Part shown: positions 1 to 64,000 of the stretch, one piece after another
Numbering within the stretch: position 1 is the first letter of the stretch
Layout of the letters: each line of letters opens with the position of its first letter
Source of the DNA: Marinicella meishanensis
GTDB lineage: Bacteria; Pseudomonadota; Gammaproteobacteria; Xanthomonadales; Marinicellaceae
Assembly (NCBI RefSeq): GCF_019931145.1
Contig: NZ_JAIOUV010000003.1
Location: 248,001-312,000, forward strand
Direction of reading: 5' to 3'
DNA length: 64,000 nt
The notes under the pieces: model-generated
The model's input: only the letters and a program-made list of their open reading frames with translations
What the model was told of the DNA's origin: nothing
Database searches by the model: none
Translations under genes and position numbers: made by a program

Positions 1-1109
1 ATTCAACCGAAGAAAATGCATTCGACACCTTCATTGCCAATGGTGGTTTGGTGTTGGCGGCGGCCGGTAACGACGGCAACTCAGTCCGTTCCTACCCCGC
101 TGGTTACTCTTCGGTGATGATGATTGGGGCCAATGACGCCGACAACAACATCGCTGATTTCTCTCAATTCCCCAGCTGTGAAGTGGGCAAAGGCCGCAAC
201 AGGCGCAACGATGAAACCGTCTGTGTGGAAGTCACCGCCGGTGGTGTGGACACCTTGTCTACCTACCCTGCCGGTTTGGCCACTGTGGCTTCGGCCACGG
301 CTGATGGTGTGGGTGTTCCAGCATCGGCCATGGAAAATGTGGGTTCAGCCAGTGCCGCGACTTATTACATGGGTACCGCCGAAGCCACCGATGCTGGCGC
401 CAATGGCAAAATTTGTGTGATTGATCGGGGCAACATCTCGTTCCATGACAAAGTGGCCAATTGTGAAAATTCAGGCGGTGCCGGGGCCATCATCATCAAC
501 AACGAGCCGGGCATGTTGTACGGCACGTTGGGCTCACCCAACAACACCTCCATTCCTGCGGTGGGAGCCGCCCAGGAAGACCGCACCTTCTTGTTGGGTG
601 CCGCCAATGCATCGATTTCAATTGGTGCCGGTGATTATGGGTACATGAGTGGGACGTCGATGGCGACCCCAGCGGTGGCTGGTGTGGCCGCGCTGGTGTG
701 GTCCAATCACCCGGATTGTACTGGACAGGAAATCAGGGATGCTTTGAAAGCGAGCGCAGAAGATGCGGGCGCCAGTGGCAAGGACGTTTATTTCGGATAT
801 GGCATAGTGAAAGCCAAAGATGCCAGCGATTACCTCGCCGCCAATGGTTGTGATGGGGGAAGTACTGAACCTCCAGGTGGCGATGACTTGGCCTTGTCAG
901 GTAGTCGCAGCAGGGGTGGACGCGTGGCCGACTTGAGTTGGACCGGCGGTACCACCAGCAACGTTGATGTGTACATCAACGGCAGTTTCAATAACACGAC
1001 TGCCAATGATGGATCCGTTTCATACAATGTTGATAAGAACTCCTCTTATACCTTCAGGGTTTGTGAGGCCGGATCAACATCAGCGTGCTCCAATGAAATC
1101 AATCTTTAA
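1..1109 (+). CDS. Secreted S8 (subtilisin-like) serine peptidase, 5' end outside the window
   Basis: The frame is already open at base 3, so this is the C-terminal part of a larger protein. Visible in order: the Asn-containing region AAAGNDGN (oxyanion-hole Asn), an inserted PA-like domain (roughly codons 90-200 after base 48, with CVIDRGNISF and GAGAIIINN), then the catalytic Ser motif GTSMATPAVAG, followed by a Ser/Gly-rich linker and a fibronectin-III-like C-terminal domain rich in Ser, Thr and Asn. The catalytic Asp and His lie upstream of the window. Such enzymes are exported and degrade extracellular protein; the PA domain is usually a substrate-access or interaction module. Family assignment is firm; substrate unknown. 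A strong terminator follows. Confidence 0.92.
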   Translation, partial: STEENAFDTFIANGGLVLAAAGNDGNSVRSYPAGYSSVMMIGANDADNNIADFSQFPSCEVGKGRNRRNDETVCVEVTAGGVDTLSTYPAGLATVASATADGVGVPASAMENVGSASAATYYMGTAEATDAGANGKICVIDRGNISFHDKVANCENSGGAGAIIINNEPGMLYGTLGSPNNTSIPAVGAAQEDRTFLLGAANASISIGAGDYGYMSGTSMATPAVAGVAALVWSNHPDCTGQEIRDALKASAEDAGASGKDVYFGYGIVKAKDASDYLAANGCDGGSTEPPGGDDLALSGSRSRGGRVADLSWTGGTTSNVDVYINGSFNNTTANDGSVSYNVDKNSSYTFRVCEAGSTSACSNEINL

Positions 1110-1133
1110 GGGGGATTGATTTCGCAAAAAAAG

Positions 1134-1161
1134 AAACCCTGCTTCGGCAGGGTTTTTTTTT
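1134..1161 (+). terminator. Rho-independent terminator after the S8 peptidase gene
   Basis: A 9-bp perfect stem AAACCCTGC/GCAGGGTTT closed by a TTCG tetraloop and followed by a run of T. It lies 25 bases after the stop codon of the peptidase. Confidence 0.93.
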
Positions 1162-1269
1162 GGTTACCTAAAAAAACATTACAATGTCAATCGTTTTGGA
1201 GTATTATTTGTAAGTTTTATGGCATATTTGGCCATTGAAGTACATATTAACACAAAAAAAGTTTCAATT

Positions 1270-2103
1270 ATGAGTCAAAAACTGATTGAAGTCATCCGGC
1301 AAATGTTGATCCAGATCTTCCGCCCCTTGGTGCGGATGTTGCTGCGATTCAATGTGCCATACCATCTGGTCAGTGATGTGTTGAAGTGGACCTATGTGGA
1401 TGTGGCCAACAAGCATTTTGGCTTGAAAGGCAAACCACCCACCAAGTCACGCATCGCCGTGATCACCGGCTTGTCGCGCACCCAAGTGGACATGCAAATG
1501 AAACTGGATTTGTTTCAAGACAGCGACAGCCACCGCAAATGGCACCGGGCCGGACGGGTGTTGACCGGCTGGGTTGAAGACCGTGATTTTCTCAATCACA
1601 AAGGTGAATCCAAAATCATCCCGCTTGAATCGGACGATGAGCCCGATTTCAAAACCTTGGTGGAGAAATATTCTGGCGGAGCCACTTACCGCTCAATCCT
1701 GGACGAATTGTTGCGTGCCAAGTCAGTCGCCGTGGACAATGACCGGGTGGAATTGATCAAACCCTATTATTTGACCGAAAATGATCCAGATGATTTGCAA
1801 AACATTGACTTTTTGGGCTTATCAACTCAATATTTATTAGAAACCATCGATCACAACATCGATCCAGAGCGATCGGGTCCCAGGTTTCAGCGCATTGTGC
1901 TGCATGACAAACTGCCGGCGTCTTTGGCCAAACTGGCTGAATCCTATTCCCGCAAACGCAGCCAAGAACTGGCCAATGATGTGGACGAGTACATTGAACA
2001 TTTAATCCAACATTCCGATCTGGAGGAGGAACCAGAATTGTTACCATACATTGGGGTGGGCATTTATTTTTACAAAGCAGACCATGAAGAAGAAAATGAA
2101 TAA
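1270..2103 (+). CDS. DUF6502 family protein
   Basis: A 277-aa soluble protein from the ATG giving MSQKLIEVIRQ. An in-frame ATG at 1219 would add 17 residues, but neither start has a good ribosome binding site and the family motif begins just after MSQ. The N-terminal third (FRPLVRMLLRFNVPYHLVSDVLKWTYVD-like region, then SRIAVITGLSRTQV) has the look of a helix-turn-helix segment typical of DUF6502 proteins, whose function is unknown. The tail is acidic (DLEEEPEL, DHEEENE). The following DUF5666 gene starts inside its 3' end, so the two are probably co-translated; this pair is common in related genomes. A DNA-binding role is an inference. Confidence 0.8.
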   Translation: MSQKLIEVIRQMLIQIFRPLVRMLLRFNVPYHLVSDVLKWTYVDVANKHFGLKGKPPTKSRIAVITGLSRTQVDMQMKLDLFQDSDSHRKWHRAGRVLTGWVEDRDFLNHKGESKIIPLESDDEPDFKTLVEKYSGGATYRSILDELLRAKSVAVDNDRVELIKPYYLTENDPDDLQNIDFLGLSTQYLLETIDHNIDPERSGPRFQRIVLHDKLPASLAKLAESYSRKRSQELANDVDEYIEHLIQHSDLEEEPELLPYIGVGIYFYKADHEEENE

Positions 2104-3586
2104 GTTGATGGGGATCCTGACAGGGGTCCTGGGACTGGGATTGACCCATGCGGTCATGTCACAGCAAGATGACAGTGAAGCGGTGCGGGCCCAAGGCGGG
2201 ACCGGCTTCACAATCAACAGCCTGCGCATCTTCGAGCCGACCGAGAGCACCAGCTATTTGGAAGATGGCGAAGTGGTGCCTGCCACCCGGGCCCAAGGTG
2301 GTACCGGTTTCAAAATCAGGTACCGAGCTGTGGATGCGGATCCCAATGCGATTGAAGGCACCTTGGATGAGGTGGAATTGATCAATGTGTTCAAAGGACC
2401 AGTGGTGTCGTTGGATCCATTACAGGTGTTTGCGGTGGACTCACTGACCTCCAGTCAGACATTCCTGGCTGATGGCATTCAACTCAACGATTTGCAACTG
2501 GGTGATGAAGTCAAAGTCAGTGGCTTTGTCGATCAGAATTCATTCATGTTGATGACCCGCATTGAACGGGTGGATGCTTTGACCGAGTGGAAATTGACTG
2601 GCTACGTCGAAGGCCTGTTCGGTAATCAGTTTAACATCAATGGTCAAGCCGTGTTCTTCAATGCTGGCATGGTCAGTGGCTGTGGCGCCCCGTTGCAGAA
2701 TGGTGATCGGGTTGAAGTGCATGCCGATGTGCAACCGGGCTTTGTGCTGGGCGACACCTTGACCAGCACCCAAAGTGTCGAGTGTGTGGAAGAACAGGTG
2801 ACTGCTGATGTGTCCAGTGATATTGTCATCCTAGAAGGCTTCATTGATGGGCTGTTAACCGGCGGCGACTTTGTGTTGGCCGGCCAGACCATTGAAGTCA
2901 GTGGCGCCACCCGATACATCCGCGGTCGACCCAGTGACATCCAATCCTTGATCAAAGTGGAAGTGGAAGGGGATCCGATTATGGGTAACGGCGGTATTGA
3001 CGCCGACAAAATCAGGTTCTTGGAACCGCGCATCAACTTGACCTTGCCGGTCGAGCCCAGTGACTTCGTTGGCAACCAATTCAATGTGGCCGGCGTCACC
3101 TTGACGGTGACTCCACAGGTGACCGATCCCGATGGCATCATCAGCAATGGCTTGACCGAAACCACCCGCATCCGTTTCCGTGGCTATGATTATGGCCAAG
3201 GCGAGTTGTACATCAGCAGATTGCAACAGCAGGGCGGTGTGGATTACGATGACGTCAATGTCACCGGTTTGGTCACTGAAATCAATCAACCTTCGATTGC
3301 CGTGTTTGGGGTGAGCATTGACACCACCACGGCATCGTTCTTGGACCAAGGCGGCTTACCCATCAGTGCCGCGGTGTTCTTTGCCAGCATCGAATTGGGT
3401 GCTGAGGTGGAAGTGGACGGCGCCAGTTTGGATCCATTCACTGATGAAATCAGTGGCGGGACCATTCAATTGCTGGAGATGCCCGAAACCTTTGTTGAGC
3501 CCAAAGGCCAAAATGAAGAGGTGGTGATTGGTTTGGGTACTTTGACCAGCACCCCCGATTTGATTTTCTCAGACTCGTTCGAATAA
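2084..3586 (+). CDS. Exported DUF5666 repeat protein
   Basis: About 500 aa with a signal peptide (MKKKMNKLMGILTGVLGLGL..., cleavage likely near VMSQQ). ATG at 2084 or 2096 could be used; both overlap the DUF6502 gene. After the signal come two copies of the octapeptide RAQGGTGF (about residues 35 and 70), then several successive beta-rich DUF5666 units (for example LTGYVEGLFGNQFNINGQ, LEGFIDGLLTGGDFVLAGQ, VGNQFNVAGVTLTV). DUF5666 domains occur in surface or periplasmic proteins of unknown role. The C-terminus ends DLIFSDSFE, a short Phe-Glu tail seen in many secreted proteins of these lineages. Followed by a terminator. Confidence 0.82.
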   Translation: MKKKMNKLMGILTGVLGLGLTHAVMSQQDDSEAVRAQGGTGFTINSLRIFEPTESTSYLEDGEVVPATRAQGGTGFKIRYRAVDADPNAIEGTLDEVELINVFKGPVVSLDPLQVFAVDSLTSSQTFLADGIQLNDLQLGDEVKVSGFVDQNSFMLMTRIERVDALTEWKLTGYVEGLFGNQFNINGQAVFFNAGMVSGCGAPLQNGDRVEVHADVQPGFVLGDTLTSTQSVECVEEQVTADVSSDIVILEGFIDGLLTGGDFVLAGQTIEVSGATRYIRGRPSDIQSLIKVEVEGDPIMGNGGIDADKIRFLEPRINLTLPVEPSDFVGNQFNVAGVTLTVTPQVTDPDGIISNGLTETTRIRFRGYDYGQGELYISRLQQQGGVDYDDVNVTGLVTEINQPSIAVFGVSIDTTTASFLDQGGLPISAAVFFASIELGAEVEVDGASLDPFTDEISGGTIQLLEMPETFVEPKGQNEEVVIGLGTLTSTPDLIFSDSFE

Positions 3587-3592
3587 CCTGTA

Positions 3593-3627
3593 AACCCAGT
3601 GAGTCAGGAACTCACTGGGTTGGTTTT
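3593..3627 (+). terminator. Rho-independent terminator after the DUF5666 gene
   Basis: A 12-bp stem AACCCAGTGAGT/ACTCACTGGGTT with a 5-base loop, followed by GGTTTTC. The T tract is short. It lies between convergent genes and could act for both strands. Confidence 0.75.
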
Positions 3628-3639
3628 CTCGAAGAATCC

Positions 3640-5403
3640 TCATTCTTGCAGCTTGGCTTGTTGCTGTTCAATGTACAATTCAACGACCTGCTCCAGCACG
3701 TCTAAAGGCACCGAACCACTGCCCAACAGGGTGTCATGGAAGGTGCGCAAATCGAAATTTGCTCCCAGGGCTTGTTCGGCCTGGTGACGCAATTGCCAGA
3801 TTTTGATTTCTCCCAACTTATAAGACAGGGCTTGTGCCGGCCAGCCAATGTAGCGATCGATTTCGGTGCGCACATTGTGCTTGGACAAGGCGGTGTTTTC
3901 TTCCATCAGCCGGATGGCTTCATCTCGGCTCATGCCCATGGCGTGCATGCCGGTGTCCACCACCAAGCGCATGGCGCGCCACATTTCATAGGTCAAGCGG
4001 CCAAAATCCGAGTAGAGATCCTCATAGAAGCCCACTTCTTTGGCCAATTTCTCGCAGTACAGCGCCCAGCCTTCACCGAAGGCCGAGATGTAGCTGTTCT
4101 GGCGGAATTTGGGCAAGTCGGCCAACTCTTTGGTCAAGGCACCTTGCAAATGGTGCCCGGGCACCGCTTCGTGGAACGTCAGGGCTTCCAGGTTGTATAA
4201 GGGCCGTTTTTCCAAGGCATAGGTGTTGACCCAGTACTGTCCCGGGCGGGTTGAGTCCAATGGTGCTGGCACATAGCGACCAGTGGTGTAATTCGGCGCA
4301 ATATCGGTCGGCACTGGGTTGACCGCATAGGGTTGTCTGGGTAAGCGGGTGAACAGTTTTGGCAGTTCACCGTCCATGCGTTTGGAGATGTCGCGGGCTT
4401 CTTTCAGCAGTTGCTCTGGGGTCGTGGCATAGAATTGCGGGTCGGTGCGCAAGAAATGCAAAAACTCGGCAAAGCTGCCCTCAAAGCCGAGATCAGCAAT
4501 GATTTGTTCCATTTCAGCGCGGATGCGTTTGACCTCTTGGCGACCGATTTGGTGGATTTCCTCGGCGCTCAAGTCCAAAGTGGTGTATTCCTTGATTTGT
4601 TGCTGGTAGTACGCCTGACCATCAGGCAAGCTGTGGGCACCGATGGTGGTGCGGGCGCCTGGGATGTAGCTGTCAACCATGAATTGTTTGAAGGCCTTGT
4701 AACTGGGGTTGATGGCTTCGGTGATGATTTGCTGGGCTTGCTGCTGAAACTGGGCAAAGGTGGCTTCATCCAGGTGCATGGGACGCTGTAGGAACGGTTG
4801 ATAAAAGGTCGATTCTGTGGCCTGATCTTTGATGTAGGTTTGGATGAATTCCGGGTAGTGTTGGATGATCACCTGGGGCTGGGTGAAGCCGCGTTTGAGC
4901 CCCGCTCGCATGTTGTCCATGTGCTGTTGCATCACCCGCGGGACTTGTTGCATCCGCAACAGGTAATTTTCATAGTCTTTGGCGGTGTTGAACGCCGCGT
5001 ATCGGTGCATGGTGGCCAACTGCACGTGAAAGGAACCTTCTGACGTGATGGGCATTTCATATTCTTTGAAGCGGTTGTCAGCAATGGTTTCCTGCAAAAA
5101 GGCTTGTTGCATCTGCAACGAAATCCGGTCTTGGAAATCAAGCTTGGCCGGGTTCAAGGCTTGCAACCGTTGCAGCAAGGGTTCCAGGGTGGCGTTTTCT
5201 TGGGCCATGGCCGCCGCCGACACGTCATCCAGTTGGCCGGCTTTGGACTCATCACCCAGATAAAAAGCCATTTGTGGACTCAATTCGGCTTTGGCTTGCT
5301 CAATGTCCAGCAGGATGCGGTGTAATTTCTTGCTGCTGCGGTTGGCCTCACTGGGGAGGCTGATTATCAGCATCAGGGGAATTAATAGCCAGTGTGTTTT
5401 CAT
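3640..5403 (-). CDS. DUF885 family protein, probable exported metallopeptidase
   Basis: 587 aa, the usual family length. The N-terminus MKTHWLLIPLMLIISLPSEA is a signal peptide. The diagnostic motif HEAVPGHHLQ (around residue 408) is a zinc-binding-like HExxxxHH signature of DUF885 proteins, with downstream GEGWALYCEKLAKE supplying a further conserved Glu. Family members resemble gluzincin peptidases, but few have been characterised. The gene runs convergent to the DUF5666 gene and lies 17 bases downstream of serA on the same strand, so co-transcription with serA is possible. Confidence 0.85.
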   Translation of the reverse strand: MKTHWLLIPLMLIISLPSEANRSSKKLHRILLDIEQAKAELSPQMAFYLGDESKAGQLDDVSAAAMAQENATLEPLLQRLQALNPAKLDFQDRISLQMQQAFLQETIADNRFKEYEMPITSEGSFHVQLATMHRYAAFNTAKDYENYLLRMQQVPRVMQQHMDNMRAGLKRGFTQPQVIIQHYPEFIQTYIKDQATESTFYQPFLQRPMHLDEATFAQFQQQAQQIITEAINPSYKAFKQFMVDSYIPGARTTIGAHSLPDGQAYYQQQIKEYTTLDLSAEEIHQIGRQEVKRIRAEMEQIIADLGFEGSFAEFLHFLRTDPQFYATTPEQLLKEARDISKRMDGELPKLFTRLPRQPYAVNPVPTDIAPNYTTGRYVPAPLDSTRPGQYWVNTYALEKRPLYNLEALTFHEAVPGHHLQGALTKELADLPKFRQNSYISAFGEGWALYCEKLAKEVGFYEDLYSDFGRLTYEMWRAMRLVVDTGMHAMGMSRDEAIRLMEENTALSKHNVRTEIDRYIGWPAQALSYKLGEIKIWQLRHQAEQALGANFDLRTFHDTLLGSGSVPLDVLEQVVELYIEQQQAKLQE

Positions 5404-5420
5404 GGTTTGCTCCAGAGGTT

Positions 5421-6653
5421 TCAGTGCAACACGCGCACGCGGATGGTGCCTTCGATGTCTTTCAGGCGATTGACAATGGGATCAGAAGATTCACAGTTGA
5501 CATCCATGATCACATAACCCACATCGCCTGAGGTTTGTAGGTACATCGCCGCGATGTTGATTTTTTGGCTGGAAAAAGCGTGGTTGATTTGTTCCAGCAT
5601 GCCGGGTTTGTTGGCATGGATGTGCATCACCCGGGTCAAATCTGGGTGCAAGGCCGGCAGCGACACTTCGGGGAAGTTGACCGCTGAAGACGTGGAACCA
5701 TTGTTGGAATATTTGATCAGTTTGTCGGCCACTTCGTTGGCGATGTTGACCTGAGCCTCTTGGGTGCTGCCGCCGATGTGCGGGGTCAGGATCACGTTGT
5801 CAAACTCAGTCAAGGGTGAGGTAAAAGGGTGTTGGTTGCTGGCCGGTTCTTCAGGAAACACGTCAATGGCGGCGCCGTGCAGGTGGCCTGAGCGCAAGGC
5901 ATTGACCAGATCCTCAATCACCACGATGTGACCACGGGCGGCATTGACCAGAAACGACCCCTCAGGTAACAAGGCCAATTCTTTGGCACCGATCATTTGG
6001 CGGGTCAGCTCGGTGTCGGGCACATGCACCGACAACACATCGACCTGAGGCAACAGTTCTGCCAATGAGCCCACCGCTTCGCTGTTGCCCAGCGGTAATT
6101 TGTTCTCGATGTCGCAGTACTTGACGTTCATGCCCATGGCTTCAGCCAGGATGCACAATTGGGAACCGATGTGACCAAAGCCCACGATGCCCAAGGTTTT
6201 GCCCCGGGTTTCATTGGAATTCACCGCCGATTTTTGCCATTCACCGCGATGCGCTTTGGCATTTTTCTCCGGGATGCCACGCAACAACAGGATGATTTCA
6301 GCCATCACCAATTCAGCCACGCTGCGGGTGTTGGAGAAGGGGGCATTGAACACCGGTATCCCTTGGTTTTTACAGGTCTCCAGGTCCACTTGGTTGGTGC
6401 CGATGCAAAAGGTGCCCACGGCCATCAATTTGTCGCAGGCCTCGAGGTTTTGGCCTTTCAGTTGGGTGCGGGAGCGGATGCCCAGGATGTGGGTGTCGGA
6501 CAGGATTTCACGCAATTCATCGTCATGGGGGGTGCTGCGGTATGTGTGGATGTTGTCATAGCCATCGGCGCGAAACAGCTTTTCGGCATCGGGATGCACA
6601 CCTTCCAACAAAACAACTTTGATTTTTTCTTTACTTAGGGATAGTTTGGCCAT
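5421..6653 (-). CDS. serA: D-3-phosphoglycerate dehydrogenase
   Basis: 410 aa from the start MAKLSLSKEKIKVVLLEGVH, matching the E. coli SerA length and N-terminus; an upstream in-frame ATG at 6689 was not used for that reason. It catalyses the NAD-dependent oxidation of 3-phosphoglycerate, the first step of serine synthesis. Visible: the substrate domain, the nucleotide-binding loop GIVGFGHIGSQ near residues 155-165, the catalytic region with NAARGHIV and the His in TPHIGGSTQEAQ, and a C-terminal ACT domain (about 338-410) expected to bind serine for feedback control. SerA enzymes of this type also make D-2-hydroxyglutarate, which fits the divergent neighbour. Confidence 0.97.
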   Translation of the reverse strand: MAKLSLSKEKIKVVLLEGVHPDAEKLFRADGYDNIHTYRSTPHDDELREILSDTHILGIRSRTQLKGQNLEACDKLMAVGTFCIGTNQVDLETCKNQGIPVFNAPFSNTRSVAELVMAEIILLLRGIPEKNAKAHRGEWQKSAVNSNETRGKTLGIVGFGHIGSQLCILAEAMGMNVKYCDIENKLPLGNSEAVGSLAELLPQVDVLSVHVPDTELTRQMIGAKELALLPEGSFLVNAARGHIVVIEDLVNALRSGHLHGAAIDVFPEEPASNQHPFTSPLTEFDNVILTPHIGGSTQEAQVNIANEVADKLIKYSNNGSTSSAVNFPEVSLPALHPDLTRVMHIHANKPGMLEQINHAFSSQKINIAAMYLQTSGDVGYVIMDVNCESSDPIVNRLKDIEGTIRVRVLH

Positions 6654-6710
6654 ATTCTGTGCGTTTTTCAAACGACCGTTTAGGTTCAAAAAAACAGGAT
6701 TTTAACAGAT

Positions 6711-8090
6711 ATGCAAGCCGATGAACTGTCTTCTTTGCTGGAATCAGAACTGGCTGGATTGGCTTGGTCCACCCAAGCCCATGATTTGACCCAGTTTGGC
6801 CAAGATTGGACCCGCTTTCATGAGCCCAAGGCGACGGTGGTGTTCTTCCCCAATGACATCGAGGAGGTGCAACGCATCATCCAAGTGGCCAACGCCCACC
6901 AACAAGTGGTGATCCCTTCGGGCGGACGCACCGGTTACAGCGCCGGCGCGGTGGCCACCCAAGGCGAATGGATCATTTCCATGGTGCGCTTCAACACCAT
7001 CAGCGACTTCAATCCAATTGACCAGACGGTGAGGGTGGGTGCTGGGGTGATCACCGAACAGCTGCAACAGTTTGCCGAAGAACAGGGTTTGTTTTATCCG
7101 GTGGATTTTGCCTCTTCGGGATCCAGCCACATCGCGGGCAACATCGCCACCAACGCTGGTGGCATTCGGGTGTTGCGGTATGGCTTGACCCGTGATTATG
7201 TGATGGGCTTAACCGTGGTCACAGGCAGTGGTGAAGTCTTGCATTTGAACAAAGGTTTGGTGAAAAACGCCAGTGGCCTGGATTTTCGGCACTTGTTCAT
7301 CGGCTCTGAAGGCATTCTGGGGGTGGTGGTGGCCGCCGAAATCAAACTGGTCAGCCCGCCACCGAACCAAGCGGTGATGCTGTTGGCTTTGTCTTCGTTG
7401 GAAGCGGTGATGTCGGTGTTTGCCTTGGCCCGCCAGTCCTTACATCTGTCTTCTTTTGAATTTTTCTCTGACCGGTCCTTGAACCACGTCATGAGTCACC
7501 GGGGCTTTGACAACCCATTTGATGCCATGCACCCATTTTATGTGCTGTTGGAGTTCGATGAGGACGAAGACGGCGCCATGGCGGTGTTCGAGGCCGGCAT
7601 GGAGTCGGGCTGGGTGGATGACGGCGTCATTGCGCAAAGTTTGGACCAGGCCCAACAATTGTGGCAATACCGTGAAGGTATCTCGGAATCAATCGCCCAT
7701 TACACCCCTTATAAGAATGACATCGCGGTGAAAATTTCCAAGGTCCCTGACTTCATGCAACGCTTGGAAGCCATTTTGGCCGCTGAATACCCGGATTTTG
7801 AAACCATTTGGTTCGGTCACATCGGCGATGGCAACCTGCATTTGAACATCCTCAAACCAGTTGCCATGGACACCGCTGAATTCAAAGCCCAATGCGAGCA
7901 GGTCAACCAACATGTGTACGGCCTGATCGCAGAGTATGACGGCAGTATTTCAGCCGAACACGGCGTGGGCTTGATCAAAAAACCGTTCTTGGGCTATTCC
8001 AAGTCAGCCGCAGAAATCGAATTGATGCAACAGGTCAAACGGGTGTTTGATCCCAATGGGGTGTTGAATCGCGGTAAAGTGGTGGACTGA
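6711..8090 (+). CDS. FAD-linked oxidoreductase, probable D-2-hydroxyglutarate dehydrogenase
   Basis: 459 aa. The N-terminal FAD-binding type 4 domain shows VVIPSGGRTGYSAGAV and the long flavin-contact region SSGSSHIAGNIATNAGGIRV. The C-terminal FAD-oxidase domain has FGHIGDGNLHLNI and SAEHGVGLIKK, including the His residues that bind the metal and substrate in D-2-hydroxyacid dehydrogenases. Length and motifs fit D2HGDH or D-lactate dehydrogenase (GlcD/Dld2 type). Its divergent position 57 bases from serA favours D2HGDH: in Pseudomonas this enzyme removes the D-2-hydroxyglutarate produced by SerA. Substrate assignment is inference; the fold is firm. Confidence 0.88.
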   Translation: MQADELSSLLESELAGLAWSTQAHDLTQFGQDWTRFHEPKATVVFFPNDIEEVQRIIQVANAHQQVVIPSGGRTGYSAGAVATQGEWIISMVRFNTISDFNPIDQTVRVGAGVITEQLQQFAEEQGLFYPVDFASSGSSHIAGNIATNAGGIRVLRYGLTRDYVMGLTVVTGSGEVLHLNKGLVKNASGLDFRHLFIGSEGILGVVVAAEIKLVSPPPNQAVMLLALSSLEAVMSVFALARQSLHLSSFEFFSDRSLNHVMSHRGFDNPFDAMHPFYVLLEFDEDEDGAMAVFEAGMESGWVDDGVIAQSLDQAQQLWQYREGISESIAHYTPYKNDIAVKISKVPDFMQRLEAILAAEYPDFETIWFGHIGDGNLHLNILKPVAMDTAEFKAQCEQVNQHVYGLIAEYDGSISAEHGVGLIKKPFLGYSKSAAEIELMQQVKRVFDPNGVLNRGKVVD

Positions 8091-8118
8091 ATCCAGGCAA
8101 CTACCAACCAGACATAAA

Positions 8119-8145
8119 AAAGGCCACCAGATGGTGGCCTTTGGT
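8119..8145 (+). terminator. Terminator between the flavoenzyme and the convergent hypothetical gene
   Basis: A 10-bp stem AAAGGCCACC/GGTGGCCTTT with loop AGAT. It is preceded by an A run and followed by a short T-rich stretch, so it may work in both directions. Confidence 0.8.
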
Positions 8146-8176
8146 TTCCTGTCGGGAATGAATGGTTATTCAGCGA

Positions 8177-8722
8177 TCAACACACTTCGGTGTTTTCTTC
8201 GGCTTTTTCGCTCCAGTTTAACCATTCGGGTTCTTGCCAATAGGCATTGTCGTCTTGTTCAGGCTGAAAATCTTCAAATTGCATCTTCAACTGAATGCCT
8301 TCTTGTCCGTCTTCAGAATTGAATTTCAACTCCGCCCACTCATTGCGTAACACCAACACCGATGGTTTTTTGATCACTTGCAGCTCACCCGATTCGTTGA
8401 GTTTTTGCACCAAAATCTCGGCAAAGATCTGCTCATGTTCTTTGGCTTTTTCGTCCCAACTGAAGAAGGTGGTTTTGATGTCCAGTTGCAGGTCACCAAA
8501 CGCCAGGCTGGCGAGTTCATCGTTGTGCATGGTCATGGAGGCCGTTTGTTTGGTGGTGTGAGCCTCTGCATCGGTGGCACTGACCTCGATGTTCATCTTC
8601 ATGATGGTGTTGGAAAACAAGGTGGTGGCATAGCTTTGGGCCAGCAAACCGCCGAATAAGATGGTGAACAATAAACTCACCTTTATAAATGTCAATAATG
8701 TGTTGTTGCTTTGCATGGCCAT
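8177..8722 (-). CDS. Hypothetical exported protein
   Basis: 181 aa, not recognised. The N-terminus has a hydrophobic segment (TLLTFIKVSLLFTILFGGLLA) ending at AQSYAT, which looks like a cleavable signal peptide. The mature part is beta-rich and acidic at the end (EDFQPEQDDNAYWQEPEWLNWSEKAEENTEVC), with a lone C-terminal Cys. A second ATG two codons in is an alternative start. It lies convergent to the flavoenzyme gene and downstream of mtfA on the same strand with a 147-base gap that shows no other gene. Confidence 0.7.
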   Translation of the reverse strand: MAMQSNNTLLTFIKVSLLFTILFGGLLAQSYATTLFSNTIMKMNIEVSATDAEAHTTKQTASMTMHNDELASLAFGDLQLDIKTTFFSWDEKAKEHEQIFAEILVQKLNESGELQVIKKPSVLVLRNEWAELKFNSEDGQEGIQLKMQFEDFQPEQDDNAYWQEPEWLNWSEKAEENTEVC

Positions 8723-8869
8723 TCCCGCCTTAGTTTCATTGTTTAATAATAGGTATAACGCTTCAGACTGGAAAAAGTTACTTTGGTTCAGTCAAAAAGT
8801 GTCTTCGGGTGCGTATTGTGCTGACGGGCTGTGAACAAATTGTGACAAAAAAGCCAAAAAACATTCAAT

Positions 8870-9685
8870 TCATCGTTGTTTTTTGGCCGGAGTCCAACTG
8901 CTCGGATCCAAACGGTAATAATTTTGCAACAAAGCATATAAATTGGGGTGTTTGCGCTTGAAAGTGTGGGGTTGTTCAAAGAAATGTTCGGTGGTCACGG
9001 CAAAAAATTCCGCCGGATTGGTGGCGCCATAATGATCGAAAAACGAGCGGCGACGCATCTTGGCCTTGGCGATCAGGCTTTTGAATTCCTGGCTCATCAA
9101 TTGACCCCAGGTGTGCAACTGATTGCCTTCAATGATGGGGCGACCATCACCGGCGCCATCGGCTTGGTCCAGTTGGTGGGCAAACTCATGAATCACCACG
9201 TTGTGGCCGTCTTGCGCATTGCGGCCGCCGTGCTCGGCATCGGCCCAGGACAACACCACCGGACCCCGCACCCAGGACTCGCCCAAATGGTGGCCGGGTT
9301 TGTCATGGTTGGGGTTTTTAAAACCAGCGGGGTAAATGCGGATGGTGCGCAGGTGGGTGTAGTAATTACTGGGTCGGCCCAGCAACAACACACAGGCTTG
9401 GGCGGCAATGGTGACCCGCATTTCATCGGTCACTTCCAGATCGCCATGGCCGGTGAAATATTTTTCGGCCAAAAACACGTTCACATGGCCCAGTAAGTCA
9501 CGTTTAAGGTCATCCGGTAAATGGTGGTAGATCGCCACATTGCGTTCGATGTAGGCCACCCAGTGCTCCGGTGTGGCCAAATTGAACAGCATGCGGCGCC
9601 GCCGCTGTTTGCGCCAACGCAGCAAAGCAAGCAGGGCCAGCACCGCCACGACACTGGAAATGATGATTAAATAAGACTGATTCAT
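8870..9685 (-). CDS. mtfA: MtfA-type (M90) zinc-dependent peptidase
   Basis: 271 aa. One N-terminal membrane segment (YLIIISSVVAVLALLALL) followed by a basic stretch (RWRKQRRRR) places the rest in the cytoplasm. The catalytic motif VVIHEFAHQLDQADG (HExxH, near residue 163) and the downstream FAVTTEHFFEQP, which supplies the third zinc-ligand region, are typical of MtfA/DUF980 proteins. In E. coli MtfA is a peptidase that binds the glucose regulator Mlc; that link cannot be assumed here. It is divergent from the GNAT gene across only 42 bases, so the two may share control sequences. Confidence 0.9.
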   Translation of the reverse strand: MNQSYLIIISSVVAVLALLALLRWRKQRRRRMLFNLATPEHWVAYIERNVAIYHHLPDDLKRDLLGHVNVFLAEKYFTGHGDLEVTDEMRVTIAAQACVLLLGRPSNYYTHLRTIRIYPAGFKNPNHDKPGHHLGESWVRGPVVLSWADAEHGGRNAQDGHNVVIHEFAHQLDQADGAGDGRPIIEGNQLHTWGQLMSQEFKSLIAKAKMRRRSFFDHYGATNPAEFFAVTTEHFFEQPHTFKRKHPNLYALLQNYYRLDPSSWTPAKKQR

Positions 9686-9727
9686 GGGTGGTGTGTGGTT
9701 TGGGCTTTATAGTAACATAAGGCCCCA

Positions 9728-10279
9728 ATGAAGGAAGCCAAAACCACACCCATGTCCCAATCATTTCGACTCCGGTCTTTGCGACCTGATGACGGCCCTG
9801 CCATCAGTCAGTGGTACCAGGATCCGAACATCATGAAACACATCGGCCCGGTGCTTGAATCACCGGTCGCTGAAGGTTTGGTTGAGCGGATGTTGCGGGA
9901 TGTGGCCAACGGCAAAGCCAGATATCAGGTCATTGAGACCACCGCAAGTGCTGAATTGGTTGGCATGGTCAGTATGTTGTGGCAGCCATCAGAACAAGCG
10001 GTGGTGGCTGGCATGATCGTGCTGCCTGCGTTTCAAAACCAAGGGGTGTGTAAATGGGCGCAAATGACTGCCATGCAACAAATCACGAACACATTCCCAG
10101 CTCGGATCTGCACCGTGTACATCGATACGGACAACGGTCCGGCTTCCACCAGCTACCGGCACATGGGATTCGTGTCAGTTAAAAACACCTCAACCCACCC
10201 AGTCAACCAAAAATTGGTGCGGTGGGATTTCCCATTGACAGAAAATCATCAAACATCACAGGAGAATTCATCCGCATGA
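9728..10279 (+). CDS. GNAT-family N-acetyltransferase, first gene of the borosin-like cluster
   Basis: 183 aa (ATG at 9752, MSQSFRLRSLRPDDG, is an alternative start). It shows the GNAT plan: beta-1 FRLRSLRPDDG, then AGMIVLPAFQNQGVC as the acetyl-CoA binding motif A (Q-x-x-G-V) and a C-terminal strand YRHMGFVSVKN. Its stop overlaps the start of the methyltransferase as ATGA, so the two are translationally coupled. That coupling argues it belongs to the peptide cluster, perhaps acetylating the peptide, a precursor or a self-protection target. The substrate is unknown. A second GNAT lies in the duplicated half of the cluster. Confidence 0.85.
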   Translation: MKEAKTTPMSQSFRLRSLRPDDGPAISQWYQDPNIMKHIGPVLESPVAEGLVERMLRDVANGKARYQVIETTASAELVGMVSMLWQPSEQAVVAGMIVLPAFQNQGVCKWAQMTAMQQITNTFPARICTVYIDTDNGPASTSYRHMGFVSVKNTSTHPVNQKLVRWDFPLTENHQTSQENSSA

Positions 10280-11055
10280 AAGGCAGTTTGGTCAACGTTG
10301 GCCTGGGCATGACCCTGGGCTCCCACATCACCCCATTATCCAGAAACTTTATTGAACAAGCCGACGTGGTGTTTGTGGCTGCTTCGAATCAACTGGTCGA
10401 AGAATGGGTCAAAACCATGAATGACCACGTGATCAGCTTACAACCGCTTTATGCCGAGGGTAAATCGCGCAAACAAACTTATCAGGAAATGAACGAAGCG
10501 ATCATGACTGAGGTGCGGGCTGGGAAAAAAGTCTGTGGCGCTTTTTATGGCCATCCAGGGGTGTTCGCTTTGACCCCACACCAAACCATACAAATGGCGC
10601 GCGAGGAAGGTTTCAAGGCCCACATGGAACCAGGCATCTCAGCTGAGGATTGTTTGTATGCTGATTTGGGAATCGACCCAGGCACCTATGGCATGGCCCA
10701 TTTTGAAGCCAATAATTTCATGTTCAATCAGACGGTTTATGACCCCTCGGCCTATTTGGTGTTGTGGCAAATTGCCTTGGCTGGCGACCGCACATTGAAA
10801 GTCTTTGAGACCACCGCTGATGCCAAACAACTGTTGGTCGACATGTTGCTGGAACATTACCCGGCTGACCATGAAGTCATCATTTATGAATGCGCGGTGT
10901 TGCCGATTGAACAGCCATTAATCAAACCGCTGTCGCTGCAAAAATTGGCCCATGCCGAAGTGTCGTTGAAAAGTACCTTGGTGATCCCACCGGCAGTCAA
11001 GAAACAGAAAGATCATGAAAAAATAAATAGGTTGTTGCATCTTGAACATTCGTGA
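10276..11055 (+). CDS. Borosin-type SAM-dependent peptide alpha-N-methyltransferase (SonM-like)
   Basis: 259 aa from MKGSLVNVGLGMTLG, chosen because AGGAG lies just upstream and the family begins here; a start at 10222 would add 18 unrelated residues. It has the tetrapyrrole-methylase fold but the signatures of split borosin methyltransferases such as Shewanella SonM: GKSRKQTYQEM (R65 and Y69 at the positions of catalytic Arg/Tyr), FYGHPGVFA, MEPGISAEDCLYADLGIDPG, FEANNFMF and LVLWQIALAGDRTL. Borosin enzymes methylate backbone amides of a RiPP precursor. No cobalamin genes are nearby. The stop codon overlaps the promoter of precursor A. Family confidence is high from recalled similarity; activity is untested. 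Confidence 0.87.
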   Translation: MKGSLVNVGLGMTLGSHITPLSRNFIEQADVVFVAASNQLVEEWVKTMNDHVISLQPLYAEGKSRKQTYQEMNEAIMTEVRAGKKVCGAFYGHPGVFALTPHQTIQMAREEGFKAHMEPGISAEDCLYADLGIDPGTYGMAHFEANNFMFNQTVYDPSAYLVLWQIALAGDRTLKVFETTADAKQLLVDMLLEHYPADHEVIIYECAVLPIEQPLIKPLSLQKLAHAEVSLKSTLVIPPAVKKQKDHEKINRLLHLEHS

Positions 11056-11061
11056 TATGAT
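11032..11061 (+). promoter_or_regulatory. Predicted promoter of precursor A (extended -10)
   Basis: TGATATGAT (11053-11061) is an exact extended -10, with TTGTTG (11032-11037) 18 bases before the TATGAT hexamer. It overlaps the stop codon of the methyltransferase. The same TGATAYGAT element precedes precursor B at 13729-13737. Confidence 0.55.
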
Positions 11062-11094
11062 TTTTTTGTCCTGTGTGGGACCAATTTCAATACT

Positions 11095-11111
11095 TCAATC
11101 TAAAAAGAGGA
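11095..11111 (+). promoter_or_regulatory. Conserved 17-nt leader box with ribosome binding site, copy A
   Basis: TCAATCTAAAAAGAGGA is identical to 13778-13794 in front of precursor B. It contains the AGAGG ribosome binding site 7 bases before the ATG and fixes the start of the small gene. The identity extends beyond what an SD alone needs. Confidence 0.8.
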
Positions 11112-11117
11112 TTACCA

Positions 11118-11297
11118 ATGAAATTCAATGTAAAAATGCTGGAAAAAATGGGCCAAACACAATCCATCCATCAATTTGATTCTGTTGAACAAATGTATGA
11201 CCAATTCAATGTATCAGATCAGGCATTCACCAAGTTAAAAGCACAATCCAATGACTTGACATGTGTGTTATTCCCAGATGACGACGATGAGGAGTGA
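11118..11297 (+). CDS. Precursor-like peptide A, 59 aa (candidate borosin substrate)
   Basis: The ATG at 11118 follows AAGAGG; an in-frame upstream start at 11073 has no ribosome binding site. The first ~40 residues (LEKMGQTQSIHQFDSVEQM then VSDQAFTKLKAQS) look like a small helical leader or recognition domain, comparable in size and position to the borosin-binding domain of SonA. The C-terminal part NDLTCVLFPDDDDEE is a candidate core: a short hydrophobic stretch with one Cys, then Pro and an acidic tail. It aligns without gaps to precursor B (same length, 18 identities by my count). It sits between the methyltransferase and the TPR-GGDEF gene. Precursor role is inferred from neighbour, size and duplication. 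Confidence 0.78.
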   Translation: MKFNVKMLEKMGQTQSIHQFDSVEQMYDQFNVSDQAFTKLKAQSNDLTCVLFPDDDDEE

Positions 11298-11316
11298 TAC
11301 TTAAGCCGTTTTCTTG

Positions 11317-13119
11317 ATGTTCAAACCAGTTTTCAAAATTCACAGAGCATGTCCATTGATCATGCTCTTTTTGTGTGTGTTTCCATTGTTAATTATCGCC
11401 CAGGAAAATAAATTACAGCCACTGGGGGAACCGCAATACATCACAGATGAGCTGTTGCGTCTTGAGTCTTTGCGATTGAATGACCCAAAAGCTTTTAGTG
11501 AAGGTCTGGAAGCTCTGGGTTTTGATCAAATTAAGATGTCATCGTATCAACAGTGTCATTACACTTTTCTCAAATCTTATCAAAAAGCATTCAAAGGAGA
11601 ATCTCTCGAAGCCATTGAACTGATGGAAAATCTGATTCCGAATTGTGAAGATTTGCGGGTGAGGATTCGGGTCAATGCGCTCATTGCCAACATTGCTGTG
11701 ATTGGTGGTGATTACATCAAAGCGTCCAATAACATTGATTTGGTCATCCAAAATGCAGAACAGACATCAGATGTGACATCTAAATTGTTGGCTTATTCTG
11801 TTGCTGCCATTGTCTATAACTTGCTGGATCAGAGAGAGTTGGGTGTTAAGTACAGTCAGTTACTATACAACTTAGAGCCTTCTGAGAAGAACTTGTGTCA
11901 TTTGCACTACAGCAGCAATGTTCATCATTTAGATAAAGACAATCCACCCATAGATTTCTCCAAAATCAGCAGCATGTCTGAACAATGTCGTGCCAGCGGT
12001 AACCTCCTCTACAGTCAGTTCATCGTGTTAGACAACATCAAATGGAAATTAACTCAAGAACAAATTGATCCCGCCACCATGGATGAAATCAGGCAGACAT
12101 TGGAAGCCTTGAATGATGAAATTTCAAGCAGTCCATACCAAAACATTCTGGGTATTTTTGCGGCAGTTAAAGCCAAATACCATTGGCTGAATGGTGAGAC
12201 TGAATCGGCCGAACAAAGGGCCCTGAAATCCATTCAACTCAATCAAAATCTAGGCATCACAGAACAACTGATCATGGCCTTGGAAGTGTTGGAAAATGTG
12301 GCCAAGTCGAAAGGGGACTATGTCAGTTCCTATGATTATTTGAATCAAAAAAATGAGGCTGAGTTGAAAATGTATGACCAGTCTCAGGCCAAACAAATGG
12401 CTTTTATGACGGTCAAGCACTCCAATTTGGCCAAGGTGTTTGAGATCGAGCAGTTGAACCGACAAAAAGAAGTGTTGGAACTGGAAAAACAATTGGCCAA
12501 ACAAGAAGCCAATAACCAACGCCTGGTGATTTTGTTGATTTTGACTTTGGTGGGATTCATGGCCATGTGGTTGGTGCGAATCAAGAAAAAACACGATTAT
12601 TTCAAAGGTGTGTCAGAGATTGATCATTTGACCAAGGTGCTGACCCGCAAAGCCTTTGAAGAACAAGTCTCGGAACTCCTGGTGAAATGTCAGGAACAGG
12701 AAAAGCCGATGAATTTGGCCATTGTCGACTTGGATCATTTTAAAAATGTCAATGACACCCACGGCCATTTGATTGGTGATTGGGTGCTGAAGAATGTGGT
12801 GTACGCGATCAAAGAATTGGTCGAAGAGAACATGATCATCGCCCGCTTGGGTGGCGAAGAGTTTTGTGTGGTGATACCGATGGTCGATTGTGAGGCCATG
12901 GCAGCGAAATTGGAGACCATGCGCCGGGCCATTGAAACCTTGGACTGCAGTGAATCAGGGGTGGAGCTGTCGGTCACTGCCAGTTTTGGCTACACCTCTT
13001 CAGTGACTTCAGGTTACTCTTTACCGATGTTGCTGACCCATGCCGATGTGGCCTTGTTTGAAGCGAAAAAACAAGGGCGCAACCAAGTGGTTAAATTCAA
13101 CAACATTCATCGCAAGTAG
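11317..13119 (+). CDS. Membrane diguanylate cyclase with predicted periplasmic TPR-like sensor region, copy 1
   Basis: 600 aa from the ATG giving MFKPVFKIHRACPL; a TTG one codon earlier is less likely. Layout: signal peptide (to about residue 29), a long alpha-helical TPR-like region (about 30-380), a coiled stretch (QLNRQKEVLELEKQLAKQEANN), one membrane helix (about 405-422, LVILLILTLVGFMAMWLV), then a cytoplasmic GGDEF domain. The domain has DLDHFKNVND for metal binding and GGEEF near residue 512. It lacks the RxxD inhibitory site (EENM at that place), so product inhibition through that site is not expected. It probably makes cyclic di-GMP in response to a periplasmic signal. Base composition of the first half is AT-richer than the housekeeping genes. 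Confidence 0.88.
   Translation: MFKPVFKIHRACPLIMLFLCVFPLLIIAQENKLQPLGEPQYITDELLRLESLRLNDPKAFSEGLEALGFDQIKMSSYQQCHYTFLKSYQKAFKGESLEAIELMENLIPNCEDLRVRIRVNALIANIAVIGGDYIKASNNIDLVIQNAEQTSDVTSKLLAYSVAAIVYNLLDQRELGVKYSQLLYNLEPSEKNLCHLHYSSNVHHLDKDNPPIDFSKISSMSEQCRASGNLLYSQFIVLDNIKWKLTQEQIDPATMDEIRQTLEALNDEISSSPYQNILGIFAAVKAKYHWLNGETESAEQRALKSIQLNQNLGITEQLIMALEVLENVAKSKGDYVSSYDYLNQKNEAELKMYDQSQAKQMAFMTVKHSNLAKVFEIEQLNRQKEVLELEKQLAKQEANNQRLVILLILTLVGFMAMWLVRIKKKHDYFKGVSEIDHLTKVLTRKAFEEQVSELLVKCQEQEKPMNLAIVDLDHFKNVNDTHGHLIGDWVLKNVVYAIKELVEENMIIARLGGEEFCVVIPMVDCEAMAAKLETMRRAIETLDCSESGVELSVTASFGYTSSVTSGYSLPMLLTHADVALFEAKKQGRNQVVKFNNIHRK
11344..11372 (+). terminator. Terminator-like hairpin at the start of the first TPR-GGDEF gene
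   Basis: Stem AGAGCATG/CATGCTCT with a 9-base loop, followed by TTTTT. It lies 47 bases after the stop of precursor A and inside the signal-peptide codons of the next gene. It may attenuate transcription so that precursor RNA exceeds regulator RNA. A similar element follows precursor B. Confidence 0.5.
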
Positions 13120-13135
13120 ACACAACGATTCCCCA

Positions 13136-13663
13136 TTGCTCATCCCGCATTTCATTCCATGTGCTGACCATCAACTGGTGTTGTTGGCACCCCATCACTT
13201 TACGGCATATTGGCACATCTACAGCAATGAGTCTTTGATGCAACACATCAAAAAGCCTTTGACCAAACAATCAGCTAAGCGGCTGTTTAACTTCACACTG
13301 TCTGAATTGACCAGTCCACAACCAACAAAATTGACTTACATGATTGAGAATTCCTGTCATGAAGTCTTGGGTTTGGTGGGGCTGACGTTGCCAGAGAAGC
13401 CCAATGGTTCTGCCGAGATTGGGGTCATGATTCTGCCGCAATGGCAACGGCAAAAGGTGGCTCATCAGGCCAAGCAAAGCTTAATTGCCACCGCATTTGA
13501 GCGCATGGATCTAAGACACATTTATGCCCACTGTGAAGTGACAAACATCGCAGCAAACCGAGCGAATCAAAAACTTGGATTTGATTTGGATGACTCATTT
13601 CATGATCCAAAGAAAGGCACAGAAATCAAAGTCTGGAAAATTTCAAGACCGGATTCAAAATGA
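13136..13663 (+). CDS. GNAT-like acetyltransferase, second copy, degenerate CoA loop
   Basis: About 175 aa. There is no ATG after the preceding gene ends; TTG at 13136 gives a normal GNAT start (MLIPHFIPCADHQLVLLAPHHF), while the ATG at 13040 would overlap the GGDEF gene by 80 bases. The fold is recognisable: beta-1 HQLVLLAPHH, then AEIGVMILPQWQRQKVAHQA, and the C-terminal NRANQKLGFDLDD. Motif A carries QRQKVA where GNATs have Q-x-x-G-x-G/A, so the loop glycine is replaced by Lys and CoA binding may be altered or lost. It occupies the place that GNAT plus methyltransferase hold before precursor A. Confidence 0.72.
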   Translation: MLIPHFIPCADHQLVLLAPHHFTAYWHIYSNESLMQHIKKPLTKQSAKRLFNFTLSELTSPQPTKLTYMIENSCHEVLGLVGLTLPEKPNGSAEIGVMILPQWQRQKVAHQAKQSLIATAFERMDLRHIYAHCEVTNIAANRANQKLGFDLDDSFHDPKKGTEIKVWKISRPDSK

Positions 13664-13728
13664 AATTGGACGTAAAAGAACAATGAAATCTGCCGCAAGA
13701 TATCACTGTGGTGTGACCCAAATTTTCA

Positions 13729-13737
13729 TGATACGAT
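13729..13737 (+). promoter_or_regulatory. Predicted extended -10 of precursor B
   Basis: TGATACGAT, one base different from the TGATATGAT in front of precursor A and placed at a similar distance (40 versus 33 bases) from the conserved leader box. No convincing -35 was found. Confidence 0.5.
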
Positions 13738-13777
13738 GTCTTTGCTTGAATGCGTTCAGGCACAAACCTAAAGTCAA

Positions 13778-13794
13778 TCAATCTAAAAAGAGGA
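13778..13794 (+). promoter_or_regulatory. Conserved 17-nt leader box with ribosome binding site, copy B
   Basis: TCAATCTAAAAAGAGGA, identical to 11095-11111. The AGAGG ends 8 bases before the ATG of precursor B. Confidence 0.8.
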
Positions 13795-13801
13795 ATAACT
13801 T

Positions 13802-13981
13802 ATGAAGCAAATGATCAAACAATTAGAATCACTGGGTGCCAATTCATCCATCAAACAATACAACAGTTTAGATGACATGTTGTCAGATCGCATGATGGAC
13901 CAAGCTGAAGTTGATGCCATGTTCACCAAATCATCAGAGCTGATTTGTATCCATGATCCAGGTGATGACGACGACGATTGA
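13802..13981 (+). CDS. Precursor-like peptide B, 59 aa (candidate borosin substrate)
   Basis: Exactly the same length as precursor A. The leader half is similar (QLESLGANSSIKQYNSLDDM against MLEKMGQTQSIHQFDSVEQM), the middle has diverged, and the tail SELICIHDPGDDDDD keeps L47, C49, P53 and D55-D57 of peptide A. The candidate core therefore differs in its hydrophobic residues (LICIHDP versus LTCVLFP) while the acidic end is retained. No methyltransferase lies directly upstream, so modification would rely on the single enzyme about 2.7 kb away. It is followed by a strong terminator, then the second TPR-GGDEF gene. Function is inferred, not shown. Confidence 0.76.
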   Translation: MKQMIKQLESLGANSSIKQYNSLDDMLSDRMMDQAEVDAMFTKSSELICIHDPGDDDDD

Positions 13982-14002
13982 TTGCTCAATCCAATGACTA
14001 AT

Positions 14003-14042
14003 ACCATTGGGTACAGACTGTGCCCGGTGGTCTTTTTTTTTT
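14003..14042 (+). terminator. Strong terminator or attenuator after precursor B
   Basis: A 13-bp stem ACCATTGGGTACA/TGTGCCCGGTGGT with three G-U pairs and a 3-base loop, followed by C and ten T residues. It separates precursor B from the second TPR-GGDEF gene, which begins 30 bases later. Confidence 0.88.
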
Positions 14043-14071
14043 ATGATACTGAAATTGCGATTGCATTATTC

Positions 14072-15850
14072 ATGATTTTTTTACGAGCCAGTTGGTTGAC
14101 CGTATTGTTGGGCGTGGTGGTGATTGTTCATGCCACCGAGACTGATCGTTCATTCATGGATGCGTTGAATGGCGTTGAAAAAATCAGAAAAACCAAGCCA
14201 GATTTGTTCAAACAGCAATTGGATGAATTAAGTCCAATGCAATCACAGTTCAGCGTGGAAGAACGTTGCTACTATGATTTTTTGCGGTTTTACGCAGAGG
14301 GTTATGAGGGTAATTATGAGTCTACCATCAAAAATGTAAATGCCCTCAATGAACGCTGCCCAAGTCCAGCCAACCAGCTGCGTATAAAAAAATTTCTGGC
14401 CAACATTCAGATGATCACTGGGGACTTCAAAGACGCCATTCAAAACCTCAATGATGCCATTGAATTAACCGAATCGGTGGATGATGCGTATTTGGTCTCA
14501 CAAGTGCTCAATGTGGCTTCCATATCATATCGCTTGATGCATCAGGACAGTTTGAGCATCAAATATGCCGATTTATTGATCAATGCCAACTATTCTCGGG
14601 AGGACGTGTGTCTGGGACAATTCAACAAATACCGGGTGTTGATGCGCCAAGGGCAAGCGCGGCAGCATGAAAATGAAATCGAACAAGCCACCGCCAATTG
14701 TCAAAACAGCCAAAACATCATTGCGGCGCTGTTTTTACAGCTTGATTGGTATCGATACACCATTGATAAAAGCAGCACAGCCGATACAGAAATCGCTGCA
14801 GCCCTGGATCACTTGTTAAGCTTGGAGTCCCAAGTGGCAGATACTGGGTTCAAGAACATTCATGTTTATTACCAAGCATTGTTGTCGCGTTTGTATTTCA
14901 TGGCAGGACAAAGCGACATGGCCAATGTCAGCGCCAAGAAAGCCATTGAAGAAAACAACGTGATCGGAGAAACCGAACAATTGTTGATGGCCATGGAAGT
15001 GCTGGTATCAATTCACCTGGAACGGGGACAATACCAACAAGCTTACAGGTACTTGAAAGAAAAAAGTGTCGTTGAAAATGAGATTTACCAACGAAAATTG
15101 GCCACCCAAGTGGCTTATTACCGTGTCTTGCACGAAAACCTGGCACAGGAACTGGAAATTGAGCAGTTGAATCAAAACAATGAACTGTTGCGACTGGAAA
15201 ATCAATTGGCTGCTGAAACCGCCAAACGGCAGCAGCTGATGATGCTGTTGATTGCCAGTTTGTTGCTGTTGTTGGGCGTATGGGCCTTCAAAATCAAAAA
15301 GCGCCATGATTATTTCAAAGAAGTGGCCGAAATCGACCATTTGACCCAGGTGTTCACCCGCAAAGCCTTCGAGGAGAAAGTGCGGGTCATGCTGGAAGAG
15401 GCGGCCGAAACCAATTCTCCGGTTAATTTGGCGATCATGGATTTGGATCATTTCAAAAACGTCAATGACCAGTACGGTCATCTGGTGGGTGACTGGGTGT
15501 TGAAGCAAGTGGTGTTGACCTGTGAAGAAGTGGCCGATGAGGACATCCTGGTGGCCCGTTTGGGTGGTGAGGAGTTTTGTTTGGTTTCACCCAGCATCAG
15601 TCAGCTGCAAATGATGCGTTTGATGGAGAAAATGCGAGCGGCCATCGAAGCCATGGACAGCAGCGACTCAGGGGCCATTTTTGACATCACCGCCAGTTTT
15701 GGGGTGACCACCACGGCCTTGTCAGGTTACCGCGTATCGATGTTGTTGACCCATGCCGATCTGGCCTTGTTTGAGGCCAAAAACAAAGGCCGCAATGAAG
15801 TGGTGGCCTACGATGAGATCATGCAGGACGTGATGGCCGTCAAGGCGTGA
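14072..15850 (+). CDS. Membrane diguanylate cyclase with predicted periplasmic TPR-like sensor region, copy 2
   Basis: 592 aa from MIFLRASWLTVLLGVVVIVHA, a clear signal peptide; an earlier in-frame ATG would start at the terminator. It parallels copy 1 throughout: a helical TPR-like region (about 25-370), the coiled segment EIEQLNQNNELLRLENQLA, one membrane helix (about 388-404), and a GGDEF domain with DLDHFKNVND and GGEEF near residue 498. The inhibitory RxxD site is absent (ADED). The sensor halves have diverged more than the GGDEF halves, which would fit different ligands for the two copies. The final 11 bases overlap the convergent ovoB gene. Confidence 0.88.
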   Translation: MIFLRASWLTVLLGVVVIVHATETDRSFMDALNGVEKIRKTKPDLFKQQLDELSPMQSQFSVEERCYYDFLRFYAEGYEGNYESTIKNVNALNERCPSPANQLRIKKFLANIQMITGDFKDAIQNLNDAIELTESVDDAYLVSQVLNVASISYRLMHQDSLSIKYADLLINANYSREDVCLGQFNKYRVLMRQGQARQHENEIEQATANCQNSQNIIAALFLQLDWYRYTIDKSSTADTEIAAALDHLLSLESQVADTGFKNIHVYYQALLSRLYFMAGQSDMANVSAKKAIEENNVIGETEQLLMAMEVLVSIHLERGQYQQAYRYLKEKSVVENEIYQRKLATQVAYYRVLHENLAQELEIEQLNQNNELLRLENQLAAETAKRQQLMMLLIASLLLLLGVWAFKIKKRHDYFKEVAEIDHLTQVFTRKAFEEKVRVMLEEAAETNSPVNLAIMDLDHFKNVNDQYGHLVGDWVLKQVVLTCEEVADEDILVARLGGEEFCLVSPSISQLQMMRLMEKMRAAIEAMDSSDSGAIFDITASFGVTTTALSGYRVSMLLTHADLALFEAKNKGRNEVVAYDEIMQDVMAVKA

Positions 15851-16949
15851 ACATCTGTTGATAGATTGGCCCCATGTCTGGGGCGCCCAAAGTCAATCTG
15901 AAGCCGGCTTCGTCGGTCAAGAACACCGCATTCGGCAACACCAACCAGCCCCAATCTGCGGCCCACTTTTGCAACAGCCTTTCGAGGTCATCTCCCCGAT
16001 ACTGAATGAAAGCGGTGGCAGCTGCCTGCGGGGCTTGCCAATGGAACTTGGGGTGCTCTTGCAACCGCTGATTGAGCAGTGCTTTGTTCTGTTCAATGAT
16101 CGCCACCTTGCGCCGCCACAGGGTTGCCATATGTGGCACGATGGCTTGGCACAGGTGCGCATCCAGACTGCTTTGACAAATCGACACATGTGATTTCACC
16201 ACCAGCAGCTGGTCTCTGAGCGACTGGCTTTGTGCTGCCAGCCAACCCAGGCGGACACCGGGCAAGGCCAGGGCTTTGGACACCACACCCATGGAGATGG
16301 CGCGGTCATACAATTCAGCGGCGTTGCTCAGGCGAGCCGTGCCAGCGTGTTCCAAGCCCCGGAACACCTCATCGGCCAACAACCAACAACCGCGTTGTTC
16401 ACACAAATTGACCAAGCGTCGCAGATCGCCCTCACTGAGCTGCGCGCCGGTGGGGTTGTGGGGGAAATTGATGACCAACAGTCGGGGGGCATCAGACAGG
16501 GCCTGTTCCAGGGCCGGCCAGTCAATGTGCCAGCCCTGGTCAGCCACCAATGGCAATATTTTGACTTGGGCACCGGCATCGGCAGCCACTTGGGCCAAAG
16601 GTTCAAAACCAGGAGAGAAGGTGATCACTTCGTCACCCGGCTTGAGCAAGGCCTGCATCACCAGGAAAATGCCTTCCTGGGCCCCAGCGGTCAACACCAC
16701 ATCGTTGGCGCTCAATGATGGATACAGGTGCTGGCACAACATTGCCCGCAGCTGAGGGTGGCCCTGCACCGCTTCATAATGCAAGGGGGCTTGCGTCAAC
16801 CATGCCGCCAGGTCGGTGTTGGTCAGGGTCGACAACTCGTCCCAAGTCCATGGCTGGGGGTTGCTGCTGTGCAGGTTTTGCAAGGGGAGGCCCAGCCGGG
16901 CAGACAGCCGGGCACTGTATTGGGCCATTTTGAATGGCTTGAAGTCCAT
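15840..16949 (-). CDS. ovoB: PLP-dependent enzyme, probable OvoB sulfoxide lyase of ovothiol synthesis
   Basis: 369 aa, fold-type I aminotransferase class I/II. Visible are NFPHNPTGAQ, the Asp in LLADEVF, and the PLP Schiff-base Lys in SKALALPGVRLGW (near residue 226). By sequence alone it would be called an aminotransferase. However, its ATG follows the ovoA stop codon with no gap, and in ovothiol clusters the second enzyme OvoB is a PLP enzyme that cleaves the histidyl-cysteine sulfoxide to 5-thiohistidine. I infer that role from position. Its 3' end overlaps the second TPR-GGDEF gene on the other strand by 11 bases. Confidence 0.8.
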   Translation of the reverse strand: MDFKPFKMAQYSARLSARLGLPLQNLHSSNPQPWTWDELSTLTNTDLAAWLTQAPLHYEAVQGHPQLRAMLCQHLYPSLSANDVVLTAGAQEGIFLVMQALLKPGDEVITFSPGFEPLAQVAADAGAQVKILPLVADQGWHIDWPALEQALSDAPRLLVINFPHNPTGAQLSEGDLRRLVNLCEQRGCWLLADEVFRGLEHAGTARLSNAAELYDRAISMGVVSKALALPGVRLGWLAAQSQSLRDQLLVVKSHVSICQSSLDAHLCQAIVPHMATLWRRKVAIIEQNKALLNQRLQEHPKFHWQAPQAAATAFIQYRGDDLERLLQKWAADWGWLVLPNAVFLTDEAGFRLTLGAPDMGPIYQQMFTP

Positions 16950-19109
16950 TCAGGGGCGTTTATGCCAAATGGTCAGTTGGGCGATGGTGTGCTGGTGCTT
17001 GCGGGCGGTTTCCCGAATCACAAACGGCACGTCTTGTGGCAGCGCCACCAGGTCAAACTGGGTGCCCAACACCTCTTTGAGGGCATCCAAGGTGGTGACA
17101 TTCTCGCCATTGACTTTGATGCCACCGAGCCAGTTCTGCTTCTCGGTGAATTCCTCCAGCCAGGTGTAGGGCGAAGTCAGCACCAGATAACCGCCGGGTT
17201 TGATGCGCTCTTGGATGCTCAACAAAAACTGTTTGGGCTGGTACAGGCGATCAATCAGATTGCCGGCAAAGATCAAATCGTAGTCGCTGTACTTGTCTTT
17301 CAGGTTGCAAGCATCGCCTTGCGAGAATTCAATTCGGTTGACCCGCTCGCCCAAGGCCAAATCGTCCAAACTGAACGATTTGATGGCAGTCAACTCGCCT
17401 TCGGTGGGGATCATGTATTTGACTTCACCGTGCGCCACCAAGTTGATGGCATTGCGGATGAAGCGGGTGGAAAAATCCACCCCATCGACATGGTCATAAT
17501 GGCGTGCCAATTCAAAGGAACTGCGCCCCACGGCACAACCCAGGTCCAAGGCCCGCGCATGGTGGGACAAATCAACGTGGGGTAACAAGGCGTCAATACA
17601 GGCTTTGGGAAAATTGGGCACCCCGAAATACTCGGCCCCGTAGTGGAACTCCAGGTATTGGGCGATCAGCTCGTCCGTTTCATAGGTGTTGAAGGTTTGA
17701 TTCACTTGGGTCTCCGATTCAATGTATCTGAATCCTGCGTGTTGAAAAAAGTGGCGGCGAAAAGCATAGCGGGAAGCCAGGTGAGCCTCATTACCGGTGC
17801 TGATCCAGCTGCCGCCTTTGATTAAGTTGTGTTGCCCATCAAAGGTGGGCACGGAAAAGTCGTCGTAGGCGGGGTGCACCGCAAAGCCTTCAAAACCATC
17901 GATGGCGGTTTCGGTCCATTGCCAGACGTTGCCGATGACATCGCCAAACTGTTCGGCGCCAAACAAAAACCGGTCCACCGGCATGGCCGAAGCGGCATGG
18001 GCCATGTCGATGTTGCCAGGCGCCGCCGTCCAATGCGGATAATGGGCCTGGTCGGCCATGGTGTGGTCATACAACCGATACCACTCAGCCTCGGTGGGCA
18101 GGCGGATGGGTTTGCCGGTGCGCGCGGCCAACCAATTGCAATAGGCTTTGGCTTCCAAGTAATTGACATCAACCGGCCAACTCCAAGGCATGCTGACTTC
18201 ATTGGTCATGTTGCGGTACAGCCAAGTGCCGTCTTGTTGACGCCAAAAGGTGGGGTGCTCGGCTTGGCGGAAACAGCGCCATTGCCAGCCTTCCTCGGTC
18301 CACCATTGTTGGTCTTTGTAACCACCGTCTTCAACAAAGGCCAAATATTGCGCATTGGACACCAGATACTGCGCGGCTTTGAACGACGCCACATCGGTGC
18401 GCAACTGGCCATATTCATTGTCCCAGCCGTAGGTGTCTGAGGGCCGGCTGCGGCCTTGTTCCACCGTGCCACCTGGTACGGGAAGCAAGCGGTTGTCGAC
18501 CACCGCATGATCCGTCTCGTGGGCAGGCCAGTGGTCACTGGGTGCCACAAACTCCAGGTCCAATTGGCGGATCAACACCGAAGAGGTTTCCAAATGGATG
18601 CGTTCATGCTCAATGCCCATAAGGATGATCCAAAACGGGTCCTGCCAGTTGATCGGCAAGTTCAACGGCAGGCTGTTTATCAAGTCCAACACCATGGCTT
18701 TGACCTGATCGCGGTAGCGATAAACGTCAGCCACCGGCGGCCAGTCATAATTGGCCGAATTGACATCATCCCAGGACATTTCATCGACGCCGATGGCCAT
18801 CATCGACTCGATTTGTTCGTCGATGTTGTGTTCGATCAACTTGGAAACCCGCAGTTTATTGACATAAAACACCGCCGTGTGCGCCAAATAAAAGATCAGC
18901 GGATGGCGCAGCGGTTCGGGTTGTTCATAATAAGCCTGGTCATTTTTCAGGCATTCAAACAGCTTTTCATAGGTGTCCCAAGTGCTGTTGAAGTGGTGCT
19001 TGATTTCGGCCCGCTTGTGATCGACATCACCATGTAACAACATCGGTGTTTTGCTGATTTCGAGCGGAATGGTCAAGTTCTGCGTGGGGTGGTTGTGTGG
19101 TTTTTTCAT
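16950..19109 (-). CDS. ovoA: OvoA: 5-histidylcysteine sulfoxide synthase with C-terminal N-methyltransferase
   Basis: 719 aa, the length and three-part plan of OvoA. N-terminal DinB-like domain with iron ligands in LAHTAVFY (H77) and GIEHERIHLE (H168 and H172). Middle formylglycine-generating-like domain (about 205-470; GGTVEQGRSRPSDTYGWDNE, RLPTEAEWYRL, GNVWQWTE, KGGSWISTGNE). C-terminal Rossmann methyltransferase (about 500-719; ALDLGCAVGRSSFELA). OvoA uses iron and oxygen to join Cys to His C5, and the methyltransferase domain methylates 5-thiohistidine to ovothiol A, a redox-active thiol. Together with ovoB the pathway is complete here. Confidence 0.95.
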   Translation of the reverse strand: MKKPHNHPTQNLTIPLEISKTPMLLHGDVDHKRAEIKHHFNSTWDTYEKLFECLKNDQAYYEQPEPLRHPLIFYLAHTAVFYVNKLRVSKLIEHNIDEQIESMMAIGVDEMSWDDVNSANYDWPPVADVYRYRDQVKAMVLDLINSLPLNLPINWQDPFWIILMGIEHERIHLETSSVLIRQLDLEFVAPSDHWPAHETDHAVVDNRLLPVPGGTVEQGRSRPSDTYGWDNEYGQLRTDVASFKAAQYLVSNAQYLAFVEDGGYKDQQWWTEEGWQWRCFRQAEHPTFWRQQDGTWLYRNMTNEVSMPWSWPVDVNYLEAKAYCNWLAARTGKPIRLPTEAEWYRLYDHTMADQAHYPHWTAAPGNIDMAHAASAMPVDRFLFGAEQFGDVIGNVWQWTETAIDGFEGFAVHPAYDDFSVPTFDGQHNLIKGGSWISTGNEAHLASRYAFRRHFFQHAGFRYIESETQVNQTFNTYETDELIAQYLEFHYGAEYFGVPNFPKACIDALLPHVDLSHHARALDLGCAVGRSSFELARHYDHVDGVDFSTRFIRNAINLVAHGEVKYMIPTEGELTAIKSFSLDDLALGERVNRIEFSQGDACNLKDKYSDYDLIFAGNLIDRLYQPKQFLLSIQERIKPGGYLVLTSPYTWLEEFTEKQNWLGGIKVNGENVTTLDALKEVLGTQFDLVALPQDVPFVIRETARKHQHTIAQLTIWHKRP

Positions 19110-19202
19110 GCGGCGTATTGTTCCATGGCAAGTGTGAATGATTGATCAACAACTGTGGGGTTTGGATCACCTGCTCAGACATCATTATACCCCACCGGGC
19201 GG

Positions 19203-19241
19203 GTGACCGACCGGTGATTCTGAATTCAACTGACCGGTCAC
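19203..19241. promoter_or_regulatory. Palindromic element between ovoA and rsfS
   Basis: TGACCGGTCA (19231-19240) is a perfect 10-bp palindrome; the half GTGACCG (19203-19209) and a second ACCGGT (19210-19215) lie just upstream, forming a larger inverted repeat. It sits in the 209-base gap between the divergent genes ovoA and rsfS and could be an operator. Nothing else was recognised in the gap. Confidence 0.35.
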
Positions 19242-19318
19242 TGACAATTTCATCACAAATAAATCGCTATGCGGGCCGTCACTTTGCCATCAAAGACTTA
19301 CTCGTTTCGAATGTTTAC

Positions 19319-19717
19319 ATGCTAAAATACCCCGATTCCACTCAAATTCAGTTTGTGCAAGAAAACGTAGAAAATCAAAACCAGTCCAAACCCGTTTCCG
19401 AAGTCCTTTTTCAAGCAGTCAACGATGCCAAAGCCCAAAATGTGGTCTCCCTTGATGTCAGTCACCTGACTGCAGTTACCGATCACATGGTCATTTGTAA
19501 CGGCACTTCCAGTCGGCATATGCGCCATTTGGCCGATGAGGCTGAAAAAGCCGTGCAAGAGGCCGGACATCAAGTCCTCAGCACCGAAGGCTTGGATTCC
19601 AATGAATGGATGATCGTGGATTGTGGTGATGCGGTGTTGCATGTGATGAGTGCCGAAGCGCGGGAATTTTACCATCTGGAAGGGCTGTGGGACATCAAAG
19701 CGACTGCTGAAGAATGA
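19319..19717 (+). CDS. rsfS: Ribosome silencing factor RsfS (Iojap family)
   Basis: 132 aa from ATG at 19319; a GTG at 19355 would give about 120 aa, closer to the family length, so the exact start is uncertain. The core VVSLDVSHLTAVTDHMVICNGTSSRHM and NEWMIVDCGDAVLHVM are the RsfS signatures. RsfS binds ribosomal protein uL14 and blocks joining of the subunits when nutrients are low. The following rlmH starts within its stop codon (ATGA), the usual rsfS-rlmH arrangement. Confidence 0.93.
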   Translation: MLKYPDSTQIQFVQENVENQNQSKPVSEVLFQAVNDAKAQNVVSLDVSHLTAVTDHMVICNGTSSRHMRHLADEAEKAVQEAGHQVLSTEGLDSNEWMIVDCGDAVLHVMSAEAREFYHLEGLWDIKATAEE

Positions 19718-20184
19718 AAATCACGCTGCTGTCCCTGGGGCACAAGATGCCGGCTTGGGTACAAGAGGCGTTCCACACCTACAACAACCGATTGCCCAAT
19801 CACCTGAAGATCCAACCCTTGGAACTGGCCGCAGTGTCTCGGCAAAAGGGCATGAGCGTGGCACAAATTAAGGCCCAGGAAGCGGCCCTGCTGAACAAAC
19901 ACTTGAGTCCCGATCAGATCCAAGTGGCGCTGGATGAAGGCGGCAAAGCGGTGACCACCCAAGCGGTGGCACAACAATTGGATCAATGGCAGATGTCAGG
20001 TCAAGATGTGAGCATCATCATCGGCGGTGCCGATGGCTTGGATTCGTCCATCTTGCAACAGGCCCAGCAGCGCTGGTCTTTGTCGCGGTTAACCTTTCCC
20101 CACCAGCTGGTGAAAGTGATTGTGGCCGAGCAGTTGTATCGGGCCCACAGTTTACTGAGCAACCACCCTTACCACCGTGAATGA
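19714..20184 (+). CDS. rlmH: 23S rRNA pseudouridine-1915 N3-methyltransferase RlmH
   Basis: 156 aa, standard length for this SPOUT enzyme. Motifs: MKITLLSLGHKMPAW at the N-terminus, VALDEGGKAVTT in the middle, IIGGADGLDSSI (SAM-binding knot) and LTFPHQLVKVIVAEQLYRA with the His and Tyr conserved near the C-terminus. It acts on the pseudouridine at position 1915 of helix 69 in 70S ribosomes. It overlaps rsfS by 4 bases and maf by 8 bases, indicating one operon. Confidence 0.96.
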   Translation: MKITLLSLGHKMPAWVQEAFHTYNNRLPNHLKIQPLELAAVSRQKGMSVAQIKAQEAALLNKHLSPDQIQVALDEGGKAVTTQAVAQQLDQWQMSGQDVSIIIGGADGLDSSILQQAQQRWSLSRLTFPHQLVKVIVAEQLYRAHSLLSNHPYHRE

Positions 20185-20785
20185 GTTCCGCCTGACATTG
20201 GCTTCGGCCTCACCCCGCCGGGCCGAGCTGTTACAACAGTTGGGTTGGCAGTTGGACATCCTGCCGGTGGACATCGATGAAGCAGCTCATGACGGCGAAG
20301 ACCCCGCGGCGTATTGTCTGCGCATGGCCACAGAAAAATCACAGGCCGCACAGACCCAAATTCAAACCCCATGGCCCATCATAACCGCCGACACCACCGT
20401 GGTGTTTGACGGTGAAATTTTGGGTAAACCCAAGACCCGTGAAGACGCCTTGTTAACACTGTTTAAACTTTCCGGTCAGACCCATCAGGTATACTCTGCG
20501 GTGGCGGTGACTTATGCCGGCCAAAATGTGTCCGTTTTGAGTGAAAATCAGGTCACCATGGCCACCATCGAAGAAGCCGACATCAAAGCTTATATTGCCT
20601 CGGGTGAACCGATGGACAAAGCCGGTGCCTATGGCATCCAGGGTTTGGCGGCGATGTGGATCAAGCACATCAGTGGCAGCTACAGTTCGATTATGGGCTT
20701 GCCGTTGTATGAAACCTCCTCATTGTTGGCCCAATTGGGGGTGAACGCACCCTTGAATGCGTGGTCTGAATCGGTTGTGAGATAA
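20177..20785 (+). CDS. maf: Maf family nucleotide pyrophosphatase
   Basis: 202 aa starting at GTG, which overlaps the end of rlmH; the ATG four bases on is out of frame. N-terminal signature LASASPRRAELL, then ITADTTVVFDGEILGKP and DKAGAYGIQGLAAMWIKHISGSYSSIMGLP are the Maf motifs. Maf proteins hydrolyse (modified) nucleoside triphosphates to monophosphates. The motifs and position before rng point to the YhdE-like group, which acts on dTTP and UTP; that subgroup call is tentative. Confidence 0.93.
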   Translation: MNEFRLTLASASPRRAELLQQLGWQLDILPVDIDEAAHDGEDPAAYCLRMATEKSQAAQTQIQTPWPIITADTTVVFDGEILGKPKTREDALLTLFKLSGQTHQVYSAVAVTYAGQNVSVLSENQVTMATIEEADIKAYIASGEPMDKAGAYGIQGLAAMWIKHISGSYSSIMGLPLYETSSLLAQLGVNAPLNAWSESVVR

Positions 20786-20790
20786 ATGCG

Positions 20791-22266
20791 ATGGCAAAAG
20801 AAATATTGATCAACAGCAACAACTTCGAAACCCGGGTGGCCCTGGTTGAGGATGGTTTGTTGTCAGAAATTTGCTTGGAACGCTCACAACAACACTCCAT
20901 TGTGGGCAACATCTACCAAGGCACGGTGGAAAAGGTGTTACCGGGTTTACAAGCGGCTTTTGTCAACATCGGCGAAAACAAAGCGGCCTTCATTCATGTC
21001 TCAGACATCGAAGAACAACAAGCCGATAACCGCCCGGATGGCTACGAAGCCAATTATGGGTCCATTGCGCAGATACTGCACGAAGGGCAAAAAATCGTGG
21101 TGCAAGTCTACAAAGACCAAATCGGCAGCAAGGGGGCCCGCATCACCACCCAATTGAGCATCCCCAGCCGCTATTTGGTGATGATGCCCAACAACCCCAA
21201 TTTGACCGCAATTTCGGCCCGCATCACCGATGATCAAGAGCGCGAGCGCTTGACGGAATTATTGCAAAAAATCAACCATGGCAATGAGGCTTTTGGTTTG
21301 ATTGCCCGCACCAATGCCGAATTGGCCGGTCACACCGCTTTGTTCCATGACTGGCGATTTTTACATCGATTGTGGGCGCGTTTGGATGTGCGCATCAAAG
21401 CTGCCAAGTCACCCAGCCTGATTTACAGTGAATTTTCTTTGGCCAAGAAGGTGGTGCGCGACCAGGTCAATGAAAACCTCACCCGCATCACCACCGATTC
21501 ACATGAAATTTTTGCCAACCTGTCAGAGTTTTTGCAGGATTTTGCCCCGGAATGGGGTGGCGAGCTGGTGGAACACACGGTGTCGAGGCCCCTGTTTGAC
21601 CAATTCCACATCGATGACGAAATTGACCGCTCCATCAGCCGCAAAGTGGATTTGAAATCCGGTGGCAATTTGGTCTTTGATCAAAATGAAGCGATGACCA
21701 CCATCGATGTCAACACCGGTCAGTTTGTGGGTTACAAATCATTGGAAGACACCGCCTTCAAAACCAATTTGGAAGCGGCCCAGGCCATCGCCCGACAACT
21801 GCGCTTGCGCAACATCGGCGGCATCGTCATCATCGACTTCATTGACATGGTGGAAAAGTCCCACAAATTACAGGTGCTGCAAACCCTGGAAGAGCAGTTG
21901 GAAGGGGACAGTGCCCGCACCAATGTGTTGGGTTTCACTGGTTTGGGTTTGGTGGAGATGACCCGCAAGCGGACCACCGAAAACTTGCAGGACATGCTGT
22001 GTGAACCTTGTGACAAATGTCATGGCATGGGTTCGATTGAGACCATCCAGACCATCAGTTTCAAGCTGTTTCGTGAGATCACCCGCTCGGTCAAACAATT
22101 CAAAGCCAGCAAAGTCATGGTCATTGGCTCGGCCCGTCTGGTCCAATACATCATTGATGAGCATTCAGAGACGCTGGCTGAAATGGAAGAAACCCTGGGC
22201 AAACGGATCAGTTTCCAGGCCGAAGAGAGCTATGAACGTCATCAACATGACGTGGTCTTGCTCTAG
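20791..22266 (+). CDS. rng: Ribonuclease G
   Basis: 491 aa, the length of RNase G and without the long C-terminal scaffold of RNase E. N-terminal S1 domain (IYQGTVEKVLPGLQAAFVNIGENKAAFIH), a central RNase H-like and catalytic region with the acidic pair in IDVNTGQFVG and IVIIDFIDM, and the zinc-link motif CEPCDKCHGMG. RNase G trims the 5' end of 16S rRNA and decays some mRNAs. It starts 5 bases after maf and is followed by yhdP, as in many gammaproteobacteria. Confidence 0.96.
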   Translation: MAKEILINSNNFETRVALVEDGLLSEICLERSQQHSIVGNIYQGTVEKVLPGLQAAFVNIGENKAAFIHVSDIEEQQADNRPDGYEANYGSIAQILHEGQKIVVQVYKDQIGSKGARITTQLSIPSRYLVMMPNNPNLTAISARITDDQERERLTELLQKINHGNEAFGLIARTNAELAGHTALFHDWRFLHRLWARLDVRIKAAKSPSLIYSEFSLAKKVVRDQVNENLTRITTDSHEIFANLSEFLQDFAPEWGGELVEHTVSRPLFDQFHIDDEIDRSISRKVDLKSGGNLVFDQNEAMTTIDVNTGQFVGYKSLEDTAFKTNLEAAQAIARQLRLRNIGGIVIIDFIDMVEKSHKLQVLQTLEEQLEGDSARTNVLGFTGLGLVEMTRKRTTENLQDMLCEPCDKCHGMGSIETIQTISFKLFREITRSVKQFKASKVMVIGSARLVQYIIDEHSETLAEMEETLGKRISFQAEESYERHQHDVVLL

Positions 22267-22293
22267 CACAGGACACCACATCAGGTTGCCGGC

Positions 22294-25200
22294 ATGACCA
22301 AAACCCGCAAACATCATTGGCTGTTCAAGCTGTGGGTCAAACTCCGTGGCCTGCTGGCTTTGGTCATTGTGTTGGCCGGGGTGGCGGTGGGCATCCTCAG
22401 TTTGTTGCTGCCATTTGAGTCCCTTTATCAACAACGCCTGGAAGACTTCCTGGAAGACCAATGGGGCCTGGCGGTGGACATCGAGGAAATCCAGGGTTCG
22501 TGGCGGGGTTATGGTCCACATTTTGCCTTGACCGAGCTGAAACTCACTGGCAAACAAAGTGTGCAATTGGAATCGGCTGATTTGACTTTGAATGTTTATC
22601 AGATGCTGATTCCCGGTGGCCGCACCGGCATCGACTTGAGCATCAACCGGGCAGAGTTGGACATGATTCGATCGGCGCAGGGTGCCAGCATCACCATCAA
22701 CGACGATCAAGACGAGGCCCGTTTCACCGAAACCCTGGACCGGATCTTACAAACCGGCTCGTTGCGGGTGGAAGAAATGTCGTTGAATTTGGCCAACGAA
22801 GCCGGTGAAGTTTTGTTGGCCGGTTTACAAGCCGATTTGTTGTTGGAACAAGACCAGACCGAACGGGCGCTGCAACTGTTGATCCGCCCAGGAGAGGGCA
22901 ACCAAGGCATTGAGGTGTTGAGTCGGGGCTTGCGCAACCAGTCTTTGACCCGCGATGCACAATGGTATCTTCGGTTTAATCAATTTGACTTTGCCAGTTT
23001 GACCGATTTGGTGACCCAGATGGCCGATCATGTGGGCGCCTTACAAGGTGAGTTGGATGGTGAGTTGTGGCTGCAAGCCGAAGCGGGTGCCATCCGCTCA
23101 CTCACCGGTTCCTTGCGTTTCACCGACGCCGCACGAGACTTTGCTTTTGTCGCCACCATCAAACACCAAGGCACGGCCAAACACTGGAATGGCTTGATTC
23201 GCATTGAGCAGATCACCACCGCAGGGGTGTCCCATCCAGCCTTTGACATTCATCTACAACGACATGGCGACCAGACCCAGGTCAAAAGTGCTCAAGTGCC
23301 ATTGGCTTGGGTGATTGGTTTGGCGCATGCCGCCGGTTTGGCCGAGCCCTTACAAGCGTCACTGATCAATGACTATGTCGGTGAATTGACTTTGGTGGAA
23401 GCCACATATGACGAAGCCCGGGATCAATTGGCCCACGGTTACCTGGGATTTTCCGGGGTGGGGCTGAATCATGCAGCCTTTCAATTGGCTGGGTTGCGCG
23501 GTGAGGTGCAGTTGTCTGCTGACCAGGCTCAGGTGTTGCTGGACTCGGCGGCTGGCCAATTGTCGATTCCACCCATTTATCGCGGCACCTTGAATTGGCA
23601 AGAATTAACGGCCCAGATGGTGGTGGATTGGTCGGCCCCACAGCCGCGGTTGACCGTCAACAACCTGTGGTGTGCGTGTGAAGATTTCACTTTGTCGGTG
23701 TGGGGTGAATTCACCCAAGGTGACAACCCGCACCTGCGCTTGACCAGTCAGGTCACCGATGTGGTGGTGCCGGCCTTGAAAAAATATTGGCCCTATCGTG
23801 TCTGGAATCCCAAAACCATGGCGTGGCTGGATGACAGCATGTTGGCCGGTGCGGTGGACCGGGGCTATGTGTTCGTGCAGGGTGAAATGGTGCCCAAAGC
23901 CTTCAAACAGGGTTTTGCCCAGTTCGTTTCCAGGGCTTACACCCGCGGTATAGACAACCGGTTTCATCCGGCCTGGCCAGTGGTCGAAGACATTGATGCG
24001 GTGGCCTGGTTCAACCAAGACTCGTTCACCGTTGACCTCCAACATGCCCACACCCAGGGCATCCACGTGGGGCAGGCCGAACTGACGCTGGCCTCATTCG
24101 ATACCGGTCTCATCAATGTGCAGCTGCAGGCAGCCAGTGTCGGCAACGAAATCCTCGATTACATCCGCCGTTCACCCTTGGTCAAAAACATGGATTTGAA
24201 CGACATGATCCAAGTCGGCGGTGAACAGGCCATTGAGTTGGCCTTCGCCGTGTCAACCAAAGCGGAACAACAAGCCCCCTTCTTACCCAAGGGGCAAGTC
24301 ACCTTCAGTCAGGGGCAGTTTGATACCGAGCATTTTTCATTGGCCAACATCAATGGTCCCGTGAGCATCAAAGGCCATGAACTCAGCATGCAGGATTTGC
24401 CGGCCACACTCAGCGAAGCACCGGTGAAACTGAATGGAACCGTGGTCACCGAACCGGGTCAAGGCGTGGCCATTGATGTCAATTTGCAGGGCGATTTGAG
24501 TGCGGCCTACCTGCAATCGGTGGTGGGGCAGGCTTTGCCAATTTCGGGCACAGCGGCTTGGAACATCCACATTGCTCGCGTGGCAGAGCAGTTACAAATG
24601 ACCGCTGAATCCGGTTTGGCTGGCATGGCCATCGATTGGCCAGCGCCGCTGCAAAAGGATGTCGCAACGAACAAAACCCTGCAGGTGACGTGCTTGATGC
24701 CGTGTAAAAGTTCGGACATTGCGATCAATTACAACCATGAAATCATCACCAACTTGCAGTACCGCGATGGTCAACACCAGTTGACCCAGTTGCAATTCAG
24801 CGATGGCATCACACCACCAGAGGCCATCGCTGAGTCGGCTGAGCACCCTCCCATGGCGCCATTCGGTGGCACCATCAATCGCCTGGACTTGGACCAATGG
24901 TTGGAAGTGCTGGCCGCCACGCCCAGCCTCACTGTGCAGGAACGCACCTTGCCCACCGACGAATGGCGTTTGCATGTGAAACAATTGTTGTTCATGTCGC
25001 GCACCTTCACCGACTTGGATGTGGTGGTGCGGCGTGAGGCCAACCGTTTGCGAATCCAAGTGGCCGGTCCTGCGGTTGAGGGACAATTGCTGATCGATGA
25101 TAACGTCCAGCAAAAAGGCATCGTGGCTGAATTTGAGCGTTTGGATTGGATCGAGCCTGACGAGGACCTGCTGCAGCAGGTGAGTGAAGGGCAGGATTCA

Positions 25201-26010
25201 TCGATGCCCGATTTGCATTTGTGGGCCGGTGATTTCAGCTATGCCGGTATTCCCTTGGGCGATTTGCGACTGGAAATGCGCAACGTGGCCGATGGCATCA
25301 AAATTGACCAATTGAGCATCAAATCGGCATTGGCTGAAATCAATGTGGCCGGGGTGTGGAACAAAGCCGACAGCCCCGGCGGACAATCGGCCTTCAGTGT
25401 GGTGATGTTTTCTGAACGCATCGCTGATTTTTTGAAAACCGTTGGCTTCGATGCGCCGATCACCAATGCCCAAACCCTGGTCGAACTGAATGCCGAGTGG
25501 TTGGGCGTGCCCAGTCAATTCAACATCGCCAACATCTCTGGTGATTTGGACATCAAAATCGGCCAAGGGCAGGTGTTGGATCAAAATCCAGGCTTTGGCC
25601 GGGTCTTGGGCTTATTCAACCTGACCAATTTACCGCGGCGGTTGTTGTTGGATTTTCGCGACGTGCTGGCCGATGGCTTGTTGTTCAACAGCATGGAAGG
25701 CCATTTCACCATCACCGATGGGGTGGCCACCACCGAAGATTTCTTAATCAAAGCATCTTCTGCTAAAATCCACATCGAAGGTGATGTCGGTTTTGCCGAT
25801 CAAAGCTATGCGCAAACCATCACCGTCAGGCCTCAAATAGGCAAGACCTTTCCCACCATTGGCGCCATTGCCGGCGGTCCAGTGGGTGCCGCGGCCGGAT
25901 TTTTGGTACAGGGACTGTTGGACAAACAGCTTAACAACAGCAATGAAATCATTTACCGGGTCACTGGCACCTGGGATGAACCACTGATCGAGTTGATATC
26001 GGATGAATAA
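22294..26010 (+). CDS. yhdP: YhdP family AsmA-like protein
   Basis: 1238 aa. One N-terminal membrane helix (LRGLLALVIVLAGVAVGILSLLL) anchors a very long periplasmic part. The region beginning LEDFLEDQWGLAVDIEEIQGSW and the C-terminal NISGDLDIKIGQGQVL...GRVLGLFNLTNLPRRL segment are diagnostic of the YhdP/TIGR02099 family. These AsmA-like bridges are thought to move phospholipid between inner and outer membrane. The gene order rng-yhdP-tldD supports the call. The next gene starts 8 bases before its stop. Confidence 0.94.
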   Translation: MTKTRKHHWLFKLWVKLRGLLALVIVLAGVAVGILSLLLPFESLYQQRLEDFLEDQWGLAVDIEEIQGSWRGYGPHFALTELKLTGKQSVQLESADLTLNVYQMLIPGGRTGIDLSINRAELDMIRSAQGASITINDDQDEARFTETLDRILQTGSLRVEEMSLNLANEAGEVLLAGLQADLLLEQDQTERALQLLIRPGEGNQGIEVLSRGLRNQSLTRDAQWYLRFNQFDFASLTDLVTQMADHVGALQGELDGELWLQAEAGAIRSLTGSLRFTDAARDFAFVATIKHQGTAKHWNGLIRIEQITTAGVSHPAFDIHLQRHGDQTQVKSAQVPLAWVIGLAHAAGLAEPLQASLINDYVGELTLVEATYDEARDQLAHGYLGFSGVGLNHAAFQLAGLRGEVQLSADQAQVLLDSAAGQLSIPPIYRGTLNWQELTAQMVVDWSAPQPRLTVNNLWCACEDFTLSVWGEFTQGDNPHLRLTSQVTDVVVPALKKYWPYRVWNPKTMAWLDDSMLAGAVDRGYVFVQGEMVPKAFKQGFAQFVSRAYTRGIDNRFHPAWPVVEDIDAVAWFNQDSFTVDLQHAHTQGIHVGQAELTLASFDTGLINVQLQAASVGNEILDYIRRSPLVKNMDLNDMIQVGGEQAIELAFAVSTKAEQQAPFLPKGQVTFSQGQFDTEHFSLANINGPVSIKGHELSMQDLPATLSEAPVKLNGTVVTEPGQGVAIDVNLQGDLSAAYLQSVVGQALPISGTAAWNIHIARVAEQLQMTAESGLAGMAIDWPAPLQKDVATNKTLQVTCLMPCKSSDIAINYNHEIITNLQYRDGQHQLTQLQFSDGITPPEAIAESAEHPPMAPFGGTINRLDLDQWLEVLAATPSLTVQERTLPTDEWRLHVKQLLFMSRTFTDLDVVVRREANRLRIQVAGPAVEGQLLIDDNVQQKGIVAEFERLDWIEPDEDLLQQVSEGQDSSMPDLHLWAGDFSYAGIPLGDLRLEMRNVADGIKIDQLSIKSALAEINVAGVWNKADSPGGQSAFSVVMFSERIADFLKTVGFDAPITNAQTLVELNAEWLGVPSQFNIANISGDLDIKIGQGQVLDQNPGFGRVLGLFNLTNLPRRLLLDFRDVLADGLLFNSMEGHFTITDGVATTEDFLIKASSAKIHIEGDVGFADQSYAQTITVRPQIGKTFPTIGAIAGGPVGAAAGFLVQGLLDKQLNNSNEIIYRVTGTWDEPLIELISDE

Positions 26011-26851
26011 AAACACCTGGGCACAAGTCATTTACCTGCTGATCACGACCACTTTTTGTGCCTATCTGGCCTATGAATCTTGGGGTCAGTCGGTGGCGTA
26101 TGAGCACCGCATCCAAACTTTGTCCGAGCGTTTGTCCATGACCGACAACTTCAAATCAAAAAGCAAGAAGGTCTTCGAATGGCTGACCATTGGCTTGTAC
26201 GATGGCCATTCAGAAGAGCTGGCAGAGCTCAATGAGCTCAAAGGCCAGGCCGAACAACACGACCGCCTGGCCAATAAATACACCAAATTGTTCATCGCCA
26301 CTTTGGTCTTGATGTTTCTGTTGCATGGGTTTTGGCAGTCCAAAATGTCGTTGTTGGCTTTGCTGGCGGTGACAGTGATGGCGCTGGTCACGGGGTGGTT
26401 TGCCCCGATCCTGGCGGTGGTTGCCTACCAAGACATACCGGTGTTGGGCCAAACGGTGTTCCAGTTTGAATCCAAAAGCATCGTTTCGGCCCTGTTAAAA
26501 CTCTATGAATCCGGCCAAGTGGCGATCGCGGTGGTGATCTTTGTCTTCACCATCCTCACCCCCATCTTCAAATCCCTGATGATGCTGGTGGTGTTGTTCA
26601 GCCAGAATTTGCATTTCTCACAGAAAAGCATCCGGGTCCTGAAAACCATTGGCAAGTGGTCCATGTTGGATGTCTTTGTGATTGCCATTCTGGTCACTTA
26701 TTTCACCACCAAATCCGGTGGTGCCACCGATGCCACCTTACAAATCGGGGTGTTTTATTTCGTGGCATACGTCATTGCATCCATGTTTCTTACCTACCTC
26801 ATCAACATCAAAAACCATGTCAATTCAAAAAACCAGCCAAACCTTTCTTGA
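26003..26851 (+). CDS. PqiA-like inner-membrane protein
   Basis: 282 aa with about six predicted membrane helices. The C-terminal half carries [24 protein letters not shown], the signature of paraquat-inducible protein A (PqiA/LetA) domains. Only one such domain is present, and the N-terminal CxxC zinc ribbon of PqiA is absent; instead there is a single helix followed by a charged region (residues 35-90). PqiA-type proteins work with MCE proteins in lipid transport; no MCE gene is in the window. Overlaps with both yhdP and tldD suggest a shared operon, interesting because YhdP also moves lipid. Confidence 0.78.
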
Positions 26852-28256
26852 GCCAGGCGGACTGGCAGTCAGTCATTTGGAAACCCTGTTAGCCGACGCC
26901 TTGAGCACCGGGGGGGACTTTGCAGATCTGTATTTTCAATCCTCGCGATTGGAATCGTGGGTGTTGGAGAACCAACAAGTCAAATCGGGCAATCACAGCA
27001 TCGATCGCGGGGTGGGCGTGCGCATCAACCAAGGCGAAAAGACCGGGTTTGCCTACACCGACCAATTGAACCTGCAGGGCATCGGTGCCGCGGTGAACAC
27101 CGCCAGAAGCATCGCCCGCAGCCAAAACACCCACGCTGGGGTCAACCTGCGCAGTGAAAAAGCCGCTGAATTGTACACCCCAGTGGATGTGCTTTCTGGG
27201 GTCGACAACCAAGCCATCATCGACCTGTTGAACCAAATGGATGCCCAAGCCCGGCAACAGGATCACCGGGTCCAAAAAGTGATCTGTTCATTGGTTTCCT
27301 CACAAGAAGAAATCATGGTGGCGGCCAGTGACGGCATCTTGGCCGCTGACATCCGGCCGATGGTGAAGCTCAGCATCCAAGTGATTTGTGCCGATGACAA
27401 AGGCCGCATGGAAATGGGCTTTGCTGGCGGTGGTGGGCGCATTTTGTTGACCGACGTGTTTCAACCCGGTTATGCCGATGCCTATGTGCAGCAAGCCATC
27501 CATGGGGCATTGATCAACTTACAAGCCAAACCGGCCCCGGCCGGCGAAATGCCGGTGGTGTTGGCCGGTGGTTGGCCCGGGGTGTTGTTGCATGAAGCCG
27601 TGGGCCATGGTCTGGAAGGCGATTTCAACCGCAAAGGCACCTCGGCTTTTTCCGGTAAAGTGGGTCAGCAAGTGACCTCAAAAGCTTGTACCATCATCGA
27701 CAGCGGGGTGATGCCACACCGCCGTGGGTCTTTGAACATCGACGATGAAGGCACGCCTTCACAGGAAAATGTGTTGATTGAAAATGGCATCCTCAAAGGC
27801 TACATGCAAGACAAATTGAATGCGCGTCTGATGGGGGTCCCGACCACCGGCAATGGCCGCCGCGAATCCTTTGCCCACTTACCCATGCCGCGCATGACCA
27901 ATACCTACATGCTGGGCGGTGAGTATGATCCACAGGAAATCATCGAATCAGTTGATAAAGGCATTTATGCGGTGAATTTCAGTGGTGGTCAAGTTGACAT
28001 CACCAACGGCAAGTTTGTGTTTTCGGCATCCGAAGCCTACCTGATTGAAGGCGGGAAGGTCACCCATCCGGTGAAAGGGGCCACCTTGATCGGTGATGGC
28101 CCGGCCGCCATGCAACGCGTCAGCATGGTGGGCAATGACCTGGCCTTTGATCAAGGCTTGGGGGTCTGTGGCAAAGACGGGCAAAGCATTCCCGTGGGCA
28201 TTGGTCAACCCAGTTTGAAAATCGATCGCCTGACGGTCGGTGGCACCCAAGTGTAA
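26817..28256 (+). CDS. tldD: Metalloprotease TldD
   Basis: 479 aa from the ATG giving [15 protein letters not shown], which overlaps the PqiA-like gene by 35 bases; the longer reading from 26682 adds a sequence with no family match. The zinc motif [16 protein letters not shown] (HExxxH, near residue 257) and FSGKVGQQV, then [17 protein letters not shown] at the C-terminus, identify TldD. With TldE (PmbA) it forms a protease used in microcin B17 maturation and CcdA decay, and it processes other RiPPs. No tldE is in the window. Whether it acts on the peptides of the 9.7-15.9 kb cluster is unknown. Confidence 0.96.
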
Positions 28257-28279
28257 ACGCCTTTCAGGCCTCCAGAACC

Positions 28280-28708
28280 ATGCAATTGACCATTCAGTAT
28301 GCGGTGCGCGACTACCTGGCTGCCGCCCGGTATAAATTCAAACGGGTGACAGCGGACATCAAACGCCGCGGTCAGTGTGTGGCTTTTGTGGTGATGAGGC
28401 TGATCCAGCCCTTCGTGCTGTTGGTTCTGGGGGTGCGTGCCTGGCGGGGCCGGTTGCGACCCACTTACTTTTTTGAATTCACTGAGCAAGGTGTGGACAT
28501 CGCCACCGCAAGCAGCCAAAAATTCATGTCCAGGGAACGCTTTGTGGCCTATCACCTAACCACCCCCCAATTCATGTTGTTGGAATTCAATGTGGCGGAT
28601 GATCCAGACCCGCATCACCTGCTGTTTCCCAGCCGCGTCATGTCTGGCGACATCTGGCAGCAATTGAATGCGCTGTTCGTGGCGCAACAATTACCGCAAT
28701 TGACTTGA
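28280..28708 (+). CDS. Hypothetical membrane-associated protein
   Basis: 142 aa, not firmly recognised. One hydrophobic segment (AFVVMRLIQPFVLLVLGVRAW, about residues 34-54) preceded by a basic stretch, then a small soluble domain ending in LLFPSRVMSGDIWQQLNALF. The ending is faintly like YgfX/CptA-type proteins, but the match is too weak to name it. It follows tldD by 23 bases and may be the last gene of that operon; it is convergent with the next gene. Confidence 0.6.
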   Translation: MQLTIQYAVRDYLAAARYKFKRVTADIKRRGQCVAFVVMRLIQPFVLLVLGVRAWRGRLRPTYFFEFTEQGVDIATASSQKFMSRERFVAYHLTTPQFMLLEFNVADDPDPHHLLFPSRVMSGDIWQQLNALFVAQQLPQLT

Positions 28709-28725
28709 GGCTTTTTGGTGTTGCA

Positions 28726-29541
28726 TCACTGAAAACATTCAAAATTACCCTGAAACAACAAATCGGGGTCGTTGTTGACCGACAGTTCCTGACACACTTC
28801 AAAATTGTATAAAGTGTCATCGCCACTGCCAAAACCGACCCGCACCGCATCCACATAGCCCAAAAAGCTGTTGTTCCAGCCGGATCCCACGCCAACGTTG
28901 ACCCCGATGATGTAGGTGTTGGCGGTTAAGGTAATCTGCGGATCGCCGGGCTGGCCTTGTGGGGTGCCGTTGATCCAATCAGCCAGTGTGGCATTGAAGT
29001 TTTGGATCACCCCGGAGCCTTGTGCGCTTTGTGAGACGAAGACCCAGAAATTGTCTTCCATCATGTTGACGATTTCCCAACTGTCACTCAGCGGTGGGTT
29101 GTAGCCATTGTAAACCCCTTCCCATACCAAAATGCCCAGCACGTCATCAGCAAGGTTGCCGACGGTGCCGGCATCGTCATAAAAATTCAAACGAAACACC
29201 GGGGTCAGGTGGGGAGCGGTGGTGCTGGCTGAATCCCGGTACCAGGCATAATTCAAGTGTGTGATGTTGCCAAGGATGCGGTCAGGGAAATCAATCACGC
29301 TGGTCGATTCTTGCCACAGGTATTGATAATCGGCTTTGTCCTGTCCGGGGGTCATGGTGTCGGTGGCAAACAACAAGGAACCATCGCCAAACAGCGGCTG
29401 ATTCTGACTGTGTTCGACCATCGCATCATCACGCACATTGACCGCTTGCCAACCTTGTGGATCCGAGGGGGTCACCTTCACTTCGTCAAACGCCAGCGAC
29501 GTTGAGCACCAAAACAACAGGACCAAACCACAGATTTTCAT
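28726..29541 (-). CDS. Hypothetical secreted beta-rich protein
   Basis: 271 aa from the ATG giving MKICGLVLLFWCSTSLAF, a signal peptide; a GGGG ribosome binding site lies six bases before it. A TTG 12 bases upstream is less likely. The mature protein is rich in Asn, Gly, Asp and aromatic residues, with no catalytic motif that I recognise. It ends DLLFQGNFECFQ, close to the (L/I)(I/L)F-x(3)-FE tail of the DUF5666 protein at 3586. It follows the lipase gene on the same strand after 121 bases that show no other feature. Confidence 0.65.
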   Translation of the reverse strand: MKICGLVLLFWCSTSLAFDEVKVTPSDPQGWQAVNVRDDAMVEHSQNQPLFGDGSLLFATDTMTPGQDKADYQYLWQESTSVIDFPDRILGNITHLNYAWYRDSASTTAPHLTPVFRLNFYDDAGTVGNLADDVLGILVWEGVYNGYNPPLSDSWEIVNMMEDNFWVFVSQSAQGSGVIQNFNATLADWINGTPQGQPGDPQITLTANTYIIGVNVGVGSGWNNSFLGYVDAVRVGFGSGDDTLYNFEVCQELSVNNDPDLLFQGNFECFQ

Positions 29542-29662
29542 GTCATACCCCAAAAAATGAATGCCCTACCTAACTTAAACTTTGGTTCATCACTTGGCAA
29601 GACTGCCGCGCCATTTTTGTCTCAATAAGCCCAAAATTCTGCGCTCAGGGCGGCACGAGGGC

Positions 29663-31084
29663 TCACTCATACAACAACACATGCAGCAGGTTGTCCTGGA
29701 AGGTCAGGTTTTGGGTCAAGCGCAGGTGATCTTCACAAACAAACACTGGGTACTTGATGTGGATGGTTTTGCGGGTTTGGTGGGTCACCGGATCATGCAC
29801 TTGTCCCAGCAAAGACGCTTTGCTGACTTGACCGTCACCCGGTCTGAACAGCCAGGAATGCTGTCGTTTGCGGACCTCATGTGGATCCGCCAGCTTGACC
29901 GAATCAAGCAAGTTGATGCCCTGCTCATCTTGGCTGACGACCAAGTGATTCAAAGTGTCTTTGCAATCGCCGCCCATGATGATGAAACCTTCGTGTTCAA
30001 TTTCATGGGCAGGCGACAAGGACAACCAAAACAATTTGGCCCTTTGTAACTGGTGAACGAAAAAATGCTGCAGTCGGGACACCTGGTCCTGTCCAGCGCC
30101 CTCATCTTCGGCATTTCTGATGATACGCTGTTGCACTTCTGGGTCATAAATTGACCACTGATTTTGTTGCCAAAACAAGGGATCAAAATGGTCCAAATCA
30201 AGGGTTTCGCCGGCATCATCAACGGCCCATGGGTGCCACGGGTGCGGCAACAATTGATACACGGTGGGCATCGTCACTTGCACCTCGACCGGGATGTTGC
30301 GCAGGTTGAAATCAAAGCCCCGTTGTAGGCGTTTGATTGATTTGACTGAGCCCAGTTGCGGAGTCCCCAGAAAAATCGCATGGCGGACCTTGTGGGCCTG
30401 TGACAGGTGTTGAAAATTGCTCTGTTTGTCTTGGCGCTGATCGGCGGCCAAGGTGGCGAGCACATCGCGTGAACCAAACCGTTGGTAGTATCGCAAGATC
30501 AAGCCGCCCATGGAATGGGCCACCACATCGACGGCCTCGACATCACTGTGCTTGGTCAAAATTTGCTCGATGAATGCCGCCAATTGGGCGGCACTGGCGA
30601 CGTTGTCCTGACGCCAATCATAATGGAACACATACAAACTTCGGTGTCCCAGCTGTGGGTCATTCACATCTCCCAACTGGTAGCCGCCATAGCTGGTTAA
30701 GGTCTCGATGATTTCGTCGTAAATGCCAATGCTGGAAAAGGCATCAAAGATGTCGTAGGATTCGATGTCAGGTGCCAAGACCGCGGTGCCCTCGGGGTTG
30801 ATGGCGTTGGCCAAATGGTGGTAGTTGGAAAAGATCAATTGATTGATTTTGCCCGGCCACACTTCTTCGCCGGTGTCTTTGAAACGCAATTTGCTGCCCA
30901 TGGTGCCATGAATCAGGACCAAGGGCGTGTGGCTGTGATCGGTGCCGTGTTGCTGGTACAGCTCAGCCAGATCGGGTTTTTCGCGGATTTGGCAGCCACC
31001 CAGCAGCACCAGGCAGGTGCTGATGAGCAGCCACCGAGAACCGTCAGTAGTCTTGTACCAACTGAACAAAGGCTTTGACCCCAT
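29663..31084 (-). CDS. Lipoprotein LCAT/PGAP1-like lipase (alpha/beta hydrolase)
   Basis: About 473 aa from MGSKPLFSWYK; earlier in-frame ATGs at 31102 and 31108 are possible. The N-terminus ends in the lipobox LVLLGGC, so it is a predicted lipoprotein. The core has LVLIHGTMGSKLRF (oxyanion region), FHYDWRQD and the nucleophile elbow VVAHSMGGLILRYY, as in lecithin:cholesterol acyltransferase-like lipases. A downstream GAGQDQVSRLQHFF part precedes the likely Asp and His residues. It overlaps the upstream M20 gene by 41 bases, indicating co-transcription with the hydrolase run that starts at 34453. Confidence 0.82.
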   Translation of the reverse strand: MGSKPLFSWYKTTDGSRWLLISTCLVLLGGCQIREKPDLAELYQQHGTDHSHTPLVLIHGTMGSKLRFKDTGEEVWPGKINQLIFSNYHHLANAINPEGTAVLAPDIESYDIFDAFSSIGIYDEIIETLTSYGGYQLGDVNDPQLGHRSLYVFHYDWRQDNVASAAQLAAFIEQILTKHSDVEAVDVVAHSMGGLILRYYQRFGSRDVLATLAADQRQDKQSNFQHLSQAHKVRHAIFLGTPQLGSVKSIKRLQRGFDFNLRNIPVEVQVTMPTVYQLLPHPWHPWAVDDAGETLDLDHFDPLFWQQNQWSIYDPEVQQRIIRNAEDEGAGQDQVSRLQHFFVHQLQRAKLFWLSLSPAHEIEHEGFIIMGGDCKDTLNHLVVSQDEQGINLLDSVKLADPHEVRKRQHSWLFRPGDGQVSKASLLGQVHDPVTHQTRKTIHIKYPVFVCEDHLRLTQNLTFQDNLLHVLLYE

Positions 31085-32306
31085 AGAGCAGGGCGGTTTC
31101 ATCGACAAAGAAAAGCGGTGAATGGTTGGTCGGTGCGCTCAAGGCATCCTGTCCTTTCGGTGTCACGCCCATAAAGAAGTACAAGCCCGGCACTTCATTG
31201 GCCAAAAAGGAAAAATCCTCAGCCCCGGTGATCAAGCCGGGATCCACCACTTGGTTGGCACCAAATACTTTGTGCAATGATGGCAGCATGCGTTCGCCCA
31301 AAGTGGGGTCGTTGACCGTGACCGGGTAGCCTTCATTGATTTTGAATTCCACCTCGGCTTCGTTGGCGGCGGCCACATGGGTGATGATGTTCTCGAGTTG
31401 TTGGTGGATGTTGTCCCGAATGCCCATGTCGAAATTGCGGATGGTGCCCACCATGGTCACATCATCAGGAATGATGTTGTTGCGGATACCGCCTTTGATG
31501 GCACCAAAAGAAACCACCGCAGGGGCTTTGGTCACGTCGGTGCGTCGGGACACGATGGTTTGCACAGAATTGATGATTTGTGCCGCGGTGACGATCGGGT
31601 CAATGCCGCTCCAGGGACGTGAGCCATGGGCTTGTTGGCCAATGATTTTCAGTTCAAAGTCATCCACCGCAGCCATGTAAGGTCCGGTGCGGTATAAGGC
31701 CACGCCGGTGTTGGCATTGGAGGTGACGTGGATGCCAAACACGGCTTCGGGTTTCAAGTCGTCAAACAAGCCCTCTGCCAGCATCAACTCGGCGCCGCCT
31801 TCCTCATCTCCTGGGGCCCCTTCTTCGGCCGGTTGAAAAATGAACATCAAGGTGCCTTTGAGTTCGGCTTTGTTTTTGGCGAACACCGATGCGGCGGCCA
31901 TCAACATCGCCACATGGGTGTCGTGACCACAAGCGTGCATCACCCCCACCGTTTCGCCGCGATACTCGGCAGTGACTTTGGAAGCGAACGACAAGTCGAC
32001 CTGTTCGGTCACCGGTAAGGCGTCCATGTCAGCCCGCAAAGCCAGCACGGGGCCGGGCAAATCGCCGCGCAAGATGCCCACCACACCGGTGAATGCGATG
32101 CCGGTTTTGACTTCCAGGCCCAAGTCTCTGAGGTGTTGTTCGACATAGGCCGCCGTTTTGAATTCACGGTTGGACAATTCTGGGTTTTGGTGGATGTAGC
32201 GGCGCCACTCCAACAAGTCACTTTCCACGTCGTTGATGTCTTGTTGCCAGTCGGCCCAGACAGAGGTGGCGATCAGGGTGGTTAACAGCGCAAAGATGGA
32301 TTTCAT
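31044..32306 (-). CDS. Exported M20 family metal-dependent amidohydrolase
   Basis: 420 aa from MKSIFALLTTLIATSVWAD, a signal peptide; GAGGG lies ahead of this start. Metal-binding features of the M20D (AmaA/HipO-like) group are present: MHACGHDTHVAML, FQPAEEGAPGD (catalytic Glu) and GAEDFSFLANEVPG near the end. Relatives hydrolyse N-acyl amino acids, hippurate or indole-acetyl conjugates; which of these is cut cannot be read from sequence. The signal peptide makes this one periplasmic or secreted, unlike the typical cytoplasmic forms. It lies between an S9 peptidase and a lipase on the same strand. Confidence 0.92.
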   Translation of the reverse strand: MKSIFALLTTLIATSVWADWQQDINDVESDLLEWRRYIHQNPELSNREFKTAAYVEQHLRDLGLEVKTGIAFTGVVGILRGDLPGPVLALRADMDALPVTEQVDLSFASKVTAEYRGETVGVMHACGHDTHVAMLMAAASVFAKNKAELKGTLMFIFQPAEEGAPGDEEGGAELMLAEGLFDDLKPEAVFGIHVTSNANTGVALYRTGPYMAAVDDFELKIIGQQAHGSRPWSGIDPIVTAAQIINSVQTIVSRRTDVTKAPAVVSFGAIKGGIRNNIIPDDVTMVGTIRNFDMGIRDNIHQQLENIITHVAAANEAEVEFKINEGYPVTVNDPTLGERMLPSLHKVFGANQVVDPGLITGAEDFSFLANEVPGLYFFMGVTPKGQDALSAPTNHSPLFFVDETALLYGVKAFVQLVQDY

Positions 32307-32338
32307 GGTGACCCTCTGATTGGTTGTGTTTAAGTGGC

Positions 32339-34453
32339 TCATTGGTCACCGCCCAACTGCAGCCACAAATAACTGTACATCAAGGCCCGCAGATAGGCCG
32401 ACTGGTTGTTGTTGGATGCGCCGCCATGGCCCCCTTCGATGTTTTCATAATAATAATACGCGTGGCCCATGGCTTCCATCCTGGCGGCCATCTTGCGGGC
32501 ATGCCCGGGATGCACCCGATCGTCCCGGGTGGAGGTGGTGAAGAACACTTTGGGGTATTGCTGGTCTGCTTGCAGGTTGTGGTAGGGTGAATAGGTTTTG
32601 ATGTAGGCCCATTCCTCTGGGATGTCGGGGTTGCCGTATTCGCCCATCCAACTGGCGCCAGCCAATAATTGGTTGTAACGTTTCATGTCCAGCAGGGGGA
32701 CTGCACAAATCACGGCGTTGAACAAATCGGGGCGCATGGTGAACACCGCACCAACCAACAAGCCGCCATTGGAGCCGCCATATATACCCAAATGGGCCGG
32801 AGAGGTGATGTTTCTGGCAATCAAATCCTCAGCCACGCCAATGAAATCATTGAAGGCCACGTGGCGGTTTTCCTTCAAGGCCGCCTGGTGCCAATCTGGG
32901 CCATACTCACCGCCACCACGGATGTTGGCCACCACATAGACGCCGCCATCTTGTAACCAGTTGGTGCCCACGGTGGCAGAGTAGTTGGGGCGCATGGACA
33001 CTTCAAAGCCACCATAGCCATACAACAGGGTGGGGTTGTTGCCATCGAGCACCAAATCTTTGCGCTTGACCACATAATAAGGGACTTGCACGCCGTCATC
33101 GGCGGTCATGAAATACTGCTCCACTGTGAGGTCTGCGGCATCAAACCAGGCTGGCAACGATTTGATGGCTTCCGAGTCACCGGTCTGGGCGTTGTAATGA
33201 TACAAAGTAGATGGGGTCAGGAAATTGCTGTAGTTGATGAACACCTCATCATTCTGATCACTCGACCCAGAGACAGACATGGAGCCAAACTGGGGCAGGT
33301 CCAAACGTTGGCTCTGCCATTGTCCGGCCTGATAACTTTTCTGGTAGATCACCGAGCTGACGTCTTGTAAGGTGTTGATCAGCACCTTGCTTTGGGTGGT
33401 GGTCACGGCACTGATGGAGGTTTTGTCATCCGGTTCCATCAGCAAAGTGAAGTTCTGGTCTCCGGCCAGGAAATCTGAAAAATCGATGGCCAACAAGCTG
33501 CCTTGGGTGAATGGGTGATCTTTGGGCTGCCAATCTGATTTCAACTCAAAAATGGCTTGGCCATTGATCAGCCCTGAAAAGCCAATGTCTTTGGGCAAGG
33601 CCAATAATTGGGGTTGGTCTTGTGCATTCAACACGAACCAATTGCGGGTGTAGAAGGTGTCGGCTTGGATGATGAAGCGGTAAGATTCGTCGCCATCATG
33701 AAGCACGGCAGGGTACACGCCCACGTCGGCTTGTTCGCCGGTAAACACCGTTTTGGCAGCCGCCAAGTTGGTGCCCCGCTGCCACAGTTTGGTGATTTTG
33801 GGATACCCTGAATCGGTCAAGCTGTCCGGGCCAAAATCGGTGCCCACCATCAAGGTGTCCATGTCAACCCAGGCCAGGGCGCTTTTTGATTCTGGCAGAT
33901 AGAAGCCATCCTCGACAAAAGCTTGCTGGTTCAAATCGAATTCTTTGACCACAGTGGCATCGGCCCCACCGCGGGACAAATTCACCAAACAGCGGTCATA
34001 AGCCGGATAGCGGCAAGACATGCCTTTGTAAACCCAGTTTTCGCCATCGGCTTCAGCCAAGGCATCGACATCCAGCACCGTTTCCCATTCAGGCTCGGCT
34101 TGTTTATAGGAAGCCATGGTGGTGCGCCGGTAAATGCCACGCACGTGGGTCTCGTCACGCCAAAAATTATACAAATAACCGTTCATCTGGGTGACGTAAG
34201 GGATGCGGTCTTGAGAATTGTAGATGGCTTTGTTGTTTTCGTATAAGGGGGCAAATTTGGGATGGGACTCAATCACTGCCAAGGAACGTTGGTTGCGTTC
34301 TTTGACCCAGTCAATGGCGGCTTCACCCTCGACGTCTTCCAGCCAGAGGAATGGGTCCTCGGCGTTGCTTGGTGGGTCTGATTTGATGCTGGCCGGTGGC
34401 TGACAGCCCGCCAGGCACAACAGCGCAGCGAACAAAAACAAGTGTTTGGTCAT
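32339..34453 (-). CDS. Prolyl oligopeptidase family (S9) lipoprotein
   Basis: 704 aa from MTKHLFLFAALLCLAGC, chosen because GAGGA lies seven bases upstream; the earlier ATG at 34471 gives only six more residues. The lipobox LCLAGC predicts a lipoprotein. An N-terminal seven-bladed propeller (about 70-420) starts EDPFLWLEDVEGEAAIDWV, and the C-terminal alpha/beta hydrolase has the nucleophile motif GIYGGSNGGLLVGA, with Asp in STRDDRVHP and His in EGGHGGASNN. It cleaves short peptides after Pro or related residues in the periplasm or outer membrane. First gene of the hydrolase run. Confidence 0.93.
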   Translation of the reverse strand: MTKHLFLFAALLCLAGCQPPASIKSDPPSNAEDPFLWLEDVEGEAAIDWVKERNQRSLAVIESHPKFAPLYENNKAIYNSQDRIPYVTQMNGYLYNFWRDETHVRGIYRRTTMASYKQAEPEWETVLDVDALAEADGENWVYKGMSCRYPAYDRCLVNLSRGGADATVVKEFDLNQQAFVEDGFYLPESKSALAWVDMDTLMVGTDFGPDSLTDSGYPKITKLWQRGTNLAAAKTVFTGEQADVGVYPAVLHDGDESYRFIIQADTFYTRNWFVLNAQDQPQLLALPKDIGFSGLINGQAIFELKSDWQPKDHPFTQGSLLAIDFSDFLAGDQNFTLLMEPDDKTSISAVTTTQSKVLINTLQDVSSVIYQKSYQAGQWQSQRLDLPQFGSMSVSGSSDQNDEVFINYSNFLTPSTLYHYNAQTGDSEAIKSLPAWFDAADLTVEQYFMTADDGVQVPYYVVKRKDLVLDGNNPTLLYGYGGFEVSMRPNYSATVGTNWLQDGGVYVVANIRGGGEYGPDWHQAALKENRHVAFNDFIGVAEDLIARNITSPAHLGIYGGSNGGLLVGAVFTMRPDLFNAVICAVPLLDMKRYNQLLAGASWMGEYGNPDIPEEWAYIKTYSPYHNLQADQQYPKVFFTTSTRDDRVHPGHARKMAARMEAMGHAYYYYENIEGGHGGASNNNQSAYLRALMYSYLWLQLGGDQ

Positions 34454-34534
34454 AGGGATCCTCTTGGTCATTTATTATGGGAGGGTGGGGTTCACCCAAC
34501 GCTTGGCCAATGATTATAAGCCTTGCGCTGGTGT

Positions 34535-34594
34535 TTTTCACGTGAAAAGATGCCTTGAAATGAAGCCATTGGTGCTTATATTGAAAGCTTTCAA
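34535..34594 (+). promoter_or_regulatory. Predicted ppiB promoter flanked by two perfect palindromes
   Basis: TTGAAA (34555-34560), a 16-base spacer and TATATT (34577-34582) form a good sigma-70 promoter. Two perfect 14-bp palindromes flank it: TTTTCACGTGAAAA (34535-34548) upstream and TTGAAAGCTTTCAA (34581-34594) overlapping the expected start of transcription. They are candidate operators. GAGAG precedes the ppiB ATG. Confidence 0.5.
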
Positions 34595-34611
34595 TCACAA
34601 GAGAGTAGATC

Positions 34612-35109
34612 ATGGCCATCACAGCGACCATCAAAACCAACAAAGGTGACATCAACCTGCAATTAACCGACGACAAAACCCCGGTCACCGTGGCCAACTT
34701 TGTCAACCTGGCCAAAAATGGCTTTTATGACAACTTGACCTTTCATCGGGTGATTCCGGATTTCATGATCCAAGGTGGCTGCCCCATTGGCACCGGCACC
34801 GGTGGTCCCGGATACCGGTTTGAAGATGAATTTGATGCCTCGCTGAAACACGACCAGCCTGGCGTGCTGTCGATGGCCAATGCCGGCCCAGGCACCAATG
34901 GTTCTCAGTTCTTTGTCACCCACGTCGCCACCCCCTGGTTGGACGGTAAACATTCGGTGTTTGGCAAAGTGGTGTCGCCGGCAGACCAAGACGTGGTCAA
35001 CTCAATTGTCGGTGGTGACAGCATCGAAACCATTGAAATCTCAGGTGACGTTGATGCGCTGTTGGAAACCCAAGCCGATCGGGTCAAAGAATGGGGTGAT
35101 TACATCTGA
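34612..35109 (+). CDS. ppiB: Cyclophilin-type peptidyl-prolyl isomerase (cytoplasmic)
   Basis: 165 aa with no signal peptide, the size of PpiB. The cyclophilin active site is visible in [18 protein letters not shown] (catalytic Arg and Phe), [19 protein letters not shown] and [12 protein letters not shown]. It speeds cis/trans isomerisation of X-Pro bonds during folding. It stands alone between divergent and convergent neighbours and ends with its own terminator. Confidence 0.95.
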
Positions 35110-35132
35110 TCTTGAGCTGCATATGGGTTCAT

Positions 35133-35161
35133 AAAAGCCGGTTTTTTACACCGGCTTTTTT
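35133..35161 (+). terminator. Terminator after ppiB
   Basis: Nine-bp stem AAAAGCCGG/CCGGCTTTT with loop TTTTTTACA and a T run continuing past the stem. Confidence 0.9.
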
Positions 35162-35233
35162 TGTGGATTGAAGATCCCCAGAGAGCTCATGCGTCAATGA
35201 CCGAATGAATGGCCTGCCTGGCAAGCATCACAA

Positions 35234-35779
35234 TCAATGCTTCAATTTGGGTGTTTGGCGCCGAACTGGTGATGGTTGGGCTTTTCGGCGGCGCCTGAGC
35301 ACCGCTCCAGGGGCTTTGACCACGCCATTGAACAACAGAGAAAACAACACCCCACCGACCAAACCATAACCCCAGGCCCACAGGTTGATGGGCACCCCGG
35401 GGGCAAAGTTCTGTGCGGTGCCACGGGCCAGGTCCATGCGCATGTGGGTGAGGAAATAGGGCACTTGGTACCACAGGGGTTCTTCTTCAAACACCGCCAA
35501 TTCATGTTTGATGGCGGCGGTTTGGGCGATGCGTTGTTCCATTTGGCTGGCTGATTCGGCCACCGCTGGGTCGCTGTTTTGTTGCAGGCGCTGGATGTAG
35601 GCACTCAAGTCACCGGCAAAATGTTGATCGGCAATGGCTTGGTACTCTTTGATTTGTTGTGCCTGGGAGTCATGGTAACCACCCATGCGCTGGGTGTATT
35701 GGTCGATGAAGTGAGGCAGTTGCAGAAACAGCATCACCCCTACGGCAAAAAATATTTTGTCCAACAGATTTTTGATCAT
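35234..35779 (-). CDS. DUF2937 family membrane protein
   Basis: 181 aa. The start MIKNLLDKIFFAVGVMLFLQLPHFIDQYTQRMGG is the conserved opening of DUF2937 proteins: one membrane helix then a periplasmic helical part, and a second helix near residues 135-155 (WAWGYGLVGGVLFSLLF). The tail is basic (RRRRKAQPSPVRRQTPKLKH). Function unknown. It appears to be a single-gene unit. Confidence 0.78.
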   Translation of the reverse strand: MIKNLLDKIFFAVGVMLFLQLPHFIDQYTQRMGGYHDSQAQQIKEYQAIADQHFAGDLSAYIQRLQQNSDPAVAESASQMEQRIAQTAAIKHELAVFEEEPLWYQVPYFLTHMRMDLARGTAQNFAPGVPINLWAWGYGLVGGVLFSLLFNGVVKAPGAVLRRRRKAQPSPVRRQTPKLKH

Positions 35780-35810
35780 CTGAACATTTTAGCATCATTC
35801 CTCCCACAAA

Positions 35811-35833
35811 AAAGCCGACCACGGGTCGGCTTT
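35811..35833 (-). terminator. Terminator of the gcvT-gcvH-gcvPA operon
   Basis: Ten-bp stem AAAGCCGACC/GGTCGGCTTT with a 3-base loop; read on the minus strand it continues into a T run, 25 bases after the gcvPA stop. Confidence 0.88.
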
Positions 35834-35858
35834 GTCAAATTTAATTGAACCCTTGGAA

Positions 35859-37217
35859 TCAGAGGCAATCTTGCAGGGCTGCCACAAAATCATCCAGGTC
35901 GCCTGCCGTTTTGGTTTCGGTCACACACAACAGCAAAACCTGACCCAGTTCAGGGTACTGCGCTGAGATGTCGACCCCAGCGACGTAATCTTTGGCCGCC
36001 ATTTGGGCGATCACATCAGCGGCATTGGCATCGGTCAAACGCACCACAAATTCATGGAAGCCCGCACCGTCAAATACCAGCTCCAGACCGTCAACCCCTT
36101 GCAGTTTCAGCTTCAATAAGTCGGTGTTGTGGATGCAGTTGGCCGCCACATTGCGCAAGCCGGTGGAACCGAGCAAGGACATGTAAATGGTCGAAGCGGT
36201 GACCATCAAGCCTTGGTTGGTGCAAATGTTGGAGGTGGCTTTGGCGCGTCTGATGTGCTGTTCACGGGCTTGGTAAGTCAACACAAAGCCTTCCTTGCCA
36301 TCCAAATCGGTGGTCATGCCAACGATGCGACCAGGCATGTTGCGCACAAACGGTTCTTTACAGGTTAAAAAGCCATAGTAAGGTCCGCCAGAAGACAAGG
36401 GCACACCCATGGACTGGCCTTCACCACAGCAGATGTCGGCGCCTTGTTCACCCCAATTGCCTGGTGCCGACAACAAAGCCAATGACATCGGATTGACCAA
36501 GCCAATCACCAAGGCCCCTTGTTGGTGGGCCCAGTCAGTCAGGCTGTGCACGTCTTCATACAAGCCAAAATAATTGGGTTGTGGCACCACCACTGCGGTG
36601 ATGTCCTGATCGGCAAAACTGTGCAGGTGCTGGTGGTCGACCAAACCGGTTTCGGCATCATAATCCACTTCGATGATGTTGATTTCCTGATTCTTGACGA
36701 TGTTGTTCACCACCTGGGTGTACACCGGGTTGATGTTTTTCGGGATCAGGATGTTCTTGCCTTTGCTTTTGCGGTTGGCCCTGACCGCCATCAAAATGGC
36801 TTCGGCCAAGCCCGAAGAGCCGTCATACAATGAAGCGTTGGACACGTCCATGCCAGTCAGGTGTGCCATCATGCTTTGGTATTCATAGATGACTTGCAAG
36901 GTGCCTTGCGCCACTTCCGGCTGATAGGGGGTGTAGGCCGTGTAAAACTCGCCCCGTGTGGTCACTTGCCAGACCGCGGCCGGGATGTGGTGTTCATAGG
37001 CGCCGGCGCCGGCAAAGCAGGTCGGTGTGCCGTCTTGTTTGGCCAGTTTGTTGATGTGGCGAGTCACTTCCATCTCGCTCATGCGCGGTGGAATCTGGTC
37101 CAACTTGTTGTGCACCAATTCAGGTGGGATTTCGTCAAACAGCTGGTTGATGCTGTCCACCCCAATGGTGTCCAACATGTCTTTGATTTCTTCTTCGGTG
37201 TGGGGTATGAATGGCAT
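35859..37217 (-). CDS. gcvPA: Glycine dehydrogenase (decarboxylating) subunit 1
   Basis: 452 aa, the N-terminal half of the P-protein in the split (two-gene) form. It opens MPFIPHTEEEIKDML and shows ASLYDGSSGLAEAI, FGLYEDVHSL and SGGPYYGFLTCKEPFVRNMPGRIVG, all diagnostic of GcvPA. The PLP lysine lies in the other half (GcvPB), so this subunit needs a partner. No gcvPB is in the operon or the window; it must be elsewhere in the genome. The P-protein decarboxylates glycine and passes the aminomethyl group to GcvH lipoate. Located 18 bases after gcvH. Confidence 0.96.
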   Translation of the reverse strand: MPFIPHTEEEIKDMLDTIGVDSINQLFDEIPPELVHNKLDQIPPRMSEMEVTRHINKLAKQDGTPTCFAGAGAYEHHIPAAVWQVTTRGEFYTAYTPYQPEVAQGTLQVIYEYQSMMAHLTGMDVSNASLYDGSSGLAEAILMAVRANRKSKGKNILIPKNINPVYTQVVNNIVKNQEINIIEVDYDAETGLVDHQHLHSFADQDITAVVVPQPNYFGLYEDVHSLTDWAHQQGALVIGLVNPMSLALLSAPGNWGEQGADICCGEGQSMGVPLSSGGPYYGFLTCKEPFVRNMPGRIVGMTTDLDGKEGFVLTYQAREQHIRRAKATSNICTNQGLMVTASTIYMSLLGSTGLRNVAANCIHNTDLLKLKLQGVDGLELVFDGAGFHEFVVRLTDANAADVIAQMAAKDYVAGVDISAQYPELGQVLLLCVTETKTAGDLDDFVAALQDCL

Positions 37218-37235
37218 GGCAGGTCAATCGTTCAA

Positions 37236-37628
37236 TCAGTCTTCGTCGGCGATGGAGTTGCGGTAGTCTTCGGCACTCAACAAAGAACCGATGTCCGCAT
37301 CTTCACCCAATTCGAGTTCAAAAATCCACCCGTCATCATACGGTGAATCATTGATCAGTTCCGGGGTGTCTTCCAGCGCATCATTGACCGCGGTCACGGT
37401 GCCCACCAACGGGCAGTAGATGTCTGAAGCGGTTTTCACCGATTCCACCACACCGCACTCATCTTCTTGGGCATAGGACTCGTCCACTTCTGGCAATTCC
37501 ACAAACACAATGTCACCCAGTTGCGCTTGGGCAAATTCGGTGATGCCCACGCGGTAGACCCCATTGCCCAAATCTTCCAGCCACTCGTGCGAAGCGGTGT
37601 ATTTCAAATTATCTGGTACGTAACTCAT
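37236..37628 (-). CDS. gcvH: Glycine cleavage system H protein
   Basis: 130 aa. MSYVPDNLKYTASHEWLE is the usual start, and the lipoylated Lys lies in CGVVESVKTASDIY. The lipoyl arm carries the aminomethyl intermediate between P, T and L proteins. It lies between gcvT (3-base gap) and gcvPA. Confidence 0.97.
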   Translation of the reverse strand: MSYVPDNLKYTASHEWLEDLGNGVYRVGITEFAQAQLGDIVFVELPEVDESYAQEDECGVVESVKTASDIYCPLVGTVTAVNDALEDTPELINDSPYDDGWIFELELGEDADIGSLLSAEDYRNSIADED

Positions 37629-37631
37629 AAT

Positions 37632-38702
37632 TCAATCCTCAATCAATGATTTGCCATTTCTGACAAATGGTAATTTCACGGCTCGACAAGGCAAGCTTTT
37701 GTTTCTGATTTGTACTTCTATGGCATCCAGCTCGATGTCTTTGTCGACCACAGCCATGGCAATGGCTTGTTCGGTGGTGGGTGAGTAACCACCACTGGTG
37801 ATGATGCCGCTGTGGCCTTGGCCATCAGACACAGGTTGGTCATGGCGCAGTATGCCGCGGCCATTCAGCACCAAGCCCACCAGTTTTTTGTTGACGCCGC
37901 TGGCTTTTTTCTCTTCCAGGGCCATGGCGCCATTGAACTCCAGGTTGTCTTTGCGGATGGTCCAGGCCAAACCACATTCCAGTGGCGTGATGTTCTCGTC
38001 CATGTCCTGACCATACAGGTGCATGCCGGCTTCCAGGCGTAAGGTATCTCGGGCACCCAAGCCGCAGGGTTGTACGCCGCCTGCCAATAATTGGTTCCAC
38101 AGGTCCTCGGCTCGTGCGGCCGGCAGAATGATCTCCACCCCGTCCTCACCGGTGTATCCAGTGCGTCCCACGAACAGCTGCTCATTGTGCGCCGCATAAA
38201 ACCGTTTGGTGTCGCTCAAATCCAAGTCGAGCAGGGGTTGGATGGTGGCCATGGCTTGGGGCCCTTGCACCGCAATCATGGCGGTGTCGGCCTGTTCTTG
38301 CATGGTGGCATCAAAGCCTTCGATTTCTTGTGAAAACCAGGCCAGGTCTTTTTCGCGGGTGGCGGCATTGACCACCACGCGGTAGGCGGTGTCAGAGATT
38401 TTGTAGGTGATCAGGTCGTCGATCACCCCACCTTGGTGATTCAGCATGGTGCTGTACAAGGCTTGGTTGGTGAATAATTTGGTGATGTCATTGGCCAACA
38501 ACTTGTAGAGGAAATCGGTGGCTTCTTTGCCGGCGACATCAATCACCGTCATGTGGGAGACATCAAACATGCCCACCGCGGTTCTCACGGCATGGTGTTC
38601 TTCGATTTGCGAGCCATAGTTGATGGGCATTTCCCAGCCCCCAAAGTCGACCATTTTGGCCCCCGCTTGGCGGTGGGCGGCATTGAGTACCGTTTGCTTC
38701 AT
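37632..38702 (-). CDS. gcvT: Glycine cleavage system T protein (aminomethyltransferase)
   Basis: 356 aa from MKQTVLNAAHRQAG; the upstream ATG at 38723 adds seven residues not seen in the family. Signatures: MVDFGGWEMPINYGSQIEEHHAVRTAVGMFDVSHM (folate-binding opening), GYTGEDGVEI, and ARDTLRLEAGMHLYG with the catalytic Asp in ARDTLR. It transfers the methylene group from the H protein to tetrahydrofolate. First gene of gcvT-gcvH-gcvPA. The upstream gap to the divergent neighbour is only 80 bases, too short for a tandem glycine riboswitch. Confidence 0.96.
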   Translation of the reverse strand: MKQTVLNAAHRQAGAKMVDFGGWEMPINYGSQIEEHHAVRTAVGMFDVSHMTVIDVAGKEATDFLYKLLANDITKLFTNQALYSTMLNHQGGVIDDLITYKISDTAYRVVVNAATREKDLAWFSQEIEGFDATMQEQADTAMIAVQGPQAMATIQPLLDLDLSDTKRFYAAHNEQLFVGRTGYTGEDGVEIILPAARAEDLWNQLLAGGVQPCGLGARDTLRLEAGMHLYGQDMDENITPLECGLAWTIRKDNLEFNGAMALEEKKASGVNKKLVGLVLNGRGILRHDQPVSDGQGHSGIITSGGYSPTTEQAIAMAVVDKDIELDAIEVQIRNKSLPCRAVKLPFVRNGKSLIED

Positions 38703-38782
38703 TTTGGTGAATAAAGTTTGCAAAAAAACTGGTCGAACTATACTCTAAAGAACTCACTCACTTCAACCAAAGTTTCAGGATT

Positions 38783-39304
38783 ATGACAAGAATTTACACC
38801 CGCAGCGGAGACCAGGGCGAAAGTGGCTTGGTCAATGGCCAGCGATTGACCAAGGCCGACTTATTGTTTGATGTGTTGGGCGATGTCGATGAACTCAATG
38901 CCCAGCTGGGAATGATCCGGGCCTTGTGCGCCGATTCAACCGTTGATCAACAACTGTCCAAAGTGCAGCACAAACTGTTTGATTTGGGGGCCCAAGTGGC
39001 GCAATACAAAGACAACAACCTCGAAGCGGGAGACATCACTGAACTGGAACACTGGATCGATGCCTGGCAAGCGCAATTGACCCCATTGAAACAGTTCATT
39101 TTACCGGCTGGCAACCAAGCCGGCAGTGCCGCGCACCTGTCCCGCAGCATTTGTCGCCGGGCCGAACGCAAGGCCTGGCAAGCCCATGTCAAGCACACCA
39201 TCGAAGCCGAAGTGATGCAATACCTGAACCGGTTGTCGGATTATTTGTTCGTGTTGGCCCGCGTGCTCAATGGCGGCAATGAGGTGTTCTGGCAACCGGA
39301 TTGA
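38783..39304 (+). CDS. PduO-type cob(I)alamin adenosyltransferase
   Basis: 173 aa. The ATP-binding N-terminus RIYTRSGDQGESGLVNGQRL and the C-terminal helix RSICRRAERKAW with VMQYLNRLSDYLFVLAR are the PduO/MMAB signatures. It converts cob(I)alamin and ATP to adenosylcobalamin. No cobalamin synthesis genes are in the window, so it may serve salvage. Its stop lies 2 bases before the start of an AT-rich gene with very different composition. Confidence 0.94.
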   Translation: MTRIYTRSGDQGESGLVNGQRLTKADLLFDVLGDVDELNAQLGMIRALCADSTVDQQLSKVQHKLFDLGAQVAQYKDNNLEAGDITELEHWIDAWQAQLTPLKQFILPAGNQAGSAAHLSRSICRRAERKAWQAHVKHTIEAEVMQYLNRLSDYLFVLARVLNGGNEVFWQPD

Positions 39305-39306
39305 CA

Positions 39307-40032
39307 ATGACTAATCGTCCAAAAACAATATTTAAGTATTCTTGTATTGATGAGTATTTCCTAGAAAATATATCAAAGAATCAACTGTACTTTAACTTTC
39401 CAAGAAATCTAAATGATCCATATGATTGTTTAATACCAACTATTTTTGAAGAAGTTTCAATCCAAGATATAGAGGAACAGAAAGAGAGGTTTCCTGAATT
39501 AAAAGAGTTCTGTTCAGGTTTAGTCAAGGAATCACTTGAAACTGAGGCTAAATCAACTTTAGAAAACTATCACAATAGTTTTGCAGATAACTCAGGAATT
39601 ACTTGTTTCAGTGAAAGAAGTAATAATATTTTGATGTGGTCACACTATGCTAATAACCATAGTGGGGCTTGTATTGAATTGTCTACTGAAAGTGAATTAT
39701 TTAGGGTCTTCAATAAAGTTAATTACACAAAACTAATTCCTAAAAAAGATTTACTAAGGTTTTTCAATTCAGAGTTATCAATTCATGAAGTAGTTAATCA
39801 CTTTATAACCAAATTTGATGCATGGGAATATGAAGAGGAATGGAGGCTGTTTGTTGAAGAAGGTGGACAGCCAATTAGCTATCCAGCAGATTCTTTGAAA
39901 TCAATTTATTTTGGTTTAAGAACTGAAATCAGTGATATTGAAAAAGTTGTCAGACTTGACTTAAATGTAAAACTATTCAAAGCCAAGCTTAGTGATAAAG
40001 AATTCGAAATAGATTTTGAACAATTAAATTAA
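39307..40032 (+). CDS. DUF2971 family protein, AT-rich, probably acquired
   Basis: 241 aa from the ATG at 39307 (a TTG two codons earlier is in frame). Motifs IFKYSCIDEYFLENISKNQLYF, FNFPRNLNDPYDC, FSERSNNILMWSHYANNHSGACIE and WEYEEEWRLF define DUF2971, a domain common in mobile and defence-associated genes but without an established activity. Codon and base use are far more AT-rich than every neighbour, which points to horizontal gain. It begins at the very end of the adenosyltransferase gene and is followed by repeat-like noncoding DNA. Confidence 0.85.
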   Translation: MTNRPKTIFKYSCIDEYFLENISKNQLYFNFPRNLNDPYDCLIPTIFEEVSIQDIEEQKERFPELKEFCSGLVKESLETEAKSTLENYHNSFADNSGITCFSERSNNILMWSHYANNHSGACIELSTESELFRVFNKVNYTKLIPKKDLLRFFNSELSIHEVVNHFITKFDAWEYEEEWRLFVEEGGQPISYPADSLKSIYFGLRTEISDIEKVVRLDLNVKLFKAKLSDKEFEIDFEQLN

Positions 40033-40033
40033 C

Positions 40034-40260
40034 CCGTCATCCTGCGACATGATCGCTAGATCCAGGTGGTGAAGACCTCAGTGAGGTAAACCCTCTACAC
40101 TACCACAGTCCATCGAACCTGGATTGTCCGGTCTCGATCTCTGATCCAGTCTCGATTCTATGACTGACATCCCTGTCAGCCAAGCCGGACAATGACGGTG
40201 TATTGGATGTTGGTCGTGCCACATCATGACGGTGCGTAGGAATGCGATCAAGCCGGACAA
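40034..40260. repeat. Noncoding repeat-like element downstream of the DUF2971 gene
   Basis: Nested inverted repeats: CCGTCAT (40034-40040) with ATGACGG (40192-40198), and ATCCAGGT (40060-40067) with ACCTGGAT (40117-40124). Direct copies of CAAGCCGGACAA lie at 40181-40192 and 40249-40260, and ATGACGGTG occurs at 40192 and 40226. The pattern recalls intergenic palindromic repeats that begin with CCGTCATCC in many genomes. There is no plausible gene in 40033-40329. Confidence 0.55.
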
Positions 40261-40329
40261 AGACGATTCGAAGGCAGGCAGTCAATTCGCATTCTGATGG
40301 CGTGATGGCGTGGTTACCGGTGGGAATGG

Positions 40330-40710
40330 CTATGGTTGTCTGGCATACTGCCATTGCAGCCAACCAAACCAGCCGACGATGATGGCCACCAAGCCCGCGG
40401 CGGTGATGCCGTCCAACGCTGTGATCCATTGTTGACTGAGTATCAGGGCGGCGGTGAACAGCACCCACAAGAAGTCACCGATGGCAATCAGTTTGATCCA
40501 GCTGCGTTTGGGCTCGGCTTGTTGACTCAACCACAACAACACCATGCCATACAAGTTCAACACCACCCCCAAAGCCAGAATAACGATTTTCGGTGCCGGC
40601 GCGGTGGGGCTCAAAAACAAGATCACGGTATCGGGCAAAAACACGAACATGGCACCAAACAACAAACAATTGAGGCCATTGAGTTGTAACACGGTTTGGA
40701 TTGAAGTCAT
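40330..40710 (-). CDS. Small four-helix integral membrane protein
   Basis: 126 aa, not recognised beyond its topology: four hydrophobic segments (about 8-28, 42-62, 72-92 and 98-118) separated by short loops, with a positively charged loop AEPKRSW between helices 2 and 3. The layout resembles SPW/DoxX-like small membrane proteins, but no diagnostic motif is present. It is transcribed alone on the minus strand. Confidence 0.65.
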   Translation of the reverse strand: MTSIQTVLQLNGLNCLLFGAMFVFLPDTVILFLSPTAPAPKIVILALGVVLNLYGMVLLWLSQQAEPKRSWIKLIAIGDFLWVLFTAALILSQQWITALDGITAAGLVAIIVGWFGWLQWQYARQP

Positions 40711-40772
40711 GGAATACGGGCTGATGAATGGCGTTTTATTGTAGCGGGTTTACCCCGAAGTTGTGAAGAGCC

Positions 40773-42293
40773 TCAAGCTTCACCGGTTTTGGCATCCAAG
40801 CCATCCAGGTATTCACTCGCTGCATTGAGGTGATTTTGTTGGGTGCTGGGATTCATGCGATCCCAAGTTTTCAACAACATGCCAAGGCGGGGGTTGGCTG
40901 CAAAAAAATCCCGCTGCCGGTGCATGAACCGCCAGAACAAACCATCCCAAGTACGGCGCCATGAGGCGGCTTGTTTGCCCCCGGCAAAGTCGCTCATTTT
41001 CAACACATAGTTACTGGAGCTGATGTAGGGTTTGGTGGCCATTAAGCCGCCGTCGGCGAATTGACTCATGCCATAGACATTGGGCACCATGACCCAATCA
41101 TAGGCATCAATGAACAGTTCCATAAACCATTGGTATACGGTATCCGGATCGAATTCGCACAACAGCATGAAGTTGCCCAGAATCATCAAGCGCTCGATGT
41201 GGTGACAATAACCGGTGTCCAACACTTTTTTGATGGTCACATCCACCGGCTCAATGCCGGTGTTTCCGGTATAAAAAGTCGCGGGAATGGGGCGCTTGAA
41301 GCCCCAAAAATTGCGCGTCCGTTGCCGTCGCCCCACGGTTTCATACAAGCCGCGAATGAACTCCCGCCAACCAATGACTTGTCGCACAAAGCCCTCCAGT
41401 GAATTGAGTGGGATGTCGTGCTCTTGGGCATAAGACAGGCAGCGATTGATCACGGTTGTGGGCGACAACAAGCCCACATTCAGCATGGGGGTTAAAACAC
41501 TGTGGTGTAACAGCAACTGTTCTTTGACCATCGCGTCCTCATAGGGTCCAAACTCGGCAAACCGTTGCCGCAGAAAATCATCCAACCATTGTGCAGCGGA
41601 TTCAGGGGTGATTGGATAAATGGCGGTAAAACCATGTTGGGCGGTCAGGTTGCCCAAATGATCTTGGAAGTGTTGCTTGACGTAGGCTGTGGCCTCTTGG
41701 TGGTGGGCCGTCGGTTCAGGCCACTTGATCGCCGGTGGTTGTTGCTCCTTCGGGTATTTTTTGCGGTTCTCTTGATCAAAACTCCATTGCCCACCCAGCG
41801 GCTTGCCTCGGTCCATCAACAGATTCAGCCGGCGCCGTTGTTGCTGGTAAAACTGGTGGTGAAAAAAGTGGTCTTTCTCGGTGCGAAAAAAATCTGCCAA
41901 GTCCTCTTGGTTGTTGATGAACAAGGGGCTGGGCAAGACCTGGCGCTCGATGCCATGGGTGTTGCAGGCTGCACTCAATTGACGCTCTACCCAGTCATCG
42001 GTGCTGTCGATGGTTTTGATGCCTTGGTATCCAGCAGCGGCCAGTTCGCTGATCAATTCATTGATCTGTGAACATGGGTTATGGGCCTCGATGTAGGTGA
42101 AGTGGTTAACCCGGTTTAAGTTGGCTGCGGCAAAGGCCTGCATGCTGGCCCGGTGAAATGCGATTTTTTGTTGGTGAAATGGGTATTGGGTGAAAAACAG
42201 GCTGAGCTCGATCAACCAACAATCGGCATCGGTTGCAATCAAAGGGTGGTCTTTGAACAATTGGTGTGGAAAAATCAGGTGGGCCACTTTCAT
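40773..42293 (-). CDS. Cryptochrome/photolyase-related protein (PhrB/FeS-BCP group) lacking the C-terminal cluster cysteines
   Basis: 506 aa from MKVAHLIFPHQLFKDHPLI; the ATG at 42314 adds seven residues. The family is clear from the C-terminal FAD domain: GWREFIRGLYE, TGYCHHIERLMILGNFMLL, YDWVMVPNVYGMSQFADGGLMATKPYISSSNYVLKMSD. In PhrB-type (6-4) photolyases the sequence after KMSD carries Cys residues that bind a 4Fe-4S cluster; here it reads FAGGKQAASWRRTWDG with no Cys. Cluster loss is therefore likely and DNA-repair activity uncertain. A DUF2256 gene, a frequent partner of this family, lies upstream on the same strand. Confidence 0.88.
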   Translation of the reverse strand: MKVAHLIFPHQLFKDHPLIATDADCWLIELSLFFTQYPFHQQKIAFHRASMQAFAAANLNRVNHFTYIEAHNPCSQINELISELAAAGYQGIKTIDSTDDWVERQLSAACNTHGIERQVLPSPLFINNQEDLADFFRTEKDHFFHHQFYQQQRRRLNLLMDRGKPLGGQWSFDQENRKKYPKEQQPPAIKWPEPTAHHQEATAYVKQHFQDHLGNLTAQHGFTAIYPITPESAAQWLDDFLRQRFAEFGPYEDAMVKEQLLLHHSVLTPMLNVGLLSPTTVINRCLSYAQEHDIPLNSLEGFVRQVIGWREFIRGLYETVGRRQRTRNFWGFKRPIPATFYTGNTGIEPVDVTIKKVLDTGYCHHIERLMILGNFMLLCEFDPDTVYQWFMELFIDAYDWVMVPNVYGMSQFADGGLMATKPYISSSNYVLKMSDFAGGKQAASWRRTWDGLFWRFMHRQRDFFAANPRLGMLLKTWDRMNPSTQQNHLNAASEYLDGLDAKTGEA

Positions 42294-42498
42294 CGGTAAA
42301 GTCTCATGGGTCAAGTTTCATGGGCAAGGATTGATGGGCAATGAAATCATGGTGCATTCACTCGGGGCGGCCTGTGATGCCGCTTGGTCATGGATCGTTT
42401 CCATGTATTGACAGCCACCGATTTTTCTACATGCCCAGTGAAAGTCCAGTGAATAGCTGCCGGTTTCGTGGTCGTTGGTGGCAGGTGTCTGAGTGCTG

Positions 42499-42651
42499 TC
42501 AGCTGGTTGGTTTGGTTTGTTTGTTGCGGCGGCAGTGTGCCGAACAGTAAATCACCTCATCCCAACAGTGCCGCCACTTTTTGCGCCAATTGAATGGCAA
42601 ACCACACACCGGGCAGGTTTTTTGCGGTAGATGGGGTTTATGGTGGCTCAT
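42499..42651 (-). CDS. DUF2256 protein, 50 aa
   Basis: A complete small gene reading [20 protein letters not shown] to a stop at 42499. Two Cys pairs (CPVC at 13-16, and YCSAHC at 35-40) with [12 protein letters not shown] between them are the DUF2256 zinc-ribbon signature. These proteins are commonly encoded next to cryptochrome/photolyase-like genes, as here; the role is unknown. Its ATG overlaps the stop codon of the kinase gene (ATGA), so it is translationally coupled to the kinase rather than to the photolyase. The 205 bases to the photolyase start hold only short direct repeats around CATGGG. Confidence 0.88.
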
Positions 42652-45167
42652 GAGCCGCTTTGGGTTGACAGTTCTGCCAACAAACGTTCACCCAGTTCTT
42701 GGTAGTACTCGCCGTCCTCATGCATGGTGTACATGTTGGGCATGGCTGTTTGCAACAAGGCCAAAGCCTCGTCATCACGGCCCTGGTTGTGGTGAATGTG
42801 GGCCAGCAGCACCTGCATTTCGGCCACCCGATACACATACAATCCCTGCAGCAGACCAAACACATGGATGCTGTTTTTGATGTTGCGTTCGGCCGCTTCG
42901 TAATAACCCAAGTCGTTTTGTAAATGGCCAATGGCTTTGTAATAAAAGGCCACTTTGCGTTCTTCGCCCAAGCCGTTGTCGACCATGATTTGAATCGCGC
43001 GGTTGTACAAAGCAAAGGCCTGATCATAATCTTCCATATTGGAATACACATGGCCCAAGTTGTAGATGGCGTTGCTGGTGTTCGGGTGACCCACACCAAA
43101 GTACTTCTCACTGATGGCCAGTGCTTGGTTTTGGTACTCAATGGAGGCGGCATAATCGTTATACTGCATGGTGTTCCAGCCAATGCCTTTCAGTGGGCCG
43201 ACCAGGGAAATGTGCCGGTCCCCATACACGCGTTGGTTGATGGCCAGGGCTTTTTTGAAGTATTCGGTCGATTGTTCAAATTCATTGTGGCTGCGGTGCA
43301 GCGCCGCGAATTGCATGTAGACCTGGCTGTTTTTCAACAGGTTTTCATCGCTTTGATCCAATTCCACCAGACATTGATCCAATTCACTGAATTGCAAGGC
43401 TTTGGGCTTGTCATGGAAGTACAGGTCGTAGTGGATCAAACACAATTCAGTGAAGTGGGGGTCTGTGGGTTGCGCCTGTTGCATCAAGCGCAGAGCCAGT
43501 TCGGTCGCATCATCACTGAGTCCTTTGCGTGACCAAGCGTTTAATTGCAGCATGTCCTTGCGCAATTGTTGTTCAGCTGATGTGGTGTCAATCTTGGGCA
43601 GCAAGGCCAATAAGGCATCCAAATCGTTGGTGGAAAACAGGATTTTAGCCTGCAAAAATTGCCAATCGCTGCGGTTGTCCGCGGAGCTGTTGTTGATGGC
43701 CAAATCGACCATATTTTGGGCTTGGGCAAAGGCGCCCAAATGGTGATGCACTTCGGCCATGGCCAAGGACAAGTCATTCAACAAGGCCGGTTGATCGGCA
43801 TACTGTTGGGTGATCAATTGCGTGGCTTGATCCAAAATGTCGGTGGCTTTGATGGCTTCACCCAATGTTTGGGTGGGGTCGGCGTTTTTGAACGCCATGA
43901 TGAAGCTGTCACTGAGCACCTGGGCTTTTTGCTGTTCCAAGCGGGATTGTTGGTTGGCTTGATGGATTTGCTGGGCAAACCAGGCAGAGACCAACACAAA
44001 CACCCCAACCACTGAGAGGGGTAACCAGTTGCGTTGACAAAACTTTTGGCTGCGGTACAACCAGTTGGGTTTGCGGGCCAGCACCGGTTTGTTTTGTAAA
44101 TATCGATCGATGTCGTCTATGAACTCCTGTACCGATTGATAGCGCTCTGATGGTTTGACTTGCATCGCTTTGAGGATGATGGCATCCAAGTCACGATCCA
44201 GTGCGATTCCGGCTTGTTGCGCCCGCAGGGAGGGCAACTGCAAGTCGCCTTTGGTGACTTTGGCTTCGAATTGTCCCATCGACAGCCGTTGCAAGTCATG
44301 GGGGCGAGATCCCGCCAACAGTTCATACAACAACACCCCCATTGAGTAGATGTCGGTGGTGGTATTCAGTGGTTTTTTCTGCAGTTGTTCAGGACTGGCA
44401 TAGGCCGGGGTCATCACCGCCAGTTGGGTCTGGGTTTTGAATTGATTGTGCTTGGAGAGGATTTTGGCGATGCCAAAATCAATCAGCTTGACCTCGCCTG
44501 AATCGGTGACCAACACGTTGCTGGGTTTGATGTCGCGGTGAATGATCAGGTTTTGGTGGGCGTGTTTCACGGCTTCGCACAACTGCAAAAACAGGTCCAA
44601 TTTGTCTTTGGTTTTGTGTCCTTGACAATGTTTGGTGATGTCCATCCCAGGGGTGTAAGCCATCACCACAAAGGGGGTGCCGTCGGCCAAATAGTCGGTG
44701 TCAATGAAATGGGTGATGTTGGGGTGGTTCAGTTGTGCCAGGATGTGTTTTTCTTGGATAAAGCGTTTGTGTTCGGCGGCATGGATGTCCAAGCCGTGCA
44801 GCACTTTGATGGCCACTTGTTCGGTGAATCCCTCATGGGTTCGTTCGCACAAATACACCGAACCCATGCCCCCATCACCGATTTTCTCAATGATGCGATA
44901 CCGGTCATGGTTGAAGGTCAGCTCCGCAGGGGCCACGATGTTGCGGCCGTCAGCTTGGGTGTGTAACAAACGCAAGATGTGGTGTTCGATGGTCACCGTG
45001 CGTTCATCAGCCAGTTGCTGGTGGCTGTTGAGCAAGGTCAAAACGGTTTGCAACAAGGCTTCGTCAGCACCGCATTCTTGCTGCAACCAAGCCGTCATTT
45101 CATGATCTTCAAGGGTCAGCAACTGCTCAAAGACCTGTTGGGCCTGTTGCATCAGGTCCAAGGTCAT
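42648..45167 (-). CDS. Membrane Ser/Thr protein kinase with C-terminal TPR region
   Basis: 839 aa from [17 protein letters not shown], which follows GGAGA; ATG at 45215 is an alternative. The N-terminal 90 residues precede a PknB-type kinase (about 92-355): [13 protein letters not shown] (P-loop), VAIKVL (Lys), [10 protein letters not shown] (catalytic loop, near 209), LIDFGIAK (DFG) and YASPEQL. One membrane helix (about 378-396) leads to a TPR-rich part predicted outside the membrane, with [23 protein letters not shown]-type repeats. It overlaps the sigma factor gene by 4 bases. The pair probably forms a signalling unit in which the kinase acts with the sigma factor; targets are unknown. 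Confidence 0.92.
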
Positions 45168-45691
45168 GTGGTCTCCGACAAGGCGCTCTTCAGCCAGGCT
45201 TTGGCAAAGGTCCATTTGCGGTTGAGCATGGTGGCATTGTGATGCAACACCTGGGTCATTTCTTGGATGCTCAAGCCGGTGAAAAATTTCAGCTGCACCA
45301 CTTCGGCAGCCAACGGATCGATGTCATGCAGGCGATTCAGTTTGTGGTCCAAATCCAACCAGTCAACAAACCCTTCGGGTGCGGGAAATTCAAGTGCCAT
45401 CTCTTCATAAGACAGGTCATCGGGGGTGCCACCGCGCTTGAGGCTGATTTTTTTGCGGTACCGGTCCACCAAAAAGCGGCGCATGCTGATGGCAAAGGCC
45501 TGCATGTAGCGATTCTTGTCATGCCATTTATCGGCATCTTCTTTGACCAGGCGCAAATACCCCTCGTGCACGATTTCGGTGGTTTGCATCGTGTGATTTC
45601 CCATGCGGTAACTGCGGGCGATTTTTTTGATGGTGTCCATCACCTGGGGCAGCATGTCATGGTGTGCAGGTTGGTTGGCGTCTGGCTGCAT
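45164..45691 (-). CDS. ECF-type RNA polymerase sigma factor (TIGR02999-like)
   Basis: 175 aa. Region 2: NHTMQTTEIVHEGYLRLVKEDADKW and NRYMQAFAISMRRFLVDRYRKK. Region 4: LAAEVVQLKFFTGLSIQEMTQVLHHN with a helix-turn-helix. This is the ECF group usually encoded with Ser/Thr kinases, and here the kinase gene overlaps its stop (ATGA). No anti-sigma factor is adjacent, which suggests control by the kinase. Transcription of the unit likely begins in the 95-base gap upstream, where I see no clear promoter. Confidence 0.9.
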   Translation of the reverse strand: MQPDANQPAHHDMLPQVMDTIKKIARSYRMGNHTMQTTEIVHEGYLRLVKEDADKWHDKNRYMQAFAISMRRFLVDRYRKKISLKRGGTPDDLSYEEMALEFPAPEGFVDWLDLDHKLNRLHDIDPLAAEVVQLKFFTGLSIQEMTQVLHHNATMLNRKWTFAKAWLKSALSETT

Positions 45692-45786
45692 GGTCCTTGA
45701 GTTGTTTTGTGCTGATAAGGATAGAAGAATGCAACGCCATTTTCAATCTTTGTGGCCGAAAAAAAGTGAATGTCCGACGGGTCTGG

Positions 45787-48324
<2,538 letters not shown>

Positions 48325-48370
48325 CCATCTGCCGGTTCATTGTGCCAGATCTGGGGTGGGAAAATAAAAA

Positions 48371-48440
48371 CGGGACCGCATTCAAAGAACACGGTCCCGC
48401 GGGTGAACGGTGGCATAAAGGGGGAAGGCGCCACCGTTCA
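48371..48440 (-). terminator. Double hairpin terminator after the peroxiredoxin gene
   Basis: Two stems in series. TGAACGGTGGC/GCCACCGTTCA pairs 48404-48414 with 48430-48440. CGGGACCG/CGGTCCCG pairs 48371-48378 with 48392-48399 and on the minus strand runs into TTTTTATTTT, a proper terminator for the peroxiredoxin gene at 48458. Confidence 0.85.
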
Positions 48441-48457
48441 TGCGGGCCATTATAGGG

Positions 48458-49126
48458 TCAATTGGGTTGTCTTTTCAAATAATCTTTTGCCGCAGCCAAT
48501 AAAATGGCCGGTGCCAGCCTGATTTTGTAGTCTGGATTGACGTATTGAAACTGAATCACCCCATCGGTTCCGACCAAAAACACGGCCGGTGCCGGCAACA
48601 AGTGGTGGTCATGACCTGAGGCTTTTTCTAAGTCGATGTTCCATTGTTTGTATTTTTCGACCAATTCGTCTTCTACTTTAAAGGCGATGCGAAAAGCGCG
48701 GGCCACAGACATGTCGGCATCAGACAACAACTGGTAGTCGAATTTTTCTTCATCAGCGGCTTGTTGTTGGGCCAATTGGATCGATTCGGCCAAAAAACTG
48801 GGTTGATCGGGGCTCATGAAGTACACATCGAAGCCCAGTTTAACCAATTCGGCTTCGGCCAAACGCATTTCACCCAAGTGAGCGCGGCAATAGGGACACC
48901 AGCCGCCACGATAAAAAGTCAAAACAAATGGTTTTTCAATCTGCTCCGGCGCAAAAACCACGGTTTCCCCTGCAGGGGTTTGGGCCGTGAAGGCCGGAAT
49001 GGCCATGCCCGGTAGCAATGGGGTGACTTGGTCGGCTTGGTCAAAATAATCTTTGGCCAAGGTCTGGTTGGCAATGGCAGCCAGGGCCAAGCCCACTGCC
49101 AACGCGAAGGTGGTGATTGTTTTCAT
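48458..49126 (-). CDS. Exported peroxiredoxin-like protein
   Basis: 222 aa from MKTITTFALAVGLALAAIA, a signal peptide; the ATG at 49153 would add nine residues before it. The AhpC/TSA-type thioredoxin fold shows FVLTFYRGGWCPYCRAHLGEM with a CPYC active site (near residue 75), then FMSPDQPSF and APAVFLVGTDGVIQF. It is probably a periplasmic thiol peroxidase or thiol-disulfide protein. Bacterial neighbours of this type (AhpC-like with GGWCPYC) have been linked to peroxide defence; the exact substrate is not clear. Confidence 0.85.
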   Translation of the reverse strand: MKTITTFALAVGLALAAIANQTLAKDYFDQADQVTPLLPGMAIPAFTAQTPAGETVVFAPEQIEKPFVLTFYRGGWCPYCRAHLGEMRLAEAELVKLGFDVYFMSPDQPSFLAESIQLAQQQAADEEKFDYQLLSDADMSVARAFRIAFKVEDELVEKYKQWNIDLEKASGHDHHLLPAPAVFLVGTDGVIQFQYVNPDYKIRLAPAILLAAAKDYLKRQPN

Positions 49127-49248
49127 GGTGTTACTCGCTCTCTGTGAATTCATAAAGACCCCCTGACTTCATTCTCATTGCAAATGAATTGAGAATTTTA
49201 CCCAACGGGCTGTCATAATGGGTGAATCCATGGAATCCTGACTTGATC

Positions 49249-50196
49249 ATGAAGAAAAAATTCATTCGTTCTGGCTTGTTGTTGCTGACCTTGTTGTTGC
49301 TGATCATGTACGTGGTCAAACGTCCCTCCTGGGTGACGGCAGAAACTTTGCCACAGGCCTGGGCGGTCAAGCCGGAAGATTTACAACGGCATGTGCGGTT
49401 TCTCAGTGAACAAACCAACCGCAGCCACAACCAGCCAGAGGGATTGGCGGCTGCCAGCGCTTACATCGAAGCCGAATTGATGGCCATGGGTTTGGACCCG
49501 CAACAGCAGGCTTTTGATGTCTACGGACAAAGTCACCACAACATCGTTGTGCGCTTGGGCCCAGTCAGCCCTGAACTCATCATTATTGGTGCCCATTATG
49601 ATGCCTATGATGAAATGCCCGGTGCGGATGACAACGCCAGTGGGGTGGCCGGCTTGTTGGAGTTGGCCCGGTTGTTGCAACAACACCCACCCAGTGGCGC
49701 CATTGAACTGGTGTTTTACACCTTGGAAGAACCGCCGCATTTTCGCACCGAGCACATGGGCAGTTACGTGCATGCCCAGAGCCTGCAACAGCCCGTGCAG
49801 CTGATGATTTCGCTGGAAATGATTGGCTACTTTTCAAAGCAGCCCGGTTCGCAACATTACCCCACCATTTTGATGGATTGGCTGTATCCAGATCAAGGCA
49901 ACTTCATCGCAGTGATCGATCAACTGTGGTCTACCCAGGGCCAAAAATTGAAAAACACCTTCAACCGTTACACCACCCTACCGGCGTTTTCAGTCAACGC
50001 CCCCAGTCAGCTTCCGGGCGTCGATTTTTCCGACCATTTGAATTACTGGGCATTGGACATCCCTGCCATCATGGTCACCGACACAGCGTTTTACCGCAAC
50101 CGCAATTACCACACTGCAGCCGACACTTTCGACACCTTGGATTATGACAAAATGGCCCAGGTGGTGTTGGGGGTGTTCATGCATGTGCGAGAATGA
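49249..50196 (+). CDS. Membrane-anchored M28 family aminopeptidase-like protein
   Basis: 315 aa from MKKKFIRSGLLLLTLLLLIMYVV, a signal anchor; an ATG nine codons earlier is less likely. Zinc-binding motifs of M28 peptidases appear in order: IIIGAHYDAYDEMPGADDNASGVAGLLELARLL (His, Asp), YTLEEPPHF (catalytic and metal Glu), and a final His in NYHTAADTFDTLDY. It probably removes N-terminal residues from peptides in the periplasm. It is the first of three plus-strand genes, though a 68-base gap separates it from the next. Confidence 0.9.
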   Translation: MKKKFIRSGLLLLTLLLLIMYVVKRPSWVTAETLPQAWAVKPEDLQRHVRFLSEQTNRSHNQPEGLAAASAYIEAELMAMGLDPQQQAFDVYGQSHHNIVVRLGPVSPELIIIGAHYDAYDEMPGADDNASGVAGLLELARLLQQHPPSGAIELVFYTLEEPPHFRTEHMGSYVHAQSLQQPVQLMISLEMIGYFSKQPGSQHYPTILMDWLYPDQGNFIAVIDQLWSTQGQKLKNTFNRYTTLPAFSVNAPSQLPGVDFSDHLNYWALDIPAIMVTDTAFYRNRNYHTAADTFDTLDYDKMAQVVLGVFMHVRE

Positions 50197-50264
50197 GACT
50201 GGTTTCGATTGAATGCCACCGGCATCTGTGACAAGATGTGCTTTTTTATCAATCAGGCATCCCC

Positions 50265-51410
50265 ATGAGAATCAGCAGTCATTTCGATGGCGGCCGCATT
50301 GAGGCGGTCAAAACCGACGATTTTTCCGACATTCAGGTCAAGATTAAAAACGATTCACATTCCGAATTCAGACAGTGGTTTTATTTCCGCTTGCAAGGTG
50401 TGAAAAACCAAGACTGTGTGGTGAAATTCCTCAATGCCGCAGACACTTCCTATGTCGAAGGTTGGCAAGATTATGACGTGTGTGCCTCCACTGACCGCCA
50501 AGAATGGTTCCGCATCCCCACCGAATTCGATGGCAAACAACTGACGGTTGAGTTCAACACCGACACCGACGACATCTATTTGGCCTATTTTGCCCCATAC
50601 CCCTTTGATCGCCATTTGAACTTGTTGGCCTTTGCCCAACAGTCGGCCTTGAGCACCCTGGTCAATTTGGGTGAAACCCTGGATGGCCGCGATTTTGACA
50701 TGCTGGTGATCGAAGACGAGGAAGTGGATTTGACCGAAAAACTGAATGTTTGGATGATTGCCCGCCAACACCCCGGCGAAACCATGGCCGAATGGTTTGT
50801 AGAAGGTTTTTTGGAATCCTTGTTGGACCAAGACAACCCAACATCCAGACAATTGTTGCAACAATGTCGCTTCCATGTGGTGCCCAACATGAACCCGGAC
50901 GGTTCCTATCGCGGCAACCTGCGCACCAATGCCTCTGGAGCCAATTTGAATCGCGAATGGATGGAACCGACGATGACAGCCAGCCCGGAAGTGTACTTGG
51001 TGCGGGAACAAATGCATGCGCGTGGGGTGGATCTGTTTTTGGACATCCATGGTGATGAAGCCATTCCGTACAACTTTGTCGCCGGTTGTGAGGGCAACCC
51101 CAATTACAACGAACGCCTCAAACACCTGGAAGACACCTTCAAAGCGGCCTGGGCAGCGGCCAGTCCGGATTTTCAGGATGTGTACAAATACGACGACGAT
51201 GAGCCAGGCAAAGCCGATTTGCGCATCGCCACCAACTACGTGGGACAAACCTTCAATTGCCTGTCTTACACCGTTGAACAACCGTTCAAAGACAACCATG
51301 ATTTGCCGGATGAACAGTACGGTTGGTCGCCAGAGCGGTGCAAGAAATTCGGTGAAGATGTGTTGATCGCGATCAACAACACCGTACCCGCGATCAAGTC
51401 CAGCCAATGA
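50265..51410 (+). CDS. M14 family zinc carboxypeptidase (cytosolic CCP-like)
   Basis: 381 aa from MRISSHFDGGRIEAVKT; the ORF start nine codons earlier has no support. An N-terminal beta domain (about 1-115) typical of the CCP/AGBL group precedes the peptidase domain with ARQHPGETMAEWFVEG (HxxE zinc motif), PNMNPDGSYRGNLRTNASGANLNREW (substrate binding), FLDIHGDE (third zinc ligand) and SYTVEQPF (catalytic Glu). No signal peptide, so cytoplasmic. Eukaryotic relatives trim glutamate side chains; bacterial targets are mostly unknown. Its stop overlaps the next gene (ATGA). Confidence 0.92.
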   Translation: MRISSHFDGGRIEAVKTDDFSDIQVKIKNDSHSEFRQWFYFRLQGVKNQDCVVKFLNAADTSYVEGWQDYDVCASTDRQEWFRIPTEFDGKQLTVEFNTDTDDIYLAYFAPYPFDRHLNLLAFAQQSALSTLVNLGETLDGRDFDMLVIEDEEVDLTEKLNVWMIARQHPGETMAEWFVEGFLESLLDQDNPTSRQLLQQCRFHVVPNMNPDGSYRGNLRTNASGANLNREWMEPTMTASPEVYLVREQMHARGVDLFLDIHGDEAIPYNFVAGCEGNPNYNERLKHLEDTFKAAWAAASPDFQDVYKYDDDEPGKADLRIATNYVGQTFNCLSYTVEQPFKDNHDLPDEQYGWSPERCKKFGEDVLIAINNTVPAIKSSQ

Positions 51411-51757
51411 CCCAAGCCGAATTTTTGGTTGAGTTTGGCTGGGTGATCGCCGTGGTCGTGTCGGTTGGGGTGATCAGTTGGGCCATTTTGCTGCTGCAAG
51501 CCGTGTTTCATGACAAGCGCATCGCGCTGGTCGGGGTGTTCGGCGCCTTACTGGTGGCTTATCCAGCGGTGTTTCCTGAACTGGTGCCGGTGGCCGTGGT
51601 GTTCAAATACGTGGCCGCTGGGATCAACCTATTGTTCCTGGGCTGGTTCTTGTTGACCCAATACAAAAAACCGGTGGTCTACCTACCGGTGTTGGGCTTG
51701 TTGCTCTGTGCCTTGGTGGGATATCGTTTGTATGAAGCCTACCAACTGGCCTTGTAA
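51407..51757 (+). CDS. Small integral membrane protein
   Basis: 116 aa with four likely membrane helices (about 9-30, 38-57, 62-82 and 88-110). Not recognised. It starts in the stop codon of the M14 carboxypeptidase gene, so is co-translated with it. It is convergent with the next gene, 17 bases away. Confidence 0.7.
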   Translation: MTQAEFLVEFGWVIAVVVSVGVISWAILLLQAVFHDKRIALVGVFGALLVAYPAVFPELVPVAVVFKYVAAGINLLFLGWFLLTQYKKPVVYLPVLGLLLCALVGYRLYEAYQLAL

Positions 51758-51774
51758 GGCGAATTAGAATGGCA

Positions 51775-54700
51775 TCAAAGAGAAGGCGTGATGCAATCGT
51801 GTCCAGCCAATCTGGTGAGTTTTTGCATGTTCATAACGCCCGAGCCATACCCAGCTAATTGACTGGCCCAAGTCACATTTACTTGATCAGAGCCACTAAA
51901 AATCAACTGAATGTCTCCCCATGATTGTTGGTTGATGTCGCTGGGGCGGAAATTTGGGGGAAAATTGGTTCCGGTGAATCGTGACAAATTCACCTGTGAA
52001 TTAGTTTCGTTCAGATGCCCTGATCCGGTCATCCAGACTGGCTGGCCATCAAGGAAAGCGAACCAAGTGGCTAATACAGAGTTTTGGCCATTGACATTGA
52101 CCACTTGTATGCTCAGCCCATGGCCTGATTGATTGGGATCCAAGTAGCTGCCACTGAGGCAGCCTGCGACATCTGAGCTGATGACTGCGAGTTTTTCAAT
52201 GGACATGTGACCTGCTTCAAACCCAGGTTGATCAGAAAACCACAGGGCCTTTCCTGATTCGGCACTGGCAAATTCAAATTCCAGTGTTCCCCATTTTTCA
52301 AATTCAATTTCTGCCGGATTGTGATTGGGTGGAAAGCTGGTTCCTGATGCCATTCTCATGGCTATCTGAGCCCGGCCATTAATCATTTTACCCACACCCA
52401 ACAGCCAAATGGGCTGCCCATTCTGATAGGTGTACCAATAAGCGAGTAAGCGTTGGTTTTGGTTTGGATCCAAGGAATCTAGTAATTCCAAATACCACCC
52501 GTGACCACCCTGTTGATTGTTGAACCAAGGGCCGCTAATGTCCAAGGTGGGCATGCCTAAACCGGCCTCCTCGGTGTAAAAAATGAAGTCATTACTGAAC
52601 AAGCCATCGGGGTTCTGAACTTGCAGAAAATGCTGTCCAACCAGATCGGGTAAATGAGTTAATGTGATGACCAGAGTTTCTTCATGGCAGTCAGGCATTT
52701 GTCCTCCATTGAGACAGTCCACGGTTCCTGTAACCCGTTGACCATCTATCAGGATATGAGCTGTCGGTGCGACATGTCTGCCACTCAATATGATTTGTTT
52801 GGAACCTTCAGAAGACACTGGAAATTGTTGCGCACCAGTTTGTTGCTGCAAACTGCCTGATGTCCACAATGCCGGTTGCGGATGAGTGACATCCACATGC
52901 GCTCCCACCCTGGCTGTTAACGTGCCAACCAATTGTCCCGATTCAACCATTGATATTAATTGCGATCTGTCAATGGGGTTAATCATATTGGACAGCCAAT
53001 ATTGTTGTGCAAAGAATTCGATTTCGATGTTCTTGGGTGGTGATTCTGTTGTTGTCGTGACGTTTCCTTGGAGTAAGACACCTCCATCATGGGCAGCCGC
53101 CTCCAAAGCCACAAACATGGCTTCATATTGAGGCTCATTAATCGAGCTTGGGTTCAAAGGTATTTGACGGCCAAATGCACCAGAAAAACCAGTACTGCCC
53201 TCAGTGATCATGTTCCACACCGGATTGAATCGTGGTCTGGATGCCCACGACAATTGCCACATACGTTCCTCGGGAACACCTTGTCTGGCCAGCAATTCAT
53301 AAAAAGTAAAGTCGATGATGTTCAGACGGCCTTGAGGCAATATCAACCAGCGATCATAGGCTCCTCTGAAAGTGGGCGCATCCATTCCTGATCCAGGCGT
53401 GTTGGTACTGACCCAAAATGGCATCCGATGACAGTTGCCACATACATTGGGGTTCGGACCACCCTGTTCGTCCCCCAAAATGTGAAATAAATTAAACCCC
53501 GCTTTGGCCCGATCACTCAATTCATTGGTCATGGACCTTCGTTGCGCTGGTGGGTAAGGGATGCTGAGTAAAAAATTGGCCATGGCATGGCGCTCTGACT
53601 CAGACAAAGCGCCAGCTTGTCCGGATTCGTTGATGGGACAGTTTCCGACCATACACATGGTAGATGCCAATCCACCATCAACCAAGTTCCGGGTGCAGCT
53701 CACTGGGTCCTGGAGTTGACAATTGGCTGGTTGAGGTGCGTTGATGCTGGCAGTATTGATGCCGCCATAAGGATCTCCTGGGATGCCATCCCAATGGTAT
53801 GGGGCAGTGTCTTGTAATCCCCTGATTGGCATGGTGCTGCGTGGGGGTATTTGGTCGCAACCTGGCAAGTCGCAAATGGGTGTATTCAACACCCACAACA
53901 GTTGGTCAGTACCACCATCTGGGTGGCAGCTTTCACAAGAAAAAGTTTGGCTGGTTGACGCTTTGGCATTGTTGAAAGCCAACCGCCCCATTTTTACGAC
54001 AGGATGGGTTGGGTCGGGCAGAGAAATGGTGCGCTGAACTGTGGGTGACATTAAATTGTCCACCACCACTTTGGAAACTGAATTATCGACGGCATTCAAC
54101 ACCCAGGCAGTAGTTAATCGACCATTGGAATCGTGAGCCAATGCAAGGCCTCTTGGCACGCCGCCAACTTGAACTCGACTGATAATTTGTTGGCTTTCAG
54201 CATTGAGCAAGATCAATTGATTAGATCCGGCAGCGGTGATCACCAAAGTGCTGTCATCTTGGCTGATTTGAATGGCAAATGGAGTGGCGACAGCTTCACC
54301 CAGTGGTGGGTTGGTCGGCGGCAAGGGCTCCAACTCGATGTGTTGTGGTGATTGGCATGATTCACCACCACACGCCACTTTTGTAATGCGATTTAAAAAC
54401 GCCCGATTTTCCATTTGAAGCAAGCCATCACCAAAAGTCCCACTGGCTCCATTTTTATCGTTGCGGGCATCGGTTTGGGTGATATAAATATCCCCTTTTG
54501 AATTGACTGCGATACCATACAATAAGGTGCCCAGGTGGGAGACTGTCTCTATTAACTGATCAGTGGCGGTGTCATAAATGAACAGGTCACGATCAGGGAT
54601 GTCTGGATGCTTAACCACATCCACCACAATGTTTTGTGAAAGCACATTGTTGTTGTTGACCACATGTTCAGTGGCATCAAAGGTGCATAAACTGACTGCC

Positions 54701-55362
54701 GGTATCTCTCCCACGCATCCTGATATCTGGGTTTGATTATTGGACTCAAAAGGAATGACATACAAGCGGTCATTTTTGACTGCCATGGCCCGGGGATCTT
54801 GCGCCCTGATACTTAATTTCTTGATGATCTCCAAATTGTTGGTGTCAATGACTGCGATTTGATTTTCAGATGAAAGGGCCACATAAGCTTTGTGGTTGTT
54901 GGCAAAGACCACTCCAACCGGTTCATCAAAACGGGTGACCAGAGATTCTGGAGCAATGTCTTGGATGGTGGCAATGACTTGCAAGTATGTGGGGCTGTTG
55001 GGTTGATTGTCAATGATGCTGACAGAATCTGAAATGTGGTTAGAAACCCAGATTTGTGTGCCATCGGGCTTGAGGGCAATTGACACCGGATCTATCCCAA
55101 CTGGAATTTGAAGCAACCATTGGGCGCTGATGGTATCGATCACATCAACCGTGTCATTGGGTGTGTTGACCACGAACAAAAGGTTTTTGTGATCCAGTAC
55201 CAAGGGTTTGCTGTGAGGACTGAGAAAATTGGGATGACCTGCGGGTTTAATTCCTGCCATCAATGGCACTGTAATGATCAAGTTGACCAAGGTGCCCAAA
55301 AACAAAGTGTGAAACAAAATTCGGACCTGTGACCTCATTTGTTTGTAGCCATGAAGATTCAT
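51775..55362 (-). CDS. Secreted beta-propeller protein with two cytochrome c motifs and tandem C-terminal domains
   Basis: 1195 aa from MNLHGYKQMRSQVRILF, with AGGT eight bases upstream; the signal segment ends near VPLMAG. Residues about 45-450 form a YncE-like propeller (LLFVVNTPNDTVDVIDT, AYVALSSENQIAVIDT). Two CxxCH haem motifs follow: CESCH (near 474) and CGNCH (near 640), as in MauG/di-haem peroxidase-like proteins. The last 260 residues hold two copies of a domain with SGPWFNNQQGGHGWYLELL...YWYTYQNGQPIWLLGVG and GSYLDPNQSGHGLSIQVV...TWFAFLDGQPVWMTGSG. It probably works outside the inner membrane in electron transfer or surface redox chemistry. Substrate unknown. Confidence 0.82.
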   Translation of the reverse strand: MNLHGYKQMRSQVRILFHTLFLGTLVNLIITVPLMAGIKPAGHPNFLSPHSKPLVLDHKNLLFVVNTPNDTVDVIDTISAQWLLQIPVGIDPVSIALKPDGTQIWVSNHISDSVSIIDNQPNSPTYLQVIATIQDIAPESLVTRFDEPVGVVFANNHKAYVALSSENQIAVIDTNNLEIIKKLSIRAQDPRAMAVKNDRLYVIPFESNNQTQISGCVGEIPAVSLCTFDATEHVVNNNNVLSQNIVVDVVKHPDIPDRDLFIYDTATDQLIETVSHLGTLLYGIAVNSKGDIYITQTDARNDKNGASGTFGDGLLQMENRAFLNRITKVACGGESCQSPQHIELEPLPPTNPPLGEAVATPFAIQISQDDSTLVITAAGSNQLILLNAESQQIISRVQVGGVPRGLALAHDSNGRLTTAWVLNAVDNSVSKVVVDNLMSPTVQRTISLPDPTHPVVKMGRLAFNNAKASTSQTFSCESCHPDGGTDQLLWVLNTPICDLPGCDQIPPRSTMPIRGLQDTAPYHWDGIPGDPYGGINTASINAPQPANCQLQDPVSCTRNLVDGGLASTMCMVGNCPINESGQAGALSESERHAMANFLLSIPYPPAQRRSMTNELSDRAKAGFNLFHILGDEQGGPNPNVCGNCHRMPFWVSTNTPGSGMDAPTFRGAYDRWLILPQGRLNIIDFTFYELLARQGVPEERMWQLSWASRPRFNPVWNMITEGSTGFSGAFGRQIPLNPSSINEPQYEAMFVALEAAAHDGGVLLQGNVTTTTESPPKNIEIEFFAQQYWLSNMINPIDRSQLISMVESGQLVGTLTARVGAHVDVTHPQPALWTSGSLQQQTGAQQFPVSSEGSKQIILSGRHVAPTAHILIDGQRVTGTVDCLNGGQMPDCHEETLVITLTHLPDLVGQHFLQVQNPDGLFSNDFIFYTEEAGLGMPTLDISGPWFNNQQGGHGWYLELLDSLDPNQNQRLLAYWYTYQNGQPIWLLGVGKMINGRAQIAMRMASGTSFPPNHNPAEIEFEKWGTLEFEFASAESGKALWFSDQPGFEAGHMSIEKLAVISSDVAGCLSGSYLDPNQSGHGLSIQVVNVNGQNSVLATWFAFLDGQPVWMTGSGHLNETNSQVNLSRFTGTNFPPNFRPSDINQQSWGDIQLIFSGSDQVNVTWASQLAGYGSGVMNMQKLTRLAGHDCITPSL

Positions 55363-55404
55363 CAGACTGCACCTCAATGAAAACGTTGTTCATTGAGTTT
55401 AATA

Positions 55405-55437
55405 CGAATACTTTAGTATGTCCATACAATATTCGTC
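55405..55437 (-). promoter_or_regulatory. Nested inverted repeat upstream of the propeller/cytochrome gene
   Basis: ACGAATA (55405-55411) pairs with TATTCGT (55431-55437), and inside it GTATG (55417-55421) pairs with CATAC (55424-55428). It lies 43-75 bases before the start codon, in an AT-rich gap, where an operator would be expected. A role as operator is inference. Confidence 0.45.
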
Positions 55438-55488
55438 GACTTGACCAGATTAACCGTCAATGACGGTCTGTCGCGATGCTTAAACTTT

Positions 55489-56424
55489 TCAGGGTTTGAC
55501 GTAATTCAAAGGATTGACCGGTTGCCCATTTTTGCGGATTTCGAAATGCAAATTATTGACATTGGTGCCGGTTGAACCCAGCTCGGCGATGATTTGACCG
55601 CGGGTCACAGATTCACCTTCTTTCACTTTCAGTGATTTGTTGTGGCCGTAGGCACTGAGGTATTGCTCATTGTGCTTGATGATCACCAATTCACCGTAGC
55701 CCAACAAGCCATTGCCGCTGTACACCACCACCCCGGCTTCAGCTGCTTTCACCGGTTGCCCTTCTTGCCCACCAATTGAAATGCCTTTGCGCGCCGGGTT
55801 GCTGGCCAAAAACGTGGTGCGGATTTTGCCCTGGGTGGGCCACAGCCATTTCAGATTGCTGTTGGTGGGGGTGTTCACCACCACCGGCTTGCGGGCCGGG
55901 GGTTGGGTGGTGGTTTGGCTGCTGGGCGGTTTATTGGTCTGGGCATTGCCCTGTGTATTGCCCTGAGTATTGCCCTGTGTGGTTGCCGGTTTGGTGGCCG
56001 CGGTCTTGGCCGCTTGCCCAGCTGGCTTGGTGGTGCTGGGCTTGGCACTGATCGGTTGGTTGGTGACCAGTGGTTTGGTTTGGACGGTGTTGGAAGATTT
56101 TTGCTGACTGGGCTTGAACACCTTTTTTTGGGGATCCGGTCCGGTCAGACGAATGACTTGGTCGGGATAAATGCGGTAGGGTGGTTTGATGTTGTTGATC
56201 GCGGCCAGGGTCTTGTAATCTTTTTGGTAACGAAAGCCGATCGAATACAACGAATCGCCTTGGACCACTTTGTGGGTTTTGGGTGTTTGTTTTGGCACGT
56301 GTCGGGCACTTGATTTGGTTTGGCTGCGGTGCGGTTTGCTTTTCACTTCGTCCACCACCGCAGGGCGCCTGGGAGCACATGACCACAAGCCGAACAGCAA
56401 CAACATGACCAACCCAATGCGCAT
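55489..56424 (-). CDS. nlpD: NlpD-type lipoprotein, LysM and degenerate M23 peptidase domain
   Basis: 311 aa. Lipobox LFGLWSC at the N-terminus, a LysM domain (about 50-95; HKVVQGDSLYSIGFRYQ), a Lys/Thr/Gln-rich linker containing three TQGN repeats, and a C-terminal LytM/M23 domain (about 195-311; GISIGGQEGQPVKAAEAGVVVYSGNGL, YLSAYGHNKSL, LHFEIRKNGQPVNPLNYV). GISIGG replaces the metal His of active M23 enzymes (HxGxD-like site), so, like E. coli NlpD, it is an amidase activator rather than a peptidase. Its ATG follows the pcm stop directly. rpoS, the usual downstream gene, is not present. Confidence 0.93.
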   Translation of the reverse strand: MRIGLVMLLLFGLWSCAPRRPAVVDEVKSKPHRSQTKSSARHVPKQTPKTHKVVQGDSLYSIGFRYQKDYKTLAAINNIKPPYRIYPDQVIRLTGPDPQKKVFKPSQQKSSNTVQTKPLVTNQPISAKPSTTKPAGQAAKTAATKPATTQGNTQGNTQGNAQTNKPPSSQTTTQPPARKPVVVNTPTNSNLKWLWPTQGKIRTTFLASNPARKGISIGGQEGQPVKAAEAGVVVYSGNGLLGYGELVIIKHNEQYLSAYGHNKSLKVKEGESVTRGQIIAELGSTGTNVNNLHFEIRKNGQPVNPLNYVKP

Positions 56425-57081
56425 TTACCGAACCACACCCTCCAACAACGGCACAAAAATCACATCACCCAGGAATGTTTCCTGGTACCCATGTTCTTGT
56501 TTGACCAACGCAAGCAATTTTTGTTTCCGCCCATCGCCCACTGGCAAGATCATTTTACCGCCGATCACCAATTGGTCCAGTAAATCAAATGGCACGGTTT
56601 CCGGTGCCGCCGTGATAATGATGGTGTCAAACGGGGCTTCGCTGGGCCAGCCATCATGGCCGTCAGCGGTTTTGCAGCGGATGTTTTGGTATCCCAGCCT
56701 GATGAACAGGCGCCGGGCGCTGCGGGTCAATTTGTCGATCCGCTCGACACTGAACACCTGCCCGGCCAGCTGGCCCAAAACCGCGGCTTGGTAGCCCGAT
56801 CCGGTGCCCAATTCCAACACCTTGCCAGGCAGCGAATCGCGGATCACTTCTTCGGTCATGCGGGCCACCACATAAGGCTGTGAGATGGTCTGACCGTATT
56901 TGATCGGCAGCGCATCATCTTCGTAAGCCCGGTGGGCCAGGGCTTCATCAATGAACAGGTGGCGGGGAATTTCGGCCATGGCTTGCAACACCCGCTCATC
57001 GGCAATGCCGCGTTGGCGCAGGCGGTCAATCATGCGTTGCCGCGTGCGGTTGGAAGTCATGCCAATACCCGCTGAATTCAT
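56425..57081 (-). CDS. pcm: Protein-L-isoaspartate O-methyltransferase
   Basis: 218 aa. Its ATG overlaps the surE stop (ATGA); MTSNRTRQRMIDRLRQRGI at residue 8 could be an alternative start. Motifs: YGQTISQPYVVARMTE and the SAM-binding VLELGTGSGYQAAVLGQLAG, then DTIIITAAPETVP. It repairs isoaspartyl residues in aged proteins. The surE-pcm-nlpD order is conserved. Confidence 0.96.
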   Translation of the reverse strand: MNSAGIGMTSNRTRQRMIDRLRQRGIADERVLQAMAEIPRHLFIDEALAHRAYEDDALPIKYGQTISQPYVVARMTEEVIRDSLPGKVLELGTGSGYQAAVLGQLAGQVFSVERIDKLTRSARRLFIRLGYQNIRCKTADGHDGWPSEAPFDTIIITAAPETVPFDLLDQLVIGGKMILPVGDGRKQKLLALVKQEHGYQETFLGDVIFVPLLEGVVR

Positions 57082-57842
57082 ATCGTTTTGGCCCAGGTGG
57101 CCAAGTCATCAATGAAATCATGCTTGGTCATGTCGGTTTGCATTGGAGATATCGACACATAGCCGTTTTTCACGGCATGAAAATCGGTGCCGTCGCCGGC
57201 ATCGGCCTCGGGCCCGGCCGGTCCAATCCAATACATTTTAAAGCCGCGGGGATCGCGAATGGGGATGGCGTTTTCGGCTTTGTGTCGGTAACCCAGGCGG
57301 GTGATCTTCAGGCCTTTGATTTCCTCGATCGGTAGATTGGGCACATTGACATTCAAAATGGTGTCTTTGGGCAAGGGGTGCATGATCACGTGTTGGATGA
57401 TCTTTTTCAGAAAATGGGTCACGGTGTGAAAATCTCGGGGTCGGCGGTTTTCCTTGACTGAATCCAACACAATCGACACCGCAATGGCCGGCAAACCCAA
57501 GTAACGGCCTTCAATGGCCGCCGCCACGGTCCCGGAATACAACACATCATCACCCAAATTGGCAGCGTTGTTGATGCCGGAAATGACCATGTCAGGTTCC
57601 TGGTCCAGCACCCCAGTTAAGGCCAGGTGCACACAGTCGGTGGGCGTGCCATACACACTGAACACCTCATCGGACACTTTTTCCACGCGGATGGGTCGGT
57701 CCAGGGTCAATGAATTGCTGGCACCCGAACGGTCGCGGTTGGGGGCAAACACCACCACCTCGCCCAATTCTTTGAGCATTTCGGCCAAAATTTTGATGCC
57801 TTTGGCATTCACGCCGTCGTCATTACTGACTAAAAATTTCAT
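57078..57842 (-). CDS. surE: 5'/3'-nucleotidase SurE
   Basis: 254 aa. N-terminal metal-binding MKFLVSNDDGVNAKGIKIL (Asp-Asp pair), then APNRDRSGASNSLTL and VISGINNAANLGDDVLYSGTVAAAIEG are the SurE signatures. It removes phosphate from nucleoside monophosphates and is linked to stationary-phase survival. First gene of surE-pcm-nlpD. Confidence 0.97.
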   Translation of the reverse strand: MKFLVSNDDGVNAKGIKILAEMLKELGEVVVFAPNRDRSGASNSLTLDRPIRVEKVSDEVFSVYGTPTDCVHLALTGVLDQEPDMVISGINNAANLGDDVLYSGTVAAAIEGRYLGLPAIAVSIVLDSVKENRRPRDFHTVTHFLKKIIQHVIMHPLPKDTILNVNVPNLPIEEIKGLKITRLGYRHKAENAIPIRDPRGFKMYWIGPAGPEADAGDGTDFHAVKNGYVSISPMQTDMTKHDFIDDLATWAKTI

Positions 57843-57868
57843 GGGATTCGTTTTCTTGATCAGGGGAC

Positions 57869-57897
57869 ATTATAATCAGTCAGCTGCGGTGATTAAA
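57869..57897 (-). promoter_or_regulatory. Predicted surE promoter
   Basis: On the minus strand TTTAAT (57897-57892), a 17-base spacer and TATAAT (57874-57869), 26 bases before the surE ATG. Confidence 0.5.
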
Positions 57898-57953
57898 TAG
57901 CGCCTCCCCAAAAACCAACAATTAAACCTCCAATCTAAGTCAACAATCAGACC

Positions 57954-58412
57954 ATGAACAAAACCAATTCCCCAAGCCATTGCAAACAGTTGGAACGGAT
58001 GTACTTGTCAGCCCCATTCAATGCCTTGTTTCAACCCCAAATCCAGGTCCAGGAAGGGCAGGCCACCATCACCATTGAGCTGAAACCCGATTACCACCAT
58101 GCAGCCAATGCCGTGCATGGTTCGGTGTATTTCAAGATGTTGGATGACGCGGCTTATTTTGCCGCCAACTCATTGGAGCCCGAATTTTTTATGCTCACCA
58201 CCACCTTCACCACCTACCTGACCCGTCCAGTCAGTGAAGGCACCTTGCGCGCTGTGGGCCGCGTGGTCAACCAGAACCGCAGCCAAATCATTGCCGAAGC
58301 CGTGGTGTACAACGCCGCTGACCGGGAAATTGGTCGCGGCAACGGGGTTTTTGTGCGCAGCAAGAACCGCTTGAACGCCATTGCGGGTTACCGGGGTGAT
58401 GGCGGCCCGTAA
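57954..58412 (+). CDS. PaaI-like hotdog-fold thioesterase
   Basis: 152 aa. The hotdog pattern is visible: PDYHHAANAVHGSVYFKMLDDAAYFAANS (HGG/HGS and the acidic residue on the long helix), FMLTTTFTTYLTRPVSEGTLRAVGRV and IIAEAVVYNAADREIGRGNGVFV. Such enzymes hydrolyse acyl- or aryl-CoA thioesters. The substrate is not evident. It is transcribed alone, divergent from surE. Confidence 0.87.
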   Translation: MNKTNSPSHCKQLERMYLSAPFNALFQPQIQVQEGQATITIELKPDYHHAANAVHGSVYFKMLDDAAYFAANSLEPEFFMLTTTFTTYLTRPVSEGTLRAVGRVVNQNRSQIIAEAVVYNAADREIGRGNGVFVRSKNRLNAIAGYRGDGGP

Positions 58413-58597
58413 GTCGCTTTTCTTGGCCCAATTCTTGGGTAAATCCGATCAATAGTGCTGTTTTTTGGCCGGCATTGGATAACGCCAAACGCGGCAATTC
58501 CTGACAATTGAAAGCAGGTTGAGTACCGGTTTGTGGCGGTTCGCCAACACAACCACGTGCCCATCAACCAAACATTTTCAATCAACAGGAGAACACA

Positions 58598-60805
58598 ATG
58601 AAACATCTGTATACAAAACTTGCGCTGATGGCCTCTCTGGCTGTGCAGTTGCCAGTCATGGCCCAAAGTTCGATTGGTGGCAGTCGCCCCGGTGGTAACG
58701 AAGGCAATGGCATCATGGGCATCAATGATGCCGATGTGGTGCCCGATCTGTACCTCATTAAATTCAGCCAAGCCCAATTGTCTGAATACAACCCAGAAGA
58801 CAAAAGAGGTCCCACTTATAAAGAATTCATGATCGAGACGGCCAAGAACATGGCCAGTGAGTATGGTGGTGAAATGATGGCGGTGTATCACCACAGTGTC
58901 AAAGGATTCTTGCTGAAATCACACAGTCGCTCAGCGGTCGAATCGATGACCAGAGATCAACGGGTGGCGTACATCTATGCCGACAAGGAGACCACCCTGA
59001 ACAACACCCAATTCAACCCCACTTGGGGATTGGACCGTGTTGATCAGGAATCATTGCCATTGGACCAGCGTTACCACTACGATTTGGATGGGTCTGGTGT
59101 CAATGCCTATGTGTTTGATACAGGGACAGTAAACCATGCTGACTTCAACGGCCGTGTCAGCGAAAATATAGACTTTGTAACTGGGTCTGGTGGTGGACTG
59201 GGAGGTTGTGATGTGGTTGGCCCACCTCCGCGTCCTGGTATTGACCCACCGACGATTTGTTTTAGTGATTGTAACGGCCATGGTACCCATGTGGCGGGTA
59301 CCATAGGCAGCCAATCATGGGGTGTGGCCAAAAACGTCAACATTTTGCCCATCAGGGTTTTGGGGTGTTCCAATACCGGCAAAGTCTCAGACTTGATTGC
59401 TGGCATTGAATGGCTAACCGAGAACTACCAAAGACCAGCTGTGGCAAATATCAGCATTGGTGCCGCTTACAACCAACCTCTGATGGAAGCGGTGGAAGCT
59501 TTGATTGATCTGGATATACCTGTGGTGGTCTCCGCTGGGAACAGCAATTTTTATGAATACTCGCAATCGCCTGCCAATGTACCGGATGCCATCACGGTTG
59601 CTGCCACCAATCAAAACGATTGGCGCTGGGTAGATTCAGCCAACTCTGGCTCAAATTATGGTCCTGTGGTGGATTTATTTGCGCCCGGCGAAGACATCCT
59701 ATCAGCCGATAAAAACGGCGGCGCCAGCTATAAAACTGGTACTTCCATGTCGGCACCACATGTGGCTGGAGCTGTGGCCTTGTATTTACAGGATAATCCC
59801 AATGCAACAGTTGCTCAAGTCACCGATGCGATATTATCCGGTGCGTCATTGGGGAAAGTGATGGCAGCTGGTACGGATACACCCAATCGATTGCTCAATG
59901 TGACCAACCTGACCGGTTCAGAGCCTGTATCAGAGCCGGATGAATATGATGATGTTTCAATCAGGGGCTACACCGACGACAACCCTGGAGATGCGGTGGT
60001 GACCTATGCCGGTGACCACCAAGCGCACAATTTTCATGATGCAGGGGATGAGGATTGGATCATTTTTGCCCTCGGCTTCAATGATCCTGTGAGCATTCTG
60101 ACCATTTCACAAAACACCGGCATGCCCAATGTCGGCGCGCGTTTGGAAGCCTACCGCGTTGATGGCGGGTTTTCAGAATTGGGTAATGGTCGTTACTCCA
60201 TTGATGAAGCCGGATTGACCCTGGTGGCATCATCCATGCAGGATGGGGACAATGCCGTGCATGTCATTAATGACGTGTCCCTGTCAGAAGTGTTTGTGGT
60301 CAAAGCCACCTCCGCTGGTAAGGTTGGCGCCGACAGTGCTTATGGCCTGTCCAGTTCGCATGTGGGCGCTTTGGACATCGATGAGTATGATAATGTGCCG
60401 CTCAGAGGCTACACAGACAATGCACCAGGTGATGCGGTGGCCACTTTCGCCGGAGAAATGTATTGGCACACCATTCATGGCACACAAGATGTGGACTGGA
60501 GCATCTTTGCCATTGGCCCTGGGGTGACGGCAGAATTCAACATTGGCGGCATGCCATATACCGACCGCATTTCGGTGCTGAAATTGGAAGGCTATCGTTT
60601 GGATGGTGACTATGAAGACTTGGGCAATGGTCGCTGGATCATTGAGGACAGTGACCTGACCCACTTACAAACAGTTGCCGACGGGTCCCACGACAAGCGC
60701 ATCGTGGTGCACAACAGCAGCAATGAAGTCAAAGCGTATTTATTCAAGACCAGCATCTTGCAGCAAGGTGGCCATTACAAGGCCTGGGTGGAAGCCGCTG
60801 ATTGA
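58598..60805 (+). CDS. Secreted S8 (proteinase K-like) peptidase with I9 propeptide and two C-terminal repeats
   Basis: 735 aa, start supported by AGGAG ahead of the ATG. Signal peptide MKHLYTKLALMASLAVQLPVMAQ; an I9-like propeptide (about 48-125; DLYLIKF, HSVKGFLLKS); then the S8 domain with catalytic Asp in YVFDTGTVNHADF (near 173), His in GHGTHVAGTIG (near 228) and Ser in GTSMSAPHVAG (near 382). After it come two repeats of about 120-130 residues that begin DEYDDVSIRGYTDDNPGDAV and DEYDNVPLRGYTDNAPGDAV, each with HNFHDAGDEDW/HTIHGTQDVDW, likely pre-peptidase-type beta domains used for secretion or binding. It is a second subtilase in the window, without the PA insertion of the first. Confidence 0.95.
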   Translation: MKHLYTKLALMASLAVQLPVMAQSSIGGSRPGGNEGNGIMGINDADVVPDLYLIKFSQAQLSEYNPEDKRGPTYKEFMIETAKNMASEYGGEMMAVYHHSVKGFLLKSHSRSAVESMTRDQRVAYIYADKETTLNNTQFNPTWGLDRVDQESLPLDQRYHYDLDGSGVNAYVFDTGTVNHADFNGRVSENIDFVTGSGGGLGGCDVVGPPPRPGIDPPTICFSDCNGHGTHVAGTIGSQSWGVAKNVNILPIRVLGCSNTGKVSDLIAGIEWLTENYQRPAVANISIGAAYNQPLMEAVEALIDLDIPVVVSAGNSNFYEYSQSPANVPDAITVAATNQNDWRWVDSANSGSNYGPVVDLFAPGEDILSADKNGGASYKTGTSMSAPHVAGAVALYLQDNPNATVAQVTDAILSGASLGKVMAAGTDTPNRLLNVTNLTGSEPVSEPDEYDDVSIRGYTDDNPGDAVVTYAGDHQAHNFHDAGDEDWIIFALGFNDPVSILTISQNTGMPNVGARLEAYRVDGGFSELGNGRYSIDEAGLTLVASSMQDGDNAVHVINDVSLSEVFVVKATSAGKVGADSAYGLSSSHVGALDIDEYDNVPLRGYTDNAPGDAVATFAGEMYWHTIHGTQDVDWSIFAIGPGVTAEFNIGGMPYTDRISVLKLEGYRLDGDYEDLGNGRWIIEDSDLTHLQTVADGSHDKRIVVHNSSNEVKAYLFKTSILQQGGHYKAWVEAAD

Positions 60806-61012
60806 TTTTTCACCAGATCTGGCTTGTCAACGGAATGGCAAGCCAGACCAAGCACCATTTTTGGGCCACAAATCACAACTATTGAGCCAATCAGCTTGTA
60901 TAGTGCGTCCGTTGCGGCATAATGGCAGCGTGTGGATGAGCCAGGCACTGACTCCCGCCTGGCCACCACAACAAAAATAATGTAATTACTAACTAAATTA
61001 GAGAGCGTGTGT

Positions 61013-61258
61013 ATGTTTAAAAAATGTTTGGGACTTGTCGTCCTCACAATTGCAATGATTGTGGTAACGATCACTTACAGTGAACAGTCAAATTCGGAAC
61101 CTGGCGGACCTCCCAGTCAAGGTCAATTGGTTTGTACCTTTCATGGACAATTTATTGGAGTGGCCTATTCACAAGAAGGATGTTTGGATCATGTGACAGA
61201 ATCGATGAAAGAACATGACAACCCTTTGGATTGTATCAGTACAGACCCATTGTATTGA
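61013..61258 (+). CDS. Small secreted cysteine-containing protein, copy 1
   Basis: 81 aa from the ATG after GAGAGCGTG. Signal peptide (KKCLGLVVLTIAMIVVTITYS), then a short mature part with three Cys in LVCTFHGQ, EGCLDHVTE and HDNPLDCIS. The pattern matches the next small protein (VCYTH, AVCADVL, HDSPMDCVK), so the two are paralogues. Not recognised from any named family. It lies 207 bases after the S8 peptidase gene; the gap has one inverted repeat, TCTGGCTTG/CAAGCCAGA (60818-60847), with a weak T tract. Confidence 0.72.
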   Translation: MFKKCLGLVVLTIAMIVVTITYSEQSNSEPGGPPSQGQLVCTFHGQFIGVAYSQEGCLDHVTESMKEHDNPLDCISTDPLY

Positions 61259-61409
61259 TTTAATCTCGACTTTGGTGTTCAGTCAATAACATGAATTGCT
61301 GTGACATTTGAGCAAACCGAAGAAGTTTGTTCGGTGAAATACAAGGCATTTCCACAGGCAGAAATCTTGCCAAATTAAAGATAAATAATTTATGAAAGGA
61401 AAATTCAAT

Positions 61410-61712
61410 ATGAAATTTAAGTCAATTTTATTAACGGCCACTCTGTCAGTGATTTTGTTCAGTGTTGAAGTGAAAGGTAACGAAGAAAAAAATTCACGAG
61501 ACCGCACTAATTTTGTTTGCTACACGCATGATGAAGAAAATTTCAGCAGCTTTCACATCGATTTTGCTAAGTTAATTGGTCCTATGGCATCAGATGCCGT
61601 CTGCGCTGATGTCCTGGTTGCCAATAACCGAGAGATGGAATTTCCGCATGGCAATGGGATCAACACCCACGACTCACCCATGGATTGTGTCAAAGCAGTG
61701 CCAGAAGGCTGA
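61410..61712 (+). CDS. Small secreted cysteine-containing protein, copy 2
   Basis: 100 aa from MKFKSILLTATLSVILF, preceded by AAGGA at eight bases; the in-frame ATG at 61392 lacks an SD. After the signal peptide (to about VEVKG) come NEEKNSRDRTNFVCYTH, DAVCADVLVANN and HDSPMDCVKAVPEG, giving three Cys in the same order as copy 1, with the shared HD(N/S)P(L/M)DC ending. Function unknown; possible cell-surface or extracellular roles are speculation. Followed by a very strong terminator. Confidence 0.72.
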   Translation: MKFKSILLTATLSVILFSVEVKGNEEKNSRDRTNFVCYTHDEENFSSFHIDFAKLIGPMASDAVCADVLVANNREMEFPHGNGINTHDSPMDCVKAVPEG

Positions 61713-61756
61713 ATGAATAATCATGTGATAAACGACTGACACCATCAGTCTCCACA

Positions 61757-61791
61757 CCTGCTCTGGCATTCATTGCCAGAGCAGGTTTTTT
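61757..61791 (+). terminator. Terminator after the second small secreted protein
   Basis: A perfect 12-bp stem CCTGCTCTGGCA/TGCCAGAGCAGG with loop TTCAT and six T residues. The rest of the 276-base gap to the next gene shows only a TATACT (61956-61961) that could be a -10 for it. Confidence 0.94.
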
Positions 61792-61988
61792 GTATTTTGG
61801 TGAAGAAGCCCATTGAATTGGTGCATGAAATCCAATTTTTCGCCATTTAGTTTTCTTTATACATTTTATAGTAAGACCCTTGTTCCAGGTTCTTTCAAGA
61901 ACTGATTGCCTGATGCCAATTCAATGACCGCACACCCAAATTTGTAGAATGGGTTTATACTGTGCTGGTGTACATTTTTTATTCAGCC

Positions 61989-64000
61989 GTGTGTCATAAG
62001 GTTTTATTCTTGTTGGTTTTCATCTTTGGAAGCTTTTTTGTTAAAGCCCAAAACTTTCACCATGTATCAACTGATTCAGGTCTGGATCACCCATATGTCC
62101 GTTCCATTATTCAAGGGGGAGATGGACGGATCTGGGTAGCCACCTTAAAAGGGGTGAGTATCTATGATGGTTATGAATTGAAAAAACTCACTGGTAAAGG
62201 GTTTGATCACTTGAATAAAGTCATCAGCATGCAACTGCAGTCGGACAGTTCAATGATCGTGATTGGCACGGCAGAATCTGGGGTCTTTCTGACGGATGGA
62301 AACAGGATCAGCACAGTGGAATGGCAGGTTCCCGGACCGACTGACCATTTAAATGATGTCATTGTTGTGGGCAAACAAATTTGGCTGATCTATCCCAATG
62401 AGATTTTTCTCATGCAGGAAACAGTGGTAAGCAAATCCATAACCAACCCAATCAAACGCAGAACCTATTCTGCCTTGTTTGATGCCAATACTGGACATGT
62501 GTGGCTGGCTGGGACTGACCGGGTGTTTCGTTTGGACGTGGACAATTTAGCTGCTCAAGAAGTATTGATCAAAGCCGAAACAATGAACCGCAGAAAACTG
62601 ACATTGGCTCTGGGTGAAATGGGACAACTGTGGCTGGGAAGGTCTGATGGTTTGTATCGATTGGACACGGTTTGCGATTGCTTTGTGCCAGCTTTTGATG
62701 TATTCACAGGCATGGAAATTTCGGACTTGGTCAGCATCAATCAGCAATTGTGGATTGCAACGCCAGTGAATGGATTGCACATGTATGACTTCAGAAGCCA
62801 AAATAAAAAGCAGTTCAAAAAAGGAAATTTAGCGGCTGGTCAGATCAGTGACAACAGTGTCATGTCCTTGTATGGGGGTGAAAATGACATGCTTTGGTTA
62901 GGTACATTTAATAACGGCTTTCATTTCATTGATACAAAAAATTTGGCTTTCAATCCAATGTACAACCAACACGCTGGATTGTCATGCAGTTCTGGAACCA
63001 CTGTTTTTGATGTCTATGAACAGCCTGGTGGAATGTTGTGGTTGGCGACGGAGCAAGGATTGGTCATGCATCAGCCATCTACGCAGCGTTGTGAATCTTT
63101 TGTCACCAGAGGTTTGGTCGATAATACACCACAAGCCAAGCTGATTTATTCAATATTCCCAGTTCAGCCCGATTTGTTTTGGTTAAACACCTCCGAGGGT
63201 TTGTTGAGCTTTGACTTATTAAGCCATAAATTCCAACCATTGGGTGATTCAAATTTTTTGGCCAGCAACTATTTCATCTCTGGGGCTGGGGCCAGTGATT
63301 ACTACCTGGGTGCCTCTGACGGATTGTATTTGATGGATGGATCAATGCAAATATCGCAAAAAATTCCTGTGGCAGGCACTGGTGACTCCACAATTCTGAT
63401 CGATAAACACATCACAACAACATTGGGTCAGCATTATTTTGGAGCCAAAGAGGGCTTGTTTAAGTTAAGAGCTAATGAACTGGTTCCATTTCCCGTTCAA
63501 CTTGAAAACGGTTTGCAGGTTAATCACATCACCGGATTGGCCAGTGATAATCAGGGTGGCTTCTTGTTGGCTTCTGAAGAAGTTGTGCTGGTTCATGTAG
63601 ACCACCAAGGGCAGATAGAGGATTTGTCTGGTTTGTTTGAAACTGTAAACAATCAGCCGCTGATTTATGAAATGATTTGGGTTGATGATGCGCTGTGGTT
63701 GTCCAGCGACATGGGGATTTATCGGTTGAATTCAAACCATTCAGAAGTGCTGCACTTTGGTCCTGAAGATGGGTCAATCAATGGCGGATTCATCAAGAAA
63801 GCAAGTCATCTAGGTGCATCAGGCACCGTTTACTTTGGTGGTAAACAAGGATTGGTTGCCTTTAAACCAGAGGCCATCAAGACCAATTTGACAGCGCCAA
63901 AAATTGTGATCACAAAAGTCAATCAACTCAACAAATCATTGACGATGGGAGAGCAGCTGTTGGGTGGATTTCAGCTCAATCAGGACGTCAATCAATTAAA
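61989..64000 (+). CDS. Two-component regulator propeller protein, 3' end outside the window
   Basis: The frame is open from GTG at 61989 to the window end (670 codons). GTG TGT CAT AAG gives a signal peptide MCHKVLFLLVFIFGSFFVKA; GTG codons at 61962 and 61968 are alternatives. The mature part has repeated blades with the Reg_prop pattern: HPYVRSIIQGGDGRIWVATLKGVSIYDG, NSVMSLYGGENDMLWLGTFNNG, and GLPLIYEMIWVDDALWLSSDMGIYRLN-like ends. The last codons resemble the start of a Y_Y_Y domain. Such sensors end in a GGDEF, histidine kinase or HTH output domain, which lies beyond the window. Confidence 0.85.
   Translation, partial: MCHKVLFLLVFIFGSFFVKAQNFHHVSTDSGLDHPYVRSIIQGGDGRIWVATLKGVSIYDGYELKKLTGKGFDHLNKVISMQLQSDSSMIVIGTAESGVFLTDGNRISTVEWQVPGPTDHLNDVIVVGKQIWLIYPNEIFLMQETVVSKSITNPIKRRTYSALFDANTGHVWLAGTDRVFRLDVDNLAAQEVLIKAETMNRRKLTLALGEMGQLWLGRSDGLYRLDTVCDCFVPAFDVFTGMEISDLVSINQQLWIATPVNGLHMYDFRSQNKKQFKKGNLAAGQISDNSVMSLYGGENDMLWLGTFNNGFHFIDTKNLAFNPMYNQHAGLSCSSGTTVFDVYEQPGGMLWLATEQGLVMHQPSTQRCESFVTRGLVDNTPQAKLIYSIFPVQPDLFWLNTSEGLLSFDLLSHKFQPLGDSNFLASNYFISGAGASDYYLGASDGLYLMDGSMQISQKIPVAGTGDSTILIDKHITTTLGQHYFGAKEGLFKLRANELVPFPVQLENGLQVNHITGLASDNQGGFLLASEEVVLVHVDHQGQIEDLSGLFETVNNQPLIYEMIWVDDALWLSSDMGIYRLNSNHSEVLHFGPEDGSINGGFIKKASHLGASGTVYFGGKQGLVAFKPEAIKTNLTAPKIVITKVNQLNKSLTMGEQLLGGFQLNQDVNQL

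Follow-up and report, generated by a model that had tools for sequence, protein, structure and literature searches.

Gene order and regulatory signals at the locus

The window analysed here, a stretch of 64,000 nucleotides from Marinicella meishanensis, contains seven ORFs, all on the + strand, which were read in the order GNAT1, methyltransferase (MT), peptide A, TPR-GGDEF1, GNAT2, peptide B and TPR-GGDEF2. This is the gene order given in an earlier note on this DNA and all seven ORFs were found as it described them. There is one MT in the genome yet two peptide-cyclase pairs. The genes and the signals around them are as follows.

9728..10279, + strand: GNAT acetyltransferase 1 (Pfam Acetyltransf_3, E 2e-11), overlapping the start of the MT by 4 nt
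10276..11055, + strand: predicted split-borosin alpha-N-methyltransferase (MT) of the SonM family, 259 aa (phmmer; Pfam TP_methylase, 4.2e-22)
11049..11065, + strand: promoter-like box TTCGTGATATGATTTTT 5' of peptide A, suggestive only (alignment of 12 upstream regions)
11118..11297, + strand: candidate precursor peptide A, 59 aa, C-terminus DLTCVLFPDDDDEE (family alignment A1; connected with SonA-type precursors by profiles of intermediate sequences)
11314..13119, + strand: predicted TPR-GGDEF diguanylate cyclase 1, 601-aa ORF (Pfam GGDEF, 3.4e-37)
11344..11372, + strand: terminator-like hairpin and T-run after peptide A, within the start of the cyclase 1 ORF (same stem in loci L045 and L046)
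13040..13663, + strand: GNAT acetyltransferase 2, ORF with uncertain start (Pfam Acetyltransf_3, E 1.3e-18 for 13124-13660)
13725..13738, + strand: promoter-like box TTCATGATACGATG 5' of peptide B, suggestive only (upstream-region alignment)
13802..13981, + strand: candidate precursor peptide B, 59 aa, C-terminus ELICIHDPGDDDDD (family alignment A1; profile match in own genome)
13982..15850, + strand: predicted TPR-GGDEF diguanylate cyclase 2, 622-aa ORF (Pfam GGDEF, 2.6e-36), start uncertain, perhaps the ATG at 14072, past the hairpin
14003..14041, + strand: terminator-like hairpin between peptide B and cyclase 2, 13 pairs and a T-tract (scan and fold energy)

The alignment of the 12 upstream regions, drawn from 6 loci's worth of genomes, gave the box consensus TCATGATATGATTTTT; the box of peptide A was not among the sites listed by the promoter scan. 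The hairpin 3' of peptide B is the stronger (-20.5 kcal/mol for the fold of 13980-14045, z -3.63). That 3' of peptide A is weak by energy (z -1.02), was not listed by the sequence scan and is possibly an attenuator. When 27 of the 28 family peptides were surveyed (one was skipped for having too little downstream sequence) using 20 mononucleotide shuffles per sequence, 13 post-peptide hairpin matches were obtained, all from the 19 peptides that belong to the genus of the window and none from the family's other 8. Having a promoter-like box upstream and a terminator-like hairpin downstream of its gene, each precursor would be made in excess over its cyclase.

The methyltransferase and its candidate precursors

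The MT scored 254 bits (E 1.3e-74) against SonM (7LTC) in phmmer and 149-160 bits against OphMA-type enzymes. The scores against YabN (56 bits), CobM (26 bits) and CobA/CysG (23 bits) were all far under the cut-offs of those models, and a tetrapyrrole-biosynthesis MT was ruled out by this set of scores. Residues Y59, R65, Y69, Y91, F97, E144, W164 and Q165 of the MT are invariant among the 17 sequences of alignment A4 and align with SonM Y58, R67, Y71, Y93, F99, E146, W166 and Q167 (the SonM positions were numbered by hand from the alignment). The catalytic Tyr-Arg-Tyr and the SAM/lock residues are present in this alignment; the top-clamp residue E173 of SonM is replaced by Asp. The proposal of a borosin-type enzyme was thus upheld when checked against the cobalamin and siroheme enzymes: judged by profile and sequence scores and active-site residues, the MT is a SonM-family split-borosin (type IV-like) enzyme.

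The two small ORFs are more than chance because Leu8 and Cys49 are invariant across the 28 sequences of alignment A1, a ribosome-binding-site-like AGAGGA motif precedes both ORFs (read from the sequence) and the family profile is specific genome-wide. Run against the whole of its own genome, this profile found peptides A and B at E 8.5e-26 and 7.3e-23, and the next match, at E 0.34, was unconvincing. A direct profile comparison of this short family with SonA-type precursors was weak (probability 8.7), and the short-family profile alone found no match in the PDB. Intermediate precursors bridge the two families with profile-comparison probabilities of 96.0 and 96.7, and in a non-circular test the intermediates alone matched SonA at E 3e-4. 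The match of the A2 profile to SonA was set aside as circular since A2 contains SonA-type rows. About 11 alignment columns of the SonA-type leader have no counterpart in the short family. The predicted peptide structure has three helices (mean pLDDT 70), the SonA-type reference being the five-helix borosin binding domain (BBD), and Foldseek with the peptide model gave no match. By way of the intermediates, the peptides proposed as split-borosin precursors are indeed SonA-like, and the window precursors are, on these profile comparisons, shortened SonA relatives with what is probably a reduced leader (BBD).

The weak direct comparison, the missing leader columns and the lack of a PDB match for the short family on its own would agree with the small ORFs encoding small proteins that regulate the cyclase, while the MT acts elsewhere. 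The SiaC-SiaD complex, met only as the title of a Foldseek match, provides a comparison of this kind. The intermediates that bridge both families tell against such a role and it is considered improbable. Peptides A and B are instead predicted, with high probability, to be substrates of the MT, which would act in the cytosol and, in both precursors, N-methylate the hydrophobic stretch that surrounds the invariant Cys. The architecture is almost certainly that of a split-borosin cassette.

The cyclases and their linkage to the methyltransferase

Cyclase 1 has an N-terminal hydrophobic segment, a TPR sensor containing C195 and C225 that is predicted to be periplasmic, a TM segment and a GGEEF domain. 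Pfam TPRs were found in cyclase 2 only, all under the Pfam cut-offs. Cyclase 1, in which Pfam found no TPR, is modelled by AlphaFold as an array of helical repeats (mean pLDDT 89.5). Among the solved TPR proteins matched by the sensor profile are LGN/GPSM2 (E 1.4e-7) and, as weak matches, Rap phosphatases (E 0.013 and 0.047). LGN/GPSM2 and Rap phosphatases bind peptides. Foldseek of the model matched the GGDEF domains of DgcB, SiaD, DgcR and WspR; the 50 matches listed were headed by GGDEF structures and included nothing on the sensor. D472, D474, N480, D481 and the GGEEF motif are invariant in alignment A6, and GG[DE]EF is kept in 142 of 143 distinct cyclases. The window cyclases are, on the presence of a GGDEF fold with its metal/GTP residues, predicted diguanylate cyclases. 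An RxxD I-site was not found on reading either window cyclase and is present in 73 of 142 relatives. Among 142 cyclases scored for topology, 136 have the N-terminal hydrophobic segment, all 142 a second hydrophobic segment before the GGDEF domain and 137 more positive charge after this second segment; hydrophobicity and charge thus predict a periplasmic TPR sensor. The two sensor cysteines are present in 143/143 members, including L150, L154 and L158 where no peptide was detected, and this ruled them out as a peptide-specific mark.

The earlier note had paired each peptide with a TPR-GGDEF protein, and the gene-neighbourhood check bore this out. In 40 Shewanella genomes a TPR-GGDEF gene lies within 1.1 kb downstream of 49/49 MTs, a count that omits the 23 weakest sensor matches (E 2.8e-12 to 9.9e-7), which were partial or lay in other proteins. 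A same-strand TPR-GGDEF gene lies within 2.5 kb of 38/41 MTs in relatives (set A), two of the three exceptions being near a contig or locus edge. The same holds for 64/66 MTs of set B, with one of the two exceptions near an edge; set B comprises MTs in named genomes distinct from set A and is biased to near relatives because, out of 560 candidate loci, the best 80 were used. Across set A and set B (best 80 of 560 candidate loci) respectively, precursor-like ORFs lie within 2.6 kb of 37/41 and 63/66 MTs and within 450 bp upstream of 41/47 and 72/77 cyclases, and GNAT-family ORFs within 1.2 kb of 28/41 and 30/66 MTs. The GNATs are an accessory part of the cassette. Sensor and MT also co-occur across the genomes of 61 relatives, the TPR sensor being found in 38/38 with the MT and 3/23 without (Fisher p 2.8e-13, the genomes not being independent). 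In Shewanella, at E 1e-15, the sensor was found in 34/34 genomes with the MT and 0/6 without (p 2.6e-7). Many of the relatives' genomes are drafts and absences, especially in G009 and G015, may be gaps. Genome G011 has a cyclase (L151) and no MT, nor any peptide that scores above the profile threshold; a possibly decayed peptide, under that threshold, was seen upstream by eye. In a sample of the class, scored with at most seven candidates per genome, this sensor was absent from four of five MT-bearing genomes, and no sensor or GGDEF profile match was present in the sequence surrounding these four MTs (7.7-15.5 kb each). A pairing unique to the window is ruled out by its recurrence in relatives and Shewanella; as far as gene neighbourhoods can tell, this shows that the pairing of peptide and MT with a cyclase is a rule of this MT branch and not a local oddity.

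The further claim of one cyclase per peptide stands in the window, where each peptide precedes its own cyclase, but strict one-to-one pairing is ruled out elsewhere by 11 of 124 cyclases that have no detected upstream peptide (sets A and B) and by 13 of 66 set B MTs that have two or three precursor-like ORFs and one cyclase nearby (set B in both counts representing the 80 best of 560 candidates). These multiple precursors per cyclase are what might be seen if the cyclase controlled the peptide, its TPR array sensing a periplasmic cue and c-di-GMP or the cyclase as a scaffold switching the synthesis or methylation of a conventional RiPP. Two loci, L041 and L171, encode a TPR-GGDEF-MT fusion in one protein with a SonA-like peptide just upstream, and in such a fusion the sensor would be able to control the MT. 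However, in the Marinicella group duplicated peptides each bring their own cyclase despite a single MT in the genome, and peptide-cyclase pairs exist with no adjoining MT, most clearly in G004 (4 kb upstream viewed) and G052 (MT about 87 kb away) and also in G014, G009 and G059 (at a contig end). Control of the peptide by the cyclase is thus regarded as rather unlikely.

Co-variation, direction of control and known systems

Co-variation was examined in 33 pairs, from 37 cyclases of hand-chosen family loci after four without a peptide were dropped; no pair came from L051, L059 or L061. The real pairing ranks first among 1536 within-genome re-pairings. The peptide correlates with the sensor at r 0.69 and with the catalytic domain at r 0.58 (partial r 0.47 versus 0.14). 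A peptide-GGDEF r of 0.37 was discarded, as it counted the truncated L047, which has no GGDEF part, as fully distant; without L047 the value is 0.58. The signal is carried by the leader (r 0.67), and core-specific co-variation with the sensor was not found in the 33-pair set (core-sensor r 0.40 versus core-GGDEF r 0.41). The correlations support peptide and cyclase behaving as a single inheritance unit. Co-inheritance of adjacent genes alone could produce much of the tree agreement, as it would if the two were mere neighbours in an old operon held by chance or transfer with no functional coupling. The linkage described above extends over distant genera, and the pairs at separate sites and the fusions also argue against this, so mere neighbourhood is very improbable. 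The best reading is a split-borosin cassette devoted to cyclic-di-GMP signalling, in which methylated peptide and partner cyclase are highly likely to act in one pathway.

Within such a pathway, the peptide controlling the cyclase is given about an even chance, the side of the membrane being left unfixed, and is favoured over the reverse. The methylated peptide would most likely set how active its own cyclase is, acting either on the inner, GGDEF/MT side of the membrane or, once exported, on the TPR array in the periplasm. The latter, in which an exported methylated peptide is read in a manner resembling quorum sensing or self-recognition, is a sub-case that agrees with the predicted topology, with the matches of the sensor to LGN/GPSM2 and Rap phosphatases and with the joint diversification of peptide and sensor. 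Against access of the peptide to a periplasmic sensor, no exporter, peptidase or protease widely conserved beside the cassette was seen in 82 hand-chosen loci (35 genus groups, ORFs of at least 90 aa) and no export signal is visible by eye in alignment A1. This absence of any sign of the peptide reaching the periplasm would also suit the cyclase controlling the peptide. Given also that co-variation is not core-specific and the sensor Cys pair not peptide-specific, reading of an exported peptide is unlikely, and the earlier claim that the cyclases sense the mature peptide is not supported. A broader reading of the preferred direction, that SonM-type split borosins across gammaproteobacteria are primarily peptide-signalling systems rather than natural-product pathways, with N-methylated peptides as dedicated TPR-GGDEF ligands, the Marinicella pairs being parallel insulated channels on one MT, is offered tentatively and at less than even chance.

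The window cyclases share with other membrane diguanylate cyclases that have a periplasmic sensor the hydrophobic N-terminus, sensor, TM segment and GG(D/E)EF domain, but this TPR sensor sub-family is found mainly in borosin-MT genomes. The gene for a small peptide next to that of a TPR receptor and a weak profile match to Rap recall RRNPP/Rap quorum sensing. In RRNPP systems the receptor is cytosolic and the peptide has an export signal, whereas the window sensor is predicted to be periplasmic and the window peptides have no export signal visible by eye; the cassette does not fit an RRNPP-type system with cytosolic TPR receptor and exported peptide. The closest known system is the type IV split borosin SonM/SonA of Shewanella oneidensis (PMC8429565), with which the window shares the MT family, most active-site residues and a separate small precursor with an N-terminal helical leader and C-terminal core. 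In the Shewanella relatives (L165, L166 and the sampled MTs) a TPR-GGDEF gene follows as in the window. The window differs in that its precursors are 59 aa long, have a shortened leader and carry an invariant Cys and a tail rich in Asp and Glu; it also has GNATs and, for its one MT, two precursor-cyclase pairs. The main text of PMC8429565 mentions a small conserved gene cluster and does not contain the words 'diguanylate' or 'acetyltransferase'. As published there in 2021, split borosins came without any final product; a near-constant partner expected to make a second messenger provides a handle on what they are for. Should the peptides indeed act on their cyclases, N-methylation of the peptide backbone would serve as a modification in signalling, and c-di-GMP cyclases would acquire a class of ligands that is encoded by genes. 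The earlier statement that no described borosin locus is paired with cyclic-di-GMP regulators was too strong. The legend to Figure 1 of PMC11395268 (2024) defines GGDEF as one of the domains depicted in the scheme of borosin types 0-XI, so that, as far as this legend goes, at least one published borosin architecture includes a GGDEF-containing domain, as the window does, and the link between borosins and GGDEF is not wholly new. Our guess is that the L041 and L171 fusions are the form so labelled.

Cassette, methyltransferase and precursors

The cassette coordinates of the earlier note were correct. The cassette and two nearby genes in the window are as follows.

9728-15850, +: cassette, in the order GNAT1, borosin-type methyltransferase (MT, 259 aa), peptide A, TPR-GGDEF cyclase 1, GNAT2, peptide B, TPR-GGDEF cyclase 2
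8870-9685, -: MtfA-like protein (PRK15410 model, below cut-off), adjoining the cassette and divergent from GNAT1
16950-19109, -: OvoA, 5-histidylcysteine sulfoxide synthase with a C-terminal methyltransferase (ovothiol biosynthesis), exceeding both NCBIfam cut-offs

Neither GNAT2 nor the two cyclases have a certain start codon; the ATG at 14072 is an attractive start for cyclase 2, as it lies downstream of the hairpin and opens a hydrophobic stretch. The Marinicella sediminis F2 contig is among the same-genus relatives of the genome studied here (G000).

The proposal that the MT is borosin-type was upheld by the scores and a cobalamin or siroheme assignment was not borne out. Using phmmer, SonM (7LTC), the split-borosin enzyme of Shewanella oneidensis, matched the window MT at E 1.3e-74 and fungal borosin enzymes of OphMA type did so at E 6e-46 to 2e-42, as against 56 bits (cut-off 525) for YabN, the top tetrapyrrole-type NCBIfam model, and 26 and 23 bits for the CobM and CobA/CysG models. 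Tyr59, Arg65, Tyr69, Tyr91, Phe97, Glu144, Trp164 and Gln165 were invariant in 17 MT sequences (the window and 16 others) and align, in the phmmer alignment with hand-counted numbering, with SonM Y58, R67, Y71, Y93, F99, E146, W166 and Q167, positions that PMC8429565 discusses. SonM E173 is Asp in the window MT.

The consensus of 28 members of the short precursor family is MxxxIKxLExIGQxxSLKQ...SxELVCxxxPxDDD, in which Leu8 and Cys49 never vary, and one alignment column holds Cys in 33/33 cyclase-paired peptides. Direct profile comparison of this family with SonA-type precursors was weak (probability 8.7), and its profile alone did not find SonA in a PDB search. Homology was established through A3, an alignment of nine longer precursors drawn from the order's other families, some of these precursors lacking the Cys: the short family matched A3 with probability 96.0, A3 matched SonA-type precursors with 96.7, and a PDB search with the A3 profile alone found SonA at E 3e-4. 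The window peptides are best seen as putative precursors whose borosin binding domain is shortened. An AlphaFold model of the precursor has three helices (mean pLDDT 70) and gave zero Foldseek matches.

Association of methyltransferase and cyclase

Of 61 relatives' genomes, 38 had the MT and 41 the sensor (threshold E 1e-15), these being all 38 MT genomes plus G009, G011 and G015 (Fisher p 2.8e-13, the genomes not being independent). A same-strand TPR-GGDEF gene lay within 2.5 kb of 38/41 MTs in these relatives, two of the remaining three being near an edge, and of 64/66 MTs in a further set built from the best 80 of 560 candidate loci in named genomes (Dyella, Rhodanobacter, Lysobacter, Rheinheimera, Alteromonas, Alkalimonas, Shewanella and others), where one of the remaining two was near an edge. 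The true exceptions, L042 and L130, are both second MT loci; the genome of L042 (G040) has a cyclase-linked MT at L040 and that of L130 (Dyella sp. EPa41) has one at L139. At L042 an unlike GGDEF protein of 918 aa lies ~1.8 kb upstream. In a sample of 40 Shewanella genomes, MT and sensor (E 1e-15) occurred in the identical 34, with the sensor 320-1055 bp downstream of 49/49 MTs. The pairing with TPR-GGDEF recurs well beyond the window. In S. atlantica and Shewanella sp. TC10 the MT, a SonA-like peptide and TPR-GGDEF are consecutive. Two Shewanella loci have the following layout.

L165 5492-8659, -: consecutive genes for a SonM-like MT, a SonA-like peptide and TPR-GGDEF
L166 5603-8411, -: the same arrangement

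The link is near-constant within this MT branch and fades with greater phylogenetic distance. In a class-wide sample of 274 genomes, five had the MT and only G000 had the sensor; the surroundings of the remaining four MTs (stretches of 7.7-15.5 kb) gave no sensor or GGDEF profile match. These SonM-profile MTs (L161-L164) have no TPR-GGDEF nearby, and L164 has a SonA-like match within an overlapping ORF (E 3e-4).

Neighbouring ORFs of at least 90 aa were surveyed at 82 loci, chosen by hand and spanning 35 genus groups. Just three families occurred in many groups: the cyclase (34 groups, 77 loci), the MT with the GNATs, merged by clustering (30 groups, 69 loci), and the precursors (11 groups at this ORF size). 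No other family exceeded 7 groups and 11 loci; one of these (7 groups, 9 loci) looks by eye like an ABC-transporter ATPase. The GNATs are an optional part of the cassette, being near 28/41 MTs in the relatives, 30/66 in the named genomes and at 0/2 SonM-type Shewanella loci.

Peptide and cyclase as the inherited unit

The AlphaFold model of cyclase 1 (mean pLDDT 89.5) comprises an N-terminal helix, a helical-repeat array, a long helix that includes a hydrophobic segment, and a GGDEF domain resembling DgcB, SiaD and WspR in Foldseek. The sensor profile found TPR proteins including LGN/GPSM2, and Rap weakly. The GG[DE]EF motif is kept in 142/143 distinct family members. A hydrophobicity script found an N-terminal hydrophobic segment in 136 of these 142 and a second one before GGDEF in all 142, with charge more positive after the second segment than before it in 137/142; the TPR sensor is therefore probably periplasmic. 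The sensor cysteines C195 and C225 are present in 143/143 cyclases, including diverged members with no detected peptide, and this universality suggests a structural disulfide. One diverged branch (L150, L154, L158) keeps both Cys with no peptide detected upstream, and L154 is without the GG[DE]EF motif. On reading the sequences, neither window cyclase has an RxxD I-site, which is present in 73/142 relatives. G000 has 36 GGDEF matches, two within the cassette.

The unit of inheritance is the peptide plus the cyclase, and in the window this module is duplicated around one MT. No more than 450 bp upstream, 41/47 cyclases in the relatives and 72/77 in the named genomes have a precursor-like ORF; for the other 6 and 5 no peptide was detected, though some precursors may be missed ORFs. 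Pairs not beside an MT occur in G052 (MT ~87 kb away), G004 (upstream sequence of 4 kb covered), G014 and G009 (upstream sequence of 0.7-1.5 kb covered) and G059 (contig end), and an MT fragment lies beside a pair in G016 and G030. G005 has a single peptide for three tandem cyclases. In G011, which has a cyclase, profile searches gave no MT match and no recognisable peptide. Relevant loci are as follows.

L155 3573-7770, + (G016): short ORF like an MT C-terminus (E 1e-4), next to two TPR-GGDEF genes and a peptide; possibly the remains of an MT copy whose peptide-cyclase pair was retained
L151 5240-5455, - (G011): small ORF upstream of the cyclase, with the look of a decayed precursor by eye, no profile match
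L041 7788-10367, +: TPR, GGDEF and borosin MT in a single protein of 859 aa, MT C-terminal by match positions, SonA-like peptide just upstream
L171 4449-6983, + (Luteimonas mephitis): TPR, GGDEF and MT in a single protein of 844 aa, SonA-like peptide just upstream

For 33 pairs in 23 genomes, nine of which have more than one pair, the true pairing ranked 1/1536 among within-genome re-pairings. Peptide distance correlated somewhat more closely with sensor distance (r 0.69) than with catalytic-domain distance (r 0.58); the difference was above zero in 99.1% of bootstraps and the partial correlations were 0.47 versus 0.14. Co-variation with the sensor sits in the leader (0.67), the core giving 0.40 with the sensor and 0.41 with GGDEF. 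These data support co-inheritance of peptide and cyclase as modules and are no demonstration that the sensor reads the core.

Direction of control and relation to known borosins

The single MT would methylate peptides A and B, and each peptide would work with its partner cyclase within one pathway. We favour control of the cyclase by the peptide because the duplicated peptides of the Marinicella group each keep their own cyclase while the MT is common to them. A serious rival is that the cyclase controls peptide synthesis. The L041 and L171 fusions, evidence that cyclase and MT belong together, speak for it, as do loci with several peptides per cyclase: 13/66 named-genome MTs have two to three precursor-like ORFs per single nearby cyclase. 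Rhodanobacter L100 and L120 have five and four such ORFs, respectively, per one MT and two cyclases.

The precursor may be produced in excess. RiPP precursors are commonly made in excess, and terminator-like hairpins, found behind 13/27 peptides against 0.8 expected from mononucleotide shuffles, fit a precursor made in excess over the cyclase. All 13 belong to the window's genus, which supplied 19 of the peptides, against 0/8 in the rest of the family; in the window the hairpin following peptide B (14003-14041) is strong (z -3.63) and that following peptide A (11344-11372) weak (z -1.02). Most of a set of 12 aligned peptides are preceded by a TCATGATATGATTTTT-like box, which was absent from the sites of a promoter scan that gave 5 sites versus 9.6 expected.

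Split borosins are already known (PMC8429565), and the legend of a borosin-type figure in PMC11395268 (2024) defines GGDEF as a domain. In the open literature searched, borosin together with diguanylate or c-di-GMP gave no match, and borosin together with GGDEF occurred in one paper. Apparently new in the window are the shortened, Cys-bearing acidic precursors and the duplicated peptide-cyclase channels around one MT. More widely, SonM-type borosins in these gammaproteobacteria are accompanied by a TPR-GGDEF cyclase, a rule that, as far as we have seen, is little described.
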